A stretch of 64,000 nt of DNA, taken from the NCBI RefSeq assembly GCF_014199215.1, contig NZ_JACIJC010000005.1, forward strand, positions 124,001 through 188,000. The letters run 5' to 3'. Each line of letters starts with the position of its first letter. Within the stretch, counting starts at the first letter, position 1. Position numbers and translations under genes: made by a program. Positions 1 through 64,000 of this stretch are shown here, piece after piece. This stretch comes from Sphingobium boeckii. Its GTDB lineage: Bacteria; Pseudomonadota; Alphaproteobacteria; Sphingomonadales; Sphingomonadaceae. A model generated the notes under the pieces. It was not told the DNA's origin. It saw only the letters and a program-made list of their open reading frames with translations, and made no database searches.

Positions 1-268
1 CCTGCCGGTCGCACACCGCGTAAATCTCCACCAGCGGATCGTGGATGATCGCGATCAGCCGCGCCTCATCCATGATCAGCCGGGAAAACCAGAGCCAGGG
101 CGCGCCGATTCGCCGGAAGAGCTGGCGGTATTTATCCGCCGCGGGCGCTGTCCAGCGGTTCAATCGCAGGATGGATTGAGGCATTGGCCGCGCGCGCGGA
201 CGCTCCAGCATTTCGAGCGACGTCACCACGCACGCCACCTGATGCGTCGCGACCGGGATCAGCCCCAC
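1..268 (-). CDS. GNAT-family N-acetyltransferase, 3' part cut by the window edge
   Basis: Reading the minus strand just downstream of hemF gives an open frame of 89 codons that runs off the window. The peptide includes VTSLEMLERPRARPMP, YRQLFRRIGAPWLWFSRLIM and IIHDPLVEIYAV, which I recognise as the N-terminal part of the GNAT-type acetyltransferase common beside hemF in sphingomonads. Only the N-terminal region is present, so the acetyl-CoA-binding part cannot be checked and the substrate is unknown. The start is uncertain: a GTG at 268 lies 4 bases after the hemF stop and suggests translational coupling, but an internal ATG is also possible. The frame was read by hand. Confidence 0.6.
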   Translation of the reverse strand, partial: MGLIPVATHQVACVVTSLEMLERPRARPMPQSILRLNRWTAPAADKYRQLFRRIGAPWLWFSRLIMDEARLIAIIHDPLVEIYAVCDRQ

Positions 269-272
269 GCCA

Positions 273-1115
273 TCACCCCCATGTGGCTTCGGGCGGCAAG
301 CTCATCAGGATCGCGTCGATATTGCCCCCGGTTTTCAGGCCGAACAGCGTGCCGCGATCATAGACGAGGTTGAATTCGGCATAGCGCCCGCGCCACGCCA
401 GCATCTGCGCGCGGTCCTCGGCGGTCCAGGCCAGGCCCATGCGCCGTCGCACGATCTGCGGATAGATATCGAGAAACGCCTCACCCACATCGCGGGTGAA
501 GGCGAAATTGGCGTCGAAATCGCCCTCCAGATGATCGTAGAATATCCCGCCTACGCCGCGGTGCACCTTGCGATGCGGGATATAGAAATAATCATCCGCC
601 CATTGGCTGTAACGCGCATAATAATCAGCGCCATGCGCGTCGCAGGCGATCTTCAGCCGCGCGTGGAAGTCCTGGGTGTCCTGTTCATAGGGCAAGGGCG
701 GGTTCAAATCCGCGCCGCCGCCGAACCAGCGTTTGGTGGTGTTCAGGAAGCGCGTGTTCATATGCACCGCGGGCACATGCGGGTTCGCCATATGCGCGAC
801 CAGGCTGATTCCAGTGGCGAAGAATTTGGGATCTTCGTCTGCGCCATGGATGGTCTTGGCGAAATCGCCGTCCAGCGCGCCATCCACCGTGGACACGTTG
901 ACGCCCACTTTCTCGAATACCTTGCCCTTCATCACCCCGCGCACGCCGCCGCCGCCCGGCGTGCCATCCGGGTTCGCGCGGTCCCATGGCAGATATTCGA
1001 ACGTGGCATCGCTGCCGGCCTCGCGCTCGATCGCGATGAAGGCAGCGCAAATCCGGTCGCGCAGGGATTCGAACCAGGCGCGCGCCGCCGCCTGTTCGGG
1101 GTCGAAATGTGTCAA
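273..1115 (-). CDS. hemF: Oxygen-dependent coproporphyrinogen III oxidase
   Basis: HemF decarboxylates coproporphyrinogen III to protoporphyrinogen IX with O2 in haem synthesis, in the cytoplasm. The family blocks GGGGVRGVMKGKVFEK, GGGADLNPPLPYEQD, YFYIPHRKVHRGVGGIFYDH and FNLVYDRGTLFGLKTGG are all present. The frame can be extended to an ATG at 1178, but that extension (peptide including TSLDCARDKRP) is encoded by a family A palindromic repeat and is unlikely to be native. I prefer the TTG at 1115, giving 280 residues and beginning MTHFDPEQAAARAW, close to the usual family length. Haem supply fits the nearby cytochrome bc1 operon, although that lies on the other strand. Confidence 0.93.
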   Translation of the reverse strand: MTHFDPEQAAARAWFESLRDRICAAFIAIEREAGSDATFEYLPWDRANPDGTPGGGGVRGVMKGKVFEKVGVNVSTVDGALDGDFAKTIHGADEDPKFFATGISLVAHMANPHVPAVHMNTRFLNTTKRWFGGGADLNPPLPYEQDTQDFHARLKIACDAHGADYYARYSQWADDYFYIPHRKVHRGVGGIFYDHLEGDFDANFAFTRDVGEAFLDIYPQIVRRRMGLAWTAEDRAQMLAWRGRYAEFNLVYDRGTLFGLKTGGNIDAILMSLPPEATWG

Positions 1116-1136
1116 AACAGCGGTTCCATCCAATGG

Positions 1137-1210
1137 CCGTTTGTCCCGAGCGCAGTCGAGGGACGTGGGATTATGCACAAACGTGTCTCGACTGCGCTCG
1201 ACACAAACGG
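1137..1210. repeat. Family A palindromic repeat (copy A1) upstream of hemF
   Basis: Two inverted arms of about 30 nt. The left begins CCGTTTGTCCCGAGCG and the right, read on the other strand, begins CCGTTTGTGTCGAGCG; about 14 nt separate them. It lies immediately 5' of hemF on the minus strand and extends the hemF frame without a stop. Confidence 0.85.
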
Positions 1211-1242
1211 AATTTGTCGCGGTTGAGGGCTCAGCGGGGCGC

Positions 1243-1692
1243 TCACTCCGGGAGCCCCCCGGTCTGTCTCAACGCTTCGGTGAGGGCGATGCCAGCAGCC
1301 ATGCCGACATTCAAGGATCGAAAGCCGGCGCGCAGCGGGATCTTGATGCGCAGATCGACTCCGGCGTGCACGGCCTCGGGGACACCGCTGCCCTCCGATC
1401 CCATCAGAAGAATGTCATCGGGCGCGAATCGGGCGTCGTGCAGTCGCTCGGCGCCCTTGGTGGTCATCAGCACCAGCCTTCCGGTGCGCTGCGCCTGGAA
1501 ATCGGCCCAGCTTGCATGGCGCATGATTTCCGCTTCGACGGCATAATCCATGCCTGCACGCGCCAAGCGCTTGTCCGAGAACGCGAATCCGCAGGGTTCG
1601 ATGATATCGACAGGCACGCCGTAACAGGCGGAAAGGCGCAGGATCGCCCCCACATTTCCCGCAATCTCCGGCTGATAAAGAGCAATCCGCAT
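1243..1692 (-). CDS. trmL: tRNA (cytidine(34)-2'-O)-methyltransferase (TrmL, SPOUT family)
   Basis: A 149-residue SPOUT methyltransferase predicted to 2'-O-methylate the wobble base of leucine tRNAs. The N-terminus MRIALYQPEIAGNVGAI is the TrmL signature. The C-terminal knot motifs are LMGSEGSGVPE and IPLRAGFRSLNVGMAAGI, which form the S-adenosylmethionine site and dimer interface. Length matches the single-domain TrmL group. It is divergent from petA, sharing an intergenic region of about 195 bases, and lies upstream of hemF with a family A repeat between them. Confidence 0.92.
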   Translation of the reverse strand: MRIALYQPEIAGNVGAILRLSACYGVPVDIIEPCGFAFSDKRLARAGMDYAVEAEIMRHASWADFQAQRTGRLVLMTTKGAERLHDARFAPDDILLMGSEGSGVPEAVHAGVDLRIKIPLRAGFRSLNVGMAAGIALTEALRQTGGLPE

Positions 1693-1887
1693 CCGGGCTG
1701 ATTAGGCCAGTCGGCATGTCCGTCACAAGCCCGTCAAATTGGCTGTTGGAATGTCGCGATTCCTTGGCTATCAGGCCCGCGAGCCGCGTCGGTCGACGGG
1801 GCGTGCTGAGGGGCATTGTCGTTTACCAAGCGCAACAGCGCAGGCGATGTCTCTCGGAATTTCGTTTCGAAGCGCAAGGGCATTTGA

Positions 1888-2454
1888 ATGGCAACGCTTG
1901 AACAGGGCGCACCCGCGGACGCGGAGCATGGCGATGGCGTAAGACGTCGCGACTTCATCAATATAGCTGCGGTCAGCTTTGCGGGCGTTGGTGCCGCGAC
2001 GCTCGTCCTGCCGCTGGTCAACCAAATGAACCCGTCGGCTGACGTGTTGGCGCAGGCATCCGCCGAAGTGGATGTCTCCGCGATCCAGCCGGGTCAGGCG
2101 ATCAAGACCATTTTTCGCAAACAGCCTTTGTTCGTGCGTCATCTGACGCCCGCAGAGATCGCCGCTGCCGATGCGGTGGCGGTCGATTCGCTCCGCGATC
2201 CGCAGACGCTCGAAGAGCGCACGGCCGCCGGCAAGTCGCAGTGGCTGATCACCATGGGCGTGTGCACGCACCTCGGCTGCGTGCCGCTGGGCGCGGCCGA
2301 AGGCGAGAATCGTGGCGAATTCGGCGGCTATTTCTGCCCCTGCCACGGCTCGCATTACGATACGGCTGGCCGTATTCGCAAAGGTCCAGCACCGCTCAAT
2401 CTGCAGGTGCCGGAATATACGTTCACGTCAGACACCGTCGTTCAGGTCGGGTGA
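1888..2454 (+). CDS. petA: Ubiquinol-cytochrome c reductase iron-sulfur (Rieske) subunit
   Basis: The Rieske 2Fe-2S protein of the cytochrome bc1 complex, which passes one electron from ubiquinol at the Qo site to cytochrome c1. A twin-arginine-like RRRDF precedes a hydrophobic segment (residues about 25-55) that serves as the membrane anchor. The cluster ligands are in CTHLGCVP and CPCHGSHYD (two Cys and two His). The start at 1888 is preceded by AAGGGC at ribosome-binding distance. It is the first gene of petABC, 11 bases before petB. The 188-residue length is normal for alphaproteobacterial Rieske proteins. Confidence 0.97.
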   Translation: MATLEQGAPADAEHGDGVRRRDFINIAAVSFAGVGAATLVLPLVNQMNPSADVLAQASAEVDVSAIQPGQAIKTIFRKQPLFVRHLTPAEIAAADAVAVDSLRDPQTLEERTAAGKSQWLITMGVCTHLGCVPLGAAEGENRGEFGGYFCPCHGSHYDTAGRIRKGPAPLNLQVPEYTFTSDTVVQVG

Positions 2455-2465
2455 GGTAGAAACAG

Positions 2466-3761
2466 ATGAGCTTTCCCTGGGCTGAGCAATATGCGCCGAA
2501 GCATCCCTTCATGCGCTATATGGACGAGAAGCTGCCTTTGCCGCGGCTGGTGTTCAACGCGGTCGGCGGCGGTTATCCCGTTCCGCGCAATCTGAACTAT
2601 TTCTGGAATTTCGGCGTTCTCGCCGGCGCGGCGCTGATGATCCAGATCATCACGGGCATCGTGCTTGCGATGCACTATGCCGCCAATGCCGGTGTCGCCT
2701 TCGATAGCGTCGAGCATATCATGCGCGACGTGAATTCGGGCTGGCTGCTGCGTTATGCGCACGCCAATGGCGCATCCATGTTCTTCATCGTGGTCTATCT
2801 CCACATCTTCCGCGGCCTTTATTACGGATCGTATAAGGCACCGCGAGAGATGGTGTGGCTGCTCGGCCTCGTCATCTTCCTGCTGATGATGGCCACCGCC
2901 TTCATGGGCTATGTGCTTCCCTGGGGGCAGATGAGCTTCTGGGGTGCCAAGGTGATCACCGGCCTGTTCGGCGCGATCCCGCTGGTGGGCGAGCCGATCC
3001 AGACCTGGCTGCTGGGCGGCTTTGCGCCGGACAACGCCGCGCTGAACCGCTTCTTCTCGCTGCATTTCCTGCTGCCGTTCGTGATCCTGGGTGTCATCAT
3101 CCTCCACATCTGGGCGCTGCACATCCCCGGTTCGTCCAATCCGACGGGCGTGGCCGTGAAGGGGCCGCAGGATACCGTGCCGTTCCATCCATATTACACC
3201 GCCAAGGACGGCGTCGGCCTCGGCGTGTTCATGATCGTGTTCTCGCTGCTGCTGTTCTTCGCGCCGAATTTCCTGGGCCATGCCGATAACTATATCCCGG
3301 CCAACCCGCTTTCGACGCCGGCGCATATCGTGCCTGAATGGTATTTCTGGCCGTTCTACGCCATCCTGCGCGCTTTCACGGTGGATTTCATCCTCCCGGC
3401 GAAGCTCTGGGGCGTGCTCGCGATGTTCGCATCGATCCTGCTGCTGTTCTTCCTGCCCTGGCTCGACAAGTCGCCGGTGCGCTCGGGCAATTATCGCCCG
3501 CTGTTCAAGAAGTTCTTCTGGTTCGGCCTGATCCCCTGCGTGCTGATCCTGGGCTATTGCGGCGGTGCGCCGGCGGAGGAGCCCTATGTGATGATCTCGC
3601 AATTGGCGTCCGCTTATTATTTCGCGCACTTCCTGATCATCCTGCCGATTATCTCGAAGATCGAACGGCCGCTGCCGCTGCCCAATTCCATCACTGAATC
3701 CGTGCTGGCCAAGCACACCGACGGCACTCTGGGCGATGCAACGCCCGCGCCTGCGGCATAA
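2466..3761 (+). CDS. petB: Cytochrome b subunit of the bc1 complex
   Basis: The 431-residue integral membrane subunit carrying both b haems and the Qo and Qi quinone sites. Visible hallmarks are the haem-ligand histidines in [16 protein letters not shown] and in [24 protein letters not shown], and the Qo-site PEWY motif in [15 protein letters not shown]. Eight or so hydrophobic segments are apparent. It sits between petA and petC with short spacers (11 bases on each side), so the three genes are clearly one transcription unit. It works with the Rieske protein and cytochrome c1 in aerobic respiration. Confidence 0.98.
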
Positions 3762-3772
3762 GGGAAAGATCC

Positions 3773-4615
3773 ATGGTTCGCATTCTCGGTCCCATCGTCG
3801 GCCTCGGCTTCGTAGGCGTCCTGCTCTGGTCGCTCATGTGGGGTGCCATCGCCTTTGTTCAGGAGCCGCCCAAGGCGACGGCTGAACATGAATTCCACAA
3901 GCATCCCGAAAAGGTGGACTTTTCGTTCAACGGGCCATTGGGCAAGTTTGATCAGGCGCAGCTCCAGCGCGGCCTTCAGGTTTACAAGGAGGTCTGCTCC
4001 GCCTGTCACTCGCTGCGTCTGGTATCGTTCCGCGACCTGACCGCGCTTGGCTATACCGATGGCCAGGCCAAGACGCTGGCGGCCGAATGGTCGACCGAAA
4101 CGCCGAGCATCAATCCGGAGACGGGCGAACCCGCCACGCGCAAGTCGATTGCGTCGGATCGCATTCCTTCGCCTTTCCCGAACGAAGTGGCCGCCCGCGC
4201 CGCCAACAATGGCGCGCTTCCGCCTGATCTCTCGCTGATCACCAAGGCGCGTCACGATGGCTCGAACTATGTTCACGCCCTGTTGACGGGTTACAGCGCG
4301 CAGCCAGCGGCATTGCTCAAGCATTTCCCTGAAGCCAAGACGGGTGAGGGTCTGCATTACAATCCGTATTTCGCAAACTTGAACCTTGCCATGGCACCAC
4401 CGCTGACGGCCGAGGGCCAGGTGAGCTATGCGGATGGCACCAAGCCCACGGTCGACCAGATGGCGAAGGACGTTTCGGCGTTCCTCACCTGGACTGCCGA
4501 GCCCAAGTTGCAAAACCGTCATCGCACCGGCCTGGCAGTCCTGATCTTCCTGGTGATCTTCACCGGGCTGACCTGGATGGCCTATCAGAACGTCTGGCGC
4601 GACAAGAAGCATTGA
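3773..4615 (+). CDS. petC: Cytochrome c1 subunit of the bc1 complex
   Basis: The 280-residue c-type cytochrome that accepts electrons from the Rieske cluster and passes them to soluble cytochrome c. An N-terminal hydrophobic segment (residues about 5-28) directs export. The haem c site is CSACH in the EVCSACHSLRLVSFRDL region, and the distal Met is in NLAMAPPLT. A C-terminal anchor helix (LAVLIFLVIFTGLTWMAY) ends with the basic tail WRDKKH. Last intact gene of the petABC operon; the remains of apt follow. Confidence 0.97.
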   Translation: MVRILGPIVGLGFVGVLLWSLMWGAIAFVQEPPKATAEHEFHKHPEKVDFSFNGPLGKFDQAQLQRGLQVYKEVCSACHSLRLVSFRDLTALGYTDGQAKTLAAEWSTETPSINPETGEPATRKSIASDRIPSPFPNEVAARAANNGALPPDLSLITKARHDGSNYVHALLTGYSAQPAALLKHFPEAKTGEGLHYNPYFANLNLAMAPPLTAEGQVSYADGTKPTVDQMAKDVSAFLTWTAEPKLQNRHRTGLAVLIFLVIFTGLTWMAYQNVWRDKKH

Positions 4616-4643
4616 TCGGGGTCAGCGCCGCAGATCCCAGGCG

Positions 4644-4840
4644 GATCTGAAAGGCGCTCACCTGAACCCTACCGGATTTCCCGCAACAGGATCCGGTGCG
4701 CGGTTTGATTTGATCCCGCCCCGTCGCGTGCTGATCGTCAAGGATCTGATTGCCACCGGCCGCTCGCAGCCATCAAGCTTGGCCGGCTGCAAGACTGCAG
4801 ACAGCCGGTGTGATGGTGCGAGCCTGGTGGCTTTTGACGG
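4644..4840 (+). pseudogene. apt: Remnant of adenine phosphoribosyltransferase (apt)
   Basis: No intact gene is present, but short Apt-like peptides appear in the right order in shifting frames: DLK (4644), TLPDFP (4666-4683), RVLIVKDLIATG (4724-4759, matching the PRPP-binding loop, normally LIVDDLIATG), AAIK (4766-4777), LQTAGV (frame shifted) and DGASLVAFD (4812-4838). Residues corresponding roughly to 20-115 of Apt are missing, and several frameshifts and a stop separate the pieces. This looks like an apt gene with an internal deletion followed by drift. From memory, apt often follows the bc1 operon in this group. Identification is by eye, without alignment. Confidence 0.6.
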
Positions 4841-4870
4841 GGATTAGAGCGCAAATGCGGCTCAAATTCA

Positions 4871-4900
4871 CCGTTTGTCCCGAGCGAAGTCGAGGGACGT
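4871..4900. repeat. Family A palindromic repeat, single arm (copy A2)
   Basis: One arm only, beginning CCGTTTGTCCCGAGCG and ending CGAGGGACGT; the inverted partner is absent. It lies between the apt remnant and the 3' end of the MaoC-type gene. Confidence 0.8.
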
Positions 4901-4911
4901 GGGGCTTTGGT

Positions 4912-5367
4912 CTAACTCTCCGGCAAAGGCCGCGTCGCCACCATCGCGATCGTCGTATAGACCATCACCGGCTCATCCTTCTGGTTCAGCACGGTGGTCT
5001 TGGTCTTGAACGTGCCCATTTCCGGGCGACTGCGCGATTGTTTCTTTTCCAGCAACTCGGTTTCCAGGCTCAGCACATCGCCGGGATAAACCGGCTTCAG
5101 CCAGCGCAATTCGTCCACACCGATGCCGCCGAGGCTGGCCATCTTGCTCACGTTGAAATTGTCGACGATCATCCGCATCGCCATGCCCGTGGTATGCCAG
5201 CCGCTGGCGGCGATCCGGCCGAAATGGGTCTTGGCGGCGGCCTCGTCCGACAGGTGAAAGGGCTGGGGGTCGTATTTCGAGGCGAAATCGATCACGTCCT
5301 CGCGCGTCACCTCATGCCGGCCAAAGCGCGCGACCGTGCCGACAACCATATCCTCGAAATATTGCAT
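4912..5367 (-). CDS. MaoC-family (R)-specific enoyl-CoA hydratase-like protein
   Basis: A 151-residue hot-dog-fold protein of the MaoC dehydratase family, which hydrates enoyl-thioesters. The hydratase signature is visible as SKYDPQPFHLSDEAA followed by FGRIAASGWHT, supplying the catalytic Asp and His. The ATG at 5367 has GGAGGCG upstream and is preferred over the TTG one codon earlier. The substrate cannot be told from sequence; chain-length preference and a role in fatty acid, PHA or branched acyl-CoA metabolism are all possible. It stands alone, with a family A arm just beyond its stop. Confidence 0.85.
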   Translation of the reverse strand: MQYFEDMVVGTVARFGRHEVTREDVIDFASKYDPQPFHLSDEAAAKTHFGRIAASGWHTTGMAMRMIVDNFNVSKMASLGGIGVDELRWLKPVYPGDVLSLETELLEKKQSRSRPEMGTFKTKTTVLNQKDEPVMVYTTIAMVATRPLPES

Positions 5368-5414
5368 CAACGCCTCCGGTTAGGCGTCTCTTCAAGCGGA
5401 GGTGCGCGCAAAGA

Positions 5415-6671
5415 TCAATTGCTGTCTGCCCGAAGGATCGCGCCCAGCGTCCGCATGTCGCCGTCATTGGAGTGGGGCGTCACCCCGATCAGCCGGGCCA
5501 GCATGGGATAGACGTGCACATTGTCGAAGCGATCGAGCCGCAATCCTGTGTGGAAGGCGGGGCCGGCGGCGATGAACAACGCCGCGATGCGCGCATCGTC
5601 CGGATCATAGCCATGTTCACCCTTGATATAGGTCTTGGGATTTTCGGGGAAGCTCCAGCCGGTATCGGCCAGGCAGAGGAAGGGTGGGCTGCGCGGATGG
5701 GTGCCGAATTTGAAGCGGGCGGGAATGTCCTTGCGCGCCCAGCAGGACAGATGCGGCGGTGGATCAGCGAGCCGCGCGGCGACCTCGGCCTCCTTGCCGG
5801 GCAGGGGATAGATATCAAGCAGCGGCCCTTCGGTGATCGATTCCATGATCGCGGGATCCACCACCAGGCTGCGCGGCCGGATATGCTCGGGCGGGACGGG
5901 GGCCATGCCATGATCGGACACGATCACCAGATTGGCCGGCTGGTGCAAGGCGGCCAGCGTATCGACCAGCCGGCCGATCTGGCCATCGACCTCGCGGATC
6001 GCATCCTGCTCCTGCGGTGATCCATAGCCCTGATTGTGAGAGCGCTGGTCCACCACATCGAAATACAGCGTCATGAACGCCGGGCGTGATGCGATGGGAC
6101 GCCGCACCCAGTCCAGCACGGTCTCTACGCGCTGAAGGCTCGTAATCGCGCTATCGAATGGCCACCACCAGGACGGGCGCTGGCCACGGATCGCGACGTC
6201 GGAACCCACCCAGTGCATCATGCCGGTGCGAATGCCCGCGCGTTCGGCCTGCAGCCATATGGGATCGACCGCATCCCACCAGAAGGGATCGCGATTGGTC
6301 AGCGGATCGGAATTGCGGAAGGTGACGCCGGGCCTGGCGGGATCGCGCATCTTCTGATCCACGATGCCATGCTTGTCGGGGCGCAGCCCGGTGACGAGCG
6401 TGATGTGATTGGGGAAAGTGTTCGACGGGAAACTCGGCCGCATCGATCCGCTAACACCCGCGGCCGCCAGCGCATCCAGCCGCGGGGTCACACCCTGACC
6501 CAGCCGGTTTGCACCCAGACCGTCGATCGAGATGAGGATGGTGACCGGCGGGCGAGACTCCTGCAGCGCCAATGCGGGCGGCGCGGCGCGGGGCAGGGTG
6601 GCGCATCCGCCCAGCAGGGCGGCGGCCAGCGCGGCGATTATCAAACGAAGCAAGGCAATCTCCCGTGACAC
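5415..6671 (-). CDS. Ectonucleotide pyrophosphatase/phosphodiesterase (NPP-like), lipoprotein
   Basis: A 418-residue member of the alkaline phosphatase superfamily, NPP branch, which hydrolyses phosphodiester or pyrophosphate bonds using two metal ions. Family features are ILISIDGLGANRL (first metal Asp), FPSNTFPNHITLVTGLRPD (nucleophile Thr in the N-T-F-P-N context), SDHGMAPV and KGEHGYDPDD (metal-binding Asp/His). The N-terminus has a hydrophobic stretch ending in the lipobox LLGGC, so it should be a lipoprotein facing the periplasm. The listed start is GTG; an in-frame TTG at about 6653, preceded by GGGAG, is an alternative. The natural substrate is unknown. Confidence 0.88.
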   Translation of the reverse strand: MSREIALLRLIIAALAAALLGGCATLPRAAPPALALQESRPPVTILISIDGLGANRLGQGVTPRLDALAAAGVSGSMRPSFPSNTFPNHITLVTGLRPDKHGIVDQKMRDPARPGVTFRNSDPLTNRDPFWWDAVDPIWLQAERAGIRTGMMHWVGSDVAIRGQRPSWWWPFDSAITSLQRVETVLDWVRRPIASRPAFMTLYFDVVDQRSHNQGYGSPQEQDAIREVDGQIGRLVDTLAALHQPANLVIVSDHGMAPVPPEHIRPRSLVVDPAIMESITEGPLLDIYPLPGKEAEVAARLADPPPHLSCWARKDIPARFKFGTHPRSPPFLCLADTGWSFPENPKTYIKGEHGYDPDDARIAALFIAAGPAFHTGLRLDRFDNVHVYPMLARLIGVTPHSNDGDMRTLGAILRADSN

Positions 6672-6725
6672 GACAGCCGATGGCGCGTTGGTGCTACAAG
6701 AGGATGACAGGATTCAAAACCATCC

Positions 6726-6753
6726 TGTCATTCCCGCGCAGGCGGGAATGACA
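6726..6753. repeat. Family C hairpin repeat, possible ychF terminator
   Basis: A perfect 12-base stem (TGTCATTCCCGC / GCGGGAATGACA) with a 4-base loop, 18 bases beyond the ychF stop. The position would suit transcription termination, but there is no clear T-run. The same core recurs at 7889, 45738 and 49697, so it is a dispersed repeat. Confidence 0.75.
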
Positions 6754-6771
6754 GAAGAAAGGCAATAGACC

Positions 6772-7872
6772 TCAGACATTGAACCTGAACAGCAGCACAT
6801 CGCCATCGTGCACCACATAATCCTTGCCCTCGGAGCGCAATTTGCCCGCATCGCGGGCACCGCTTTCGCCCTTGTAGGTCACGTAATCGTCAAAGCCGAT
6901 CGTTTCGGCACGAATGAAGCCGCGTTCGAAATCGGTGTGGATTTCGCCGGCCGCCTGCGGGGCTTTCGCGCCCTTGTGCACGGTCCAGGCGCGCGCTTCC
7001 TTCGGCCCCACGGTGAAGAAGGTGATCAGGTGCAGCAATGAGTATCCGGCGCGGATAACGCGGGCGAGGCCGGTTTCGGCCAGCCCCAGATCGGAGAGGA
7101 ATTCCGCGCGATCGGCGGGGTCCATCGTGGCGATTTCGGCCTCGATCGCGGCAGAGACGACCACCGCTTCGGCGCCCTCGGCCTTGGCCTTTTCGAACAC
7201 CTTGGCGCTGAGCGCATTGCCCTCGGCCGCGCTCGATTCCTCGACATTGCAGACATAAAGCACCGGCTTCGACGTCAGCAATTGCGCCTGATCGAACACG
7301 CGCTGTTCGTCTTCATCCTTGGGGACCGTCAATCGCGCGGGCTTGCCTTCACGCAGCAGATCGAGCGCCTGACCCAGCACGGAGGCTGCCACCTTGGCCT
7401 CCTTGTCACCCTGCATCGCTTTCTTGGCGAAGGCGGGAACGCGCTTTTCGAGGCTTTCGAGATCGGACAGCATCAATTCTGTTTCGACCGTCTCGGCGTC
7501 GGCGATCGGGTCCACCTTATTTTCGACGTGCTGGATATCGTCATCGATGAAACAGCGCAGCACATGGACGATCGCATCGACCTCGCGGATATTGCCGAGA
7601 AACTGGTTACCCAGTCCCTCGCCTTTGCTCGCGCCGCGCACCAGGCCCGCGATATCGACGAAGCCAAGCTGGGTTTCGATCTTCTTGGCCGAACCCGCAA
7701 TTTCCTGGAGCTTGTCGATCCGCGGATCGGGCACCGCGACATTGCCCACATTGGGCTCGATCGTGCAGAACGGATAATTGGCCGCCTGCGCCGCCGCGGT
7801 CTGCGTCAGCGCGTTGAAAAGCGTCGATTTGCCGACATTGGGAAGCCCAACGATGCCGCAACGAAAACCCAT
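6772..7872 (-). CDS. ychF: Redox-regulated ATPase YchF (Obg-related)
   Basis: A 366-residue P-loop protein of the Obg/TRAFAC group that prefers ATP to GTP and associates with ribosomes. Walker A is GLPNVGKSTLFNAL (residues about 8-21), switch region DIAGLVRGASKGEGLGNQFL, and the C-terminal TGS domain contains LITFFTVGPKEARAWTV and the ending DYVVHDGDVLLFRFNV. Length and ends match the family. It lies downstream of pth and rplY on the same strand, an order often conserved among proteobacteria. A family C repeat separates it from pth. Confidence 0.97.
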   Translation of the reverse strand: MGFRCGIVGLPNVGKSTLFNALTQTAAAQAANYPFCTIEPNVGNVAVPDPRIDKLQEIAGSAKKIETQLGFVDIAGLVRGASKGEGLGNQFLGNIREVDAIVHVLRCFIDDDIQHVENKVDPIADAETVETELMLSDLESLEKRVPAFAKKAMQGDKEAKVAASVLGQALDLLREGKPARLTVPKDEDEQRVFDQAQLLTSKPVLYVCNVEESSAAEGNALSAKVFEKAKAEGAEAVVVSAAIEAEIATMDPADRAEFLSDLGLAETGLARVIRAGYSLLHLITFFTVGPKEARAWTVHKGAKAPQAAGEIHTDFERGFIRAETIGFDDYVTYKGESGARDAGKLRSEGKDYVVHDGDVLLFRFNV

Positions 7873-7888
7873 CTAAAAATCCTTCTGG

Positions 7889-7973
7889 TGTCATCCTCGC
7901 GAAAGCGGGGATCCAAGGATGCCCGTGCGAGTCTCGAATATCGTATGGATTCCCGCTTTCGCGGGAATGACAA
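7889..7973. repeat. Family C double hairpin between pth and ychF
   Basis: Two related hairpins: GTCATCCTCGCGAAAGCGGGG at 7889 and ATTCCCGCTTTCGCGGGAAT ending near 7969, separated by about 40 nt. It fills almost the whole gap between the pth stop and the ychF start. It may modulate read-through from pth into ychF. Confidence 0.7.
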
Positions 7974-7979
7974 TGCGGG

Positions 7980-8555
7980 TCAATCGGAGGATTTGAGCCG
8001 CAATGCCACGTCGCTCATGAACCGCGCATCATTGCCCTGCGCCAGCCACGCCGCCTCTGCCGCGATCGCGCCGAGCATGTCGCTCAGATCCTCGATCTCC
8101 GCCTTGGTATAATTGCCCAGAACATAGCCGTGGACGCGGTCCTTATGACCGGGATGGCCGATGCCGATGCGCACGCGGCGGAAGTCGGGGCCGATATGCG
8201 CGTCCATTGAACGCAGACCATTATGCCCTGCCGTGCCGCCGCCGGTCTTCACCTTGACGCGGAAGGGATCGAGATCGAGTTCATCGTGAAACGCGGTCAC
8301 GTCGCCCGGCTCCAATTTGTAGAAGCGCATGGCCTCGCCAATGGATCGGCCGCTTTCGTTCATGAAGGTGGCGGGTTTGAGCAGCAGGATCTTTTCGCCG
8401 CCGATGCGGCCTTCCTGGGTCCAGCCCTGGAACGCCTTTTTCACGGGGCCGAAATCATGCACTTCGGCGATGGCGTCCACCGCCATGAAGCCCGCATTGT
8501 GACGGTGCATCGCATAGAGCGCGCCGGGATTGCCGAGACCTGCCCAGATTTGCAT
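7980..8555 (-). CDS. pth: Peptidyl-tRNA hydrolase
   Basis: Pth releases tRNA from peptidyl-tRNA dropped by ribosomes, an essential cytoplasmic function. The 191-residue protein begins MQIWAGLGNPGALYAMHRHN, containing the catalytic His and the conserved GLGNPG and HN. Later come KPATFMNESGRSIG, FHDELDLDPFRVK (catalytic Asp region) and GGGTAGHNGLRSMDAHIG, the rest of the active-site groove. It follows rplY on the minus strand, 52 bases apart, with a perfect hairpin in the gap; rplY-pth-ychF is a recurrent order in this class. Confidence 0.97.
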   Translation of the reverse strand: MQIWAGLGNPGALYAMHRHNAGFMAVDAIAEVHDFGPVKKAFQGWTQEGRIGGEKILLLKPATFMNESGRSIGEAMRFYKLEPGDVTAFHDELDLDPFRVKVKTGGGTAGHNGLRSMDAHIGPDFRRVRIGIGHPGHKDRVHGYVLGNYTKAEIEDLSDMLGAIAAEAAWLAQGNDARFMSDVALRLKSSD

Positions 8556-8573
8556 GTGCGGTCCCCGGTCTCA

Positions 8574-8599
8574 ATCCTCTCCCCGCAAGGGGAGAGGAT
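8574..8599. repeat. Short hairpin repeat (family B-like) between rplY and pth
   Basis: A perfect inverted repeat with 11-base arms (ATCCTCTCCCC / GGGGAGAGGAT) and loop GCAA. It sits 9 bases beyond the rplY stop on the minus strand, so it could act as an attenuator or mRNA-stabilising stem between rplY and pth. The core resembles family B elements in glyS and gcvPB. Confidence 0.7.
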
Positions 8600-8607
8600 C
8601 AGAGGTG

Positions 8608-9231
8608 TTATGCGCCTTCGGCTTCGCCCTCGGCGTCAGCCGCAGCGTCTTCGCTCGAACGCAGCGCGGATGGCGCGACGATCGTGGCGATGGTGAAATC
8701 GCGATCGGTGATCGCGGATTCAACGCCCTTGGGGAGCTTCACGGCCGAGATGTGGATCGAATCGCCCACATCGAAGCCGGCCAGCGAGATTTCGATCTGC
8801 TCGGGGATTTCCGCCGCATCGCAGTTCAATTCCAGCTCGTGACGCACGACGTTGAGAACGCCGCCGCGCTTGATGCCGGGCGAAGTCTCTTCATCGCTAA
8901 AGTGCACGGGCACAGCGACGGTGATCTTAGAATGTTCGCTGATGCGCAGGAAATCGACATGGATCGGGCGATCGGTCACGGGATGGAAAGCCACGTCCTT
9001 GGGGAGCGTGCGCACTTTCTTGCCGCCCAGTTCGAGCATCACGACCGTGTTCATGAAGTGGCCGCTTTGCAACTCCTTCACCAGTCGCTTCTCCTCGATA
9101 TGAATCGAAACGGCGTCTTCCTTGTTTCCGTAAATGACGGCAGGTACGCGGCCCTCGCGACGATGGGCACGGGAGGCTCCCTTGCCAGCCCGATCGCGCG
9201 CTTCAGCCGACAGCGTAAGCAGATCGCTCAT
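8608..9231 (-). CDS. rplY: 50S ribosomal protein L25/general stress protein Ctc
   Basis: A 207-residue L25 of the long Ctc/TL5 type that binds 5S rRNA. The N-terminal 5S-binding domain is residues about 1-95 ([19 protein letters not shown]), followed by the TL5 C-terminal beta domain (residues about 100-185, [18 protein letters not shown]) and an acidic/Ala-rich tail ([12 protein letters not shown]). It is first of the rplY-pth-ychF series. The upstream region to 9389 holds the promoter; no clear boxes were recognised. Confidence 0.96.
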
Positions 9232-9388
9232 GTCATGTCTCCAAATTGCTTGGTTGGTTCACTATGCCCCGCCGCGCCTCCAGGGATGACCATGACGGGG
9301 AACGCGCGCCTATACGGGGCAGGGCCGGGAAAAGCAAGGGATGGGGTGGATTGCGCTGCCCACCTCATTCTACGCGCATCAGAAATCT

Positions 9389-9460
9389 CCGTTTGTGCCG
9401 AGCGCAGTCGGGGCGCGTTGCCGCAAGTGCAGGTGTCTCGACTGCGCGCGACACGAACGG
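9389..9460. repeat. Family A palindromic repeat (copy A3)
   Basis: Both arms are present but diverged: the left begins CCGTTTGTGCCGAGCGC and the right ends CGACACGAACGG. It lies between the rplY promoter region and the 3' end of the first TraB/GumN gene. Confidence 0.8.
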
Positions 9461-9483
9461 TTTTGGATAGCCCTAGGCAAGCC

Positions 9484-10377
9484 TCACTGCACCCGCGTGA
9501 CCTTGAGCCCGTCCTTCGCCAGCATCGCCTGCACCGAATCCGCACCCACCAGATGCCCCGCGCCGACCGCGACCATCACGGTGCCGGGCGTTGCCAGTCG
9601 CTGCTTTACCCAGCTCGCCCAATTGGCGTTGCGCTTGGTCAGCAAAACGTCCGCCAGTTCGGGGGAGGCCTTCATCTCGTCATCGAAGGTAGCCGCGATC
9701 CGCTGTGTGTCGCCGCTCGCCCAAGCGGCGATCATCTGCGTGAATTCGGCGCTGGCGTCCTTGTTGCTGTTGACCACGCTGCTCAGGAACGCGCGCTGCG
9801 TCGCTTCGGGCAATGTGTCGAAATAGCCGAGCTGCTGGGTCACGGTTTCCAGCCCTGAAATGGGCTTGTTCGCCGCGCGGAAGGTGGCGGTCAATTGCCG
9901 CTCCACGCCATTGTTCGGGCTCAGATTGAGGTCTGCCACCATATTGGAGGCCAAAGCGAGCGATGCGGCCCATGTCTCCATCCGGTCCAGCGACGCCATC
10001 GGGATCTTGCTGCTGGCGACCAGATCGCTCAAGGCAGGGCGCTCGGCAGCGGGCACCCGATCGAGCAGCGGGGGCAGGCCGGGGGATGTCGCCAGCGCCT
10101 GCATGGTCTTGGGATCCTGGGCCTCCGCGCCATCCACCACGATTTCCAGCACCAAGCTGTCCGCGGTGGCCAGCGCCGCTTCGAACGGGCGGGTGCGCCA
10201 TTGATAATCCTTGGGCAACACATGGATCGTGCCGAAGAGATAGATGGTGGTGTCCGCATCGGCCACCTTCCACAAGGCGGGCTTGGCCTCGGACACCGCG
10301 ACCTCGGCGGCTGAACAACTGGCGACCAGGGGGAGCGCGGCGAGGGCGGCAAGCGCCTTGCGGATAAAACGGATCAT
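9484..10377 (-). CDS. TraB/GumN family protein (paralogue 1), lipoprotein
   Basis: A 297-residue protein with the TraB/GumN fold, related to Tiki-type and pheromone-shutdown proteins that use conserved GxxH motifs, possibly as metalloproteases. Visible are [18 protein letters not shown] near residue 45 and the C-terminal VMVAVGAGHLVGADSV. The start MIRFIRKALAAL at 10377 leads into a hydrophobic stretch ending in LPLVASC, a plausible lipobox; the longer frame upstream is low-complexity. It lies next to a second paralogue (10525-11424) on the same strand. The physiological role is unknown. Confidence 0.85.
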   Translation of the reverse strand: MIRFIRKALAALAALPLVASCSAAEVAVSEAKPALWKVADADTTIYLFGTIHVLPKDYQWRTRPFEAALATADSLVLEIVVDGAEAQDPKTMQALATSPGLPPLLDRVPAAERPALSDLVASSKIPMASLDRMETWAASLALASNMVADLNLSPNNGVERQLTATFRAANKPISGLETVTQQLGYFDTLPEATQRAFLSSVVNSNKDASAEFTQMIAAWASGDTQRIAATFDDEMKASPELADVLLTKRNANWASWVKQRLATPGTVMVAVGAGHLVGADSVQAMLAKDGLKVTRVQ

Positions 10378-10451
10378 GGAGCGGGATATCGGGAGCGGGG
10401 GCGGGCGGGGCAAGGGGAGTGGATGGAAAGCATGGGGTTTCCCCCAAAGAC

Positions 10452-10523
10452 CCGTTGTCCCGAGCGAGTGGAGGGACGTGGGTAACAGTTCCAACGTCCC
10501 TCGACTACGCTCGGGACAAACGG
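10452..10523. repeat. Family A palindromic repeat (copy A4) between TraB/GumN paralogues
   Basis: Two nearly matching inverted arms, left CCGTTGTCCCGAGCG and right CGCTCGGGACAAACGG, spaced by about 12 nt. It ends directly before the stop of the upstream TraB/GumN gene (minus strand) and fills much of the intergenic gap, so it may act as a terminator or processing stem. Confidence 0.85.
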
Positions 10524-10524
10524 T

Positions 10525-11424
10525 TTAATTTTTATATTTTACCCGCACCGCTTTCAGCTTCATCGCCTTGAGCTTCGCCTGCACGCTGTCGCGCCCCGCC
10601 AGATGGCCCGATCCCACCGCGACGAACACCGTGCCGGGCGCCTCCAGTCGCGCGGCGATCCAGTCCGCCCAGCGCATATTGCGGTCCGCGAGCAACAGTT
10701 TGTTGAGGGCGGGTGTCATGCCGTCTGCTTCGTTCATATCGGTCGCCAGCTTGCGTGTCTTGCCTCTGGCCCAGAGCGCGACGAGCGAGTCGATCTGCGC
10801 CACCATATCGGGCATCCCCTTCACGGTGGCGTTGAGATAGATGATCTGGTCCGCCTCGGGAAGCGCGTCGAACAGGCCGAGTTGCTCGTCCACCGTCTCC
10901 AGCCCGGATACGGGTTTCCCCGCGGCGGTGGCGGCTTCGGTCAACACGGTCTCCACGCCGTTCGCTGCGCCATAGCCCGCATTCTGCAAAGGCAAGATGC
11001 CAATCGTCACCGCCACGAACCACGGCTTGAACGCCTCGAACGCCTGATAGGGGATATGATGGGCCTCGATCGCCGCGAGATAGGCGGTGCGATCGGTGTC
11101 GGACAGGCGCGTGGTCAGCGCGCGCTTCTGCGGGTCCACCGCATATTGATTGACCTTGCCCAGCATCGCGGCATCCGAAGGCGTCACCATCTCGATCACC
11201 AACTCGCCCGAAGCGTCGAACGCGGTCTTCACCGCATCGTCGAACCAGGAGAGGCCGGGTTTGAGCACATGGATCGTGCCGAACAGATAGATCGTCGTAT
11301 CTGCATCCTTCACCACCCATAAAGCGGGATCGGCGTCCACCAGCCGGACGGCCGGCGCTTGGGCCAAAGCGGGGGCGCTGCCGATCAGGAGCATGGCGGC
11401 GAGGGCGGTCAGGCGGCGTTTCAA
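10525..11424 (-). CDS. TraB/GumN family protein (paralogue 2), secreted
   Basis: A 299-residue protein with the same motifs as its downstream neighbour: [20 protein letters not shown] near residue 43 and the C-terminal [20 protein letters not shown]. The signal peptide is of ordinary type ([24 protein letters not shown], probable cut after ALA), unlike the lipobox of paralogue 1. The pair shares order and length, which points to tandem duplication followed by a change of localisation. Function is unproven; the GxxH motifs suggest a metal-dependent hydrolase. It is divergent from glyQ. Confidence 0.86.
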
Positions 11425-11579
11425 AATGCTGGGCTTTCTTTCGTCTTTGGCTTTCGTCTCTGGAACAGAGCGTTACACGGCGACTCCTTAACGAAGAAGC
11501 GCCAATCATGCGGGCGGCTGTTGACCCTCAACGCCCCATGCGCCAAAGCGCGCGCGTAATTTACTGCATATGCGAAGGC

Positions 11580-12458
11580 ATGGAATTGACCGAATCGAAG
11601 CCCCTCAGCTTCCAGGATCTCATCCTCACGCTACATGCTTATTGGGGCAAGCAGGGCTGCGTGATCCTTCAGCCCTATGACATGGAAGTGGGCGCGGGCA
11701 CGTTTCACCCGGCGACGACGCTGCGCGCGCTCGGCCCGAACCATTGGAATGCGGCCTATGTCCAGCCCAGCCGCCGCCCGACCGATGGCCGCTATGGCGA
11801 AAATCCGAACCGGCTCCAGCATTATTACCAATATCAGGTGATCATGAAGCCAAGCCCTGCCAATCTGCAGGAGCTGTATCTGGGTTCGCTTGTCGAGATC
11901 GGAATCGATCCGCTGGTGCACGATATCCGCTTCGTCGAGGATGATTGGGAAAGCCCGACGCTGGGCGCCTGGGGGCTCGGCTGGGAAGTGTGGTGCGATG
12001 GCATGGAGGTCACGCAATTCACCTATTTTCAGCAGATGGGCGGCTTCGATTGCAAGCCGGTCGCGGGCGAACTGACCTACGGGCTCGAGCGCCTCGCCAT
12101 GTATATCCAGGGTGTGGACAGCGTTTACGATCTGAAATTCAATGATGCCGGCGTGACCTATGGCGATGTGTTTCTCGAAAATGAGAAGCAGATGTCCAAA
12201 TGGAATTTCGAGATTGCCGATACCGAGAAGCTCTTCCGCTGGTTCAAGGACGCCGAGGCCGAATGCCAGAAGTGCATCGCTGAGGATGTGCCGCTGGCCG
12301 CTTATGATCAGGCGATCAAGGCGAGCCATGTGTTCAATCTCTTGCAGGCGCGCGGCGTGATCTCGGTGCAGGAGCGCGCCAGCTATATGGGCCGCGTGCG
12401 CGATATGGCCAAGGGCAGTTGCGAGGCCTGGATGGCTGGCAACGGGTGGGCGGCGTGA
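11580..12458 (+). CDS. glyQ: Glycine--tRNA ligase alpha subunit
   Basis: The catalytic alpha subunit of the bacterial alpha2beta2 glycyl-tRNA synthetase. The class II core is clear: [59 protein letters not shown] and [15 protein letters not shown]. The start at 11580 ([11 protein letters not shown]) gives 292 residues, the usual length; the upstream extension to 11508 is not conserved in character. AAGG sits very close (1 base) to the ATG, so the ribosome-binding site is not ideal. It is followed by glyS, with a family A repeat in the 109-base gap. Confidence 0.97.
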
Positions 12459-12476
12459 TGCGGTTTCAACCTAGAA

Positions 12477-12549
12477 CCGTTTGTGTCGAGCGCAGTCGAG
12501 ACACGTCTGTCGCTGCACCACGTCCCTCGACTTCGCTCGGGACCAACGG
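12477..12549. repeat. Family A palindromic repeat (copy A5) between glyQ and glyS
   Basis: Full element with both arms: left CCGTTTGTGTCGAGCGC, right ending CGCTCGGGACCAACGG. It begins 18 bases after the glyQ stop and ends 18 bases before the glyS ATG, so it forms a stem in the mRNA between two subunits needed in equal amounts. Confidence 0.87.
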
Positions 12550-12567
12550 GGTAGAGGTCAACCCTTT

Positions 12568-15009
12568 ATGACTGATTTCCTGCTCGAACTGCGCTGCGAG
12601 GAAATCGCCGCGCGGATGCAAGTGAAGGCGTCGGATGATCTGGCGCGCCTGTTTGCCGAGGAACTCGCCAAGGCCGGTCTCAAGCCCGCGTCGATCGAGA
12701 GCTTCGTCACGCCGCGGCGGCTCGCGCTGATCGCACGCGGCTTGCCTGCGCAGACCGAGGCGGTGAGCGAGGAACGCAAAGGCCCGCGCGCCGATGCGCC
12801 CGAACAGGCGCTGGCGGGGTTTCTGCGCTCTACCGGCCTCACGCGCGAGCAACTGGTGGAGCGGCCCGATGCCAAGGGCGTCGGCATCCTTTTTGCGGTG
12901 ATCGAAAAGCCGGGTCGCGCCACCGCCGACGTGCTGGCCGAAGCCGTGCCCGCGATCGTGCGCGCTTTTCCCTGGCCCAAATCGATGCGCTGGGGCGCGG
13001 CGAGCCAGACGACCGAGAGTCTCCGCTGGGTGCGTCCGTTGCAGGGGATTGTCGCGCTGTTCGGCGACGATCTGGTGCCGCTGGAGATTGACGGCCTTGC
13101 GAGCGGCTACACCACGGTCGGCCACCGCTTCCATCATCACGGCGAGATCACGATCGGCAATGCCGATGATTATGCCGTGAAATTGCGCGCGGCGCATGTG
13201 ATCGTCTCGCATAAGGAGCGTCAGGCGATCATCGCGGAGAAAGCCGCCGAGGCTGCGGCTTCAAAGGGTTATACGCTGATCGAGGATCAGGGGCTGGTCG
13301 CGGAGAATGCGGGGCTGACCGAATGGCCGGTGCCGCTGATCGGCGCTTTCGATCCGGCCTTTCTGGAGGTGCCGCCCGAGGTGATCCAGTTGACGCTGCG
13401 CATCAATCAGAAATATTTCGTGCTGCGCGATGGTGCCGGCAAACTTGCGCCCGCCTTCATCTGCACCGCCAATATCGAGGCGAAAGACGGCGGCGCCGCG
13501 ATCGTGGCGGGCAATCGCAAGGTGCTGGCAGCACGGCTGTCGGATGCGCGCTTCTTCTGGGAGCAGGACAAGAAGACCCGGCTTGAGGATCACGCGAAGA
13601 AGCTGGAGCGGATCACCTTCCACGAAAAGCTGGGCACCGTGGCCGACAAGGTGGAGCGGGTGGCGAAGCTGGCACGCTGGCTGGTGGAAGAGGGGATTGT
13701 CGGGGGAGAGAATACCTCTGGCACATCCAATCCCGTTGGTGTCGAGCGCAGTCGAGACACGTCCGGTGCGGGCGACCAACGTCCCTCGACCCTTCGGCTT
13801 CGCTCAGGAGAGCCTTCGCTCGGGACAAACGGTGATTTGGCCGATCTCGCCGAACAGGCCGCGCGCCTCGCCAAGGCCGATCTCGTCACCGAAATGGTCG
13901 GGGAATTTCCCGAACTCCAGGGCGTGATGGGCGGCTATTACGCCCGCGCCGAAGGCCTGCCCGATGCGGTCGCCGACGCGATCCGCGATCATTACAAGCC
14001 GGTCGGCCAGGGCGATGATGTGCCGACCGCGCCGGTGACGGTGGCGGTGAGTTTGGCGGATAAACTGGATACGATCGTTGGATTTTTTGCTGCTGGCGAG
14101 CAGCCGACGGGATCAAAGGATCCTTATGCCATCCGCCGTGCGGTTTTGGGCATCTTGAGAACTATTCAGTTGGGCGATTATCGAGTTCTGATGATCAAAG
14201 TGCTGGCACGTGCGGCAACACCTATTTTGGGCCAATTGTTGGAAGAGCCGTATTTATCGAATTACGATGCTCATAATTTAGTGGGGCGCGGTTTTGTTTC
14301 TCAAAAGCCATATCTCGACGATAACCAGAAAATTACGGGAGCGGGTGCCTACTTTCGATCGACCGTGGTGCATGGGTTGCCAGCGCTTGCGTCCTTTTTC
14401 GCAGACCGTCTTAAGGTTCAGCAGCGTGAAGCCGGCGTCCGTCACGATTTGATCGACGCCGTATTTGCGCTGGGCGGAGAGGACGATCTTGTCCGTCTGC
14501 TTGCGCGGGTGAAGGCGTTGCAGGCGTTTGTGGAGACCGGGGAGGGGGCGAACCTGCTGGCGGGTTACAAGCGCGCTGCGAATATTCTGAAGAAAGAAGG
14601 CTTCTCCAATCCCTCTCCCCCTTCAGGGGGAGAGGGGGGAGCCGCGACAGCGGCGGAGGGAGAGGGGGACCGTTTGGTGTCTGGCGACTCCCCCCGCTCC
14701 CCGGCTCGCGAGGCTCGCCGACCCTCTCCCCCTGAAGGGGGGGAGGGTTATGCACCCGAACCCGCGGAAGCCGCGCTGCTCGCCGCGCTCGATGCCGCCG
14801 AACCCGCCGCCGATGCAGCCATTCAGGCGGAGAATTTCGAAGGCGCGATGGCGGCGCTGGCCAGCCTGCGCGCGCCGATCGATGCGTTTTTCGAGCATGT
14901 GACGGTGAATGATGTCGATCCGGCCAAGCGGGCAGCGCGGCTGGGAATGCTCGCGCGGGTGCGCGATGCGGTTCACCGCGTGGCGGATTTTTCGAAGATA
15001 GAGGGGTAA
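12568..15009 (+). CDS. glyS: Glycine--tRNA ligase beta subunit, with two in-frame repeat insertions
   Basis: The tRNA-binding beta subunit of glycyl-tRNA synthetase, 813 residues from the ATG at 12568 (MTDFLLELRCEEIAARMQ; GAGG upstream), longer than the roughly 700 usual for the family. Conserved blocks include FVTPRRLALIARGLP, KSMRWG, GHRFHHHGEI, RLSDARFFWEQDKKTRLEDH, FHEKLGTVADK and the C-terminal INDAVFA-like LIDAVFALGGEDDLVRLLARV. Two insertions keep the frame: a family A repeat at 13733-13832 (between IVGGENTSG and DLADLAEQ) and a family B repeat at 14611-14747 (between LKKEGFSN and YAPEPAEAALL). A block at about 14090-14420 is AT-richer, with codons such as TTA, AGA and ATT unlike its surroundings. 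Whether the insertions affect activity is unknown; they lie where loops are expected. Confidence 0.95.
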   Translation: MTDFLLELRCEEIAARMQVKASDDLARLFAEELAKAGLKPASIESFVTPRRLALIARGLPAQTEAVSEERKGPRADAPEQALAGFLRSTGLTREQLVERPDAKGVGILFAVIEKPGRATADVLAEAVPAIVRAFPWPKSMRWGAASQTTESLRWVRPLQGIVALFGDDLVPLEIDGLASGYTTVGHRFHHHGEITIGNADDYAVKLRAAHVIVSHKERQAIIAEKAAEAAASKGYTLIEDQGLVAENAGLTEWPVPLIGAFDPAFLEVPPEVIQLTLRINQKYFVLRDGAGKLAPAFICTANIEAKDGGAAIVAGNRKVLAARLSDARFFWEQDKKTRLEDHAKKLERITFHEKLGTVADKVERVAKLARWLVEEGIVGGENTSGTSNPVGVERSRDTSGAGDQRPSTLRLRSGEPSLGTNGDLADLAEQAARLAKADLVTEMVGEFPELQGVMGGYYARAEGLPDAVADAIRDHYKPVGQGDDVPTAPVTVAVSLADKLDTIVGFFAAGEQPTGSKDPYAIRRAVLGILRTIQLGDYRVLMIKVLARAATPILGQLLEEPYLSNYDAHNLVGRGFVSQKPYLDDNQKITGAGAYFRSTVVHGLPALASFFADRLKVQQREAGVRHDLIDAVFALGGEDDLVRLLARVKALQAFVETGEGANLLAGYKRAANILKKEGFSNPSPPSGGEGGAATAAEGEGDRLVSGDSPRSPAREARRPSPPEGGEGYAPEPAEAALLAALDAAEPAADAAIQAENFEGAMAALASLRAPIDAFFEHVTVNDVDPAKRAARLGMLARVRDAVHRVADFSKIEG
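13733..13832. repeat. Family A palindromic repeat (copy A6) inside glyS
   Basis: Left arm begins CCGTTGGTGTCGAGCGC, right arm ends TTCGCTCGGGACAAACGG. The right arm carries about 24 extra bases (CCTTCGGCTTCGCTCAGGAG and following), partly a duplication of CTTCGCTC, making this copy 100 nt. It is translated in frame as part of GlyS (peptide includes VGVERSRDTSGAGDQ and SGEPSLGTNG). Confidence 0.88.
14611..14747. repeat. Family B palindromic repeat (copy B2) inside glyS
   Basis: Outer cores CCCTCTCCCCCTTCAGGGGG at 14611 and ACCCTCTCCCCCTGAAGGGG ending near 14740 form inverted ends around a GC-rich middle (including GGCTCGCGAGGC). It is translated in frame with no stop, giving a Ser/Pro/Gly/Glu-rich peptide (SPPSGGEGG... 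RPSPPEGGEG) in GlyS. Confidence 0.85.
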
Positions 15010-15012
15010 AGC

Positions 15013-15122
15013 CCTCTTTCCTTTAGGGGCGAGGGTTGGGAGAGGGGCGTTTTCATCGACAAAAGGGCCGGCGCGCGAGGACACTCCCCCTCGCCCCGGC
15101 CCTCTCCCCCAAAGGGGAGAGG
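15013..15122. repeat. Family B palindromic repeat (copy B3) between glyS and ppdK
   Basis: An imperfect inverted element with CCCTCTTTCCTTTAGGGGCG at the left and CCCTCTCCCCCAAAGGGGAG at the right. It fills the gap between the glyS stop and the ppdK ATG (15131) and also supplies the purine-rich GGGGAGAGGGAGCAAGA just before the ppdK start, so it probably provides the ribosome-binding site. Confidence 0.8.
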
Positions 15123-15130
15123 GAGCAAGA

Positions 15131-17782
15131 ATGACCCAATATGTGTATCGTTTCGGCGGCGGTGTTTCCGAAAGCGGCGAGCGCGACAAGAATCTGCTCG
15201 GCGGCAAGGGCGCCAATCTGGATGGCATGGCCTCGATCGGCCTGCCGGTCCCGCCGGGCTTCACCATCACCACGGAAATGTGCACGCGCTATTATGACGA
15301 TGGCGAGGTCTTTCCCGAGAGCCTGCGCGCCGAAGTCGCCAATGGCATCGCGCATATCGAGAGCGTGACGGGCAAAAAATTCGGCGACAATGCCGACCCA
15401 CTTCTGGTGTCGGTCCGTTCGGGCGCGCGCGTCTCCATGCCCGGCATGATGGATACGGTGCTCAATCTGGGTCTCAATGACGAGACGGTGAAGGGTCTGG
15501 CGGATGTGTCCGGCGACGCGCGTTTCGCCTGGGACAGCTATCGCCGCTTCATCCAGATGTATGCCGATGTGGTGCTCGAACTCGATCATGGATCGTTCGA
15601 AGAAGCGCTTGAAATCGCCAAGGAAGACAAGGGTTTCTTCCTCGACACCGAATTGACCGCCGAAGATCTGAAGGCGCTGGTCGGCGCATATAAGCAACTC
15701 GTGCAGGATCAATGGGGCAAGCCCTTCCCGCAGGATGTGCATGACCAGCTCTGGGGCGCGGTCGGCGCGGTGTTCGGATCGTGGCAGTCGGAGCGCGCGA
15801 AGGTCTATCGCCGGCTCAATGCGATCCCGCATGATTGGGGCACTGCGGTCAATGTGCAGGCGATGGTGTTCGGCAATATGGGTGAAACCTCCGCGACGGG
15901 CGTGGCCTTCACGCGCGATCCCGCGACCGGCGAGCGCGCTTATTATGGCGAGTTCCTGATCAATGCGCAGGGCGAAGATGTGGTGGCGGGCATCCGCACC
16001 CCGCAATATCTGACCACCGCCGCGCGCACCCGCGCCAATGCCAAGCCGCTGTCGATGGAAGAGGCGATGCCGGAGGTGTTCGGTGAGCTGGCCAAGGTGT
16101 TCGATCTGCTCGAAAATCATTACACCGACATGCAGGATATCGAGTTCACCGTGGAACGCGGCAAGCTCTGGATGCTGCAGACCCGTTCGGGCAAGCGCAC
16201 TGCCAAGGCGGCGCTCAAGATCGCGGTCGATATGGCGAGCGAAGGGCTGATCACGCAGGAAGAAGCGATTGCGCGCGTCGATCCGTCGGCGCTCGATCAA
16301 TTGCTCCATCCCACGCTTGATCCCAAGGCGGTGCGCGATGTGCTCGCCAAGGGGCTGCCGGCTTCTCCTGGCGCGGCCTCGGGCATTGCGGTGTTCGATA
16401 GCGACACTGCCGAGAAGCGCGCGGAGATGGGCGAAAGCGTGATCCTGATCCGCACCGAAACCTCGCCGGAAGACATTCACGGGATGCACGCAGCCCGTGG
16501 CATCCTCACCGCGCGCGGCGGGATGACCAGCCACGCCGCCGTGGTGGCGCGCGGCATGGGACGTCCCTGCGTCTCCGGGGTCGGCACGCTGGCGATCGAC
16601 GCCAAGGCGAAATTGATGCGCGTGGCGGGCCGCGAGGTGCGTGAGGGCGATGTGGTCACGATCGACGGCTCCACCGGCGAAGTGATGTTCGGCGCGGTCG
16701 ATACGATCCAGCCGGAGCTGGCAGGCGATTTCGGCACTCTGATGGTGTGGGCGGACAAGGTCCGTCGCCTGAAGGTGCGCGCGAATGCGGAAACGCCGCT
16801 GGATTGCACAGTGGCGCGGGAATTCGGCGCCGAGGGCGTGGGCCTGTGCCGCACCGAGCATATGTTCTTCGACGCTGCGCGGATCACCGCGGTGCGCCAG
16901 ATGATCCTGGCGGATAGCGAGGCCGGACGCCGTGTGGCGCTGGAGAGACTGCTCCCCGAGCAGCGCAAGGATTTCACCGAGATTTTCGAGGTGATGGCGG
17001 GCCTGCCCGTGACGATCCGCTTGCTCGATCCGCCGTTGCACGAATTCCTGCCGCATGAAGAGGCCGAGTTTGACGAAGTGGCCAAGGCTGCTGACGTTTC
17101 GGTGGATACGCTCAAGCGCCGTGCGGCGGAGCTGCATGAATTCAATCCGATGCTCGGCCATCGCGGCTGCCGACTGGGCGTGACCTATCCCGAGATTTAT
17201 GAGATGCAGGCGCGCGCGATCTTCGAGGCCGCGCTCGATGTGGCGGAGACGCCGATTCCGGAGATCATGATCCCGCTGGTGGCCACGCGGCGCGAGCTGG
17301 AGCTGATGAAGGATCTGGTCGATCGGGTGGCCAAGGAGGTGTTCGCCGAACGCGGCAAGACGATCGACTATCTGGTCGGCACGATGATCGAACTGCCGCG
17401 CGCGGCGCTGATGGCGGGCGAGATTGCCGAAGTGGGCGAATTTTTCTCCTTCGGCACCAATGATCTGACGCAGACCACATTGGGTGTCTCCCGCGACGAT
17501 GCGGGCCGTTTCCTCACCACCTATGTCGACAAGGGCATCTTTGCGCGCGATCCGTTCGTGAGCCTGGACGTGGAAGGCGTGGGTCAGTTGATCACGCTGG
17601 CAGCGGAGCGGGGGAGGGCGACGCGCCCCGACATCAAGCTCGGCATTTGCGGAGAGCATGGAGGCGATCCCGCCTCGATCGCCTTTTGCGAGGAAACCGG
17701 CCTCGATTATGTATCGGCCTCGCCCTATCGCGTGCCGATCGCGCGGCTGGCTGCGGCTCAGGCGGCGCTCAAAGCCCGCTGA
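15131..17782 (+). CDS. ppdK: Pyruvate, phosphate dikinase
   Basis: PPDK interconverts pyruvate + ATP + Pi and phosphoenolpyruvate + AMP + PPi, giving reversible flux at the PEP node. The 883-residue protein has the N-terminal ATP-grasp domain (GGKGANLDGMASIGLPVPPG, residues about 18-37), the swivelling phosphohistidine domain with GGMTSHAAVVARGMGRPCV (catalytic His near residue 462), and the C-terminal PEP/pyruvate TIM barrel with GLCRTEHMFF, GTNDLTQTTLG and LGICGEHGGDPASI. Length and domain order are normal. It follows glyS and ends at a strong hairpin. Confidence 0.98.
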   Translation: MTQYVYRFGGGVSESGERDKNLLGGKGANLDGMASIGLPVPPGFTITTEMCTRYYDDGEVFPESLRAEVANGIAHIESVTGKKFGDNADPLLVSVRSGARVSMPGMMDTVLNLGLNDETVKGLADVSGDARFAWDSYRRFIQMYADVVLELDHGSFEEALEIAKEDKGFFLDTELTAEDLKALVGAYKQLVQDQWGKPFPQDVHDQLWGAVGAVFGSWQSERAKVYRRLNAIPHDWGTAVNVQAMVFGNMGETSATGVAFTRDPATGERAYYGEFLINAQGEDVVAGIRTPQYLTTAARTRANAKPLSMEEAMPEVFGELAKVFDLLENHYTDMQDIEFTVERGKLWMLQTRSGKRTAKAALKIAVDMASEGLITQEEAIARVDPSALDQLLHPTLDPKAVRDVLAKGLPASPGAASGIAVFDSDTAEKRAEMGESVILIRTETSPEDIHGMHAARGILTARGGMTSHAAVVARGMGRPCVSGVGTLAIDAKAKLMRVAGREVREGDVVTIDGSTGEVMFGAVDTIQPELAGDFGTLMVWADKVRRLKVRANAETPLDCTVAREFGAEGVGLCRTEHMFFDAARITAVRQMILADSEAGRRVALERLLPEQRKDFTEIFEVMAGLPVTIRLLDPPLHEFLPHEEAEFDEVAKAADVSVDTLKRRAAELHEFNPMLGHRGCRLGVTYPEIYEMQARAIFEAALDVAETPIPEIMIPLVATRRELELMKDLVDRVAKEVFAERGKTIDYLVGTMIELPRAALMAGEIAEVGEFFSFGTNDLTQTTLGVSRDDAGRFLTTYVDKGIFARDPFVSLDVEGVGQLITLAAERGRATRPDIKLGICGEHGGDPASIAFCEETGLDYVSASPYRVPIARLAAAQAALKAR

Positions 17783-17790
17783 CACGAAAA

Positions 17791-17824
17791 CGGGGGCTGG
17801 TTTTACCCGGCCCCCGATCGTTTT
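17791..17824 (+). terminator. Hairpin terminator after ppdK
   Basis: Stem CGGGGGC / GCCCCCG with an inner TGG...CC pairing and a T-rich loop, followed by ATCGTTTT. It starts 8 bases after the ppdK stop and lies between convergent ppdK and tadC. Confidence 0.75.
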
Positions 17825-17866
17825 ACGCTTAATCTACTCTTACACGAACGCCGATACAGGGGCGGC

Positions 17867-18871
17867 TTACATCTTGCCGCCGATCAACGTGTCGGAGATC
17901 TGACAGGCCGCCGGGCCAAGAATGACGACGAACAACACCGGCAGAATGAACAGGATCAACGGCACGGTCATGATCGCCGGAAGGCGCGCGGCTTTTTCCT
18001 CGGCGCGCATCATACGCTCGTTGCGGAATTCGGCTGAAAGCACGCGGAGCGCCGAGGCGAGTGGCGTACCGTATTTCTCGGTCTGGATCATGGTGGTCAC
18101 CACGCCGCGCACAGCTTCCAGATCAATGCGGCGTCCCAGATTCTCGAAAGCCTGGCGTCGTTCGCTCAGGAATCCCAGCTCGATCGCGGTCAGCGTGAAT
18201 TCGTCGCCCAGTTCGGGATAGGCCTTGCCCAACTCCTTGGCGACGCGGCCGAAGGCGGCGTCCACGGTCAAGCCGGCCTCGGCGCAGATCACGAGCAGAT
18301 CGAGCGCATCGGGCAAACCCTTGCGGATCGCGTCGGTGCGCTTGGAGATCAGGTTCTGGACATAGAGATCGGGTGCCTTGTAGCTCAGGATCAGCGATCC
18401 CGCGGCCAGGCCGAGCTTCTTGAGCGAACTCCAGTCTGGAAACCAGTCGAGCAGATAGACGCCGATGCACACGGTGCCGCCCAGAACGATCGGCAACAAC
18501 AGCCGGCTGAAGATGATCGTGACCGCGAGATCCTTGGAGCGGATGCCGGCCTGCGCCAGCTTGACCTGTGCGGTCTTCAACTGCTCGTCCTGAAGCACTT
18601 TCAGCGACTTCAGGAAGGCGCGCATCCGATCGGTGGTTTCGCTTTGATGGACCAGCTTGACGCGGCGTTTCGCGGTGGAGGCGACGATACCGGCCTTCAA
18701 TTGTTCGCGGCGTTCGTTGAGCGCCTTCACGCGCTTGGCCATGGGATCGCGCACCGTGGTCGCCGCATAGAGCGCCACGAGGATCGCCAGCGTCGCCACG
18801 GCGGACAGCAAGGTTGCGACCCAGAGGATATCGACGCCCAAAAGCGTCGGTCCGGCGGATGGTTCGTTCAT
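17867..18871 (-). CDS. tadC: Tad pilus inner-membrane platform protein TadC
   Basis: A 334-residue GspF-like membrane protein that, with TadB, forms the inner-membrane platform on which the Flp-pilus motor acts. Hydrophobic segments are evident at residues about 10-38, 130-185 and near the C-terminus (IMTVPLILFILPVLFVVILG). The T2SSF core motif appears as LPDALDLLVICAEAGLTVDAAF. The start at 18871 (MNEPSAGPTLLG) is chosen because GGAGGAT precedes it at good spacing. It is last in the cpaABCDE-tadBC run, 19 bases after tadB. Confidence 0.92.
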   Translation of the reverse strand: MNEPSAGPTLLGVDILWVATLLSAVATLAILVALYAATTVRDPMAKRVKALNERREQLKAGIVASTAKRRVKLVHQSETTDRMRAFLKSLKVLQDEQLKTAQVKLAQAGIRSKDLAVTIIFSRLLLPIVLGGTVCIGVYLLDWFPDWSSLKKLGLAAGSLILSYKAPDLYVQNLISKRTDAIRKGLPDALDLLVICAEAGLTVDAAFGRVAKELGKAYPELGDEFTLTAIELGFLSERRQAFENLGRRIDLEAVRGVVTTMIQTEKYGTPLASALRVLSAEFRNERMMRAEEKAARLPAIMTVPLILFILPVLFVVILGPAACQISDTLIGGKM

Positions 18872-18890
18872 GATATTATCCTCCCGCCCG

Positions 18891-19871
18891 TTAAATTTCG
18901 AAGCTGACCATCTTGGCCATGATGCCGGCACCGATGCTCATCCACACCAGGCCGCCGATGCCCGCCACGATCAGGCGCGGCTCGCTGAAAAAGCCACCCA
19001 TATAATCGGGGCTGATCGAATAGATCAGGCCGAACACCGCAAAAGGCAGCACGCCGACGATATAGGCCGAGGCCTTTGATTCCGACGACATGGCCTTGAT
19101 CTTGAGCTTCATCTGCGCGCGCTTGCGCAGCACTTCGGACAGGTTGGAGAGCGTTTCGGAAAGGTTGCCGCCCGTCTCGCGCTGGATCGCCAGCGTGATG
19201 CAGAAGAACTGGAATTCAGGCGTGCCGATCTTGTCGGCGGTTTCCTGAAGAGCGGCGTCCATCGTTCGGCCGATCCGCATCTTGTCGACCACGGCGCTGA
19301 ATTCCTCACCCACGGGGCCGGGCAATTCGTTGGACACCACGCCCAGCGTCTCCGAGATCGGCAGACCGGCGCGCAGACCGCGCACCAGCAGATCGATCGC
19401 ATCGGGAAAGCGGACGTTGAACTGGGTGATGCGCCGCTTGATCAGGAAATTGACCGCCATGTGCGGGATCGCCAGCCCGGTGAGAACGCCGATCAGCAGA
19501 CCCAGCGCCAGCGGTGCGCCTTTAAGGATGACCAGCCCGCCGAAGACGAATGCTATGGCCAAAGACGCCGTGCCATATTGGCTCATCGTCCAGGATTTGC
19601 CGGTGCGCTTGATCCGCGCCTTAAGCATTTCGGGGCGCGGCAGGAATTGCGCGGCGAGGCCGTCCATCTTGGTGCCACCCAGGCGATTGTTGATCGCACG
19701 GCGCATCTGCGCCTCGATCATCGCGCTGCCGGAACCGGCGTGGCGGTCCTTCATTTCGGACAGCCGGCGCGATTGGATCTTCGCCTGATCCGGCCCGGAA
19801 AAGGCCATGAACACCATGAACGCGGTCAGCACGATGCCGCACGCCATCAGGACGGGGAGTAAATTCTCCAT
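18891..19871 (-). CDS. tadB: Tad pilus inner-membrane platform protein TadB
   Basis: A 326-residue GspF-family membrane protein, partner of TadC. It has an N-terminal membrane segment (LPVLMACGIVLTAFMVFMAF), a paired hydrophobic region around residues 95-145, the T2SSF motif FPDAIDLLVRGLRAGLPISE and C-terminal membrane helices. GGAGGCGGTAGGCAAAAG precedes the ATG. In this cluster type the CpaF/TadA ATPase gene normally lies immediately upstream, but here only 64 bases separate it from cpaE. Confidence 0.93.
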   Translation of the reverse strand: MENLLPVLMACGIVLTAFMVFMAFSGPDQAKIQSRRLSEMKDRHAGSGSAMIEAQMRRAINNRLGGTKMDGLAAQFLPRPEMLKARIKRTGKSWTMSQYGTASLAIAFVFGGLVILKGAPLALGLLIGVLTGLAIPHMAVNFLIKRRITQFNVRFPDAIDLLVRGLRAGLPISETLGVVSNELPGPVGEEFSAVVDKMRIGRTMDAALQETADKIGTPEFQFFCITLAIQRETGGNLSETLSNLSEVLRKRAQMKLKIKAMSSESKASAYIVGVLPFAVFGLIYSISPDYMGGFFSEPRLIVAGIGGLVWMSIGAGIMAKMVSFEI

Positions 19872-19935
19872 CTTTTGCCTACCGCCTCCAGCCTAGTTCC
19901 AACATAAGCGCCCGCCAATCAGAGCAGAACGCCGA

Positions 19936-21225
19936 TCAATTCTTCGCAGGCTTCGTGCCCTTTTTGGGCATGAGCGATTTGAAATCGCCGATCTTGCCCA
20001 GAAGCGACCTGTTCTTGCCTGCTGCGCCAGCGTCTTCCGCCTCGGTTTCCACCGCAGCGAGCAACCGGTTGGACAGATCGACGATCGCCGCCGAAATCTT
20101 GGAGCCCTTGCTGGCTTCGGCCAGCGGCTTGCCCAGCTTTGCGGCCTGGGATGCGAGCTTCTGATCCATCGGGATCACCAGATCGATCTTGCGCTCGATC
20201 GAGCTTTCGAAATCCTTGCGCGCCACTTCGGGAGCGCCGGTCGAAGGGACGCGATTGGCCACCACGATCACGCGGCATTGCGGCGCATTGCTCTTCAACC
20301 AGGAGAGGATCCGGATCACGTCGCGCGCGGCCGCCAGCGTCAATTCGGTGACGATGACGCAGGCATTGGCTTCCTGCAGAAGATGCGGATGCTGGACCAG
20401 CATGTTGCGCGGCAGATCGATGACCGTGCATTCATAGACCGCACGGATTTCTTCCTGAAGTTGGAAATAGGCGGAGCCATCGGTCAGCATCGTCTGGTTG
20501 AGCGGGGCTTCCGCCGACAGGATCGCGAGCTTGTCATTGGCGCGGACCATGGCGCGCTCGATGAAGAGGCCGTCGATGCGGCTTGGGTTTTCGATCGCAT
20601 CGGTCAGGCCGCGGCCAGGCTCGAGATCGAGCGCCAGCGCCCCGGTGCCGAAATGTACGTCGAGATCGAGCAGCGCGGTCGATCGCTGTGATCTTTCGCC
20701 AAACAGCCATGCGAGCGATGTCGCGATCGTCGATGCGCCCACGCCGCCACGCGCGCCGATGACCGCTGTCATCAGATGCGGGCGCTCCACCGAAGCCTCG
20801 GCATGTTTGGGTGCATTGATGATCGACTGCGCATTCGCAAAGCTATCGCGAAGCTGATCGGCGCTGAAGGGCTTGAGCAGATAATCCTGAATGCCGCTCG
20901 CCACGAGATCGCGGTAAAGGCGCACATCGTTGACCTGGCCGGCCGCGATTACAACCGTACCCGGCTCGCAGACCTCGGCCAGCGCGTTGATGTCGTTCAG
21001 TGGATCGCCGGATTCGGACAGATCGACGAACAGGATGTTCGGGCTAGCGGAAACGGAGAGGGACTGGACCGCATTGCGCAGCCCGCCCTTGTTCACCTTG
21101 TCAGGTGACCAGCCCAGTTCGACCGCCACATTGCGGATCATGTCGGCCGTGGGCTCATCGCAGACATAGGCGTTGAAAGGCTCGCGCAATGCCGCGGCAC
21201 GAGCTGGATTCCAGGGTGCGTTCAT
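19936..21225 (-). CDS. cpaE: Pilus assembly/localisation ATPase CpaE (TadZ)
   Basis: A 429-residue MinD/ParA-like protein that places the Tad secretion machine at the pole. Residues about 20-130 form an atypical receiver-like domain (NILFVDLSESGDPLNDINAL ... LLKPFSADQLR). The ATPase domain starts with the deviant Walker A GARGGVGASTIATSLAW near residue 155, followed by LLDLDVHFGTGALALDL and VIDLPRN. The C-terminal tail is Lys-rich (FKSLMPKKGTKPAKN). It is 3 bases downstream of cpaD. Confidence 0.93.
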   Translation of the reverse strand: MNAPWNPARAAALREPFNAYVCDEPTADMIRNVAVELGWSPDKVNKGGLRNAVQSLSVSASPNILFVDLSESGDPLNDINALAEVCEPGTVVIAAGQVNDVRLYRDLVASGIQDYLLKPFSADQLRDSFANAQSIINAPKHAEASVERPHLMTAVIGARGGVGASTIATSLAWLFGERSQRSTALLDLDVHFGTGALALDLEPGRGLTDAIENPSRIDGLFIERAMVRANDKLAILSAEAPLNQTMLTDGSAYFQLQEEIRAVYECTVIDLPRNMLVQHPHLLQEANACVIVTELTLAAARDVIRILSWLKSNAPQCRVIVVANRVPSTGAPEVARKDFESSIERKIDLVIPMDQKLASQAAKLGKPLAEASKGSKISAAIVDLSNRLLAAVETEAEDAGAAGKNRSLLGKIGDFKSLMPKKGTKPAKN

Positions 21226-21228
21226 GAC

Positions 21229-21900
21229 TTACTGACCTTTCGATGATACGGCTTCGATAGCACCCGCGCCGGTCGGTGCCTTGTCGCGGAAGGCCTTGAT
21301 TGCCTTGGACGAAGCACGGCCATCGGTGCCGCTATTCCCCGTCTGGCCCTGGATCAGGTCTACCGGATTTGCGATCATCGCCGCGAGGTTTGCATTGGTG
21401 GCGCAGCCGTAATTGGACATGGACGAACCGCCAAATTCGGGCTGGGCCGGCCGGCTCCAGTCAGGGCATCCCGGCACCGAAGCGCTCATGCGGCTGACCA
21501 CCACGCGGACCATCCCGTCTCCGACCGTTCCGGCAGTCACCGGCGCGGTCTCACTGGTCAGGAGTCCGTAGCGCGCCGCCGCACTGGCGACATCTTCGCG
21601 GCTTGCGGCATTGCCATATGGGTTTCGATCGTCGACAGAAACCTGATCGCCATAGCCCAGTCGCAGAGACTCGAACCAGTCATTCAGACGCTGTTGCTCG
21701 CCGCTCGCGAGGCCGCCATTGCCACCCTGCCGTAGATCGAGCGCATAATCGACGCGCGAGACGACCGGCTGATGCACGGATTCAACCGTGGGATTGTAGG
21801 TGCCGGCACCGCAGCCGCCCAGAGCCAGGCTCAGGGCGAGCATTGCAGGAGCCGCAGCGTTGCGCAGAAGAATGTTTTGCATCTTTTCGCTCCCGATCAT
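21229..21900 (-). CDS. cpaD: Pilus assembly lipoprotein CpaD (TadC-type pilotin candidate)
   Basis: A 223-residue protein of the CpaD family, an outer-membrane lipoprotein that assists the CpaC secretin. The N-terminus has a hydrophobic run ending in LALGGC, a lipobox. The conserved C-terminal part contains VPGCPDWSRPAQPEFGGSSM and NYGCATNANLAAMIANPVDLI, typical of the family. The ATG at 21900 overlaps the cpaC stop (ATGA); a second ATG at 21882 (MQNILLRN) is possible. Confidence 0.92.
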   Translation of the reverse strand: MIGSEKMQNILLRNAAAPAMLALSLALGGCGAGTYNPTVESVHQPVVSRVDYALDLRQGGNGGLASGEQQRLNDWFESLRLGYGDQVSVDDRNPYGNAASREDVASAAARYGLLTSETAPVTAGTVGDGMVRVVVSRMSASVPGCPDWSRPAQPEFGGSSMSNYGCATNANLAAMIANPVDLIQGQTGNSGTDGRASSKAIKAFRDKAPTGAGAIEAVSSKGQ

Positions 21901-23447
21901 TCGAAGGTGAAGCCGGGGGCCGCGCTTGCGCTGGCCTTGCCCGCTTCACTGGATTTGGTGGCGAGCGCCACGCGCTCCGGCATCGTGCCTGGCGCAGGTG
22001 CGGGCGTCTCGTTCGCGGGCAAGGATGCCGTAGGATCGATGCTCATGCCCGGCTGCACGGTTTGCGGATTGCCCATGGATGGCACGGGACGCTTGCCGCC
22101 GGTGACGCCTTTGAAAGACTGACCCAGCAAAAAGCCTTCGGCATCGTTCGGCGTTCTGTTCCCGTCGATCGGCAGCGCGATCTGGTTGGCAGACACCGGC
22201 TTGACCAGATAGGGCGTCACCACGATTACAAGCTCGGATTCCTGACGCTTGAAGCTCTTGGAGCGGAACAGCGCACCAAGGATGGGCAGGTCGCCGAGAA
22301 AGGGCGCCTTGTCGATCGTGCTGCTGGCGCTGTTGCTCAGAAGGCCGCCGATCATGAAGCTCTGGCCGGAACCCAGCTCTACGGTCGTTTCCGCCCGTCG
22401 CGTCAGGATACCTGGAACGTCGAAATTGTTCAGCCTGATGCCGCCGGTGGTGGATAGTTCCGACACTTCGGGACGCACACGCATCGAGATGCGGCCGTCG
22501 GCGAGCACGGTGGGCGTGAATGCCAGGCTGACACCATATTGCTTATATTCGATGGTGATCTGACCAAGCTGCTGCGCCAGCGGGATCGGGATTTCGCCGC
22601 CTGCCAGAAAGCTGGCGGTTTCGCCCGACAGTGCAGTCAGATTGGGATTGGCCAGCGTGGTGACGAAGCCATCCGTTTCAGCCAGATCAAGTGCTGCCTC
22701 GACATTGACGCCGAGCAGGTTTTTGATGAGGCCGAGCGTGGAACCCGAACCCGTACCTGTAATGATATTGACCGGGCCACTGGTGTCGAGCGCGTTCGCG
22801 CGCCCTTGCGTAAAGACGAAGCCGCCGCCGCTCGCCAGCAGGTTCAAACCCACGGACTTCGAGAACCCGCGGCTCACTTCAGCGATGCGCACCTGCAAAT
22901 TCACCTGCAGCGGGGTCGCCGTCTTGAGCCGGCTGATCACCTGCGTGCCCGTGCCGACAAAAGCCTGTGCGAGACGCTCGGCTTCCGCCGCATCGTCCGG
23001 GCTGGCGACGGTGCCGGTGAGCAGCACCAGGCCGTTCATCGGGGTCGCCTTAATCTCCGAATCCGGCATGGCCAGTTGGAGCATGGAATCCACGGTGCTG
23101 ATGTTCAGGCCGACGCGAACATTGGCGGAATAGGCCACTGCGCCCGATTTGGTGGTGGCATAGACCGTGGTCTCGCCCGGACCCTTGGCGAAGATGTAGA
23201 GCTGCGTTGGCGAACGAACCTGCACATCGGCCACGGCGTCATTCGCGACGAACAGATCGGACATGGGCGACGACAGCGTGACCAGAGTGCCACGACCCGT
23301 CGACAAATTCAGCGTGTTGGCGGGCTGCGAAGCCCCCGTAGGCGCGGCGTCGGCCGGCGTTGCCGCCGTGCTCGCCATCCCGAGCACCAGAACCGCGGCG
23401 AGCGCGCTCCCGAGCGATCGGTGCATCATCGTGTTGGCAATGCGCAT
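21897..23447 (-). CDS. cpaC: Tad pilus outer-membrane secretin CpaC (RcpA)
   Basis: A 516-residue secretin that forms the outer-membrane channel of the Flp pilus. After a signal peptide (residues about 1-35) come the pilus N-domain (LFVANDAVADVQVRSPTQLY), a BON domain (LVLLTGTVASPDDAAEAERLA) and the secretin core (SGETASFLAGGEIPIP, VLADGRISMRVRPEVSELST, SGQSFMIGGLLSN). The ATG at 23447 has a G-rich ribosome-binding site (GGGGGGGAAG) and begins one base after the cpaB stop. Confidence 0.95.
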   Translation of the reverse strand: MRIANTMMHRSLGSALAAVLVLGMASTAATPADAAPTGASQPANTLNLSTGRGTLVTLSSPMSDLFVANDAVADVQVRSPTQLYIFAKGPGETTVYATTKSGAVAYSANVRVGLNISTVDSMLQLAMPDSEIKATPMNGLVLLTGTVASPDDAAEAERLAQAFVGTGTQVISRLKTATPLQVNLQVRIAEVSRGFSKSVGLNLLASGGGFVFTQGRANALDTSGPVNIITGTGSGSTLGLIKNLLGVNVEAALDLAETDGFVTTLANPNLTALSGETASFLAGGEIPIPLAQQLGQITIEYKQYGVSLAFTPTVLADGRISMRVRPEVSELSTTGGIRLNNFDVPGILTRRAETTVELGSGQSFMIGGLLSNSASSTIDKAPFLGDLPILGALFRSKSFKRQESELVIVVTPYLVKPVSANQIALPIDGNRTPNDAEGFLLGQSFKGVTGGKRPVPSMGNPQTVQPGMSIDPTASLPANETPAPAPGTMPERVALATKSSEAGKASASAAPGFTFE

Positions 23448-23448
23448 G

Positions 23449-24435
23449 TTACTTCCCCCCCACCGGAACGACGGTGACATTGTTGCCGCGTGCAACCCGG
23501 ACAATCGGGCCTGTCGGCTGGCTCATGACGACGGTGGCACCGTCGGCGGTCGCCGTGACTTTGACGGCCACCGGAACGCTGCGCCGCGAAAAGCGGGATA
23601 CGTCGGCACCGGTGACGAATGTCGTGCCGGAGTCGCTGGGACGCGTGGCGATGGACGCCAGCATCTGCTTCTCGGCTTTCGGATCTTTGCCCTCGGGCAG
23701 CGTGACTTCGCCGGCGGCGATGGCGCGCTCAAGCTCGGCCGTATTGTCGGCGATCGAACGCAGCGACAGAGACAGCGAGCCCATGGTCTGGGCGACCGCG
23801 ATCTTTTCGGCGATCTTCGGCGTGGCTTCGAGCGTGATCGAGGAGAAGGTCTTGACCTCGGTCTTGCCTTCCTCGTTCGTCGAGTCCGTGCGCTGATCGG
23901 TGGCGAGCACGCGCAAGTTGCGCAGGATCGTTTCTGACGCCTTCAAGGACTGGCCTTCGCCTTCGATCTGCTGCGACAGCAGAAGATCGATGCGATCGCC
24001 CGGAAACACGAAACCGGCAACGCCGCTCTGCGTGGAGACCGAGACGGTCACGGCCCGCATACCGGGGCCAAGCGCTGCAGCAAGGAAGCCGCGATCGCCG
24101 GGCTTGACGAGTGCGCCCTGCGTGATCGGCTGGCCGGCGGTGATCGCATAGCGCACCACGGTGCCCGTCATCGCGGCGGGATCGGCCTCGCCCTTGATAT
24201 AATAGGCGCTCTGGATCAGCTCCTTGGGCCAGGGCTGGAAGCGAAAGGCGTCCGGCTCGATGATCGTGCCGACGGGCAAGGCCCGCGTGGCGACCAGCAC
24301 CTGGGGACCATCAACCACTGCCGCGGCTTCAGCCGTCGGCGCGGATGAACCGCTGAACATGTTCTTTGCCATGATGGCCGTGACTGCTGCGATCAGCAGC
24401 GCACCCACCAGCAACGCGATCTTCTTTACATCCAT
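23449..24435 (-). CDS. cpaB: Flp pilus assembly protein CpaB (RcpC)
   Basis: A 328-residue periplasmic protein with an N-terminal membrane anchor (VKKIALLVGALLIAAVTAIM), a SAF domain around residues 50-115 (VLVATRALPVGTIIEPDAF, PITQGALVKPGDRGFLAAAL) and a C-terminal RcpC/CpaB domain (GDRIDLLLSQQIEGEGQSL). It helps modify or stabilise the secretin complex. The start MDVKKIAL at 24435 is preceded by AGGAGG about 11 bases upstream. Gene order cpaA-cpaB-cpaC supports the call. Confidence 0.93.
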   Translation of the reverse strand: MDVKKIALLVGALLIAAVTAIMAKNMFSGSSAPTAEAAAVVDGPQVLVATRALPVGTIIEPDAFRFQPWPKELIQSAYYIKGEADPAAMTGTVVRYAITAGQPITQGALVKPGDRGFLAAALGPGMRAVTVSVSTQSGVAGFVFPGDRIDLLLSQQIEGEGQSLKASETILRNLRVLATDQRTDSTNEEGKTEVKTFSSITLEATPKIAEKIAVAQTMGSLSLSLRSIADNTAELERAIAAGEVTLPEGKDPKAEKQMLASIATRPSDSGTTFVTGADVSRFSRRSVPVAVKVTATADGATVVMSQPTGPIVRVARGNNVTVVPVGGK

Positions 24436-24486
24436 GACGACTAACGCCTCCTGAGAAGGACCCCCCAAAGGCCCTTGGTCGCTGTT

Positions 24487-24960
24487 TCAAGCAAAATGGT
24501 TAAAATTCGATGCACCTAAAACCCAGAGCCCCCCGGCTGCGATCGCGACCGCGTAGGGGATTTCCAGATTGTCTTTTGATTTCCTGATCTTGTGCACGAC
24601 GGCCATGGCCGCCGTAAGCACGCCGCCGGCGATCGACATCACCAGCAGCATGAAGATGAGCTGTTGAAACGGGAGCCATAAGGCGAGGGCGCCGATCAGC
24701 TTCACATCGCCGCCGCCCATCGCGCCGATGGCGAACACGCCCGCGAAAATGGCGAAGACCAGCGCCGCGACGGCGATCTGGATCGCCATATCCGGCCAGA
24801 GCTGATAGCCGCTCGCCCACCAATAAAGCGGGGCGGCCAGCGCGATACCGGCGTTCAGCCAGTTTTCGACGATGCGGCCCCGGATATCGGTGAATGCAGC
24901 AAGGAGCAGCGCGCAACCGAGCGCCGCCACCATCAACTGCGTAAGAATTCCCCCATTCAT
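24487..24960 (-). CDS. cpaA: Tad prepilin peptidase CpaA (TadV)
   Basis: A 157-residue membrane aspartyl protease that cleaves Flp prepilins. The family's two aspartates appear in AAFTDIRGRIVENWLNAGIA (near residue 26) and GAMGGGDVKLIGALALWLP (near residue 87, the GxGD-like motif). Five or so hydrophobic segments are present. It is the first gene of the cluster in this window. No flp prepilin gene precedes it: the neighbour is a divergent hydrolase gene 48 bases away, so the pilin must be encoded elsewhere. Confidence 0.9.
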   Translation of the reverse strand: MNGGILTQLMVAALGCALLLAAFTDIRGRIVENWLNAGIALAAPLYWWASGYQLWPDMAIQIAVAALVFAIFAGVFAIGAMGGGDVKLIGALALWLPFQQLIFMLLVMSIAGGVLTAAMAVVHKIRKSKDNLEIPYAVAIAAGGLWVLGASNFNHFA

Positions 24961-25008
24961 GGCTCTGGGGTCTAGACGCTATGCCTTACGAAACCGTAAC
25001 CACGACCT

Positions 25009-25959
25009 ATGCAAAGCGTAAACACTTTCCGCCGTGTGATTCCCCAGGATGCGGCGCTTTCGATGCTGCCCGCGGCGGATGGATGGCCCCTGCGGCGCTT
25101 CCTCTGGCCCGTGGCCGACGCGCCGCGCGGTGCGCTGCTTTTTGCCGGCGGGCGCGGCGACATATTGGAGAAATATCTCGAGGCGCTGCACCATTGGCAT
25201 GACCGCGGCTGGCATATCGAAAGCTTCGATTGGCGCGGGCAGGGCGGCTCGGGTCGGCTGGGTCCGGACCCGCGCGTCGGTCATGTCGAGGATTTCAGTC
25301 TTTGGATCGATGATCTTGCGGACCGGTTCGCCGCGATGAAGCGGGAACAACCCGGCCCGTATGTGATCGTTGCACACTCCATGGGCGGGCATCTGGTGAT
25401 GCGCGCGCTGATCGAGCGGCGGATCGCGCCCGATGCGGTGGTGATGTCGGCACCGATGCTGGGGCTGCAAAGCGCGCCCTTCACACCGGGCATCGCGGCG
25501 CGCGTGGCGCATTTCATGACGCGGATCGGCGCACCGGCGCGGGCGGCCTGGAAAACCAATGAGCGGCCGGCGCGTCCTGGTGCATCGCGCAGAGCGTTCC
25601 TCACGCATTCGCAGGAGCGCTATGAAGATGAACTCTGGTGGAAGGCGCAGCAGCCGGATCTCGCACTCGGGCCGCCAAGCTGGCGCTGGCTGGAGCGGGC
25701 CTATCGCTCCACGCTCGACAGCTTCCTGCCGGGGCGGCTTGAATCGGTGGAAATCCCGATTCTTTTGCTATGCGCCGATCAGGATCGGTTGGTGAGCCCC
25801 AAGGCGATCCATGAGGCGGCGAAACGCCTGCCGCACGCCCGATTGATCCGCTTTGGCAATGAATCCGCACATGAGATCTTGCGCGAAGTGGATAAAGTGC
25901 GCGAACGGGCGTTGCAGGAGGCCGATATTTTTCTGGATGAAATGGCGCCAAAGCTGTGA
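25009..25959 (+). CDS. Alpha/beta hydrolase, lysophospholipase (PldB)-like
   Basis: A 316-residue serine hydrolase of the monoacylglycerol lipase/lysophospholipase group. The nucleophile elbow is VIVAHSMGGHLVM (Ser near residue 124), the oxyanion region LLFAGGRGDILEKY, the Asp in PILLLCADQDRLVSP and the catalytic His in GNESAHEIL. The lid region is rich in W and R. No good ribosome-binding site is visible. The stop overlaps the GTG of the next gene by 4 bases, so the two are co-translated. The natural ester substrate is unknown. Confidence 0.88.
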   Translation: MQSVNTFRRVIPQDAALSMLPAADGWPLRRFLWPVADAPRGALLFAGGRGDILEKYLEALHHWHDRGWHIESFDWRGQGGSGRLGPDPRVGHVEDFSLWIDDLADRFAAMKREQPGPYVIVAHSMGGHLVMRALIERRIAPDAVVMSAPMLGLQSAPFTPGIAARVAHFMTRIGAPARAAWKTNERPARPGASRRAFLTHSQERYEDELWWKAQQPDLALGPPSWRWLERAYRSTLDSFLPGRLESVEIPILLLCADQDRLVSPKAIHEAAKRLPHARLIRFGNESAHEILREVDKVRERALQEADIFLDEMAPKL

Positions 25960-27047
25960 ACGGATATGATGTCGCCATCATCGGCGCGGGGATTGCAGGT
26001 GCCAGCCTGGCGGCCGAGATCGCGCCTCATGCGCGTGTCGTTCTGCTGGAGGCAGAGGCCCAGCCGGGCTATCATTCCACAGGGCGATCGGCCGCGTTCT
26101 GGAGCGAAACCTATGGCGGGCCGCTGATCCAGCCCCTGACCAGCGCCTCCGGCCCGGCGCTGCGCGATGGCGGGTTTCTGGAGCCGCTGGGGTCGCTGCA
26201 TATCGGACGGAAAGAGGATCGTGCCAAAATGGACGCCTTTATCGCGGCGTTCGAAGGCAGCGGCATTCCGCTCGAGCCGACCGATCCGGCCAGGCTGGTG
26301 CCGGGGCTGCGGCCTGAATGGAGCGAGGGGCTGCTCGAACAGAGTTGCGCTTACATCGATGTGGCAGCGCTGCACGCGCACTTTCTGGCCACGGCGCGCC
26401 GGCATGGCGCGGAATTGCTGTGCCGCGCCGCGCTGACGGGCGGGCAGCGGCTGGGTGCGTCCTGGTTACTGGAAACCACGGCGGGCGCGGTGCGCGCGGG
26501 CGTGGTCGTGAATGCGGCGGGCGCTTGGGCGGATCCGGTGGGCGTGATGCTGGGCGCAAAACCGCTGGGCATTCAGCCCTACCGGCGCACGTTGGTCCAG
26601 CTCCGCACCGAACCGGAATCGGTGATGGGAATGCCGCATGTCGTCGACATTGGTGGATCATTTTACTTCAAGCCCGAGGCGGGCGGAAAATTATGGCTGA
26701 GCCCGCACGACGAAACCGCGGTGATGGCGTCTGATGTTGCGCCCGAAGAGCTGGACGTGGCGATCGCGATCGACCGGTTCGAACAGGTCGTCGATTGGCG
26801 CGTCGCCGCAGTCGAACGCAAATGGGCGGGCCTGCGTAGCTTCGCGCCCGATCGGCGGCCGGTTTATGGCTTCGATCCGCTTTTGCCGGGCCTGTTCTGG
26901 TGCGCGGGCCAGGGCGGCTTCGGCATCCAGACCGCGCCGGCCGGGGCGAAGGTGGCCGCTGCGCTGCTGCTCGATCGCACACCCGATGCGGCGGTGCGGG
27001 GGATCGACGGTCAGGCTTATGGCGCATATCGCTTCAACACTCTTTGA
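25956..27047 (+). CDS. FAD-dependent amine/amino-acid oxidoreductase (DadA-like)
   Basis: A 363-residue protein of the D-amino-acid dehydrogenase/glycine-oxidase family. The N-terminal dinucleotide fold is YDVAIIGAGIAGASLAAEIA with an acidic residue ending strand two (VVLLEAEAQPGYHSTGRSAA). The C-terminal FAD-contact motif is LPGLFWCAGQGGFGIQTAPA, and AERKWAGLRSF-like VERKWAGLRSFAPDRRPVYG precedes it. Start GTG at 25956 overlaps the hydrolase stop. The exact substrate is not predictable. Confidence 0.88.
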   Translation: MNGYDVAIIGAGIAGASLAAEIAPHARVVLLEAEAQPGYHSTGRSAAFWSETYGGPLIQPLTSASGPALRDGGFLEPLGSLHIGRKEDRAKMDAFIAAFEGSGIPLEPTDPARLVPGLRPEWSEGLLEQSCAYIDVAALHAHFLATARRHGAELLCRAALTGGQRLGASWLLETTAGAVRAGVVVNAAGAWADPVGVMLGAKPLGIQPYRRTLVQLRTEPESVMGMPHVVDIGGSFYFKPEAGGKLWLSPHDETAVMASDVAPEELDVAIAIDRFEQVVDWRVAAVERKWAGLRSFAPDRRPVYGFDPLLPGLFWCAGQGGFGIQTAPAGAKVAAALLLDRTPDAAVRGIDGQAYGAYRFNTL

Positions 27048-27116
27048 CAATTGAAGCTTGGCTTAGGCGATGCGGCCCGGTTACGCTGCGCGTTCCTGCA
27101 TCCATGGAGAGACCCG

Positions 27117-27293
27117 ATGGCGCACAAATTCGTGATCGAAAAGAACAAGTCCGGCGAGTTCGTCGCAAAGTTCAAATATAACAATGAGATCATCTTCTGG
27201 ACCGAGGGCTATGCCAGCAAGGCCTCGGCGCAGAATGCCATCGACTCGATCCTGAAGAACGGCCCCGGTGCCGAAGTCGAAGACAATAGCTGA
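27117..27293 (+). CDS. YegP-family (DUF1508) small protein
   Basis: A 58-residue protein made of a single DUF1508 unit: FVIEKNKSGEFVAKFKYNNE followed by ILWTEGY-like IIFWTEGYASKASAQNAIDS. The family forms a small beta-beta-beta-alpha fold of unknown function; members often have two units, here one. The ATG at 27117 has GGAGAG upstream. It stands between the FAD oxidoreductase and the convergent rnhA. Confidence 0.9.
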   Translation: MAHKFVIEKNKSGEFVAKFKYNNEIIFWTEGYASKASAQNAIDSILKNGPGAEVEDNS

Positions 27294-27314
27294 GCGTTCC
27301 GCCCCGCGCTGGTG

Positions 27315-27767
27315 TCAGGGCCGGGCGAAGCTGTCCGCCGCCGCGCTTGCCAGCCGGTCTGCGCGTTCATTGTCGACATGGCCCGCATGGCCCTTCACCC
27401 ATTTCCATTCGAGCCGATGGGGCTTGGCGGCCGCCAGCAATTCCTGCCACAGATCCGCGTTCTTCACGGGCTTGCGGTCCGCCGTGCGCCAGCCATTCTT
27501 CAGCCAGCCGTGGATCCATTTGGTCAGACCATCCATCACATAACGGCTGTCGGTGGTCAGCGTGACGCGGCACGGGCGCTTGAGCGCCTGAAGCGCGCGG
27601 ATCGCACCCATCAGCTCCATGCGATTGTTAGTGGACAGCGCCTCGCCGCCCGAAAGGTCCTTTTCGCGTTCGCCCATGCGGATCACCGCGCCCCAGCCGC
27701 CGGGGCCGGGATTCCCCTTGCACGCGCCATCGGTGAAAATCTGGACGTGTTCCATCTCGTCGCTCAT
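27315..27767 (-). CDS. rnhA: Ribonuclease HI
   Basis: RNase HI cuts the RNA strand of RNA-DNA hybrids. The 150-residue protein has the metal-binding acids in [19 protein letters not shown] (Asp), [15 protein letters not shown] (Glu), [19 protein letters not shown] (Asp) and the C-terminal [18 protein letters not shown] (His, Asp). The start at 27767 overlaps the thrB stop (ATGA); the longer frame upstream is antisense-like low complexity inside thrB. Co-transcribed with thrB and ispH. Confidence 0.97.
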
Positions 27768-28726
27768 CAGTCGATCAGCGATCCGGCAGGTGCATCGCGA
27801 TAGAAATCGAGACGACGCAGAAAGGCGAGCGGATCCTTGCGCGTTACCATCGCGTCCGCGGGCGTGTTCAGCCAGTCCCAGGCGCGGGTGAGCAGGAAAC
27901 GCAGGCACGCGCCCCGCGCCAGCGCGATGAACGCCGCGCGCTCTTCCGGCGAAAGGCCGTGACTGTCCTCATAGCCGGCGATCAGCGCATCGGAGCGGTC
28001 ACGGTGAAAGCCGCTGCCATCGTTTTCGAAGCACCAGGCGGCATGGGTGACGGCCACATCCCAGGCGCGGATTTCGGTGCAGGCGAAATAGAAATCGATC
28101 ACGCCGGTCACCTGATCGCCCAGCATCAGCACATTATCGGGAAACAGATCGGCATGGACCACGGAGCGGGGCAGGTCGGTGGGCCAATGCTGGTCGAGAT
28201 AAGTCAACTCGTCCGCCACGCGCGCGCCAAGGCCCGGCGCGATCGCGTCCAGATCATCGCCGCAGCGCGCCGCGAGTGCGTGCCAGTCGCCGATGCCCAT
28301 CGTATTGGGCCGTGCGCCCTCGAACCCGTCCAGCGCCTTGTGCATCTGGCCCAGTGCCGCGCCGGCCGCACGCGCCTGAGGGGCGGTCGGATGGCTGACG
28401 GAGACGCCCGAGAGAAATTCGATCAGGCAGGCGGAGCGCCCCGCCACCTGCTGGATCTGCACGCCCTGCTTGTCCTTGATCGCGCGTGGCACGGGATTGC
28501 CGGCATCGGCCAGATGATCGAGCAATTTCATGAAAAAGGGCAGATCGCCCACATCGACGCGCTTTTCGTACAGCGTCAGGATGAAGCGGTCCGTGGTCGT
28601 ATCGACCAGATAATTGCTATTCTCCACACCCTCGGCAATGCCCTTGGCGCTCACCAATGTGCCGGCATCATAACGCGCCAGCAGCACGCCCATCTCTTCG
28701 GCGGAGACCTGAGTATAAACAGCCAT
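27767..28726 (-). CDS. thrB: Homoserine kinase, aminoglycoside-phosphotransferase-like type
   Basis: A 319-residue ThrB of the APH-fold type used by alphaproteobacteria, which phosphorylates L-homoserine in threonine synthesis. Family marks are [29 protein letters not shown] (nucleotide loop region), the catalytic loop [14 protein letters not shown] and the metal-binding [11 protein letters not shown]. Order ispH-thrB-rnhA is common in sphingomonads and related bacteria. It starts 9 bases after the ispH stop. Confidence 0.95.
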
Positions 28727-28735
28727 GGGAAACGC

Positions 28736-29695
28736 TCAGGCGGCTTCGAGGCCGCGGGGGAGCTTGAAGGCGATATCCTCGGTGGTCGTCGTCACCTCGC
28801 GTTCGGTCACAGTGTAGCGTTCGGCCAGCCGCTCGACCAGTTCGCGCACCAGAATCTCCGGCGCCGATGCGCCCGCGGTGATGCCCAGGGTCTTTACGCC
28901 CGCCAGCCATTCAAAATCCAGATCGGCGGCGCGCTGGATCAGGCGTGCGGAAACGCCTTCGCGCGCGGCGACTTCCACCAGCCGCACGGAATTGGAGGAA
29001 TTGGGCGCGCCGATCACCAGCATCGCCTCGCAGGCATGAGCGATCGTCTTCACCGCGGCCTGGCGGTTGGATGTGGCGTAGCAGATATCTTCGCCGCGGG
29101 GCTGCTGGATTTCGGGAAAACGCGCGAGCAATGTGCTCACGATTTCGGAAGTGTCGTCCACGGACAGTGTGGTCTGGGTGAGGAAGGACAGGTTCGCGGG
29201 ATCGTCCGATTTCAGCGCCTGCGCATCTTCTACCGTCTCGACCAGGGTCATCGAGCCTTCGGGGACCTGGCCAAAGGTGCCGATCACTTCGGGATGGCCC
29301 TTATGGCCGATGAAGATGATGTGCCGGCCCGCCGCGACCAGCCGTTCGGCTTGGCGATGGACCTTGGAAACCAGCGGGCAGGTGGCGTCGAGATAGGAAA
29401 GCCCGCGCGCCGCCGCCTTGGCGGGAACCGCCTTGGGCACGCCATGCGCGGAAAAGACCACGGGCACGTCATCGGGCACTGCATCCAGCGATTCCACGAA
29501 AACCGCGCCCTTGGCCTTCAGGCTGTCCACCACGAACTTGTTATGAACGATTTCATGACGGACATAGACCGGCGCACCATATTTCTCGATCGCCAGCTCG
29601 ACGATGCGGATAGCGCGGTCCACGCCCGCACAAAAGCCGCGCGGCGCGGCGATGAGAAGGTCCAGGGCGGGGCGCTGTGCGGAGATTTCTGTCAT
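28736..29695 (-). CDS. ispH: 4-hydroxy-3-methylbut-2-enyl diphosphate reductase
   Basis: IspH (LytB) makes IPP and DMAPP in the last step of the MEP isoprenoid pathway, using a 4Fe-4S cluster. The three cluster cysteines are in [31 protein letters not shown] and [14 protein letters not shown]; substrate-binding HxxH-type histidines ([24 protein letters not shown]) and [11 protein letters not shown] are present. The 319-residue length is typical. It heads an operon with thrB and rnhA and is divergent from the lipoprotein gene at 29806. Confidence 0.97.
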
Positions 29696-29805
29696 CGCCG
29701 ACGCCTTTACGCGATTGCTTGCTTGCGCGAAAGCCGCTTCCTATTATCCCGACAACCTCTTACCGGAATATTCACCGAATTTGCAAAGTTTCGAGGATTT
29801 CGCCT

Positions 29806-30450
29806 GTGCATCGTTTCAAGCCGCTTATCGTCTGCTCCCTCATCGCCCTGCTTGCAGGCTGCGCCAAGGATGGGGATATCGACGCCACCGGTGGCATCAC
29901 GGTCACGCGCACGGCCTGTCCCGCGGTCGGCATCCCACAATATACCGGTGATATCACGGTGTTCGATCCCGTCACGAGCCGCGCGGCCAGCGCGATCGAC
30001 GTGGTCGCATCCATTACCAATCTGCGTTCCACCTGCAGCGGTGATACCGGCGCAGATGTGGTGACCAACGCCACGTTCGACGTATTGGCGACACGCCGCA
30101 ACACCAGCGGCGCACGTCAGGTGACCTTGCCCTATTTCTCCACCGTGATCCGCGGCGGCCGCGCCGTCATCGCCAAAAGGCTCGGCCGAATCACGCTTGA
30201 TTTCGCCGATGGCCAGGCGCGCGCATCGGTCAGCGGATCGGCCAGTTCGGTCGTGAACCGCGCCGCCGCCACCTTGCCCGACGACATCCAGAAACAGATC
30301 ACCAAGAAGCGCAAGCCCGGAGATGCGGACGCGGCGATCGATCCGCTGGCGCTGCCCGCGGTGAAGGAAGCGGTCAGCCGCGCGAGTTTCGAATTGCTGA
30401 TCGGCTTCCAGCTCACATCGGATCAGCTCCAATATAACGCGACGCGCTGA
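29806..30450 (+). CDS. Hypothetical lipoprotein
   Basis: A 214-residue protein of unknown function. The GTG at 29806 (MHRFKPLIVCSLIALLAGCAKDGD) is chosen because it gives a lipoprotein signal peptide with lipobox LLAGC and has GAGGATT upstream; the frame continues further 5' without features. After the lipid-modified Cys, residues about 35-190 look like one mostly beta domain (TGDITVFDP, ATFDVLATRRNTSGARQVTLPY, RAVIAKRLGRITLDFADGQA). No catalytic motif is recognised. It resembles uncharacterised sphingomonad lipoproteins. Confidence 0.75.
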   Translation: MHRFKPLIVCSLIALLAGCAKDGDIDATGGITVTRTACPAVGIPQYTGDITVFDPVTSRAASAIDVVASITNLRSTCSGDTGADVVTNATFDVLATRRNTSGARQVTLPYFSTVIRGGRAVIAKRLGRITLDFADGQARASVSGSASSVVNRAAATLPDDIQKQITKKRKPGDADAAIDPLALPAVKEAVSRASFELLIGFQLTSDQLQYNATR

Positions 30451-30478
30451 ATAAAGCCGGATTGACTCGAATCACCTG

Positions 30479-30498
30479 CCCGCCCAAGGCTGGGCGGG
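30479..30498 (+). terminator. Hairpin after the lipoprotein gene
   Basis: A perfect 8-base stem (CCCGCCCA / TGGGCGGG) with a 4-base loop, 28 bases after the stop and just ahead of the glycine riboswitch. There is no clear T-run after it, so termination is an inference. Confidence 0.55.
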
Positions 30499-30525
30499 TC
30501 ATCGGCGGGCAACCGCCGGGGATCG

Positions 30526-30722
30526 CGCGGGAGAGTGTTTGACGGGCTTGCCCATCGATCCGCCGAAGGAGCAACCGCCCCGGAATCTCTCAGGCCAAAG
30601 GACCGCGCGAACCGAGTGACACTCTGGAAAGAGTTCCGGCATCAAGCTGGAGCCGCCGAAGGGGTAAGTGCAGGCGCTCAGGCGCGGCATGAAAGCTCTC
30701 AGGTTCCGTGACAGAGGGGGCA
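30526..30722 (+). promoter_or_regulatory. Tandem glycine riboswitch upstream of gcvT
   Basis: Two glycine aptamers in series. The first (about 30526-30633) has GGGAGAG, CCGAAGGAGCAA, TCTCAGGCCAAAGGACCG and ACTCTGGAAAGAG, matching the gcvT-type consensus. The second (about 30634-30722) has GCCGAAGGGGTAAG, AGCTCTCAGGTTCCGTGACAG and AGAGGGGG. It lies 62 bases before the gcvT ATG. In this family, glycine binding to tandem aptamers switches on the glycine cleavage operon. No clear terminator stem was identified in the expression platform, so control could be at translation. Confidence 0.93.
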
Positions 30723-30783
30723 GTGAGGCAGGGTGCGTCGATGCGCCGCGTCTTGCTGTCTGCCATGATTGTCCGGAGTGCCC

Positions 30784-31938
30784 ATGATGAGCGAAGTCCC
30801 GAGCGAAAACGCTGAAATCGAAGATGAGGTGATCGACACCGAGGCACCGTTGCCGCTCGATGCGTGGCACCGCGCGCGCGGCGCACGCATGGTGGCCTTC
30901 GCGGGCTATGCCATGCCGATCCAATATGAAGGGATCATGGCCGAGCATCTGTGGACGCGCGAACAGGCGGGCCTGTTCGATGTGAGCCACATGGGGCAGG
31001 TGCTGTTCACCGGCGAAGGCGCGGCGCAAGCGCTGGAGGTGATGCTGCCCGGCGAGATCCAGGCGCTCAAGGCCGGTCAGATGCGCTATTCGCTGCTGCT
31101 GAACGAGGAGGGGGGCATCCTCGACGATCTCATGATCACCCGGCGTGCGGACGATCTTTACATGGTCGTGAACGGCGCGACCAAATATGACGATATCGGC
31201 ACCTTCCGGGATGAGTTGCCCGATGCGGTGACCATCAATTTCCTGGAGGATCAGGCGCTGATCGCGCTGCAGGGGCCGAAAGCGGTGGACGCGCTGGCGC
31301 GGATCGTGCCGGGGGTGGAGGCCTTGTTCTTCATGCAGGCGGCCGGTTTCGCCTGGCATGAGACACCGCTCTGGATCAGCCGTTCGGGCTATACCGGCGA
31401 GGATGGTTTCGAGATTTCAGTGCCCGCCGATGCCGTGGTGGCGTTGGTAGAGGCGATTGCCGCCCAGCCCGAGGTGAAGCCGATCGGGCTTGGCGCGCGG
31501 GATTCGCTGCGGCTGGAGGCGGGGCTGCCGCTTTACGGTCATGATCTGGATGAGAACGCCAATCCCGTGATCGCCGATCTCACCTTCGCGATCCAGAAGC
31601 GCCGCCGCGCGGAAGGCGGCTTCCATGGCGCTGAGACGATCCTGCACCAATTGGCCGAAGGTGCGCCCTCGAAGCGCGTGGGGCTGACGGTCGCCGGGCG
31701 TATGCCCGTGCGCGAGGGCGCGAAACTGTATCAGGGCGATGCACTGGTTGGCACGGTGACCTCGGGCGGCTTTGCGCCCAGCGTGAACGCGCCGATCGCC
31801 ATGGGCTATGTCACCGTCAATCTTGCCATTGCCGGCACCGCGCTGGAAGCCGAGGTGCGCGGCAAACGCGTGCCGGTCACGGTCGCGTCCATGCCTTTTA
31901 TTCCCCATCGCTATCATCGCAAAGGAGCTGCGAAATGA
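30784..31938 (+). CDS. gcvT: Glycine cleavage system T protein (aminomethyltransferase)
   Basis: GcvT moves the methylene group from aminomethylated H protein to tetrahydrofolate, releasing ammonia. The 384-residue protein has [51 protein letters not shown], the folate-site [17 protein letters not shown] and [20 protein letters not shown], plus the C-terminal barrel with [18 protein letters not shown]. The ATG at 30784 with GGAG upstream is chosen. Its N-terminus has about 24 extra acidic residues before the conserved part. First gene after the glycine riboswitch. Confidence 0.97.
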
Positions 31939-32306
31939 GCCGTTATTTCACCGAAGATCACGAATGGATCGATGTTGACGGCGAAGTCGGCACGGTCGGC
32001 ATCACCGAATATGCGCAGGAGCAATTGGGCGACATCGTGTTCGTCGAAGTGCCCGAGGAGGGCAAGGAACTCGCCAAGGGCGATGACGCCGCAGTGGTTG
32101 AATCGGTGAAGGCCGCTTCGGATATCTACGCGCCGGTCTCCGGCACGGTATTGGAAGGCAATTCCGATCTGGCCGATGAGCCCGCGCTGGTGAACACATC
32201 CCCGGAAGAGGATGGCTGGTTCTTCAAGCTGACGCTGAGCGATGCGGAAGAGCTGGAAGGGCTGATGGACGAAAGCGCTTATCAGGCTTTTGTCAGTAAG
32301 CTTTAG
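31935..32306 (+). CDS. gcvH: Glycine cleavage system H protein
   Basis: The 123-residue lipoyl carrier that shuttles the aminomethyl group between P, T and L proteins. The lipoylated Lys is in [20 protein letters not shown] (K near residue 60). The N-terminus [20 protein letters not shown] and the [15 protein letters not shown] strand are typical. Its ATG overlaps the gcvT stop (ATGA). A family A repeat separates it from gcvPA. Confidence 0.97.
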
Positions 32307-32318
32307 CCAGAGAAAAAG

Positions 32319-32387
32319 CCGTTTGTCCCGAGCGAAGTCGAGGGACGTACTGCGGCCGGGTGTCTCGACTTCGCTCGACACGAACGG
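32319..32387. repeat. Family A palindromic repeat (copy A7) between gcvH and gcvPA
   Basis: Two arms, left CCGTTTGTCCCGAGCG and right ending CGCTCGACACGAACGG, with a short GC-rich spacer. It ends 8 bases before the gcvPA ATG and leaves that start with only a weak ribosome-binding site, so it could change expression within the operon. Confidence 0.87.
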
Positions 32388-32395
32388 ATTTTTGA

Positions 32396-33754
32396 ATGCG
32401 ATATCTCCCCCTCACCAACGAAGACCGCGCTGCCATGCTCGCGCGGATCGGTGCCTCCTCGATCGACGATCTGTTCGTGGACGTGCCCGAAGCCGCGCGC
32501 CTGTCCGGCCCGATCGCGGGTTTGCCGAACCACGCCAGCGAAATGGCGGTCGAGCGGCATATGGCCAAGCTCGCCCGGCAGAATCTGTCGGCGGGGGAAG
32601 CGCCCTTCTTCCTGGGGGCGGGAGCGTATAAGCATCATGTGCCCGCATCGGTCGATCATCTGATCCAGCGCGGCGAATTCCTGACCGCCTACACGCCTTA
32701 TCAGCCGGAAATCGCGCAGGGCACGTTGCAGATGCTGTTCGAATTCCAGACGCAGGTCGCGCGGCTCTATGGCTGCGACGTGGCCAACGCCTCCATGTAT
32801 GACGGATCGACCGCCTGCTGGGAGGCGATCGTGATGGCACGGCGCGTAACTAAGCGCGGCAAGGCTTTGCTGTCATCGGGTCTGCATCCGCATTATGTGT
32901 CGGTGGCGGAGACCATGGCCAAATTCACCGGCGACGCGCTGCAGACCGCATTGCCCACGCTGTCCGCAGAAACCGATGCGGAGGCGCTGCTGGAGGCGAT
33001 CGATCGCGATACATCCTGCGTGGTGGTGCAATATCCCGATATCCTCGGCCGCATCGCCGATCTGTCCGCCATCGCGGCGCGGGCGCATGAACATGGCGCG
33101 CTGCTAATCGCGGTCGTCACCGAACCCGTCGCTTTGGGTGCGTTGAAGGCACCGGGCGACATGGGCGCGGATATCGTGGTGGGCGAAGGCCAGTCGATCG
33201 GCGTCGGCCTGCAATTCGGCGGACCCTATGTCGGTCTGTTCGCTTGCCAGGAACGCTTCGTGCGCCAGATGCCCGGCCGCCTTTGCGGCGAGACCGTGGA
33301 TGCGGAAGGCAAGCGCGGTTTCGTTTTGACTCTCTCCACGCGCGAGCAGCATATCCGCCGCGAGAAGGCGACGTCCAATATCTGCACCAATTCTGGGCTG
33401 TGCGCGCTGGCCTTCTCGATCCACATGACCCTGCTCGGCGAGCGCGGCCTGCGCGATCTGGCGATGCTCAATCATGGATTGGCGGTGCAGGCGGCGGAGA
33501 CGCTGGCGGCGGTGCCTGGGGTCGAACTGGTCAATGACAGCTTCTTCAACGAATTTACGCTCAAGCTCTCCAAGGAAGCGCGTCCGGTGGTCCGCGATCT
33601 GGCGGAGCGCGGCATATTGGCCGGCGTGTCACTGGGGCGGCTCTATCCGGGGGCGGACGCGCTGGCGCACGGGCTGATCGTCGCGGTGACCGAGACGACC
33701 ACATCGGAGGATATCGCGGCGCTGGCCGCTGGCCTGAAGGAGGCGCTGGCATGA
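32396..33754 (+). CDS. gcvPA: Glycine dehydrogenase (decarboxylating) subunit 1
   Basis: The N-terminal half of the split P protein, 452 residues. Together with GcvPB it forms the PLP-dependent glycine decarboxylase. Family motifs are [72 protein letters not shown] and [20 protein letters not shown]. This half has the PLP fold without the active-site Lys, as expected. Its stop overlaps the gcvPB start (ATGA). Confidence 0.97.
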
Positions 33755-35403
33755 GCATCAACCAGAGCGGATGGAAGCCCGCGATCGGCGACACCCAAGC
33801 GCCCGCCGCCGCCACCTACACCGGCAATCGCGCACTGATGCTGGAAGAGGCGCTGATCTTCGAGATTGGCGACACCCGGACCACGGGCGTCGATTTTTCT
33901 CCCTCTCCCCTTCAGGGGAGAGGGCCGGGGAGAGGGGAAGTCGGCGCAAGTGCAGGTGACGAAAATGCCCCTCTCCCAACCCTCTCCCCTGAAGGGGAGA
34001 GGGCTAACAGGCTCGGTGGACTCGAACGCACCGCGTCCTTCGGTCTGCCCGGCCTGTCCGAACCCGAAACGGTGCGCCATTATACGCGCCTCAGCCGCCA
34101 GAATTACGCGATCGACCTCGGCCTGTTTCCGCTCGGCTCCTGCACGATGAAGCATAATCCGCGCCTCAATGAAAAGGTGGCACGGATGCCCGGTTTCGCC
34201 GATCTGCATCCTTTGCAGACGATGGACACCGTGCAGGGCGCGCTCGGCGTGATTCACGAACTCGCGCATTGGCTCAAGACGCTCACCGGGATGCCAGCGG
34301 TGGCGATGAGTCCCAAGGCCGGCGCGCATGGCGAACTCTGCGGCCTGCTCGCGATCCGCTCTGCGCTGGAAGCCCGCGGGGACGCGCGTTCGGTGATCCT
34401 CGTCCCCGAAAGCGCGCATGGCACCAATCCGGCGACCGCGGCTTTCTGCGGCTATGGCGTGGAGAATATCCCCGCGACCGCCGAAGGACGCGTCGATCTG
34501 GCGGCGCTGACGGCGCGGCTGGGTCCGGATGTGGCGGCGGTGATGATCACCAATCCCAACACCTGCGGCCTGTTCGAGCGCGACATGAAGGCGATTTCGG
34601 ATGTGGTCCATGCAGCGGGCGCGCTGGTCTATTGCGATGGCGCGAATTTCAATGCCATCGTCGGTCGCGTGCGGCCTGGCGATCTCGGTATCGACGCGAT
34701 GCACATCAATCTGCACAAGACCTTTTCCACCCCGCATGGCGGCGGCGGTCCCGGCTCCGGCCCGGTGGTCTTTTCCGCCGCGCTTGCACCTTTTGCGCCG
34801 CTGCCCTTCGTCGAAAAGACCGACGCCGGCTATGTGCTGGTGGAGGAGGAGACCGCGGGCGAGCATCATGCGCAGAATTTCGGGCGGATGACGGCGTTCC
34901 ATGGTCAGATGGGCATGTTCACCCGCGCGCTCGCTTATATCATGAGCCATGGCGCGGATGGCTTGCGTCAGGTGGCCGAGGATGCAGTGCTCAATGCCAA
35001 TTATATCTTGCGGAGCCTGGACGGCGTGCTGGATGCGCCCTTCGGTGCCAGCGGCCCTTGTATGCACGAAGCGCTGTTCGCCGATGATGGCCTGGCCGAA
35101 GGGTTCAGCACGCTGGATATCGCCAAGGGGCTGATCGACGAAGGCTATCATCCGATGACGGTCTATTTCCCGCTGGTCGTCCATGGCGCGATGCTGGTGG
35201 AGCCGACCGAGACCGAGAGCAAGGCTGCGCTTGATCAGTTCATCGGCGCGCTGCGTTCGGTGGCGGAACGGGCCAAAGCGGGCGACGCTGCGCTCAAATC
35301 CGCGCCGCATTTTGCGCCGCGTCGCCGGCTCGACGAGACCCTGGCCGCCAGAAAGCCAGTGCTGGTGTGGAAAGAGCCGGTCGTGGCCGAGGCCGCGGAG
35401 TAA
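33751..35403 (+). CDS. gcvPB: Glycine dehydrogenase (decarboxylating) subunit 2, with an in-frame repeat insertion
   Basis: The PLP-binding half of the split P protein, 550 residues. Core motifs are [76 protein letters not shown] and [20 protein letters not shown], which holds the PLP Lys. Between residues about 50 ([10 protein letters not shown]) and 85 (NRLGGLERT) lies a Ser/Pro/Gly-rich stretch encoded by a family B palindrome (33901-34003) that does not belong to the family. The rest is continuous and normal, so the protein is probably functional. Confidence 0.96.
33901..34003. repeat. Family B palindromic repeat (copy B4) inside gcvPB
   Basis: Outer cores CCCTCTCCCCTTCAGGGGAG at 33901 and CCCTCTCCCCTGAAGGGGAG ending near 34000 are inverted. 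Between them lie AGGTGACGAAAATG and a CTCTCCCAA partial core. It is translated in frame in GcvPB (peptide includes [14 protein letters not shown] and [10 protein letters not shown]). Confidence 0.87.
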
Positions 35404-35411
35404 ATGGAGGC

Positions 35412-36065
35412 GTGACCGGATCAGAGCCCTGGTTCGTGGCCGAGGCCGGGCCGGAGGCGAAGAAATATGCGCCCGCCACGCTGCGCAATCGCGATGCGAT
35501 CGTGGACGTGTTGCGCGGAATACTCCCCGAAACCGGCCTCGTGCTGGAGATAGCGAGCGGGAGCGGGGAGCATATCGTCCATTTCGCGCACGCCTTTCCC
35601 AAGCTGGACTGGCAGCCGAGCGATCCGGATGCGGAAGCGCGGCGCTCGATCGCGGCATGGACGGCTGAATCGGGGCTCGCCCATATCCGCCCGCCGATCG
35701 ATCTGGACGCTGCCGCCCCGGATTGGCCGATCGCACGGGCCGATGCGATATTGTGCATCAACATGATCCACATCAGCCCCTGGGCGGCGACCGAGGGGTT
35801 GATCGCAGGCGCGGCACGATTGCTGTCGCCGGGCGGCGTGCTCTATCTCTATGGACCGTTCATCCGCGCGGGCGTGGAAACGGCGGAGAGCAATCTGGCG
35901 TTCGATGTCTCGCTCAAGAGTCGCGATGCGGAATGGGGCATCCGTGCGCTGGAGGATGTCACCATGCTGGCGGCGGGGCAGGGGCTTCGGCTTGATCAGG
36001 TCGAGGAGATGGCCGCGAACAATCTGTCGGTGGCGTTTCGGCGGGAAGATAGGCGGAGGGACTGA
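35412..36065 (+). CDS. DUF938 family class I SAM-dependent methyltransferase
   Basis: A 217-residue protein of the DUF938 group. The SAM-binding motif I is VLEIASGSGEHIVHFA, with motif II region LDWQPSDPDAEARRSI and ADAILCINMIHISPW. Family-specific VLYLYGPFIRAG is also present. The GTG at 35412 has GGAGG immediately upstream; other starts are possible because the frame is open further 5', overlapping gcvPB. It follows gcvPB by 8 bases and may be co-transcribed, but a role in glycine metabolism is not implied. Substrate unknown. Confidence 0.85.
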   Translation: MTGSEPWFVAEAGPEAKKYAPATLRNRDAIVDVLRGILPETGLVLEIASGSGEHIVHFAHAFPKLDWQPSDPDAEARRSIAAWTAESGLAHIRPPIDLDAAAPDWPIARADAILCINMIHISPWAATEGLIAGAARLLSPGGVLYLYGPFIRAGVETAESNLAFDVSLKSRDAEWGIRALEDVTMLAAGQGLRLDQVEEMAANNLSVAFRREDRRRD

Positions 36066-36078
36066 GCCGCAACGGACG

Positions 36079-36624
36079 TCATCGCCGCCGAAAACAGTCC
36101 GCGCTGTGATCGTTCACGATCCCCACCGCCTGCATCCAGGCATAGACGATCACTGGTCCGACGAATTTGAAACCGCGCTTCTTGAGCGCCTTGGACATCG
36201 CTTCGGACAGATCGCTCCTGGTCGGGAAGGTCACGCCGTCGCCGATGATCGGCTGGCCGCCCGCCATGCCCCAGACGAAATCCGCGAAATCCTCGCCCGA
36301 GTCCTGCATCGCCAGATAGGCGCGCGCATTGCCGATCGTCGCCTCGATCTTGGCGCGGGCGCGCACGATCCCGGCGTCGCCCATCAGCCGCTCCACATCC
36401 TCCGGCCCGAAGGCAGCGACCTTCACCGGATCGAAATCGGCAAAGGCGGCGCGAAACGCGGCGCGCTTGCGCAGGATGATCAGCCATGAAAGCCCTGCCT
36501 GAAAGCCATCGAGCATCAATTTTTCCCAGAGCGCACCACCATCCCGCTCTTCCACGCCCCATTCGGCATCGTGATAGGCGCGCATCAGCACGTCATTGTC
36601 GGCCCAGGCGCAGCGCGTGTTCAT
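36079..36624 (-). CDS. tag: DNA-3-methyladenine glycosylase I
   Basis: A 181-residue Tag-type base-excision enzyme removing 3-methyladenine from DNA. Hallmarks are [20 protein letters not shown] (Cys and His of the structural zinc site, Glu/Asp), [20 protein letters not shown] (Phe/Trp of the base pocket) and [20 protein letters not shown] (zinc His). The C-terminal Cys after HSADC completes the zinc set. The start at 36624 overlaps the YnfA gene stop (ATGA), so the longer frame upstream is an artefact. Confidence 0.94.
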
Positions 36625-36950
36625 GCCAAGCTCCTTGGTGCCAGCAGGATGACACCCGCGCCCGCCAGGCAAAGCGCCGCGCCCGCCAGATCCCAGCGAT
36701 CGGGCCGCACGCCCTCGATCCGCCACAACCACACCAGCGAGGCCGCGATATAAACCCCGCCATAGGCTGCAAAGGCGCGTCCCGCGGCGGCGGTGTCCAC
36801 GCGCGTGAGCAGCCAGGCGAACAGGATCAACGCCGCAATTCCTGGCACCAGCCACCAAGCGGATTTGCCCAGCTTCAGCCAGGCCCAGAAGGCGAAGCAG
36901 CCGGCGATCTCCGCAAAGGCAGCGGCGCTATAGACGAAGGCGGTGGTCAT
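36621..36950 (-). CDS. YnfA family (UPF0060) small membrane protein
   Basis: A 109-residue protein with four membrane segments (residues about 3-25, 30-50, 58-77, 87-105) of the YnfA/UPF0060 family, a small-multidrug-resistance-like group. The signature is [21 protein letters not shown] and [27 protein letters not shown]. The ATG at 36950 is chosen as the first in-frame start matching the family's MTTAF-like beginning. It overlaps the downstream tag gene. Confidence 0.93.
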
Positions 36951-36990
36951 CGCGCCGGAGTGCCGCGACGCGCGGCGGGGCGCAAGCCCG

Positions 36991-37923
36991 TCAGTGCGGT
37001 CGATAGAGATAATCGTCCGGCAGTCCAAGGCGACGGCAGGACTGGATCGCGGGGGATTCGCGCAGCATCAGCCGTTCGCTGGAGCGTGCCACAGCACGGA
37101 CCAGCGCGCGTTCGCCGGGTTTCAGAGACCAGTCCGCGCCCAGATCGAGCCGCTCGCGCAGCCAGCCTGGCAGGATATCGATGGCGGCGCGGATCAGCAT
37201 CCGCTGCATCGGACGCGCGACCGCCGGAAAGGCGGGCACATGGGCCATGATATCCAGAAATTCCGCTATGATCGGCGATCCGACCAGCTTGCGCTCCATC
37301 CCCGCAAACAGCGTATCCAGCGCCACCTGCGATCGCGGCGCACCAATTGCACCGTAAAGCCGTGCGGCGGCATATCCTTCCTCCAGCATGGCATTGCGGT
37401 CTGCCAGATTCAGCGGGCGGACGAAGCCGTGATAGGCCTCCATAAAGCCATAGCTCGCGGTGGCCTGCACCCAATCGAGCAGTTCGGGATCATTGGCATC
37501 ATAGGCGATGCCGCCGCTGGTGTGACCTGTCACCCGGCCGTGCGCGCTGACCACACGGGCGATCATCGTTTCCGCCTTGCTGCGTGGGCCATAGACCGTG
37601 ACCATCGCAGCCAGACCCGTGCGCTGAAGCCGGGCGAGCGCATCAGTGCGGAAATTGCTATGCTGCCACACGCCATCGCGCACGCGCGGTTCGGCAAGTT
37701 CGAGCAACACGGCGGCGATGCCGCCGATGAACAGCGAAACCGGATTCTTGAACACGCGCCAGGAGACGGATTCGGCCGCAATCAGCGCATTTTCGCCGCG
37801 CGGTCCAGCAAAATCAACGACCGGCCCGGCCGCGGGCTGCAGAAAGGCGTGCGCCATGCTGTCCATGCGGCGTTGCAGCGGATTGGGCAGTGCCAGGGCA
37901 CCTGTGGATTGAAACATTGGCAT
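36991..37923 (-). CDS. MpaB-family oxygenase-like protein (DUF2236)
   Basis: A 310-residue protein of the DUF2236/MpaB family, which includes latex-clearing and mycophenolic-acid oxygenases that bind haem b. Family features are [74 protein letters not shown] and the C-terminal [13 protein letters not shown]. The conserved His in FMEAYHGF is a likely haem ligand by family analogy. Substrate unknown. It is 43 bases upstream of ynfA on the same strand. Confidence 0.88.
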
Positions 37924-38006
37924 ATCCTCCGCTGCATCAATGCTTGAGCGCGTCAGATGGGTGCAAAGACCTGATTTGATGGAACGCCGTGCGCCTCGAT
38001 CAGGCG

Positions 38007-38954
38007 CTAATCCGCTGCGGCCGTGATCGTCGCTGTATTCTGGCGGGATAGCCGGTGTTCACGCCACACGATGTAAAGCCCGCTGGCGATGATGAGCGGC
38101 GCGCCCAGCCAGGTGCTCGTGCCAGGCAGCACGCTGAACAGCACATAGCCATAAAGCGTGGCCCAGATCAGGCTCGAATAATCCATCGGCACCACCACCG
38201 AGACGGGTGCCCAGCGCAGCGCAGCGGTGAGCGCCATCTGCCCGAGCCCGCCGACGGTCCCGATGCCCGCGAGCAGCGCCCAGCTTGCCGTGTCATGCGC
38301 TTGCGCGAAAAAGAGATAGGCGGTGCCGAATACGGGCACGGACAGGAGCGAAAACCAGAAGACCGTGGTCGGCGCGGTTTCGGTCTTGCCCAGTTCGCGC
38401 AACTGGATGCTGATCACCGCGACCATGAATGCCGCCATCAGCCCCACCAGACCCGCATAAAGCGGGAAATGCCCATGGCCGGGCTGCACCACGATCAGCA
38501 CGCCGATGAATCCCAGGATCACCGCACCCCAGCGGTGGATCCCCGCCACTTCCTTCAGGATCAGAACGGAGAGGATCGTGGCGAAGATCGGCACGGTGAA
38601 TTGCAGCGTCGTCGCCTCCGCCAGCGGGAGGAGCACCACCGCCCCGAAATTGAAGGTCATGCCGATCATGCCGAAGATAGTGCGCGTGATATGCCGCGGC
38701 AGACGGCGGGTTTTGAGCGAGAGGATGCCCGGACCGAGCAGCACCCACAACAGCACCACCGGCACCGCGAGTAATTGGCGGAAGAACATGATTTCCACCA
38801 GATGCACGCCGCGCGCCGAGGCCAGCTTGATCAGCGCCCCCATGCTCGCGAGGCAGAATATCGCGAGCAGGCGAAGGCCGAGCGCATAGAAACGGCGTTC
38901 GACGCGGGGGGAGGGGGCTGACGGCATGGGGCGCTTTGGAAGGTTTTGCTTCAA
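38007..38954 (-). CDS. EamA/DMT-family inner-membrane transporter
   Basis: A 315-residue protein with ten hydrophobic segments in two EamA repeats (residues about 30-160 and 170-300), as in drug/metabolite transporters of the RhaT/PecM type. Typical pieces are ASARGVHLVEIMFFRQLLAV, LPLAEATTLQFTVPIFATIL and the second-half SVVVPMDYSSLIWATLYGYV. The transported compound cannot be predicted. Its start region overlaps that of the divergent proS frame, so the two share a compact promoter region. Confidence 0.88.
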   Translation of the reverse strand: MKQNLPKRPMPSAPSPRVERRFYALGLRLLAIFCLASMGALIKLASARGVHLVEIMFFRQLLAVPVVLLWVLLGPGILSLKTRRLPRHITRTIFGMIGMTFNFGAVVLLPLAEATTLQFTVPIFATILSVLILKEVAGIHRWGAVILGFIGVLIVVQPGHGHFPLYAGLVGLMAAFMVAVISIQLRELGKTETAPTTVFWFSLLSVPVFGTAYLFFAQAHDTASWALLAGIGTVGGLGQMALTAALRWAPVSVVVPMDYSSLIWATLYGYVLFSVLPGTSTWLGAPLIIASGLYIVWREHRLSRQNTATITAAAD

Positions 38955-39026
38955 AAATACATCCCGTGGTTTAAGGCGACGCGATCAAAATCCGAATTCG
39001 TTCGACCCAATGGAAAGTGGCTCCCC

Positions 39027-40553
39027 TTGAAACACGCGCTCAACATCACCCGCGAACAGGATTTCGCCGCCTGGTATCAGGCTGTGATTTCGGAGGCCGA
39101 TCTGGCCGAGGAATCGGGGGTGCGCGGCTGCATGGTGATCCGGCCCTGGGGCTATGGCATCTGGGAACGCATCCAGAAATTGCTCGACGCCGAGATCAAG
39201 GCGACGGGACATGAGAATTGCTATTTCCCGATCTTCATCCCGCTCTCTTATTTCGAGAAGGAAGCCGAGCATGTGGAGGGGTTCGCCAAGGAGATGGCGG
39301 TCGTCACGCATCATCGGCTGAAGGCGGACGGTAATGGCAAGCTCGTCCCCGATCCCGAATCGAAGCTGGAAGAGCCGCTGGTGGTGCGCCCCACGTCGGA
39401 AACGGTGATCGGTACGGCTTTTGCCCGCTGGGTACAGAGCTGGCGCGATCTGCCCGTGCTGATCAACCAATGGGCGAATGTGGTGCGCTGGGAAATGCGC
39501 ACGCGGATGTTCCTGCGCACCAGCGAATTCCTGTGGCAGGAAGGCCATACCGCGCACGCCTCGGCCGATGAAGCGCGCGAAGAGACGTTGAAGATGCTGG
39601 AGGTCTATCGCCGCTTTTCGGAAGAGTGCCTCGCCGTGCCCGTGGTCGCCGGCGAAAAGCCGGAGAATGAACGCTTCCCCGGTGCCGTCGCCACCTATTC
39701 GATCGAAGCGATGATGCAGGATGGCAAGGCGCTGCAGGCGGGCACCAGCCATTTCCTCGGCACCAATTTCGCCAAGGCGCAGAATATCCGCTTTCAGAAC
39801 AGCGCGGGCGAACAGGAACTGGCGAACACCACGAGTTGGGGCGTTTCCACCCGCATGATCGGCGGCGTGATCATGGTCCATGGCGATGATGATGGGCTGC
39901 GCGTGCCGCCGGTGATCGCACCCTATCAGGTGGTGATCGTGCCGATGCTGCGCGATACGGACGAGGATGCGGCAATCCTCGATCATTGCAAGGCGCTGGC
40001 GCTAGAACTCAAGGCGCTGAGCGCGTTTGGCGAGCCGATCCGTGCGCTGGTGGACGGAAAGTCCGCCAAGGCCAAGCGCTGGACCTGGGTCAAGAAGGGC
40101 GCGCCGCTGATCGTGGAGATCGGCCCGCGCGACATCTCCGCGGGCAATGTCTCCCTGATCCGTCGCGACCGTCTGTATGACGCCAATGGAAAACTGGCCG
40201 GCGCGGCGGTGTCGCGCGGCGATTTCGTGGCCCAGGCCGCCGCGCTGCTGGTGGAGATTCAGGATGCACTGCACGGCGAGGCGACCGCACGACTGCACGC
40301 CAATATCGTGCGCGGCGTGACCGATTTCGCAGGCTTGGAACAGCATTTCGCCAGGGGCGGAAAATTCCCCGGCTGGGTGGAAGTCCAATGGTCCCGCCCC
40401 ACGGGCGCGGGGCTGGAGGCGGTGGCCGAACGGCTCAAGAAGCTGAAGCTCACCATCCGCAACACCCCGCTCGCCGCCGCGCCGGCCGACGGCACCTGCG
40501 TGTTCAGCGGGGAGCCGGCGGTGGAGCGGATCCTGATCGGGCGGTCTTATTGA
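39027..40553 (+). CDS. proS: Proline--tRNA ligase, archaeal/eukaryal-like type
   Basis: A class II prolyl-tRNA synthetase, about 508 residues, of the short type lacking the inserted editing domain. Evidence: DFAAWYQAVISEADLAEESGVRGCMVIRPWGYGIWERI (read as successive conserved blocks), motif 2 VVRWEMRTRMFLRTSEFLW, then EGHTAHASADEA and VVIVPMLRDTDEDA of the anticodon domain, and a C-terminal zinc-like domain. The frame is open to a TTG at 38946, but conservation begins at LKHALNITREQDF, so I place the start at the TTG 39027, which has GGAAAG upstream. Start choice is moderate. Confidence 0.94.
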   Translation: MKHALNITREQDFAAWYQAVISEADLAEESGVRGCMVIRPWGYGIWERIQKLLDAEIKATGHENCYFPIFIPLSYFEKEAEHVEGFAKEMAVVTHHRLKADGNGKLVPDPESKLEEPLVVRPTSETVIGTAFARWVQSWRDLPVLINQWANVVRWEMRTRMFLRTSEFLWQEGHTAHASADEAREETLKMLEVYRRFSEECLAVPVVAGEKPENERFPGAVATYSIEAMMQDGKALQAGTSHFLGTNFAKAQNIRFQNSAGEQELANTTSWGVSTRMIGGVIMVHGDDDGLRVPPVIAPYQVVIVPMLRDTDEDAAILDHCKALALELKALSAFGEPIRALVDGKSAKAKRWTWVKKGAPLIVEIGPRDISAGNVSLIRRDRLYDANGKLAGAAVSRGDFVAQAAALLVEIQDALHGEATARLHANIVRGVTDFAGLEQHFARGGKFPGWVEVQWSRPTGAGLEAVAERLKKLKLTIRNTPLAAAPADGTCVFSGEPAVERILIGRSY

Positions 40554-40554
40554 T

Positions 40555-41187
40555 ATGTCGCTGAAGCATCTTGCCCTGTTCGCTTTGGCCTTAGCCGCAC
40601 CCGCCATGGCGCAGACCGATGCGCCGCAGGGCGTCCCCGCCGCTGAGACGCCCAGGCCCGTGACCGTCAAGGTGACGCTGACCACCAGCCAGGGCGCGAT
40701 CGTGGTCGAGGTGGAGAAGGAACGCGCGCCGATCACCGCGGCCAATTTCCTGCGATATGTCGATCAGAAGCGGCTGGATGGCGTGACCTTTTACCGTGTT
40801 ATCAATCAGGGCGGTGATTTCGGGCTGGTGCAGGGCGGCGTCTCCAACGATCCCAAACGCGTCCTCAAAGCCATCGCGCATGAGCCTACTAGCAAGACCG
40901 GCCTTTCGCACGTGGACGGCGCGATCTCGATGGCGCGCGGCGCGCCCGGATCGGCTTCGGGCGATTTTTTCATCACCGTGGGCCGGATCGAGTCCTTCGA
41001 CGCCCATCCCGAAAATCCCGGCGACAATCTGGGCTATGCCGTCTTTGGCCGCGTGGTCGAGGGGATGGACGTAATCCGCAAGATCCTGATCGAGCCCACC
41101 TCGCCCACCGCGGGCGCGGCAGCGGGGATGCAAGGGCAGATGCTTGTTACGCCGGTCAAGATCCTGACCGCGCGGCGGGCGAATTAG
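40555..41187 (+). CDS. Peptidyl-prolyl cis-trans isomerase, cyclophilin type, exported
   Basis: A 210-residue cyclophilin with a signal peptide (LFALALAAPAMAQ, probable cut after AMA). The isomerase fold covers residues about 40-205: TSQGAIVVEVEKERAPITAANF, GVTFYRVINQGGDFGLVQGG (catalytic Phe/Arg region), GAISMARGAPGSASGDFFI and GRVVEGMDVIRKIL. It starts one base after the proS stop, so it is co-transcribed with proS. Expected to assist periplasmic folding. Confidence 0.93.
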   Translation: MSLKHLALFALALAAPAMAQTDAPQGVPAAETPRPVTVKVTLTTSQGAIVVEVEKERAPITAANFLRYVDQKRLDGVTFYRVINQGGDFGLVQGGVSNDPKRVLKAIAHEPTSKTGLSHVDGAISMARGAPGSASGDFFITVGRIESFDAHPENPGDNLGYAVFGRVVEGMDVIRKILIEPTSPTAGAAAGMQGQMLVTPVKILTARRAN

Positions 41188-41230
41188 GGGTGCTGGCGGG
41201 TGTTGCCGTGCGGCCGGTTGCCGGCTTGGC

Positions 41231-42010
41231 TCATACGGACGACATGACGACATAAGCGCCCACCGCCAGCACGACGCCCGCAAAACCTCGCTCCAGCATT
41301 CCTTTTCGCGCGCTGAGGGCACGGCCCAGCGCAATGCCGGCGATCGTCCCCGCGACACCGCCTGCCACCAATACGGACGTTATGGTCCAGTCGACCAGGC
41401 CCGAGGCGGCATAGGAAAACGCGGTCGTCAGCCCCAGCGCGCTCACCACCATCAGCGAGGTGCCGATCGCATAAGGCAGCGGCATTGCGGTCGCCAGGAT
41501 CAACCCTGGTACGATCAGGAACCCGCCGCCGATGCCGAAGAAGCCGGCGGCCAGACCGACGCCCAGCCCGATCGGCACCAGCCGTGGCAATAAAGCCGCC
41601 GCACTGTCGCGCGTCAGCCGCACGTCCGGCATCTCCATCATGCGGCGCTTGCGGAGCATCGATAGGCCGACACCGATCATCAGCAGCCCGAACAGAAGGA
41701 TCAGTCGCTTGCCGTCGATCGCCTTGCCCACTTCCGCGCCCAACGCAGCGCCCACCACGCCAGCCCCTGCAAACACGCTCGCACAGCGCCATTTGACTCG
41801 TCCGGCACGGGCATGGCCGACAAGGCTCGCAAACGCATTGACCGTCACTGCCACCGCAGCGGTTCCGATCGCTGCGTGGGGCGAAGCCGCGCCCACCACG
41901 TAGATCAGCAGCGGCACCGCGAGGATCGATCCACCCCCGCCGACCAGACCGAGAACGAGGCCGATCAGTCCGCCAGACGCCAAGGCCGCCAGGATGGTGA
42001 TGGTATCCAT
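41231..42010 (-). CDS. TauE/SafE family sulfite/sulfonate exporter
   Basis: A 259-residue membrane protein with about eight hydrophobic segments, family TauE/SafE. The two repeated motifs GLVLGLVGGGGSILAVPLLIY (near residue 15) and GLAAGFFGIGGGFLIVPGLI (near residue 145) are diagnostic. The start MDTITILAAL at 42010 is preferred over the longer frame that runs into the rhodanese gene. In the sulfide-detoxification context it likely exports sulfite made by persulfide dioxygenase activity. Confidence 0.9.
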   Translation of the reverse strand: MDTITILAALASGGLIGLVLGLVGGGGSILAVPLLIYVVGAASPHAAIGTAAVAVTVNAFASLVGHARAGRVKWRCASVFAGAGVVGAALGAEVGKAIDGKRLILLFGLLMIGVGLSMLRKRRMMEMPDVRLTRDSAAALLPRLVPIGLGVGLAAGFFGIGGGFLIVPGLILATAMPLPYAIGTSLMVVSALGLTTAFSYAASGLVDWTITSVLVAGGVAGTIAGIALGRALSARKGMLERGFAGVVLAVGAYVVMSSV

Positions 42011-42017
42011 TGCCGCT

Positions 42018-42533
42018 TTAGGCCGTCGTGCGCCGATTCCAGGGCATGATCCGGAGCAGGTTCGCCATGCCGAACCAGCCCGTCGCGCCGGCAAACATCA
42101 GCCCAGCGCCGACGAACGCCGACAGCGCGAAATAGCCTGGCGCGACGAACAGGCCGAGCAGCACGCCTGTCAGCACCAGCGCGCCTGCAGTGATCTGCAC
42201 CTGACGCATGATCTCCATCGGCTGCGAGCGATCCGCGACCGTCGCAAGCCCCGCACGCCGCCAGGCATCGAGTCCGCCATCTAGGATATAGGCCGGGGCA
42301 TCGCCCGCTGCCTTGGCCAGATGCGCCGCATTCGTCGCCGTCCGCATTCCGGAGCGGCAATGGAATATCACCGGCCGGCTTTCTTGCGAGAGATCACTGA
42401 TGCGCGCGAGCGGCAGGCTGGTCGCGCCGGCGATCCGCTCGCGTGCATGTTCGTCAACATCGCGAATGTCGATCAGTCGCGCGCCGGCGTCGATCGCGGC
42501 GCGGGTTTCGGTCGGGGAGAGCGTCTTGATCAT
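42018..42533 (-). CDS. Rhodanese domain protein with C-terminal DUF2892 membrane domain
   Basis: A 171-residue fusion. Residues about 5-100 are a rhodanese (sulfurtransferase) domain with ARLIDIRDVDEHARERIAGA and the active-site Cys in VIFHCRSGMRT. Residues about 112-160 are a DUF2892 unit with two membrane segments (AGALVLTGVLLGLFVAPGYF, FVGAGLMFAGATGWFGMANL). Anchoring of a persulfide-transferring domain fits the neighbouring BigR-type regulator and ETHE1-like enzyme. It lies 4 bases after bigR. Confidence 0.92.
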   Translation of the reverse strand: MIKTLSPTETRAAIDAGARLIDIRDVDEHARERIAGATSLPLARISDLSQESRPVIFHCRSGMRTATNAAHLAKAAGDAPAYILDGGLDAWRRAGLATVADRSQPMEIMRQVQITAGALVLTGVLLGLFVAPGYFALSAFVGAGLMFAGATGWFGMANLLRIMPWNRRTTA

Positions 42534-42537
42534 CGCA

Positions 42538-42852
42538 TCAGTCCTTGCAGTAAAGTTCGTAAAGGGTTGCAAGCAGCGCCTCGACCCGTGGATCGGCGAT
42601 CCGATACCAGAGCGTCTGGCTTTCGCGTCGGAAGGCGACAAGATCTTCGTCGCGCATTTTCGCCAGGTGCTGCGAGCAAGCCGATGGCGACAAGCCCACG
42701 TCACGGGCAAGGTCACTCACCGTCATTTCGCCATGTTCGACCAGCTTGCAAAGCAGCATCAGCCGCCGCCTATTGCCGATTGCCTTCAGCATATTCGCGA
42801 CCAAGCCGGCCTTTGTCTCGAATGCCGCGAGGTCCATCGGTGGTTTCAGCAT
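42538..42852 (-). CDS. bigR: ArsR-family sulfide-responsive repressor (BigR/SqrR type)
   Basis: A 104-residue winged-helix repressor. The DNA-binding helix region is MTVSDLARDVGLSPSACSQHLAKMRDEDLVA. Two cysteines match the redox pair known in BigR/SqrR: one in RRLMLLCKLVEHGEM and one at the end in LYELYCKD; a third Cys sits in the recognition helix (SACSQ). In that family, persulfide links the pair as a tetrasulfide and releases DNA. It is divergent from the ETHE1-like gene, with a palindrome between them. The symbol follows family resemblance. Confidence 0.85.
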   Translation of the reverse strand: MLKPPMDLAAFETKAGLVANMLKAIGNRRRLMLLCKLVEHGEMTVSDLARDVGLSPSACSQHLAKMRDEDLVAFRRESQTLWYRIADPRVEALLATLYELYCKD

Positions 42853-42862
42853 CTTGTCACTC

Positions 42863-42894
42863 CATTAGATATTGCTAATGTAGAATTATCTAAT
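42863..42894. promoter_or_regulatory. Palindromic operator candidate between bigR and the persulfide dioxygenase gene
   Basis: The 71-base intergenic gap is strikingly AT-rich. It contains CATTAG-ATATTG-CTAATG (42863-42880) and an 8-base inverted repeat, ATTAGATA (42864-42871) and TATCTAAT (42887-42894), spaced by 15 bases. This is a likely binding site for the BigR-type repressor controlling both directions. Confidence 0.7.
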
Positions 42895-42923
42895 ATATAG
42901 TCAAGGCAGAATGGAGAACAATC

Positions 42924-43805
42924 ATGACCCAGCCCCATATCGAGGCCTTTTTCGACGCGCCGACCAACACGATCAGTTATCTCGTCGGCGATCCAGCAAG
43001 CCGCACCGCGGCTGTCATCGACCCGGTGCTTGATTTTGATCTTGCCAGCGGAGTCGCCGACACGCGCTCGGTGGAGCGCATCCTGGCCTTCGCACAAGAA
43101 CATGATTGGCGAATCGAGATGGTGCTCGAGACGCACGCGCACGCCGATCACCTCTCGGCAGCCCCCTTCATCAAGGCGCGCATGGGTGCCTGGATCGGGA
43201 TCGGCGTGCACATCCGCGACGTGCAGCGTATCTTCCGTCCGGTCTTCGCCATGACTGATCTCAAGACCGATGGTTCCGACTTCGACCGGCTCTTCGAGGA
43301 TGGTGATCGCTTCGCCATCGGCGCGCTGGAGGTCGAGATATTGCATGTTCCCGGCCATACGCCGGCGGACATCGCCTATCGGATCGGTGATGCCGTCTTC
43401 GTGGGTGACACGCTGTTCATGCCCGATTACGGCACAGCACGCGCCGATTTCCCCGGCGGAGATGCACGCACCCTCTATCGGTCGATCCGCCGGCTGCTGT
43501 CATTGCCCGAAGAGACGCGCCTGTTTCTGTGTCACGATTATAAAGCGCCGGGCCGCGACGATTATCGCTGGGAAACCAGCGTTGGCGAACAGCGGCGTTC
43601 GAGCGTTCACATCCATGACGGGATCGATGAAGACGCTTTCGTGGCGATGCGTGAAAGCCGCGATACGCAATTGCCGGTGCCCAAACTCCTGCTGCCGTCG
43701 ATTCAGGTCAACATCCGCGCCGGTCACTTCGCGGAGGCCGAGGCGAACGGAGTCACATATTTACGGATACCGGTAAAATGGCGGAACGAGACTGAGAATA
43801 ATTGA
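42924..43805 (+). CDS. blh: MBL-fold persulfide dioxygenase-like hydrolase (ETHE1/Blh type)
   Basis: A 293-residue metallo-beta-lactamase-fold protein. The metal motif is LETHAHADHLSAAPFIK, with further ligands in HVPGHTPADIAY, VFVGDTLFMPDYGTARADF and LFLCHDYKAPGRD. FPGGDARTLYRSIRRLL is typical of ETHE1/Blh proteins that oxidise glutathione persulfide to sulfite. Gene arrangement with a BigR-type repressor, rhodanese and TauE/SafE exporter matches the known bigR-blh sulfide detoxification operons. Confidence 0.92.
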   Translation: MTQPHIEAFFDAPTNTISYLVGDPASRTAAVIDPVLDFDLASGVADTRSVERILAFAQEHDWRIEMVLETHAHADHLSAAPFIKARMGAWIGIGVHIRDVQRIFRPVFAMTDLKTDGSDFDRLFEDGDRFAIGALEVEILHVPGHTPADIAYRIGDAVFVGDTLFMPDYGTARADFPGGDARTLYRSIRRLLSLPEETRLFLCHDYKAPGRDDYRWETSVGEQRRSSVHIHDGIDEDAFVAMRESRDTQLPVPKLLLPSIQVNIRAGHFAEAEANGVTYLRIPVKWRNETENN

Positions 43806-43852
43806 AGCGCGTTACCTCGTTACCAACTTTCGAGACCTCGACCTTCGAACAC

Positions 43853-44221
43853 TCATCCCAGATCGGTCATTTCATAGAGAGGCCGGATTTCGATCTCGCT
43901 GGGGCCGGGCATCGGATTGGGGCAGCGTTTCGCCCAGGCGAGCGCTTCGTCCATGTCCTTGACGTTCCACAGCCAGAAGCCCGCGACCAGTGTGTGGGGG
44001 GCAGCGAACGGCCCATCTGTGACGGTCCGGCCGGGGCCATCGAATCCAACGCGTTTGCCCTCGGCGCTGGGCTTGAGGCCATCGGCCATGATCAGGATTT
44101 CGGCATCGCGCAATGCGTCGTTGAACCGGCCCATCGCCGCCATCATCTCGCTGGTCCAGGGCTCGGGAAACAAACCCCGTTCGCTGTCCTCGGTCGCCTT
44201 CACGAACACCATCACCCGCAT
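43853..44221 (-). CDS. YciI family protein
   Basis: A 122-residue dimeric alpha+beta barrel protein of the YCII/DGPF family. It begins MRVMVFVKATEDSERGLFP and contains the family marks TVTDGPFAAPHTLVAGFWLW (DGPF) and WNVKDMDEALAWAKRCPNPM. These proteins are often associated with extracytoplasmic sigma factors, but none is seen here. Function unknown. It is convergent with the ETHE1-like gene and 30 bases downstream of glpD. Confidence 0.93.
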   Translation of the reverse strand: MRVMVFVKATEDSERGLFPEPWTSEMMAAMGRFNDALRDAEILIMADGLKPSAEGKRVGFDGPGRTVTDGPFAAPHTLVAGFWLWNVKDMDEALAWAKRCPNPMPGPSEIEIRPLYEMTDLG

Positions 44222-44251
44222 CGTCCGTCTCCTGTTCGGGCCGGTCGCTCC

Positions 44252-45709
44252 CTAGCGCGCCGCGTGCGCCCACCATGTTTCAAAACGGGCGCGCTCCTCT
44301 GCCGTCATGTGCAGCCCGATCCGGCTGCGCCGCATCAGGCAATCCTCGGGCATCTTCGCCCATTCGCGCGTCCGCATCCAGCGCGCCTCGATGGCGGTGA
44401 AGCCGGCACCGAAGGCCTCGCCCATGTCGCTTTCGCTATGCACCGCCGCCAGCATCTCATGCAGCAACATCCCATAGCTCTGCGCCATCCGCTCCGCGCG
44501 CGCCGCGCCAAGGAAGGGCCAGCGGGCGTTCACCTCGGCCAGGAAATGCCGGAATTGCGCGATCGCGCCGCCGGGGAAAATCCGCGCGCGGGTGACGGGG
44601 TGCGGATCCACGCCGATCGACGGTGCCAGTTTTTCCAGCGCCTCCTCCGCCAGATGCCGCGCGGTGGTGATCTTGCCGCCGAAGACCGACAGGAGCGGGG
44701 GACCGGCGGTGTCCAGTTCGAGCACATAATCGCGCGTCACCGCCTTGCTCTCCGACGCGCCATCGTCATAGAGCGGGCGCACGCCGGACCAGGTGGTTGC
44801 AACGTCCGCGGCGGTCACCTGCTGCGTGAAATAGCGATTGGATGCGCCGACCAGATAGGCGATTTCCTCCTCCGATATCTGCGCATCTTCGGGGCGCTTC
44901 ACTGCGATATCGGTGGTGCCGATCATCGTAAAGCCCTCCTGATAAGGAATGGCGAAGACGATGCGGCCGTCCGCCTGCTGCAGCATATAGGCATGGTCGC
45001 CCGCAAACAGGCTGGGCACGACGATATGGCTGCCCTTGATCAGGCGGACATGGCTGCGGCTGTTCGATCCCAGCCGGGTCAAGGCTTCCGCCACCCATGG
45101 CCCGGCGGCGTTGACCAGTGCGCGGGCGGAGACGATGCGTCCGTCGGATAGCGTGGCGCTCCACAGGCCGTCTTCGCGGCGGGCCGACACGAGTTCGGTC
45201 CGTGTCGCGATCTCGGCACCATTGTCCGCTGCGTCCATCGCGTTGAGCAGCGTCAGGCGGCTGTCGTCCACGCGGCAGTCCGAATAGACAAAGCCCTTGC
45301 CCGGCCGCTGGAGCGGCGCGTTGAAGGCGGTGTCATGCCGGGAAAGCCCGCGCGAGCGGGGCAGGCTGATCCTGCCGCCGATCCAGTCATAGAGCACCAG
45401 CCCCAGTCGCACGAGCCACCAGGGCCGCACCGCATTTTCATGCGGCAGCACAAATTGCATCGGACGGATGATGTGCGGCGCGGCCTTCAACAGCAGTTCG
45501 CGCTCCTTCAGCGCCTCGCGCACCAGCTTGAATTCGTAATATTCCAGATAGCGCAGCCCGCCATGGATGAGCTTGGTGGAAGCCGACGAGGTATGCGACG
45601 CCAGATCGTCCTTCTCCACGAGCAGGACGGAGAGGCCGTTCAGCGCCACCTCGCGCGCGATCGCGCACCCGTTGATGCCGCCGCCGATGATGAGGAGATC
45701 GAAGCTCAT
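44252..45709 (-). CDS. glpD: Glycerol-3-phosphate dehydrogenase (FAD-dependent)
   Basis: A 485-residue flavoprotein that oxidises sn-glycerol-3-phosphate to DHAP and feeds electrons to quinone. The N-terminal FAD fold is FDLLIIGGGINGCAIAREVA, followed by SSASTKLIHGGLRYLEYYEF, a strong GlpD signature. Later motifs are RALVNAAGPWVAEAL, MIGTTDIAVKRPEDAQISEE and LLSVFGGKITTARHLAEEAL, and the C-terminal helical DAO_C domain. Stands alone; the GlpK and GlpF genes are not in the window. Confidence 0.96.
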   Translation of the reverse strand: MSFDLLIIGGGINGCAIAREVALNGLSVLLVEKDDLASHTSSASTKLIHGGLRYLEYYEFKLVREALKERELLLKAAPHIIRPMQFVLPHENAVRPWWLVRLGLVLYDWIGGRISLPRSRGLSRHDTAFNAPLQRPGKGFVYSDCRVDDSRLTLLNAMDAADNGAEIATRTELVSARREDGLWSATLSDGRIVSARALVNAAGPWVAEALTRLGSNSRSHVRLIKGSHIVVPSLFAGDHAYMLQQADGRIVFAIPYQEGFTMIGTTDIAVKRPEDAQISEEEIAYLVGASNRYFTQQVTAADVATTWSGVRPLYDDGASESKAVTRDYVLELDTAGPPLLSVFGGKITTARHLAEEALEKLAPSIGVDPHPVTRARIFPGGAIAQFRHFLAEVNARWPFLGAARAERMAQSYGMLLHEMLAAVHSESDMGEAFGAGFTAIEARWMRTREWAKMPEDCLMRRSRIGLHMTAEERARFETWWAHAAR

Positions 45710-45737
45710 GGCCTCTTGATAACGCCAAAAACGACGC

Positions 45738-45823
45738 TGTCATTCCCACGAACGCTGGAATGCCGCTTTTTTGTCTTGCGCTGTCATAGCAAGAAGCCGG
45801 ATCCCCGCCCGCGCGGGGATGAC
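45738..45823. repeat. Family C double hairpin between glpD and rnr
   Basis: Hairpins TGTCATTCCCACG/AACGCTGGAATG near 45738 and ATCCCCGCCCGCGCGGGGAT ending near 45820 flank a TTTTTTGTC stretch. The first core matches the family C repeat elsewhere. It lies in the divergent glpD-rnr gap. Confidence 0.65.
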
Positions 45824-45853
45824 GGAAGGGTGCGGAGTGGCTATCTCTGTCTC

Positions 45854-48157
45854 ATGCCTAAAACAAAACACATCGGCCTGCCGTCCAAAAAGCAGATCCT
45901 CGAATTCATCACCACATCCGAAACCGCCGCCGGCAAGCGCGAGATTGCCAAGGCGTTCGGGCTGCAGGGCAATGAGAAGATCCTGCTGAAGGCGTTGCTG
46001 AAGGACATGGCGGACGAGGGACTGATCGACAGCGCGCCCGGTCGCGCCTTTCACAAGATGGGCGGTATTCCCAAGGTCACCGTGCTGCGCGTCACCGATG
46101 TGGACGAGGATGGGCAGGCCTGGGCCGTGCCGGAGCGCTGGGAGGCGAGCGGCCCCGAGCCGCGGCTGCGCGTGAAGGAGAAAAGCCGCAAGGGCGCGAT
46201 GGGGATTGGCGATCGCTTCCTCGCGCGGACCGAGGAAGCGGGCAGGGGCTGGATCGCGCATCCGATGAAGCAACTCGCCAAGGGCTCCGAACTGATGATG
46301 GGCGTGCTCCATGATGAGGGTGGCACGCTCTGGCTCAAGGGGCTCGACAAGAAGGAACGGCGCGACGTGCCCGTCTCCGACGCGGGCGGGGCCGGGGCGG
46401 GCGATCTGGTGATGGCTGAAAAGACGGGCCGGCCGCCGCGGATCACGGCGCGGGTAACCGAAAAATTGGGCGATCCGTTCGAACCGCGCAGTTTCTCGCT
46501 GATCGCGATCCACAAATTGGGCATCCCCCATGTGTTCGACGTGGATGTGATCGAGGACGCGGAACGGGTCGCCAAGCTCGATCTCGGTCAGAATCGCGAA
46601 GATCTGCGCCATCTCCCGATCGTTGCGATCGATCCCGCCGACGCGCGCGATCATGACGACGCGGTGTGGGCCGCGCCCGATGACGATCCCAAGAACCCCG
46701 GCGGCTGGAAGGCGATCGTCGCCATTGCCGATGTGAGCTTCTATGTGCGCCCCGGCTCGGCGATCGATCGCGAGGCCAAGAAACGGGGCAACAGCGTCTA
46801 TTTTCCCGATCGCGTGGTGCCGATGCTGCCTGAGAGCCTGTCCGCGGACATGTGTTCACTCAAGCAAGGCGTGGATCGCGCGGCGATGGCTTGCCACCTC
46901 ACGATCGCCGCGGACGGCACGCTCAAGGGCTGGCGCTTCACCCGCGCGATCGTGCGGCTGGCGGCGAACATCGCCTATGAGGATGCGCAGGCGGCGATCG
47001 ATGCCCATCATCTCCGTTTGTCCCGAGCGCAGTCGAGAGACGTGGGGACAGATCGGGATGATGTCTCGCCTGCGCTCGACACCAACGGATTGGGGGATCT
47101 GCTCGAGACCGCCCTGGTGCCGCTCTGGGCCTGCTGGAAGCTGCTGTTCGCCGCTCGCGAGAAGCGCGCGCCGCTCGATCTCGATCTGCCCGAACGCAAG
47201 ATCTCGCTCGACGAAATGGGTCGCATCCTCTCGGTCGCACCGCGCGAGCGGCTCGATGCGCATAAATTGATCGAGGATTATATGATCGCGGCCAATGTCG
47301 CGGCGGCCAAGGCGCTGGAGGGCAAGAAGGCACCGGTGATGTACCGCGTCCACGAACCGCCCTCGCGCGAGAAATTGGTGGCGTTGAAGGAATATCTCAA
47401 GACGTTCGAGGTGGAGTTTGCGCTTGGTCAGGTCGTGCGTCCCGATACCTTCAATCATGTCATCCGCCGCGTCGGCGATGCCGATTTCAAGCCGCAGATC
47501 ATGGAGCAGATCCTGCGGACCCAGACCCAGGCCTATTATGCGCCGATCAACCAGGGGCATTTCGGTCTCGCGCTGGGCAGCTATGGTCATTTCACGTCGC
47601 CAATCCGGCGCTATGCGGATCTGATCGTCCACCGGTCTCTGGTCACGGCGTTCGGGCTGGGCGAGGGCGGGCTGACCGCCGATGAGGCGAGCCGGATGGA
47701 ACCCATCGGCGAGATGATCTCCACGCTTGAACGCCGCGCGATGGAAGCAGAGCGCGATACCACCGATCGCTATGTCGCGGCCTATCTCAGCGAGCGGGTC
47801 GGCCAGATCATGGACGTGCGGATCACCGGTGTACAGAATTTCGGATTTTTCGCCACGGTGGAAGGCCTGGGCGGAGACGGGATCGTTCCCGTGCGCGATC
47901 TGGGCGGCGAATATTTCCGTTATGACGAAGCCACGCACAGCCTGACCGGCGAAGATACGCAGACGCGCTACGCCAGCGGGCAAAGGCTGCAATTGCGGCT
48001 GGCGGAAGCCAATCCGGTCAATGGCGCGCTGCGCTTCGAATTGCCGGAAGGGAAGGGGGCGGCGGGGCCGCCGCGGGGCGGCAAGGGCAAGCATGGCCGG
48101 CCGATCATCCACCGCGGACGGCCCGCGAACATCCGGCATCAGGGACGCAAGCGCTGA
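45854..48157 (+). CDS. rnr: Ribonuclease R, with an in-frame repeat insertion
   Basis: A 767-residue 3'-5' exoribonuclease of the RNB family. Domains: N-terminal helix-turn-helix (residues about 5-70, KREIAKAFGLQGNEKILLKA), cold-shock domains (about 75-230), RNB core with PIVAIDPADARDHDDAVWA (catalytic acids near residue 260), SVYFPDRVVPMLPESLS and HFTSPIRRYADLIVHR, then S1 (VGQIMDVRITGVQNFGFFAT) and a basic tail. In the RNB core, between NIAYEDAQAAIDA and LLETALVPLWACWKLL, about 25-30 residues are encoded by a family A palindrome (47014-47088) absent from the family pattern. The start ATG at 45854 begins MPKTKHIGLPSKKQ. Confidence 0.95.
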   Translation: MPKTKHIGLPSKKQILEFITTSETAAGKREIAKAFGLQGNEKILLKALLKDMADEGLIDSAPGRAFHKMGGIPKVTVLRVTDVDEDGQAWAVPERWEASGPEPRLRVKEKSRKGAMGIGDRFLARTEEAGRGWIAHPMKQLAKGSELMMGVLHDEGGTLWLKGLDKKERRDVPVSDAGGAGAGDLVMAEKTGRPPRITARVTEKLGDPFEPRSFSLIAIHKLGIPHVFDVDVIEDAERVAKLDLGQNREDLRHLPIVAIDPADARDHDDAVWAAPDDDPKNPGGWKAIVAIADVSFYVRPGSAIDREAKKRGNSVYFPDRVVPMLPESLSADMCSLKQGVDRAAMACHLTIAADGTLKGWRFTRAIVRLAANIAYEDAQAAIDAHHLRLSRAQSRDVGTDRDDVSPALDTNGLGDLLETALVPLWACWKLLFAAREKRAPLDLDLPERKISLDEMGRILSVAPRERLDAHKLIEDYMIAANVAAAKALEGKKAPVMYRVHEPPSREKLVALKEYLKTFEVEFALGQVVRPDTFNHVIRRVGDADFKPQIMEQILRTQTQAYYAPINQGHFGLALGSYGHFTSPIRRYADLIVHRSLVTAFGLGEGGLTADEASRMEPIGEMISTLERRAMEAERDTTDRYVAAYLSERVGQIMDVRITGVQNFGFFATVEGLGGDGIVPVRDLGGEYFRYDEATHSLTGEDTQTRYASGQRLQLRLAEANPVNGALRFELPEGKGAAGPPRGGKGKHGRPIIHRGRPANIRHQGRKR
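47014..47088. repeat. Family A palindromic repeat (copy A8) inside rnr
   Basis: Left arm begins CCGTTTGTCCCGAGCGC, right arm ends TGCGCTCGACACCAACGG. The 75-nt element is a multiple of three and is read in frame as LRLSRAQSRDV...DVSPALDTNG within ribonuclease R. Confidence 0.88.
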
Positions 48158-48666
48158 TGCGCCTCGATGGACGGCCGGAGATCGATTGGCGGCGGCTGGC
48201 GGATGGGACATTGGTGTATGAAAAGCCGTTCGCCGCGCTGGACGGGGAGCGGTTCGAGCGGATCGCGCGCGGCTTTGGCGAGCATTATGACACCCAGTGG
48301 TTGAGCCCGGACAGCTTCTCCTTCGCGCGCGGCGAAGGCTATACCCGGCTCGAACGCTGGGATGCGTTCGGCTATGTCGACGGCGGCACCGTGGAGCGGC
48401 TGCGCAATGAGGAACTGCCTGCCCTTGGCGACAATATCGCCGTATTGCCCGCCGGGTGGAAGGCGATCCGCTTCGCGCTCAACATGCGCGTGATCCTGAT
48501 CTTCTGGGCCTTTCTGCTGCTGATGGCGCGGCTGTTCACCGGCGAGGGGCATGTGGCTTTGTGGCTTGGCGGCTTCATCCTTATCTATGCGCTGCATGTG
48601 ATGCTGATCATGCGCAGCCTTGATGGGAAGCTGGCCACGTGGATGGCGCGCAAGAGCTGGAATTAG
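48157..48666 (+). CDS. Hypothetical membrane protein
   Basis: A 169-residue protein of unknown function. The N-terminal 105 residues are soluble and contain YEKPFAALDGERFERIARGF and GYVDGGTVERLRNEELPALG. Two hydrophobic segments follow (RVILIFWAFLLLMARLF and VALWLGGFILIYALHVMLIM), ending in a short basic tail. The ATG shares its A with the rnr stop (TGATG), so it is co-translated with rnr. Homologues of this kind appear as uncharacterised proteins in sphingomonads; no function is claimed. Confidence 0.75.
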   Translation: MRLDGRPEIDWRRLADGTLVYEKPFAALDGERFERIARGFGEHYDTQWLSPDSFSFARGEGYTRLERWDAFGYVDGGTVERLRNEELPALGDNIAVLPAGWKAIRFALNMRVILIFWAFLLLMARLFTGEGHVALWLGGFILIYALHVMLIMRSLDGKLATWMARKSWN

Positions 48667-48746
48667 GGTTTTTGACGGATTTGTGCTAAGCAGCATTCTT
48701 TCCCGGGAATAACGCTGACCAGCGCCCTAAAACAGGAGACGCTGAT

Positions 48747-48962
48747 ATGAGCCGCGCCATCAATCTGAACGCCACCGAAGATGCCGTCCGCACCGCCTGC
48801 ACCAGCCTGAGCGTGCAGATCAGCGCGATCGAGCCGTTGTTGTCGGGCGGCACCCGCGTCGTGCTCTCCACCAGCGTTGGCGCAGAAGCCCTGCGCATCA
48901 AGATGAAAACGAAGATCATGCAGGGTCGTGTGGAGCGCTCACCTTTCTATATGGCGCGTTGA
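48747..48962 (+). CDS. Hypothetical small protein
   Basis: A 71-residue soluble protein with no recognised domain: SRAINLNATEDAVRTACTSL, LLSGGTRVVLSTSVGAEAL and a basic C-terminus KMKTKIMQGRVERSPFYMAR. An AGGAG (ACAGGAGACG) sits at ribosome-binding distance. Codon use looks like that of neighbouring genes, which supports it as real. Function unknown. Confidence 0.7.
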   Translation: MSRAINLNATEDAVRTACTSLSVQISAIEPLLSGGTRVVLSTSVGAEALRIKMKTKIMQGRVERSPFYMAR

Positions 48963-49027
48963 TCGGGCTGATGCAGGTTAATATGTGCGGCCATGGCCGC
49001 CGATAAATCTGCACGTTAAGACGCCGG

Positions 49028-49056
49028 TTGCAAAATACTGGCGCTTGGCCTATATT
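49028..49056 (+). promoter_or_regulatory. Promoter candidate for cspA
   Basis: TTGCAA (49028-49033), a 17-base spacer, then TATATT (49051-49056): a near-consensus housekeeping promoter. It implies a 5' leader of about 120 nt before the cspA ATG, in line with the long structured leaders of cold-shock mRNAs. Confidence 0.6.
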
Positions 49057-49183
49057 CAAATCGCTAACGTCGCCTGCGACGGAAAATTACGCCTTTTTGG
49101 CAAAATTCTTCCTCTCCACGCTACTGGCTCTCCGGGCGCATTTGTTCGGGGAAACCTTTATTTTTCCTGGAAAGGAAGAAATC

Positions 49184-49390
49184 ATGCCAATCGGTACAGT
49201 CAAGTTTTTCAATGCGGACAAGGGCTATGGCTTCATTCAGCCTGAAGATGGCGGCAATGACAGCTTCGTGCACATTTCCGCTGTTGAGCGTTCGGGCATG
49301 GCCACGCTGAACAAGGATCAGCGCGTCAGCTATGACGTCGAGCAGGATCAGCGCGGCAAGATGTCCGCGGTCAATCTCTCGGCAGCTTGA
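49184..49390 (+). CDS. cspA: Cold-shock protein (CspA family)
   Basis: A 68-residue single cold-shock domain binding RNA/ssDNA. RNP1 is KGYGFIQ and RNP2 FVHIS, in the context [20 protein letters not shown] and [24 protein letters not shown] precedes the ATG. It has a long upstream leader and is followed after 10 bases by an IF-1 paralogue, so the two are probably co-expressed on cold shock. Confidence 0.96.
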
Positions 49391-49400
49391 GCCTAAAGAC

Positions 49401-49670
49401 ATGGCCAAAGAGGATCTGATGACCCTCGAGGGCCTGATCGAAGAAATTCTTCCAGACGGACGCTTTCGCGTCTGTCTGGAGAATGACCACAGAATCGTGG
49501 CTTATACCGCGGGCAAGATGCGCAAATTCCGCATCCGCAGTGTGGTCGGCGATCGGGTTCATGTCGAAATGACGCCCTATGATCTCGACAAGGGGCGTAT
49601 CGTTTTCCGCGAACGCACTCCCGGCGGCGGCAATGGCCCTCCGGGTCCGCACAACAAGCGTCGTCGTTAA
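49401..49670 (+). CDS. infA: Translation initiation factor IF-1 paralogue
   Basis: An 89-residue S1-fold protein closely resembling IF-1: [40 protein letters not shown] and [20 protein letters not shown]. It is longer than housekeeping IF-1 (about 72 residues) with a Gly/Pro/Arg-rich tail ([15 protein letters not shown]). Because it lies right behind cspA, it is probably a cold-adapted second copy, the main infA being elsewhere. This last point is inference. Confidence 0.9.
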
Positions 49671-49696
49671 AGACACCGCTTCGCTTCACTCCAGCC

Positions 49697-49721
49697 GTCA
49701 TGCCAGCGCAAGCTGGCATCT
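49697..49721. repeat. Family C-like hairpin after the IF-1 paralogue
   Basis: A perfect 8-base stem ATGCCAGC / GCTGGCAT with loop GCAA, preceded by GTC and followed by CTCGTTTCTTCTTC. It lies 26 bases beyond the infA stop and may serve as the terminator of cspA-infA. Confidence 0.65.
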
Positions 49722-49803
49722 CGTTTCTTCTTCACAGGCCCGCGCAGGATCGCCGGTATAAAACCGGGCGAACCGCAAGGCGGCCATGAAAGGCAACGGC
49801 CCA

Positions 49804-49995
49804 ATGTCCACGCTCGAATTCTACCGTAGCCGCGCCGATCAATGCGCCCGCGAAGCCGAAGAGGCCAAGCTCGATAACGTCCGCGATCGCTGCTTGCGCG
49901 CGCAAGCAGCCTGGGAAGAAATGGCCGGCCGCGCCGAACGCGGCCAGACGATGCGCGACAAGCTCGCCCGGGATAAAGCCGAAGCGGAGGGCTGA
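49804..49995 (+). CDS. Hypothetical small protein, coiled-coil-like
   Basis: A 63-residue highly charged helical protein beginning MSTLEFYRSRADQCAREAEE, with AQAAWEEMAGRAERGQ later. Similar small proteins (YxxRAxQCxxEA...) are frequent in alphaproteobacteria and have no assigned role. An in-frame ATG at 49786 has a somewhat better ribosome-binding site (AAGGCGG), so the protein may be 69 residues. Confidence 0.7.
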   Translation: MSTLEFYRSRADQCAREAEEAKLDNVRDRCLRAQAAWEEMAGRAERGQTMRDKLARDKAEAEG

Positions 49996-50073
49996 GCGGC
50001 GCTGGCGCGATCGTTCGAACGATTAAGGCTGGCCAGGCTACTATCAGCACCCCGTGTTATATTGAACCTGAAC

Positions 50074-51741
50074 TCACGCCACGCGCGTGCTCAGCGCAGC
50101 GCGGGTTGCCTGCGCCAGGGCATCGATCCTGAAGGGCTTTCTGATCACCGAGTGAAACAGATTCACCCCCTGACTTTCCTCCACTTCGGCATAGCCGCTC
50201 GCAAGAATGATCGGCAATCGCGGGGCCAATTTGTGCGCGGCCTTGGCGACATCGACACCGGTCAGGCCTGGCATCGCAAAATCGACGATTAGGATATCGG
50301 GCTCTGCCGAGGCGATACTCCGCAACCCGGCCTCACCCCCTTGTGCCTCGGTCACCGTATAGCCCAAGCTTTCAAGGCTCTCGACGATGAAGCGGCGGAC
50401 TTCATCATCGTCATCGACCACTAGGATCGTTCCGTGGCGTAACGTGTCCGTCTCAGGTCGATCGTCTCCCGGCGACGCCGATCGAGCGGGCCTTTCAGCG
50501 AGCGGAAGAAAGATGCTGACCGTGGTGCCGTGACCCTCAGCGGTGTCGATCCGCGCGATGCCGCCCGATTGTTGAGCGATGCCGAACACCTGACTGAGCC
50601 CGAGGCCGGTGCCCTTGCCGACATCTTTGGTGGTGAAAAAGGGATCGAACACCTTGGGCAAAATATGCTTTGGAATGCCGGCGCCATTGTCCATCACCCG
50701 CACCACGCCATAGCGGCCCTCCATCGCCCCTTCAGGGACGCCATCGGCAATCCCCGTTTCAAAGGTCAGTTGGCCCCCGCCTGGCATCGCGTCACGCGCG
50801 TTGATCGCGAGATTGAGGACCGCCAGTTCAAGCTGGTTCACATCGGCCATCACCCAGGGATTGCCTTGATCGAACGATCTGACCTTCTTGATCTGCGGCC
50901 CGATCGTGCGCTCGATCAGATCATTCATGCCCTCCATCAAACCATTGAGATCGACCGGTGCCAAGGTGAGTTGCTGGGTTCGAGAGAAGGCCAGAAGCTG
51001 ATGCGTGAGCTTGGCGGCGCGATCAACCGCGTGGCGGGCAAATCCTGCATTGCGTGAGATGCGTTCGTCTTTGGCCCTGAGCTGTATAAGCTCGATATTG
51101 CCGGAGATGACCGTCAGAAGATTGTTGAAATCATGCGCGATGCCGCCGGTGAGCTGGCCGACGGTCTCCATTTTCTGGGCTTGCACAAGTGCGGCCTGGG
51201 CACGCTCGCGCTCCGCGATTTCCTGCATGAGCTGATTGTTCGCGCGCGACAGTGCTTCGGTCCGTTGCTCGACCCGCGCTTCCAAGGATCCGTTCAGCAA
51301 ACGAAGACCTTCTTCCGCCGATTGCAGCGCCAGCAGGCGGCTTCTGGCTTCATATTGTCGCGCCCGTACCCGAAGTGCGGAATTGACCGCGCTGGACAGC
51401 GTGTCACTGTGGATCGGCCGTTCCAAGACGATCACGTTCCCGAGACGGCCAAGCGCTGTCTGCGCTTCCCCTGACCGGCTTCCCATGCGTTTGGTGGCGA
51501 GCAGAATGAACGGAAAATCGGACCAGGAATCCTGGCTCGCCAGCCAATTTTCGAGCGGGCTTCGATCCGCGCCGATCAGAGACTCTTCGGTAATGATCGC
51601 CGTACCCGCGCCCTGCACCAACGCATCGGCAATTTCTGCAGGGCTGGAGCAGACAATTGTCTTATGATTTTTGCCAAGGAGTTGCGAGAGGACGACGGCA
51701 TCTCTGCCGCGCAACGCGAGCAACAAAATTCGGCTTTCCAT
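50074..51741 (-). CDS. Hybrid histidine kinase with N-terminal receiver-like domain
   Basis: A 555-residue cytoplasmic sensor kinase. Residues about 1-125 look like a degenerate receiver ([20 protein letters not shown]... [13 protein letters not shown]). A coiled coil (about 130-175) leads to HisKA with the phosphoacceptor His in [17 protein letters not shown], then HATPase motifs [13 protein letters not shown] (N box), [13 protein letters not shown] (G1) and [13 protein letters not shown] (G2). The C-terminal receiver has [11 protein letters not shown], Asp in [12 protein letters not shown] and Lys in VIRKPF. No membrane segment. It begins 2 bases after the kaiC-like gene, so the two form an operon. 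Confidence 0.92.
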
Positions 51742-51743
51742 GC

Positions 51744-53255
51744 TCAGTCCCCGCTCACCGCTGTGTCTGACGCCAAAAGTGCCGTTTTTCCCCGATAGGA
51801 TGGCAGACCGGTCAACACGCCCTCGAAATCGCGCAGGGGCTCACCGATCTGAATCCCGTTCGAACCCAGGCGATATTCTCGGATGCTCGCCTCATGCGGC
51901 GTCGTCCGGCTTTTCGCGACCGAGACCGCTTTCAGCATCTCGCCTTGCGCCTCGAAATAGCGAAACAACATGATCGTGTCGGAGAGATAGCTCAGATCGA
52001 CATCGGCCCGGACGTCGCCGATGATTCCATGCTGGCCTAGGATGAGGAGCGTGATGACTCCCTGCTGATTGAGATAGCTCAGCATCTCGTGCATCTGCAA
52101 GATGAGGTATTTCTCGCCTGGCATCGCCTGCAGAAAGGCGTTCAGGCTGTCGATCACGATGAATTTGACACCATCGCCCTCGACGGCGTTGCGGACCCAG
52201 CTCGCGAATTCTCCAGGCGACAGTTCCGCCGGATCGATCTGTACGACATCGAGAGCGCCGGACTCGATATGCGGAGTGAGGTCCATGCCCATCGCCTTGG
52301 CGCGCGCCAGCATCGTCGCGCGGCCCTCGTCAAACAGAAAATAAGCTGCCTTTTCGCCCCGCTCTAGCGCAGTGAGGCTGCACCGGATGGCCGTGCTGGT
52401 TTTGCCGACGCCCGATGGCCCGCTCAGCAGCGCGTTGGTGCCGGCAGAGAGGCCACCCCCCAGAATCTGATCGAGCCGCGCCAATCCGGTCGATCTCAAT
52501 TCTTCGGTAAATTGACTGTGATGTTCGGCCGCGATCAGCCTCGGGAATACGGCCACGCCGCCGGTCTCGATGTTGAAATCGTGAAAGCCCCCGCGATATT
52601 TCACGCCGCGCATTTTCACGACGCGCAGCCGGCGTCTTTCCGTGCCGTAATCCTGTGCGGCCTGCTCCAGCGTGATGACGCCGTGGGCGATGCTGTGAAG
52701 TTGCAGATCGCCAGGGTCGGAGCTTCTGTCATCCAGCATGAGCACCGTGCACTGGCGCAGCGAGAAATATTGCTTGAGCGCCAGGATCTGCCGCCGGTAT
52801 CGCAGCGAATTCTGGGCGAGCAGCCGCATTTCCGAAAGGCTGTCGAAGACGACGCGGATCGGCTTGAGCCGATCGACGCATTCCATAACGCGCTGGATGG
52901 TCTCGCCCAGTTCGACCTCGGAGGGCTCGAGGATCGATTGCTCCGCTTCAGGATCGAGCCCTTCGCCACTCACCAACTCGAACAATTCGATGTCGGACAG
53001 ATTCCATCGATGGCTGGAGGCCACCTCGCGCAATTCCGCCGCGGTTTCGGACAGCGTGATATAAAGACCGCGCTCGCCCTGCTTGGCACCCTCCAGAAGG
53101 AATTGCAGCGCAATCGTCGTCTTGCCGCTGCCCGGCGTGCCTTCAAGGAGATAGGCACGCTTGCTCGTGAGGCCGCCTCCCAGAATGTTGTCGAGGTCGA
53201 CGATGCCCGTCGACACCATCTGAGTCTGGTCGCGATTTGCCGTTGTGATCGCCAT
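51744..53255 (-). CDS. KaiC-like double RecA-domain ATPase
   Basis: A 503-residue protein with two KaiC domains. Domain 1 has Walker A GTPGSGKTTIALQFL near residue 40 and VFDSLSEMRLLA; domain 2 has GPSGVGKTSTAIRC near residue 280 and FIVIDSLNAFLQAMPGEKYL. The C-terminal stretch DVDLSYLSDTIMLFRYFE aligns with the KaiC autophosphorylation segment, but the cyanobacterial Ser-Thr pair is Ser-Tyr here. No kaiA or kaiB is nearby; the partner is the hybrid kinase downstream. I interpret it as a signalling ATPase of the proteobacterial KaiC-like group rather than a clock. Confidence 0.9.
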   Translation of the reverse strand: MAITTANRDQTQMVSTGIVDLDNILGGGLTSKRAYLLEGTPGSGKTTIALQFLLEGAKQGERGLYITLSETAAELREVASSHRWNLSDIELFELVSGEGLDPEAEQSILEPSEVELGETIQRVMECVDRLKPIRVVFDSLSEMRLLAQNSLRYRRQILALKQYFSLRQCTVLMLDDRSSDPGDLQLHSIAHGVITLEQAAQDYGTERRRLRVVKMRGVKYRGGFHDFNIETGGVAVFPRLIAAEHHSQFTEELRSTGLARLDQILGGGLSAGTNALLSGPSGVGKTSTAIRCSLTALERGEKAAYFLFDEGRATMLARAKAMGMDLTPHIESGALDVVQIDPAELSPGEFASWVRNAVEGDGVKFIVIDSLNAFLQAMPGEKYLILQMHEMLSYLNQQGVITLLILGQHGIIGDVRADVDLSYLSDTIMLFRYFEAQGEMLKAVSVAKSRTTPHEASIREYRLGSNGIQIGEPLRDFEGVLTGLPSYRGKTALLASDTAVSGD

Positions 53256-53356
53256 ATTTTCCGGCGCTCCTGTCCATTGCTGTTAGGACGATCAACTCGC
53301 TAGTCTTGATTTGGCTGCAATTTTTCCGCGAGACGGGTCGCGTCGTTCGTATCGCT

Positions 53357-53761
53357 TCACGCGGATTCGATGATTTTCTCCACATCCGTGATCGAATGGC
53401 CGGTCAGGTCTTTGGCGATTTCACCCACCAGGATGGTCGAGAGCGCCTTGTGATAATGCTTGCGCAATTCTCCCAACGTCCGGGGCGCGGCCACGACGAT
53501 AAGGCTATCGATGCTCCCATCGAGAACATGGCGATTGAGAATTTCGGCGGTGCCGGCGGCAAACGCATCTTCCTCTTGCTGACTGTCTGCCGGATTGGCG
53601 GAACTGCTCTGATGACGTCCACCGGAGCCCTTATTGTGGGTATCGATCGCCTGATCCGGCAAAGCCATCAGTGACGGTGACGAGTCATCGCTCGTGTTGC
53701 GATACAGGTTCAATTGCTCGCCATCGGCCACTGCGACGGTCGCACCCTTGGGAATTTTCAT
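53357..53761 (-). CDS. Host attachment family protein
   Basis: A 134-residue protein of the family annotated as required for attachment to host cells (from Agrobacterium). Recognised parts are KGATVAVADGEQLNLYRN at the start and VVAAPRTLGELRKHYHKALS with VGEIAKDLTGHSITDVEKII at the end; the middle (residues 45-65) is Ser/Gln-rich linker. The biochemical role is unknown; the fold is thought to resemble RNase-type release-factor-like domains. It is about 100 bases upstream of the kaiC-like gene on the same strand. Confidence 0.87.
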   Translation of the reverse strand: MKIPKGATVAVADGEQLNLYRNTSDDSSPSLMALPDQAIDTHNKGSGGRHQSSSANPADSQQEEDAFAAGTAEILNRHVLDGSIDSLIVVAAPRTLGELRKHYHKALSTILVGEIAKDLTGHSITDVEKIIESA

Positions 53762-53841
53762 GAGATGTCCTTTATGCTTGGACCGACGAAACGCCTGGCC
53801 ATCCCAAATGGGCTCATTGGTCGAGACACGTTTTCAAAAGG

Positions 53842-54957
53842 TTATCGCATCAAGCCCGCATTGCGCAGGGCGGTCTCGATGATCGTGCCCACGCGCGTAT
53901 CGCCGGCGGGAGGTGGCGCAGCATCCGCTTGAGAGGGCCGATCGATAGCCGGTGATCGGGTCTCGGTCTGAGAGGCGGGGGGCTTGGCTCTCGGCTGGTC
54001 GTCCACGCCCCAGAAGCGCGCGATCTGGCGTGTCGAAGAGATGCCGGCTTCGATCATATAGGGGCCGCTTGTCCCACAAGCCTGCGGCCCACTCGTTCGC
54101 AACGGGGTGCCATGCCCCATGCCTGCCACATCCAGGGCTTCGATCACGGGCTGACCTGCCGCATCATGCCAGGTTCGGCGCCGACACCCATCGAGCGTAT
54201 CGCAAAGCGGTGCCGTCGCGGTGAGGCCGTGCACGCCGCGCCACTGCGCGATGATGCGCTCTGCATTGGACGGCGCCACGGTGGTGTCGGCACTGCCTTG
54301 CCAGACGGCAATTCGGGGCCAGCGCCCTTGATGGCTCGATGCCCGGGCGACACGGTCGGAGAGATCCGCGTCATCCGGATAGCCGTGGCCCCGCATCCGG
54401 GCCAAGGCGTCGCTCACCGAGTCCGCGCATCCGAAGGGAAGCCCGGCAATGATGGCCCCTCCTGCAAAAACCTCGGGATATGTGGCGAGCATGATGGATG
54501 CCATGGCACCGCCCGCAGACAGACCCGTGACGAAAATCCGGTCCCTGTCGATGTGATGCGCATCGGCCATGGCAGCGATCATCTGCCGGATCGAAAGCGC
54601 TTCGCCCGCATCGCGACGCGCATCTGCCGGGGTAAACCAATTGAAGCAGAGATTGGGATTATTGGCGCGCTGCTGTTCGGGCAGGAGCAGCGCGAAGGCA
54701 TGTTCGTCCGCCAATTGAGACCAGCCCGCGCCATGATCATATCCGCTGGCGCTCTGGGTGCAACCGTGCAGGACCACCACGAGCGGTCGCCCGGCGGGCA
54801 GGTTTTCCGGCACATAGGTCCGCGCTCCCAGCGCCCCCGGATTGGTGCCGAAGGATGACAGCGTTCCCAGTCTATCGCCGGCCTGCACAGGCAGGCCGAG
54901 CCCGGCCATCGTCCTGAACTTTGCCAGTTGCGCCAAAGTGGAGCTCAATCCCGCCAT
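53842..54957 (-). CDS. PHB depolymerase family esterase
   Basis: A 371-residue alpha/beta hydrolase of the polyhydroxybutyrate depolymerase/LpqC esterase group. Visible: PLVVVLHGCTQSASGYDHGA (oxyanion hole HGC), the nucleophile in IFVTGLSAGGAMASIMLATY (Ser near residue 153), the Asp in IAVWQGSADTTVAPSNAE and a His in VAGMGHGTPL. No signal peptide is clear, so it may act on intracellular polymer or esters. The C-terminal 50 residues are Pro/Ala-rich. The real substrate is unproven. Confidence 0.87.
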   Translation of the reverse strand: MAGLSSTLAQLAKFRTMAGLGLPVQAGDRLGTLSSFGTNPGALGARTYVPENLPAGRPLVVVLHGCTQSASGYDHGAGWSQLADEHAFALLLPEQQRANNPNLCFNWFTPADARRDAGEALSIRQMIAAMADAHHIDRDRIFVTGLSAGGAMASIMLATYPEVFAGGAIIAGLPFGCADSVSDALARMRGHGYPDDADLSDRVARASSHQGRWPRIAVWQGSADTTVAPSNAERIIAQWRGVHGLTATAPLCDTLDGCRRRTWHDAAGQPVIEALDVAGMGHGTPLRTSGPQACGTSGPYMIEAGISSTRQIARFWGVDDQPRAKPPASQTETRSPAIDRPSQADAAPPPAGDTRVGTIIETALRNAGLMR

Positions 54958-55167
54958 GTCGAATATCCTTTGCGCTGCAGCCGCCCTGTCCTGAAACGGC
55001 TTTCACCGCTCCGGTATTTTGCTGCACTGCACAATAGATATGCGATCATCACTGAAATGCCAGCCCCGAGACCGTTATTCGTATTGATCGCGATCAACGG
55101 CGTTGGTGGCGACGCCCTTCATCCCTGGATGAAAGAGGTGGATTTCAGCACGTCGCCAACCGGATCG

Positions 55168-55656
55168 TCACAGGATCAGATGGGTTTCGCTGGCCGCGGG
55201 TGAGAATGCCGTCTCTTGATGCGCCGCGACTGGCTCGTCACGCCCACCCGGCTTGCGTTTCGCAATTTGATCCTTGGCCTGAGCGACTTGATCCTTTGCC
55301 TGTGCGACCAGACTGGCCGTGGCCGCTTCGATCTGCGTGCGCCCGAACCATATCGCGATCCCGCCGACCAGAAGCCCCGCAGCGCCGGCCAGCGCAGCCG
55401 CGACGCCGTTGATCGGCACCTCGCCCTTGCCGGATCGACCAGCGGACCGCGATGAGGGCTTGGAGACATTGCGCTTGCCAGAGGATGAGCCGGCTGCACG
55501 GGGCGATGATTTCGGCTTGCTGTCTGAAGCGCGGGCGGCGGATTTGGCATTCGTGCTCTTCGCGGAGGCCTTTTTGCGGGGCGAGCTTGTCGGCTTGGCG
55601 GCAGCTTGGCCGCCTTCGGCTTCGGCGATTGCGGACGGGTTTGAATTATCGACCAT
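55168..55656 (-). CDS. Hypothetical protein with Ser/Lys/Ala-rich N-terminus and one membrane helix
   Basis: A 162-residue protein. Residues about 1-85 are low-complexity, rich in Ser, Lys and Ala (SSPRKKASAKSTNAKSAARA, histone-like). A single membrane helix follows (GVAAALAGAAGLLVGGIAIWF), then a helical segment with a repeated unit AQAKDQVAQAKDQIAK. The start at 55656 is preferred because GGAG lies 7 bases before it; ATG at 55662 is alternative. It has its own EcfG-like promoter upstream, suggesting a general-stress-regulated envelope or DNA-associated protein. Confidence 0.72.
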   Translation of the reverse strand: MVDNSNPSAIAEAEGGQAAAKPTSSPRKKASAKSTNAKSAARASDSKPKSSPRAAGSSSGKRNVSKPSSRSAGRSGKGEVPINGVAAALAGAAGLLVGGIAIWFGRTQIEAATASLVAQAKDQVAQAKDQIAKRKPGGRDEPVAAHQETAFSPAASETHLIL

Positions 55657-55684
55657 GCTCATTCTCCACTGATTGTCGCGACAC

Positions 55685-55709
55685 AACCAGTTGGCGGCAC
55701 GTCGGTTCC
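55685..55709 (-). promoter_or_regulatory. Sigma-EcfG-like promoter for the 55656 gene
   Basis: On the minus strand, GGAAC (55709-55705), 17 bases, then GTT (55687-55685). This fits the alphaproteobacterial general stress response consensus GGAAC-N16/17-GTT. The -10 is about 30 bases before the ATG. Confidence 0.65.
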
Positions 55710-55739
55710 GAAAGTGATCTGGATCAATCAGTTAGCGAA

Positions 55740-55764
55740 GGAACAACCGGCCGGGGCGGTGGTT
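55740..55764 (+). promoter_or_regulatory. Sigma-EcfG-like promoter for the DUF2383 gene
   Basis: On the plus strand, GGAAC (55740-55744), 17 bases, then GTT (55762-55764), about 100 bases before the ATG at 55868. It faces away from the matching promoter at 55685-55709. Confidence 0.65.
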
Positions 55765-55867
55765 TACAGGATCGATGCCCGCCGAAAGGGTCCGCCAGGG
55801 CACCGCGCCCGACCGCCCCGTCCGCGGCTCGAAGATTTAATGAAATCCCCAAGCAGAAAGGTCGATC

Positions 55868-56317
55868 ATGTCCAACGATATCAGCACGCTCAACAGTCTC
55901 ATCGCCACCACCATTGATAGTGTCGAGGGCTATACCGAAGCCGCTAAAGATAGCGAAAGCGGCCGATTTGGTGCCATATTTTCTGATCGCGCGTCTGAAA
56001 GACGTCAGGCGGTGACGATCCTGCAGACCGCGGTGACCCAGCTTGGTGGCAATGCCGAAGACGACGGCACCGTGCTGGCGTCCGCCCATCGCGTCTTCCT
56101 CAATCTCAAGTCGGTGGTCACCGGCAAGGACGACAAGGCGATCGTCAACGAAGTCGAGCGCGGCGAGGATCATATCAAGGCGAAATTCGAGGATGCTCTC
56201 AAAGAGGACACGCTTGCGGCATCGACCAGGGCAGCGATTGAGCAGGCCTATGTTTCGGTGAAGCAAGGCCATGATCAGATGCGTGATCTGAAACATTCTC
56301 TGGAAGGCGCGCGCTGA
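55868..56317 (+). CDS. PA2169 family four-helix-bundle protein (DUF2383)
   Basis: A 149-residue ferritin-like helical bundle protein of the DUF2383/PA2169 group. It has NDISTLNSLIATTIDSVEGY, FSDRASERRQAVTILQTAVT, GTVLASAHRVFLNLKSVV and VERGEDHIKAKFEDALKED, the conserved Glu/His positions of the family. Members are often in general-stress regulons; function unknown. It has an EcfG-like promoter upstream and ends at a strong hairpin. Confidence 0.92.
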   Translation: MSNDISTLNSLIATTIDSVEGYTEAAKDSESGRFGAIFSDRASERRQAVTILQTAVTQLGGNAEDDGTVLASAHRVFLNLKSVVTGKDDKAIVNEVERGEDHIKAKFEDALKEDTLAASTRAAIEQAYVSVKQGHDQMRDLKHSLEGAR

Positions 56318-56323
56318 ATGTCA

Positions 56324-56346
56324 CGGGCGGAGCCATGCTCCGCCCG
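56324..56346 (+). terminator. Hairpin terminator after the DUF2383 gene
   Basis: A perfect 10-base stem CGGGCGGAGC / GCTCCGCCCG with loop CAT, 6 bases after the stop and followed by TCTTCG. Strong stem, weak T-run. Confidence 0.75.
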
Positions 56347-56531
56347 TCTTCGCGCCACCCGTGACAAAATTTGAGCTGCGCGGGAATGCTTACAGCATCC
56401 GGCTCAGGATGACGCCGGTCTCTTGCGGCGATGAGCCTCTCTTCATCTCTTTTCTAATGCACTGGAGAAGCGAGACAAAAGCGGCATTCATTTTTGTTTA
56501 GGTTCGTTGCAGTTGGGTCCACAGGGGTGCC

Positions 56532-58463
56532 ATGGCAAAGTCCAAACAAACAGTGAGTGTTGGCAACAGGTTTGAGCTGCTTGTTCAGAGCGTCACCGAT
56601 TACGCCATCTACATGCTCGATCCGCACGGGCGGGTTTCGAGTTGGAATGCCGGCGCGCGCCGTTTCAAGGGGTATGATCCGGACGAAATTATCGGTGCCC
56701 ATTTCTCGATCTTCTATACGCCGGAAGAGCGCGCGCTTGAAATTCCGCGGATCGCGCTGGAGACAGCAGAGCGCGATGGGCGGTTCGAAGCGGAAGGATG
56801 GCGTCTTCGGAAAGACGGAACCCGTTTCTGGGCGAACGTCGTGATCGACCCGATACGCGATCCCGAGGGTCATCTTCTGGGTTTCGCCAAGGTGACCCGC
56901 GATCTCACAGAGCGGCGGGCGGCGGAAGAGGAGCTTCGCCGAAGCGAAGAGCGCTTCCGCTTGCTGGTCCAGAGTGTGACCGATTACGCCATCTACATGC
57001 TCGATCCCGAAGGGCATGTCACAAGCTGGAATGCGGGTGCCGAGCGATTCAAGGGCTATCGGGCCGATGAGATCATGGGGCAGCATTTTTCCCGTTTCTA
57101 TTCCGATCTCGACAGAGCGGCGGGTATACCCGGTATCGCACTCGAAACGGCCAGGCGGGACGGCCGGTTCGAGGCCGAAGGCTGGCGAATCCGCAAGGAC
57201 GGATCCCGATTCTGGGCGAGCGTCATCATCGATCCGATCCGGAACGACGACAACCAATTGATCGGCTTTGCGAAGGTCACGCGGGATCTCACCGAAAAGC
57301 GCGCGATCGAGGAGCAATTGCGTCAATCCCAGAAAATGGAAGCGGTGGGTCAGTTGACCGGGGGGCTGGCGCATGATTTCAATAATCTTCTGACCGGGAT
57401 CAGCGGCAGTCTCGAAATGATGCAGATCCGATCCGCACAAGGTCGCACTTCCGATTTCGACCGCTATTTCACATCAGCCCAAGGGGCGGTGAAGCGGGCG
57501 GCGGCGCTGACACATCGTCTGCTGGCATTCTCCAGGCGGCAGACGCTTGATCCCAAGCCGACCAATGTCGATCGGCTTCTCCATGGCCTTGAAGAGCTGA
57601 TCCAACGCACCGTCGGCCCGGGCGTCGAGGTGGTGCTGGCCGGCGCAGATCGCCTGTGGCCGACGCTGATCGACCCCAATCAGCTCGAGAACGCGGTCCT
57701 CAACCTTTGCATCAATGCGCGCGACGCCATGCCCGATGGCGGGCGGGTCACGATCGTGACGGCCAATCAATCACTCGACGAGCGTGCCGCGCGCGAACAA
57801 GGCTTGAACGCGGGTGATTATGTGGCGGTTTCCGTCACCGATACGGGCACCGGAATGCCGCCCGAGATTATCGCGAAGATCTTCGATCCATTTTACACCA
57901 CCAAGCCGATCGGCGAGGGCACGGGGCTGGGGCTCTCGATGATTTACGGTTTCGCGCGTCAGTCGGGTGGCCAGGTCAGAGTGGAATCCCAAATGGGCCG
58001 GGGGACCATGATGCGTCTTTATCTGCCGCGTCATTCGCACGACGCGCAGCCCGATGCGAATCCCGATCAGGCATTATCGCTCACAGCGGCCCGGGATGGG
58101 GAGGTTGTGCTCGTCATCGATGACGAGCCCACGATCAGAATGCCTGTGTCGGAGGTTCTGGCAGATGCGGGTTATGCGGTGATCGAGGCCGCCGACGGTC
58201 CTGCCGGGCTTGAAATATTGAACTCGAGCGCGCGGATTGATCTGCTCATTACCGACGTAGGATTGCCGGGCGGATTGAACGGCAGACAGGTGGCCGATGC
58301 CGCACGCACGACCAGGCCCGAACTCAAGGTGTTGTTCATCACCGGCTATGCCGAAAATGCGGCTGTCGGCGGTGGCAAGATGGATAAGGGCATGTTCGTG
58401 CTGACCAAGCCGTTCCAGATGAAGGATCTGGCGGATCGCATTCGCGACATCATCGAAAGCTGA
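56532..58463 (+). CDS. Double-PAS hybrid histidine kinase/response regulator
   Basis: A 643-residue cytoplasmic kinase. Two PAS domains (residues about 12-135 and 140-260) are nearly the same sequence: LLVQSVTDYAIYMLDP, SWNAGA, RFKGY, IALETA, DGRFEAEGWR, and FAKVTRDLTE occur in both. HisKA follows with the His in [17 protein letters not shown], then HATPase motifs [26 protein letters not shown] and GEGTGLGLSMIYG. The C-terminal receiver has VLVIDDEPTIRM, Asp in LLITDVGLPGG and Lys in VLTKPF. PAS ligands cannot be told. Confidence 0.93.
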   Translation: MAKSKQTVSVGNRFELLVQSVTDYAIYMLDPHGRVSSWNAGARRFKGYDPDEIIGAHFSIFYTPEERALEIPRIALETAERDGRFEAEGWRLRKDGTRFWANVVIDPIRDPEGHLLGFAKVTRDLTERRAAEEELRRSEERFRLLVQSVTDYAIYMLDPEGHVTSWNAGAERFKGYRADEIMGQHFSRFYSDLDRAAGIPGIALETARRDGRFEAEGWRIRKDGSRFWASVIIDPIRNDDNQLIGFAKVTRDLTEKRAIEEQLRQSQKMEAVGQLTGGLAHDFNNLLTGISGSLEMMQIRSAQGRTSDFDRYFTSAQGAVKRAAALTHRLLAFSRRQTLDPKPTNVDRLLHGLEELIQRTVGPGVEVVLAGADRLWPTLIDPNQLENAVLNLCINARDAMPDGGRVTIVTANQSLDERAAREQGLNAGDYVAVSVTDTGTGMPPEIIAKIFDPFYTTKPIGEGTGLGLSMIYGFARQSGGQVRVESQMGRGTMMRLYLPRHSHDAQPDANPDQALSLTAARDGEVVLVIDDEPTIRMPVSEVLADAGYAVIEAADGPAGLEILNSSARIDLLITDVGLPGGLNGRQVADAARTTRPELKVLFITGYAENAAVGGGKMDKGMFVLTKPFQMKDLADRIRDIIES

Positions 58464-58604
58464 GGCCGCTCTGTCCATGGGATCGGCCGCGGTGCTCGCT
58501 TCTTGCAGGAGCCTGTGATATGGCCCCCCGGTCTCGCGACAGACTGCCATGTTGATGCCATCCAGGCAGCCGCTCCCTGTCCTTCCCGCGCGGCCGGAGA
58601 AGGC

Positions 58605-59600
58605 ATGTCGAGCGAGAATGGTGTAATTTGGGACGAATCTGCGCTCCGGCGCGCGATCGAGGCGGCCGAGGTCGCGCTTTGGACCTGGAACGTCGATACC
58701 GATGCGCTTCAGCTCGATGCACGCGCTTATGCCCTTTGGGGCATCGCCGACGGGATCGCCGTGGCCTTCGAAGATCTCTCGACGCACATTCATCCCGCCG
58801 ACCGAGACCGCGTGCGGGCTGCATTCACCGCCACCCGCGCAGGGCCGGGTGCTTATGAAATCGATTTCAGGATCATCTTCAACGATGAAATCCGCTGGAT
58901 ATCCGCGCGCGGTCAGGGCGGCGACGTGGGCATCGTCGCACGCACGATGTCGGGCATTTTCCTCGATGTCACCGGGCGCAAGCGCGCCGAGGAAGGCAAT
59001 GAGTTGCTCGCCGGCGAGATGAGCCACCGGGTCAAGAATCTGCTGGCGATTGCATCGGGATTGACGACGATCACGTCGCGCTCCGCGGAAAGCGCCCAGG
59101 ATATGGCCGAACAATTGATCGGCCGGCTCACGGCGCTTGGGCGGGCACATGATCTGGTTCGCCCGATCAAGGGGAGCGATGGCCACGCCACGCTGCTGGG
59201 TGACCTGCTGACCGTCCTGCTCGCCCCTTATGACGACAAGGGCGCTTTTGCCGGGCGTATTCGGGTCGCCGTGCCGCGCATGGGCATCGGCGAAAACAGC
59301 TCGACCTCGCTGGCCTTGGTCATTCATGAAATGGCCACCAACGCACTCAAATACGGCGCTCTATCCGATGAAGCCGGGGCGCTCGACCTGAGTTGCATCG
59401 CCGAAGACGACGATGTGGTGCTGATCTGGACCGAGCGCGGCGGCCCGACGGTGACGCCGCCGTCCGATGCCGATGGTTTCGGCAGTGGCCTCATCAAACG
59501 CTCCGTGGAGCGGCAATTGGGCGGATCGATCGATTACGACTGGTGTGCCGATGGCGTCATCATCACCCTGCGCATGGAGCGCAAGCGGCTCGCAGCCTGA
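58605..59600 (+). CDS. HWE-family sensor histidine kinase with PAS domain
   Basis: A 331-residue kinase. Residues about 8-125 form a PAS domain (VALWTWNVDTDALQLDARAY, ISARGQGGDVGIVARTMSGI). The kinase is of the HWE type: H box EMSHRVKNLLAIASGL, N box VIHEMATNALKYGALSDEA and the W-x-E signature in VVLIWTERGGP, with SGLIKRSVERQLGGSIDYDW. HWE kinases of this class often feed PhyR in the general stress response, but no phyR/nepR/ecfG is in the window. The start at 58605 has GGAGAAGG just upstream; the longer frame is not conserved. Confidence 0.9.
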   Translation: MSSENGVIWDESALRRAIEAAEVALWTWNVDTDALQLDARAYALWGIADGIAVAFEDLSTHIHPADRDRVRAAFTATRAGPGAYEIDFRIIFNDEIRWISARGQGGDVGIVARTMSGIFLDVTGRKRAEEGNELLAGEMSHRVKNLLAIASGLTTITSRSAESAQDMAEQLIGRLTALGRAHDLVRPIKGSDGHATLLGDLLTVLLAPYDDKGAFAGRIRVAVPRMGIGENSSTSLALVIHEMATNALKYGALSDEAGALDLSCIAEDDDVVLIWTERGGPTVTPPSDADGFGSGLIKRSVERQLGGSIDYDWCADGVIITLRMERKRLAA

Positions 59601-59636
59601 GCCGCCCGATATGGCGAACGGTTTGTAACGCTGTGG

Positions 59637-60818
59637 TCAATCCAGCACCTTGAACGTCAGTCCCGCATTCCTCTCCAGCCGCGCTGCCAGCGCATCGCCC
59701 ATCGCGCTGGCGGGCGTCCAGATCCCGCCCGGTCCCTCCGGCACGTCGCGGACCAGGCACAGCGCGCTTTCGGCGATCATCTTGCTGGTGGAGCCATAGC
59801 CCGGATCGCGGTCTCCGGTGACGGCCAGCCGGATAACGCCGCCGCCGGGCATCTCTCCGGTGAAAAGAATGTCGTAAAAGCCGCTTTCGCGCTCCTCCTT
59901 GCTCGGGCCTTCGCCGGGTTCGGGCATCTTGTCGCCGCCGAACGGATTGATCTTTGCGATCGCCTCGGCCGCCGCGTGCGCCGCTTCGCCCAAAGTGGTG
60001 AACAGCATTTCATCATAGACGAAATCCTCGCCCCAGGCATGATCGAGCAGCGCGTTGGAGCGATGGACATTCTTGGTGTTGATCGGGGCCATGATGAACG
60101 GGACGGCCCAGACGCCCGCAGCGCGATCATATTCGGGAATGAGCCCGCTCGGCTGGGGCGGTCCGGCAAAGCCCGGCGTCAGCGCGAAGGGATCTTTCAG
60201 CAGCCGGACGATATCGAAATTCTTCGCTGCGGCGGCCATCGTCGCCTTCATGCTGGCGACCGTGCCGCCCGATGCGCCGCCCTGCATCTTGCGCACGCGC
60301 CCCTTCACCCGCGGGGCGGGCTTGCCGAATTTCTCCCGTGCCGCCTTCTGCAATTCATACACGCCCAGATCGAACGGGATGGAATCGAAACCGCAGGAAA
60401 AGACGATGCGCGCGCCGGATTTCTGCGCCGTGGCCTGGTGCGCGTCGATCATGGTGCGCATCCAGGCAGGCTCGCCGCACAGATCGACATAATCCGTGCC
60501 ATGCGCGGCACAAGCGGCGACCAGTTCATTGCCATAAAGCTGATAGGGGCCGACGGTGGTGAGGATCACCCTGGTCTGCGCCACCATGTGGGCGAGTGAA
60601 GCCGGATTTTCCGCGTCGGCTTCGATCAGCGGGATCGTGTTAGGCGCACCAATCTCTGCGCGGACTTTGGCGAGCTTGTCCTTGGAGCGCCCCGCCATCG
60701 CCCATTTCGGCGCATCCGGCCCGGCATGTTGGGTAGCGAGATATTCGGCAACGAGCCGCCCGGTAAAGCCCGAAGCACCATAGACGATGATGTCGTATTC
60801 GCGGGGAATGCTAGCCAT
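59637..60818 (-). CDS. Saccharopine dehydrogenase-like/trans-acting enoyl reductase family protein
   Basis: A 393-residue NAD(P)-binding protein. The N-terminal Rossmann motif is YDIIVYGASGFTGRLVAEYL, followed by AMAGRSKDKLAKVRAEIG and VILTTVGPYQLYGNELVAAC, which is typical of the saccharopine dehydrogenase-like/enoyl reductase group (mycobacterial Rv2449c-type). GTDYVDLCGEPAWMRTMID and FSCGFDSIPFDLGVYELQ also match. Start at 60818 (MASIPREY) has GGAGAG upstream. Substrate unknown; a lipid-related reduction is plausible. Confidence 0.88.
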   Translation of the reverse strand: MASIPREYDIIVYGASGFTGRLVAEYLATQHAGPDAPKWAMAGRSKDKLAKVRAEIGAPNTIPLIEADAENPASLAHMVAQTRVILTTVGPYQLYGNELVAACAAHGTDYVDLCGEPAWMRTMIDAHQATAQKSGARIVFSCGFDSIPFDLGVYELQKAAREKFGKPAPRVKGRVRKMQGGASGGTVASMKATMAAAAKNFDIVRLLKDPFALTPGFAGPPQPSGLIPEYDRAAGVWAVPFIMAPINTKNVHRSNALLDHAWGEDFVYDEMLFTTLGEAAHAAAEAIAKINPFGGDKMPEPGEGPSKEERESGFYDILFTGEMPGGGVIRLAVTGDRDPGYGSTSKMIAESALCLVRDVPEGPGGIWTPASAMGDALAARLERNAGLTFKVLD

Positions 60819-60967
60819 GGTGTCTCTCCTATTTTCAGGCAGAGTGCATGGACGGAGCGGGTTCGTCAAAGGGCGGAAAGCGCTCTAGATGCAGCGTGGT
60901 TGAACTCCGCCACCACAGGCGCTAAGTGGCGCGCTTGTATTCTCCTGACAGCTTGGCCGCCATATCC

Positions 60968-61531
60968 ATGTTTACCTTCCTGCTCGTCGTTCATGCCATC
61001 ATCGCCGCCGCGCTTGTCGCGGTGATTCTCATGCAGCGCTCCGAAGGCGGCGGGCTTGGCATGGGCGGGAGTCCCTCTGGGCTGATGTCCGCCCGCGGTG
61101 CCGCCGATTTCCTGACGCGGGCCACCACGGTGCTCGCGGCGCTGTTCGTGGCGATGTGCATCTTCCTGGCGGTTCTGGCGGCAACGCGCGGCGGATCGAC
61201 CACGCTGGACGATTCGCTGGTGGCTCCGGCCGGTGCACCGGCACCCGGCGGCGGCGCGCTGGCACCGGCGGCCATCCCCGTGCCGGCAACAAACGATCCG
61301 CTGGCGGGCGGCAATGCCGCTGCGCCCGTGACTGCGACGCCGGCACAGCAGGCCGTAGCACCCGCGGCGAAGGTCGAGAAGGCTCCCGCCACACGCAGCA
61401 ATCCGGACCCGGTCACCGCGACCAAGGCACCCGCCAGCAGCGGCAATGCTGCGGCAGCGCCCAAGCTCGCGCCGCCGCCCGTCGTGTCCACCACGCCGGC
61501 ACCTACGAACGGCGTGACCCCGCCGCAATAA
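60968..61531 (+). CDS. secG: Preprotein translocase subunit SecG
   Basis: SecG assists SecYE during export. Two membrane helices are visible (LLVVHAIIAAALVAVILMQR, residues about 4-23, and TTVLAALFVAMCIFLAVLAA, about 50-72) flanking the conserved QRSEGGGLGMGG and AADFLTRAT. The C-terminal 110 residues form a long Ala/Pro-rich tail (PAGAPAPGGGALAPAAIP), much longer than in E. coli SecG. ATG at 60968 (MFTFLLVVHA) is chosen. It precedes pyrG, a common order in alphaproteobacteria. Confidence 0.95.
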   Translation: MFTFLLVVHAIIAAALVAVILMQRSEGGGLGMGGSPSGLMSARGAADFLTRATTVLAALFVAMCIFLAVLAATRGGSTTLDDSLVAPAGAPAPGGGALAPAAIPVPATNDPLAGGNAAAPVTATPAQQAVAPAAKVEKAPATRSNPDPVTATKAPASSGNAAAAPKLAPPPVVSTTPAPTNGVTPPQ

Positions 61532-61560
61532 CAGCATATTCCGTGCGCCTTTTACGGGCT

Positions 61561-61580
61561 TGACGCACATTTTTGCGTCA
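61561..61580 (+). terminator. Hairpin between secG and pyrG
   Basis: A perfect 7-base stem TGACGCA / TGCGTCA with a T-rich loop (CATTTT), 29 bases after secG and 56 before pyrG. It could be a partial terminator or an attenuator; no T-run follows. Confidence 0.5.
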
Positions 61581-61636
61581 GGTCCGGATTCGTGCGCTTG
61601 CCGACAACACCAAAGCGAGGCTAAGCCTTTTCTCCC

Positions 61637-63271
61637 ATGGCGCGGTTCATTTTCATCACCGGCGGCGTGGTCTCCTCGCTTGGCAAAGGTCTCATGGCAG
61701 CATCGCTTGCTGCCTTGCTCCAGGCGCGTGGCTACACGGTCCGTATTCGCAAGTTCGATCCCTATCTGAACGTGGATCCGGGCACGATGTCGCCCTATCA
61801 GCATGGTGAGGTCTATGTGACCGATGATGGCGCGGAGACCGATCTGGATCTGGGCCATTATGAGCGCTTTACCGGCGTTCCAGGCCGCCAGACCGACAAT
61901 GTGACATCCGGCCGCATCTATCAGACGATCATCCAGAAGGAACGCCGGGGCGACTATCTGGGCGCGACCGTCCAGGTGATCCCGCATGTGACCGACGCGA
62001 TCAAGGAATTCGCGCGCAACGAGACGGACGATGTGGATTTCGTATTGTGCGAGATCGGCGGCACCGTCGGCGATATCGAATCGCTGCCGTTCATGGATGC
62101 GATCCGCCAACTCCGGAACGATCTGGGCCGGCTGATGAGCGTGTTCGTGCACGTTACGCTGGTGCCCTATATCGCGGCCGCGGGCGAATTGAAGACCAAG
62201 CCGACGCAGCATAGCGTGCGCGATCTGACCTCGCTGGGCATCCAGCCGGATGTGCTGGTCTGCCGGTGCGAGCGCGAGTTGCCCGAAAGCGACCGCGCAA
62301 AGATCGCCTTGTTCTGCAATGTGCCCAAGGAAGCCGTGATCCCCGCGCTGGACGCTAAATCCATCTATGGCGTGCCGTTGCAATATCATGCCGAGGGATT
62401 GGACGAAGCGGTGCTATCGGCCTTCGCAATCGATCCGGGCGACAAACCCAATTTGGCGCGCTGGGACGACATCATGGACCGGCTGCACAATCCCGAGGGC
62501 GAAGTGACGATCGGCGTGGTCGGCAAATATGTCGGGCTGGCGGATGCGTATAAGTCGCTCAATGAAGCGCTGGTGCATGGCGGCATCGCCAATCGGGTGA
62601 AGGTCAACGTCAAGTGGATCGACGCCGAACTGTTCGCGCAGGACGAGGCCGAAGTGGCTGCGGCGCTTGAGCCCATGGACGCGATCCTCGTGCCCGGCGG
62701 CTTTGGCGAACGCGGTAGCGAAGGCAAGATCGCCAGCGTGCGCTTCGCCCGCGAACGCAATGTGCCTTTCTTCGGCATCTGTCTGGGAATGCAGATGGCC
62801 TGCATCGAAGGTGCGCGGAACACGGCCGGGATTGCGGACGCCTCCACCACCGAATTCGGCCCCACGTCAGAGCCGGTCGTCGGCCTGATCACCGAATGGA
62901 TGACCGGCGAAGGCTTGCAGAAGCGCGAAGAGGGCGGCGATCTGGGCGGTACGATGCGGCTGGGTGCCTATGATGCCAAGCTGACGGGCAACAGCCATGT
63001 CGCGAGCATCTACGGCACCAATGACATCAGCGAGCGCCACCGTCATCGCTATGAAGTGAACGTGCATTACCGCGATCCGCTCGAAAAGGGTGGGCTGGTG
63101 TTCAGCGGCATGTCACCCGATGGCACGCTGCCGGAAATCGTGGAGCGGCCGGATCATCCCTGGTTCGTGGGCGTGCAATTCCATCCGGAACTCAAAAGCA
63201 AGCCCTTTGACCCGCATCCTTTGTTCGCAAGCTTCATCGAGGCGGCATTGAAGCAAAGCCGGCTGGTTTAA
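61637..63271 (+). CDS. pyrG: CTP synthase
   Basis: PyrG aminates UTP to CTP with glutamine or ammonia. The 544-residue protein has the synthase domain ([20 protein letters not shown] at the start, [40 protein letters not shown]) and the glutaminase domain ([20 protein letters not shown], the catalytic Cys in [14 protein letters not shown], and [16 protein letters not shown] with the His-Glu pair). Length and ends match the family. Confidence 0.98.
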
Positions 63272-63358
63272 GTTGTCGAACAGGAATTTTTAGGGACTAA
63301 GCTTTCACTTAATAGACCATCATTTTCGTTTGGGCGCGGGCTGATTGAGGGACGGACA

Positions 63359-64000
63359 ATGCTAAGAGAAAAGCTAATCGGATCGCTATTTGAAAATCAT
63401 ATCATCGGCACGCGCAATTTTTTTGATTTGGTGAAATTGGCCGCCGTCCGATCTGAGGGCATTGGCGATGCCTATAACAATCAGCTTGCCAGCAAACTGG
63501 TCACCGCAATTGCCAAACCAGGAAGCACTTTCTTAGATATTGGGGCTCATATCGGCTCAGTCGTTTCGGCAGCTCTGCGTCGGAAATCACTCAATGTGAT
63601 CGCCGTTGAGGCCATTCCGGCCAAGGCGGAGCGGCTTACAAAGAAATTTCCGATGGTCGAGGTTCATTGTTGCGCGCTGTCGGACACGGATGGCGAGGCT
63701 TCATTTTTCATTAACCTCAATGCCAGCGGGTTTAGCTCTCTCGCGCGCAACGGCACCAATGTGCAGGAGATCAAGGTTTCTTTGAAAAGGCTCGATCAAA
63801 TTGTTTCGGCCGATGATGTCGATATGATCAAAATCGACGTCGAGGGGGCTGAATTAGGCGTGCTTAAGGGCGGCGAGCATTTGCTCAAACGGTGTCGGCC
63901 GACTGTGATGTTCGAGAGCGGCCCCGAAGAAGTACTGGGGTTTACGAATGTAGCCATGTGGTCGTGGCTCAATGAGCACGATTACGCAGTTTTTGCGCCA
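63359..64000 (+). CDS. FkbM family methyltransferase, 3' end beyond the window
   Basis: The first 214 codons of a FkbM-type SAM-dependent methyltransferase, cut at the window edge. Evidence: GSTFLDIGAHIGSVVSAALR (SAM motif I), VIAVEAIPAKAERLTKKFP, and the FkbM signature MIKIDVEGAELGVLKGGEHL. The start ATG at 63359 (MLREKLIGSLFENH) was read by hand. Codon use is visibly AT-richer than pyrG, suggesting the beginning of an acquired surface-polysaccharide or similar region. Target unknown. Confidence 0.82.
   Translation, partial: MLREKLIGSLFENHIIGTRNFFDLVKLAAVRSEGIGDAYNNQLASKLVTAIAKPGSTFLDIGAHIGSVVSAALRRKSLNVIAVEAIPAKAERLTKKFPMVEVHCCALSDTDGEASFFINLNASGFSSLARNGTNVQEIKVSLKRLDQIVSADDVDMIKIDVEGAELGVLKGGEHLLKRCRPTVMFESGPEEVLGFTNVAMWSWLNEHDYAVFAP

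Follow-up and report, generated by a model that had tools for sequence, protein, structure and literature searches.

How does a palindromic repeat come to lie, in frame, in the RNB region of ribonuclease R, and why at that particular place? The window analysed here, a 64,000-nucleotide stretch of a Sphingobium boeckii contig, carries rnr on its forward strand (45854..48157). The gene runs from an ATG at 45854 to a stop codon at 48155-48157 and encodes 767 aa; we read the whole ORF and found no frameshift. Pfam assigns an RNB domain (E=1.7e-89) and CSD2 (cold-shock domains). In our comparison set of 108 distinct RNase R proteins, which includes the best 80 of 583 confirmed matches, the motif D..D.DDA is present in every protein and HFTSPIRRYxDL in 102, and S. 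boeckii has both. Comparison of rnr with three congeners gave dN of 0.12-0.13 and dS of 0.79-0.95, a low dN/dS. The 75-nt element (47014-47088) contributes bases to codons 387-412. It consists of a 30-nt left REP arm with a GTCCC-type stem and one stem mismatch (47014..47043, forward strand), a 15-nt spacer (47044..47058) and an inverted 30-nt right arm of the GTGTC type (47059..47088, reverse strand). The right arm departs from the arm pattern at five positions and reads in frame as ..VSPALDTNG, and stem pairs have decayed in the arms of this copy. An initial annotation of this DNA had reported such an in-frame, two-armed element, and both the sequence and the intact ORF agree with it. Because the length of the element keeps the frame, it would be translated as a flexible peptide. 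A separate CGTC-like REP pair (TGTCATTCC.. / ..GGGGATGACG) is found at 45738-45825, just 5' of the rnr start codon, and similar units occur at 6730-6753 and 7949-7972.

In an AlphaFold model of RNase R (mean pLDDT 87), the insert is predicted as a low-confidence coil between two RNB helices (375-394 and 414-438), with block pLDDT values of 73 and 58 at the insert vs 87-98 in neighbouring blocks. Our orthologue set was built from 109 loci (29 from a search of relatives and 80 from named genomes) plus the window; near relatives are over-represented among its rows because the 80 were the top-ranking ones among 583 confirmed matches. In these 108 proteins the loop, bounded by NIAYEDAQAAID on one side and PLWACW on the other, is 8 to 65 aa long. 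It measures 36 aa in S. boeckii and has a median of 13 aa among the 70 short loops of the same set (best 80 of 583 included). The earlier estimate that the element adds about 25 residues calls for qualification: the loops of four congeners (L032-L035) are already 33-35 aa long and consist of unrelated, non-repeat sequence (SSPC..), so in this genus the element occupies the place of older sequence. No exact empty site was found among the congeners, since their loop sequence differs. L032-L036, L129, L130, L137, L157, L183, L185 and L187 have a long loop of another version, repeat-free and marked by a conserved motif resembling SSPC or SAPC, which is perhaps an old domesticated insert.

The rnr element is one member of a large family. 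The arm pattern, with at most two mismatches allowed, has 251 matches in the 4.03-Mb S. boeckii genome, and the reversed pattern has 0. We sampled the window and 44 regions that surround the first 100 matches in the list, which yielded 76 elements. Inverted pairs account for 67 of the 76, most often 74 nt (31 elements) or 73 nt (22 elements) in length, and the spacer is 13-15 nt in 59 of the 67. Length is divisible by three in only 11 of the 67, the 75-nt rnr copy among them. Each arm is a hairpin by itself, with a GTCCC/GGGAC stem, inner pairs with a bulge and a CCGTT outer end, and compensatory changes are found in the stem across 143 arms: positions 9 and 26 are C-G in 105 arms and G-C in 32, while positions 10 and 25 are C-G in 107 and T-A in 31. 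Two main stem types are combined within 25 of the 67 pairs, and the flanks are A/T-rich over about 5 nt. Besides the rnr copy, the window holds paired copies at 1137..1210 (74 nt), 9389..9460 (diverged), 12477..12549 (just upstream of glyS) and 32319..32387 (69 nt), a single arm at 4871..4900 (forward strand) and an arm at 10494..10523 (reverse strand) with a diverged partner upstream. Two places elsewhere in the genome (L097, G000:C2 ~371659; L120, C4 ~466397) share both the element and its near flanks, which suggests a duplicated segment.

The initial annotation held that the arms are open in all six frames. This is nearly right: 84% of frame readings of the 67 paired elements are free of stops, compared with 52% for mononucleotide shuffles, but some readings are closed. 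Some open frame spans 37 of the 76 sampled elements. From 19 frames inspected by eye we picked eight elements lying in frame in Pfam-recognised genes, so that at least 8 of 76 is a lower bound. We take the hosts to be rnr, glyS, valS, ileS, putA, hrpB, murD and an acyltransferase gene, presumed identities that rest on Pfam domains and sequence; the acyltransferase copy sits in the linker of the 2-oxoacid dehydrogenase acyltransferase. In all eight cases one arm is read in one and the same frame, as judged by eye, giving peptides like STxLxTNG. The proposal that the family can enter genes without truncating them thus stands, given dispersed palindromes, these in-frame copies and an intact rnr. 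The arm pattern is patchy among relatives, with matches in 22 of 98 genomes searched and none in two of four congeners, and dispersion together with this patchiness suggests that the family is mobile. The S. boeckii genome has no Y1 transposase (PF01797, RAYT). Beside 28 Y1 loci of relatives, in flanks of up to 1.5 kb, we found no recognisable arm except a loose 24-nt match in L078.

Comparison across species places the RNase R loop apart from the rest of the protein. The loop block of the alignment carries at least 8 extra residues in 38 of the 108 proteins (best 80 of 583 included), more than any other block; the next, near the C-terminus, does so in 10. The loop is 20 aa or longer in 38 of the 108 and short in 70. 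The best inverted repeat of the gene falls within the loop in 21 of the 38 long-loop rnr genes vs 0 of the 70 others, again with the best 80 of 583 included; one of the 21, L189, has a weak inverted repeat that matches no family, and background scores in short-loop genes reach 14. The other 17 long loops lack the best inverted repeat of their gene. By eye, recognisable repeats of six sequence types are present in 24 of the 108 loops. The rnr-element family fills the loop in the window, L131, L040 (with its arms in reversed arrangement, CCGTT ends inside) and L185, and a CTGAGC-type relative of this family fills L144. CGTC-like repeats occupy L138, L141, L145, L147, L149, L155 and L200, diverged in L138 and L145 and reduced to a single hairpin in L200. 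Three GC-rich types, which may form one superfamily, occupy L161, L162, L171 and L175 (first), L039, L135, L140, L143 and L158 (second) and L168, L180 and L194 (third). Single-hairpin remnants of GC-rich type are found in two further loops, L153 and L208. Insert edges differ in position within the loops, and the 24 repeat-bearing loop peptides contain 16% hydrophobic residues vs 29%. In the same 108 proteins, with loops judged by eye, we saw no peptide of this kind in an orthologue without the DNA repeat, and the related peptides of L131, L040 and L185 come with it; neither this outcome nor a frameshift in rnr, the two that the initial annotation named as refuting its reading, was observed.

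Two side observations concern individual records in this set. The rnr of L185 (Allosphingosinicella vermicomposti) has a second palindrome, of the CTGAGC-type family, at about residue 249, outside the hot loop; no further palindrome outside the loop was noticed among the 108 proteins (best 80 of 583 included). L173, from a record titled Bacillus sp. 2B10, has a sphingomonad-type rnr and is probably a mislabelled or contaminated assembly.

RNase R is not the only protein with such loops. We compared GlyS, ValS and PPDK across 50 genomes drawn from the 80 named ones. Since the inserts in S. boeckii guided the choice of GlyS and ValS, these two give no measure of how common such loops are. S. boeckii glyS (12568..15009, forward strand), encoding the glycyl-tRNA synthetase beta subunit, contains two in-frame palindromic inserts of two families, at both of the loops that are hot in other sphingomonads. 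Loop 1 (13733..13833) holds a copy of the rnr-element family with a diverged second arm and an inverted-repeat score of 7, and loop 2 (14611..14747) holds a palindrome of a different, GGEG-type family. GlyS matches were obtained in 48 of 50 genomes; 43 loci were fetched and 3 incomplete ones dropped, leaving 40 plus the window. In these 41 genes, inserts of at least 18 aa occur in loop 1 in 29 and in loop 2 in 18. An inverted-repeat score of at least 13 was reached by 25 of these loop 1 inserts and by 11 of those in loop 2, and 27 of the 41 genes have their best inverted repeat in one or other of these loops. Around GlyS residues 560-605 (S. boeckii numbering) the sequence is poorly alignable between genomes and not repeat-like. 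ValS was matched in 50 of 50 genomes, and 30 loci were fetched in addition to the S. boeckii gene. The ValS loop used in S. boeckii bears inserts of at least 12 aa in 13 of these 31 genes, 12 of which score 13-31 (the S. boeckii copy scores 6), and two other variable ValS blocks contain no palindromes in the 31 genes. The negative control was the neighbour of glyS (15131..17782, forward strand), which we take from its sequence to be the gene for pyruvate phosphate dikinase (PPDK). It was matched in 48 of 50 genomes, with 30 loci fetched plus the window, and these 31 genes have no insert longer than 5 aa and no inverted-repeat score above 12. Copies of a further palindromic family, CCCTCTCCCC, lie at 15010-15135 and 33889-34005, some of which overlap the beginning of the PPDK gene. 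Recurrence of several families at the RNase R, GlyS and ValS loops, as read from these alignments, had been missed in the initial annotation.

The history of the RNase R loop appears to be one of turnover. We built a FastTree tree of 98 rows with the loop left out of the alignment and 10 distant rows omitted; 28 of its 95 inner branches have support below 80. On this tree, repeat presence (26 rows, remnants counted) needs 21 changes, gains and losses pooled, and family identity needs 23. The sister rows L141 and L171, 85% identical in DNA, carry different families at the loop, and short repeat-free loops neighbour repeat-bearing rows, as with L144 and L170. L140 and L143 have a full palindrome, and L153, which has 90% DNA identity to L143, is without the 81 nt between two CCCCTCCCG copies, a difference that leaves one hairpin and keeps the frame. 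Deletion in L153 is the likelier direction because a lone hairpin with the same ends remains, and the comparison indicates that in-frame deletion can reduce inserts to short scars.

The families at the loop, where tested, are dispersed in the genomes of their own hosts, with 7 to 212 arm matches each. Counted on both strands, CGTC-type arms have 115 matches in L155, 107 in L147, 132 in L149, 41 in L141, 14 in L145, 37 in L138 and 11 in L200, and arms of the CCGTTYG superfamily 111 in L144, 70 in L185 and 190 in L131, all with controls of 0. A stricter arm pattern has 140 matches in the L040 genome (G031). The third GC-rich type gave 28 matches in L168, 47 in L194 and 7 in L180 (controls 0), while a pattern common to the other two GC-rich types gave 7-212 in nine genomes with a full rnr repeat, counts that are less certain because reversed controls range from 0 to 67. 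Presence of a family alone does not fill the loop: for the CGTC, shared GC-rich, third GC-rich and CCGTTYG patterns, L132 has 0, 24, 9 and 25 matches and L170 has 37, 22, 21 and 31, and neither has an rnr insert.

We favour the explanation, to which we give a probability of roughly 0.7, that permissive loops let insertions persist, and that these drift, are lost through in-frame deletion and arise anew. The element would be a non-autonomous REP dimer of two imperfect inverted hairpins, mostly 73-75 nt long, dispersed through the genome by a putative mobilising activity. In rnr it would have landed, in a version of frame-keeping length, in the coil between two RNB helices, where the insert may well be neutral. 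Selection would purge insertions from most gene positions and spare them in a small number of loops (one in RNase R, one in ValS, loops 1 and 2 of GlyS). In each lineage such a loop would receive a palindrome from one of the families that its genome contains; it would then drift, or collapse when sequence between repeat copies is deleted in frame. Some loops in essential proteins thus look like places where palindromic repeats land again and again.

The loops could instead be hot because they are hit, and not only because they are tolerant, if some DNA feature there attracts the machinery of several REP families. In RNase R, GlyS and ValS several families recur only codons apart, which, like the A/T-rich flanks of about 5 nt around sampled elements, would fit such targeting. 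We consider it unlikely, as insert edges vary within loops, for most of the sample no recognised host gene was found (at least 8 of 76 have one) and no shared target word was identified. Less probable still is that an old insertion is repeatedly overwritten through recombination with other palindromes, so that a change of family need not mean a new insertion. The different families of L141 and L171 could be read in this way, but short repeat-free loops stand beside repeat rows (L144 and L170), and the families have, by eye, little sequence in common on which recombination could act. A function at the RNA level, in which RNase R would regulate its own mRNA through the rnr hairpin, comes to mind because RNase R, with PNPase, targets REP-containing mRNAs; action on such mRNAs is noted in the portion of a review used here (PMC12320835), and among 38 long-loop rnr genes there are 21 whose best inverted repeat is the insert itself. 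We regard this as very improbable: GlyS and ValS inserts, more frequent than those of RNase R in the former and similarly frequent in the latter, argue against a role peculiar to RNase R, 70 of the 108 proteins (best 80 of 583 included) have short loops, and the stem pairs of the rnr copy in the window have decayed. We found nothing in favour of rnr being a pseudogene or of the insert having arisen through sequencing or assembly error, and the intact frame, catalytic motifs, low dN/dS and similar inserts in other assemblies make either almost untenable.

REPINs are inverted REP doublets dispersed through a genome, and they are mainly extragenic. The S. boeckii elements resemble them in pairing two inverted REPs across a short spacer (67 of 76 sampled), and differ in that the genome has no RAYT and no recognisable arm lies beside the Y1 loci examined in relatives (28, the loose match in L078 apart). 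With REPs in general the family shares a short stem-loop unit, whose stem covaries in 143 arms, and a high copy number (251). BIMEs, as outlined in the excerpt of PMC2817692 used here, have REPs that alternate in orientation and mosaic arms; the S. boeckii family shares both features, with mosaic arms in 25 of 67 pairs, and is set apart by its coding location and recurrent loops.

The sections of PMC3733652 drawn on here (Di Nocera et al. 2013) describe REPs as short palindromes, often inverted dimers, with intragenic GTAG and CGTC types in alphaproteobacteria (S. wittichii and S. alaskensis among them); genes for tRNA synthetases are among those that have REPs inside. GTAG REPs have a terminal unpaired GTAG, which is found at either end of 0 of 143 S. 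boeckii arms. CGTC REPs, for which those sections report no dedicated transposase, have an 8-9 bp stem starting with A-T pairs, a loop of 4-5 nt, a CCA-like tail and an unpaired CGTC-like end (PMC3733652). In S. boeckii, 96 of 143 arms have CGTC at their inner end, with three of its four bases inside the stem, and, judged by that description, stem and tail differ (GTCCC/GGGAC, a bulge and a CCGTT end); the family may be distantly related to the CGTC REPs. The same sections state that Rickettsia RPEs insert in frame into protein genes, and assign RPE-6 and RPE-4 to CGTC-1 and CGTC-4 (PMC3733652). The parallel with RPEs drawn in the initial annotation is apt as a likeness of behaviour, in-frame insertion of palindromes into ORFs, which occurs here too. 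Novelty in kind is not supported, since in-frame intragenic REPs and RPEs are described in those sections; the S. boeckii element belongs to a known kind, while fitting neither described tag family fully. What is new is the site. In PMC3733652, as far as those sections go, recB of two Xanthomonas species holds different REPs at about the same place, and REPs in other genes of one category occupy different sites; here, in place of scattered sites, one loop is repeatedly occupied by several families in many species. We did not find recurrent loop sites described in the literature on REPINs/RAYTs, in-frame palindromes, and REPs in sphingomonads, in tRNA synthetase genes or in connection with RNase R, a search limited to openly available text.

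Short palindromic repeats would thus supply essential enzymes with new protein sequence again and again, at fixed positions. For annotators, peptides like STALDTNG or PHPNPSPEGEG within proteins can mark inserted repeats. The many species, several families, and occupied and collapsed alleles provide natural replicates for asking whether such inserts are tolerated, targeted or used. A bolder proposal is that the RNase R, GlyS and ValS loops are lineage-wide landing pads, actively preferred or positively selected, with families steered to or kept there and the inserted hairpins possibly controlling mRNA. We find this doubtful on present evidence; if it were true, sphingomonads would keep renewing parts of their essential enzymes from mobile palindromes.
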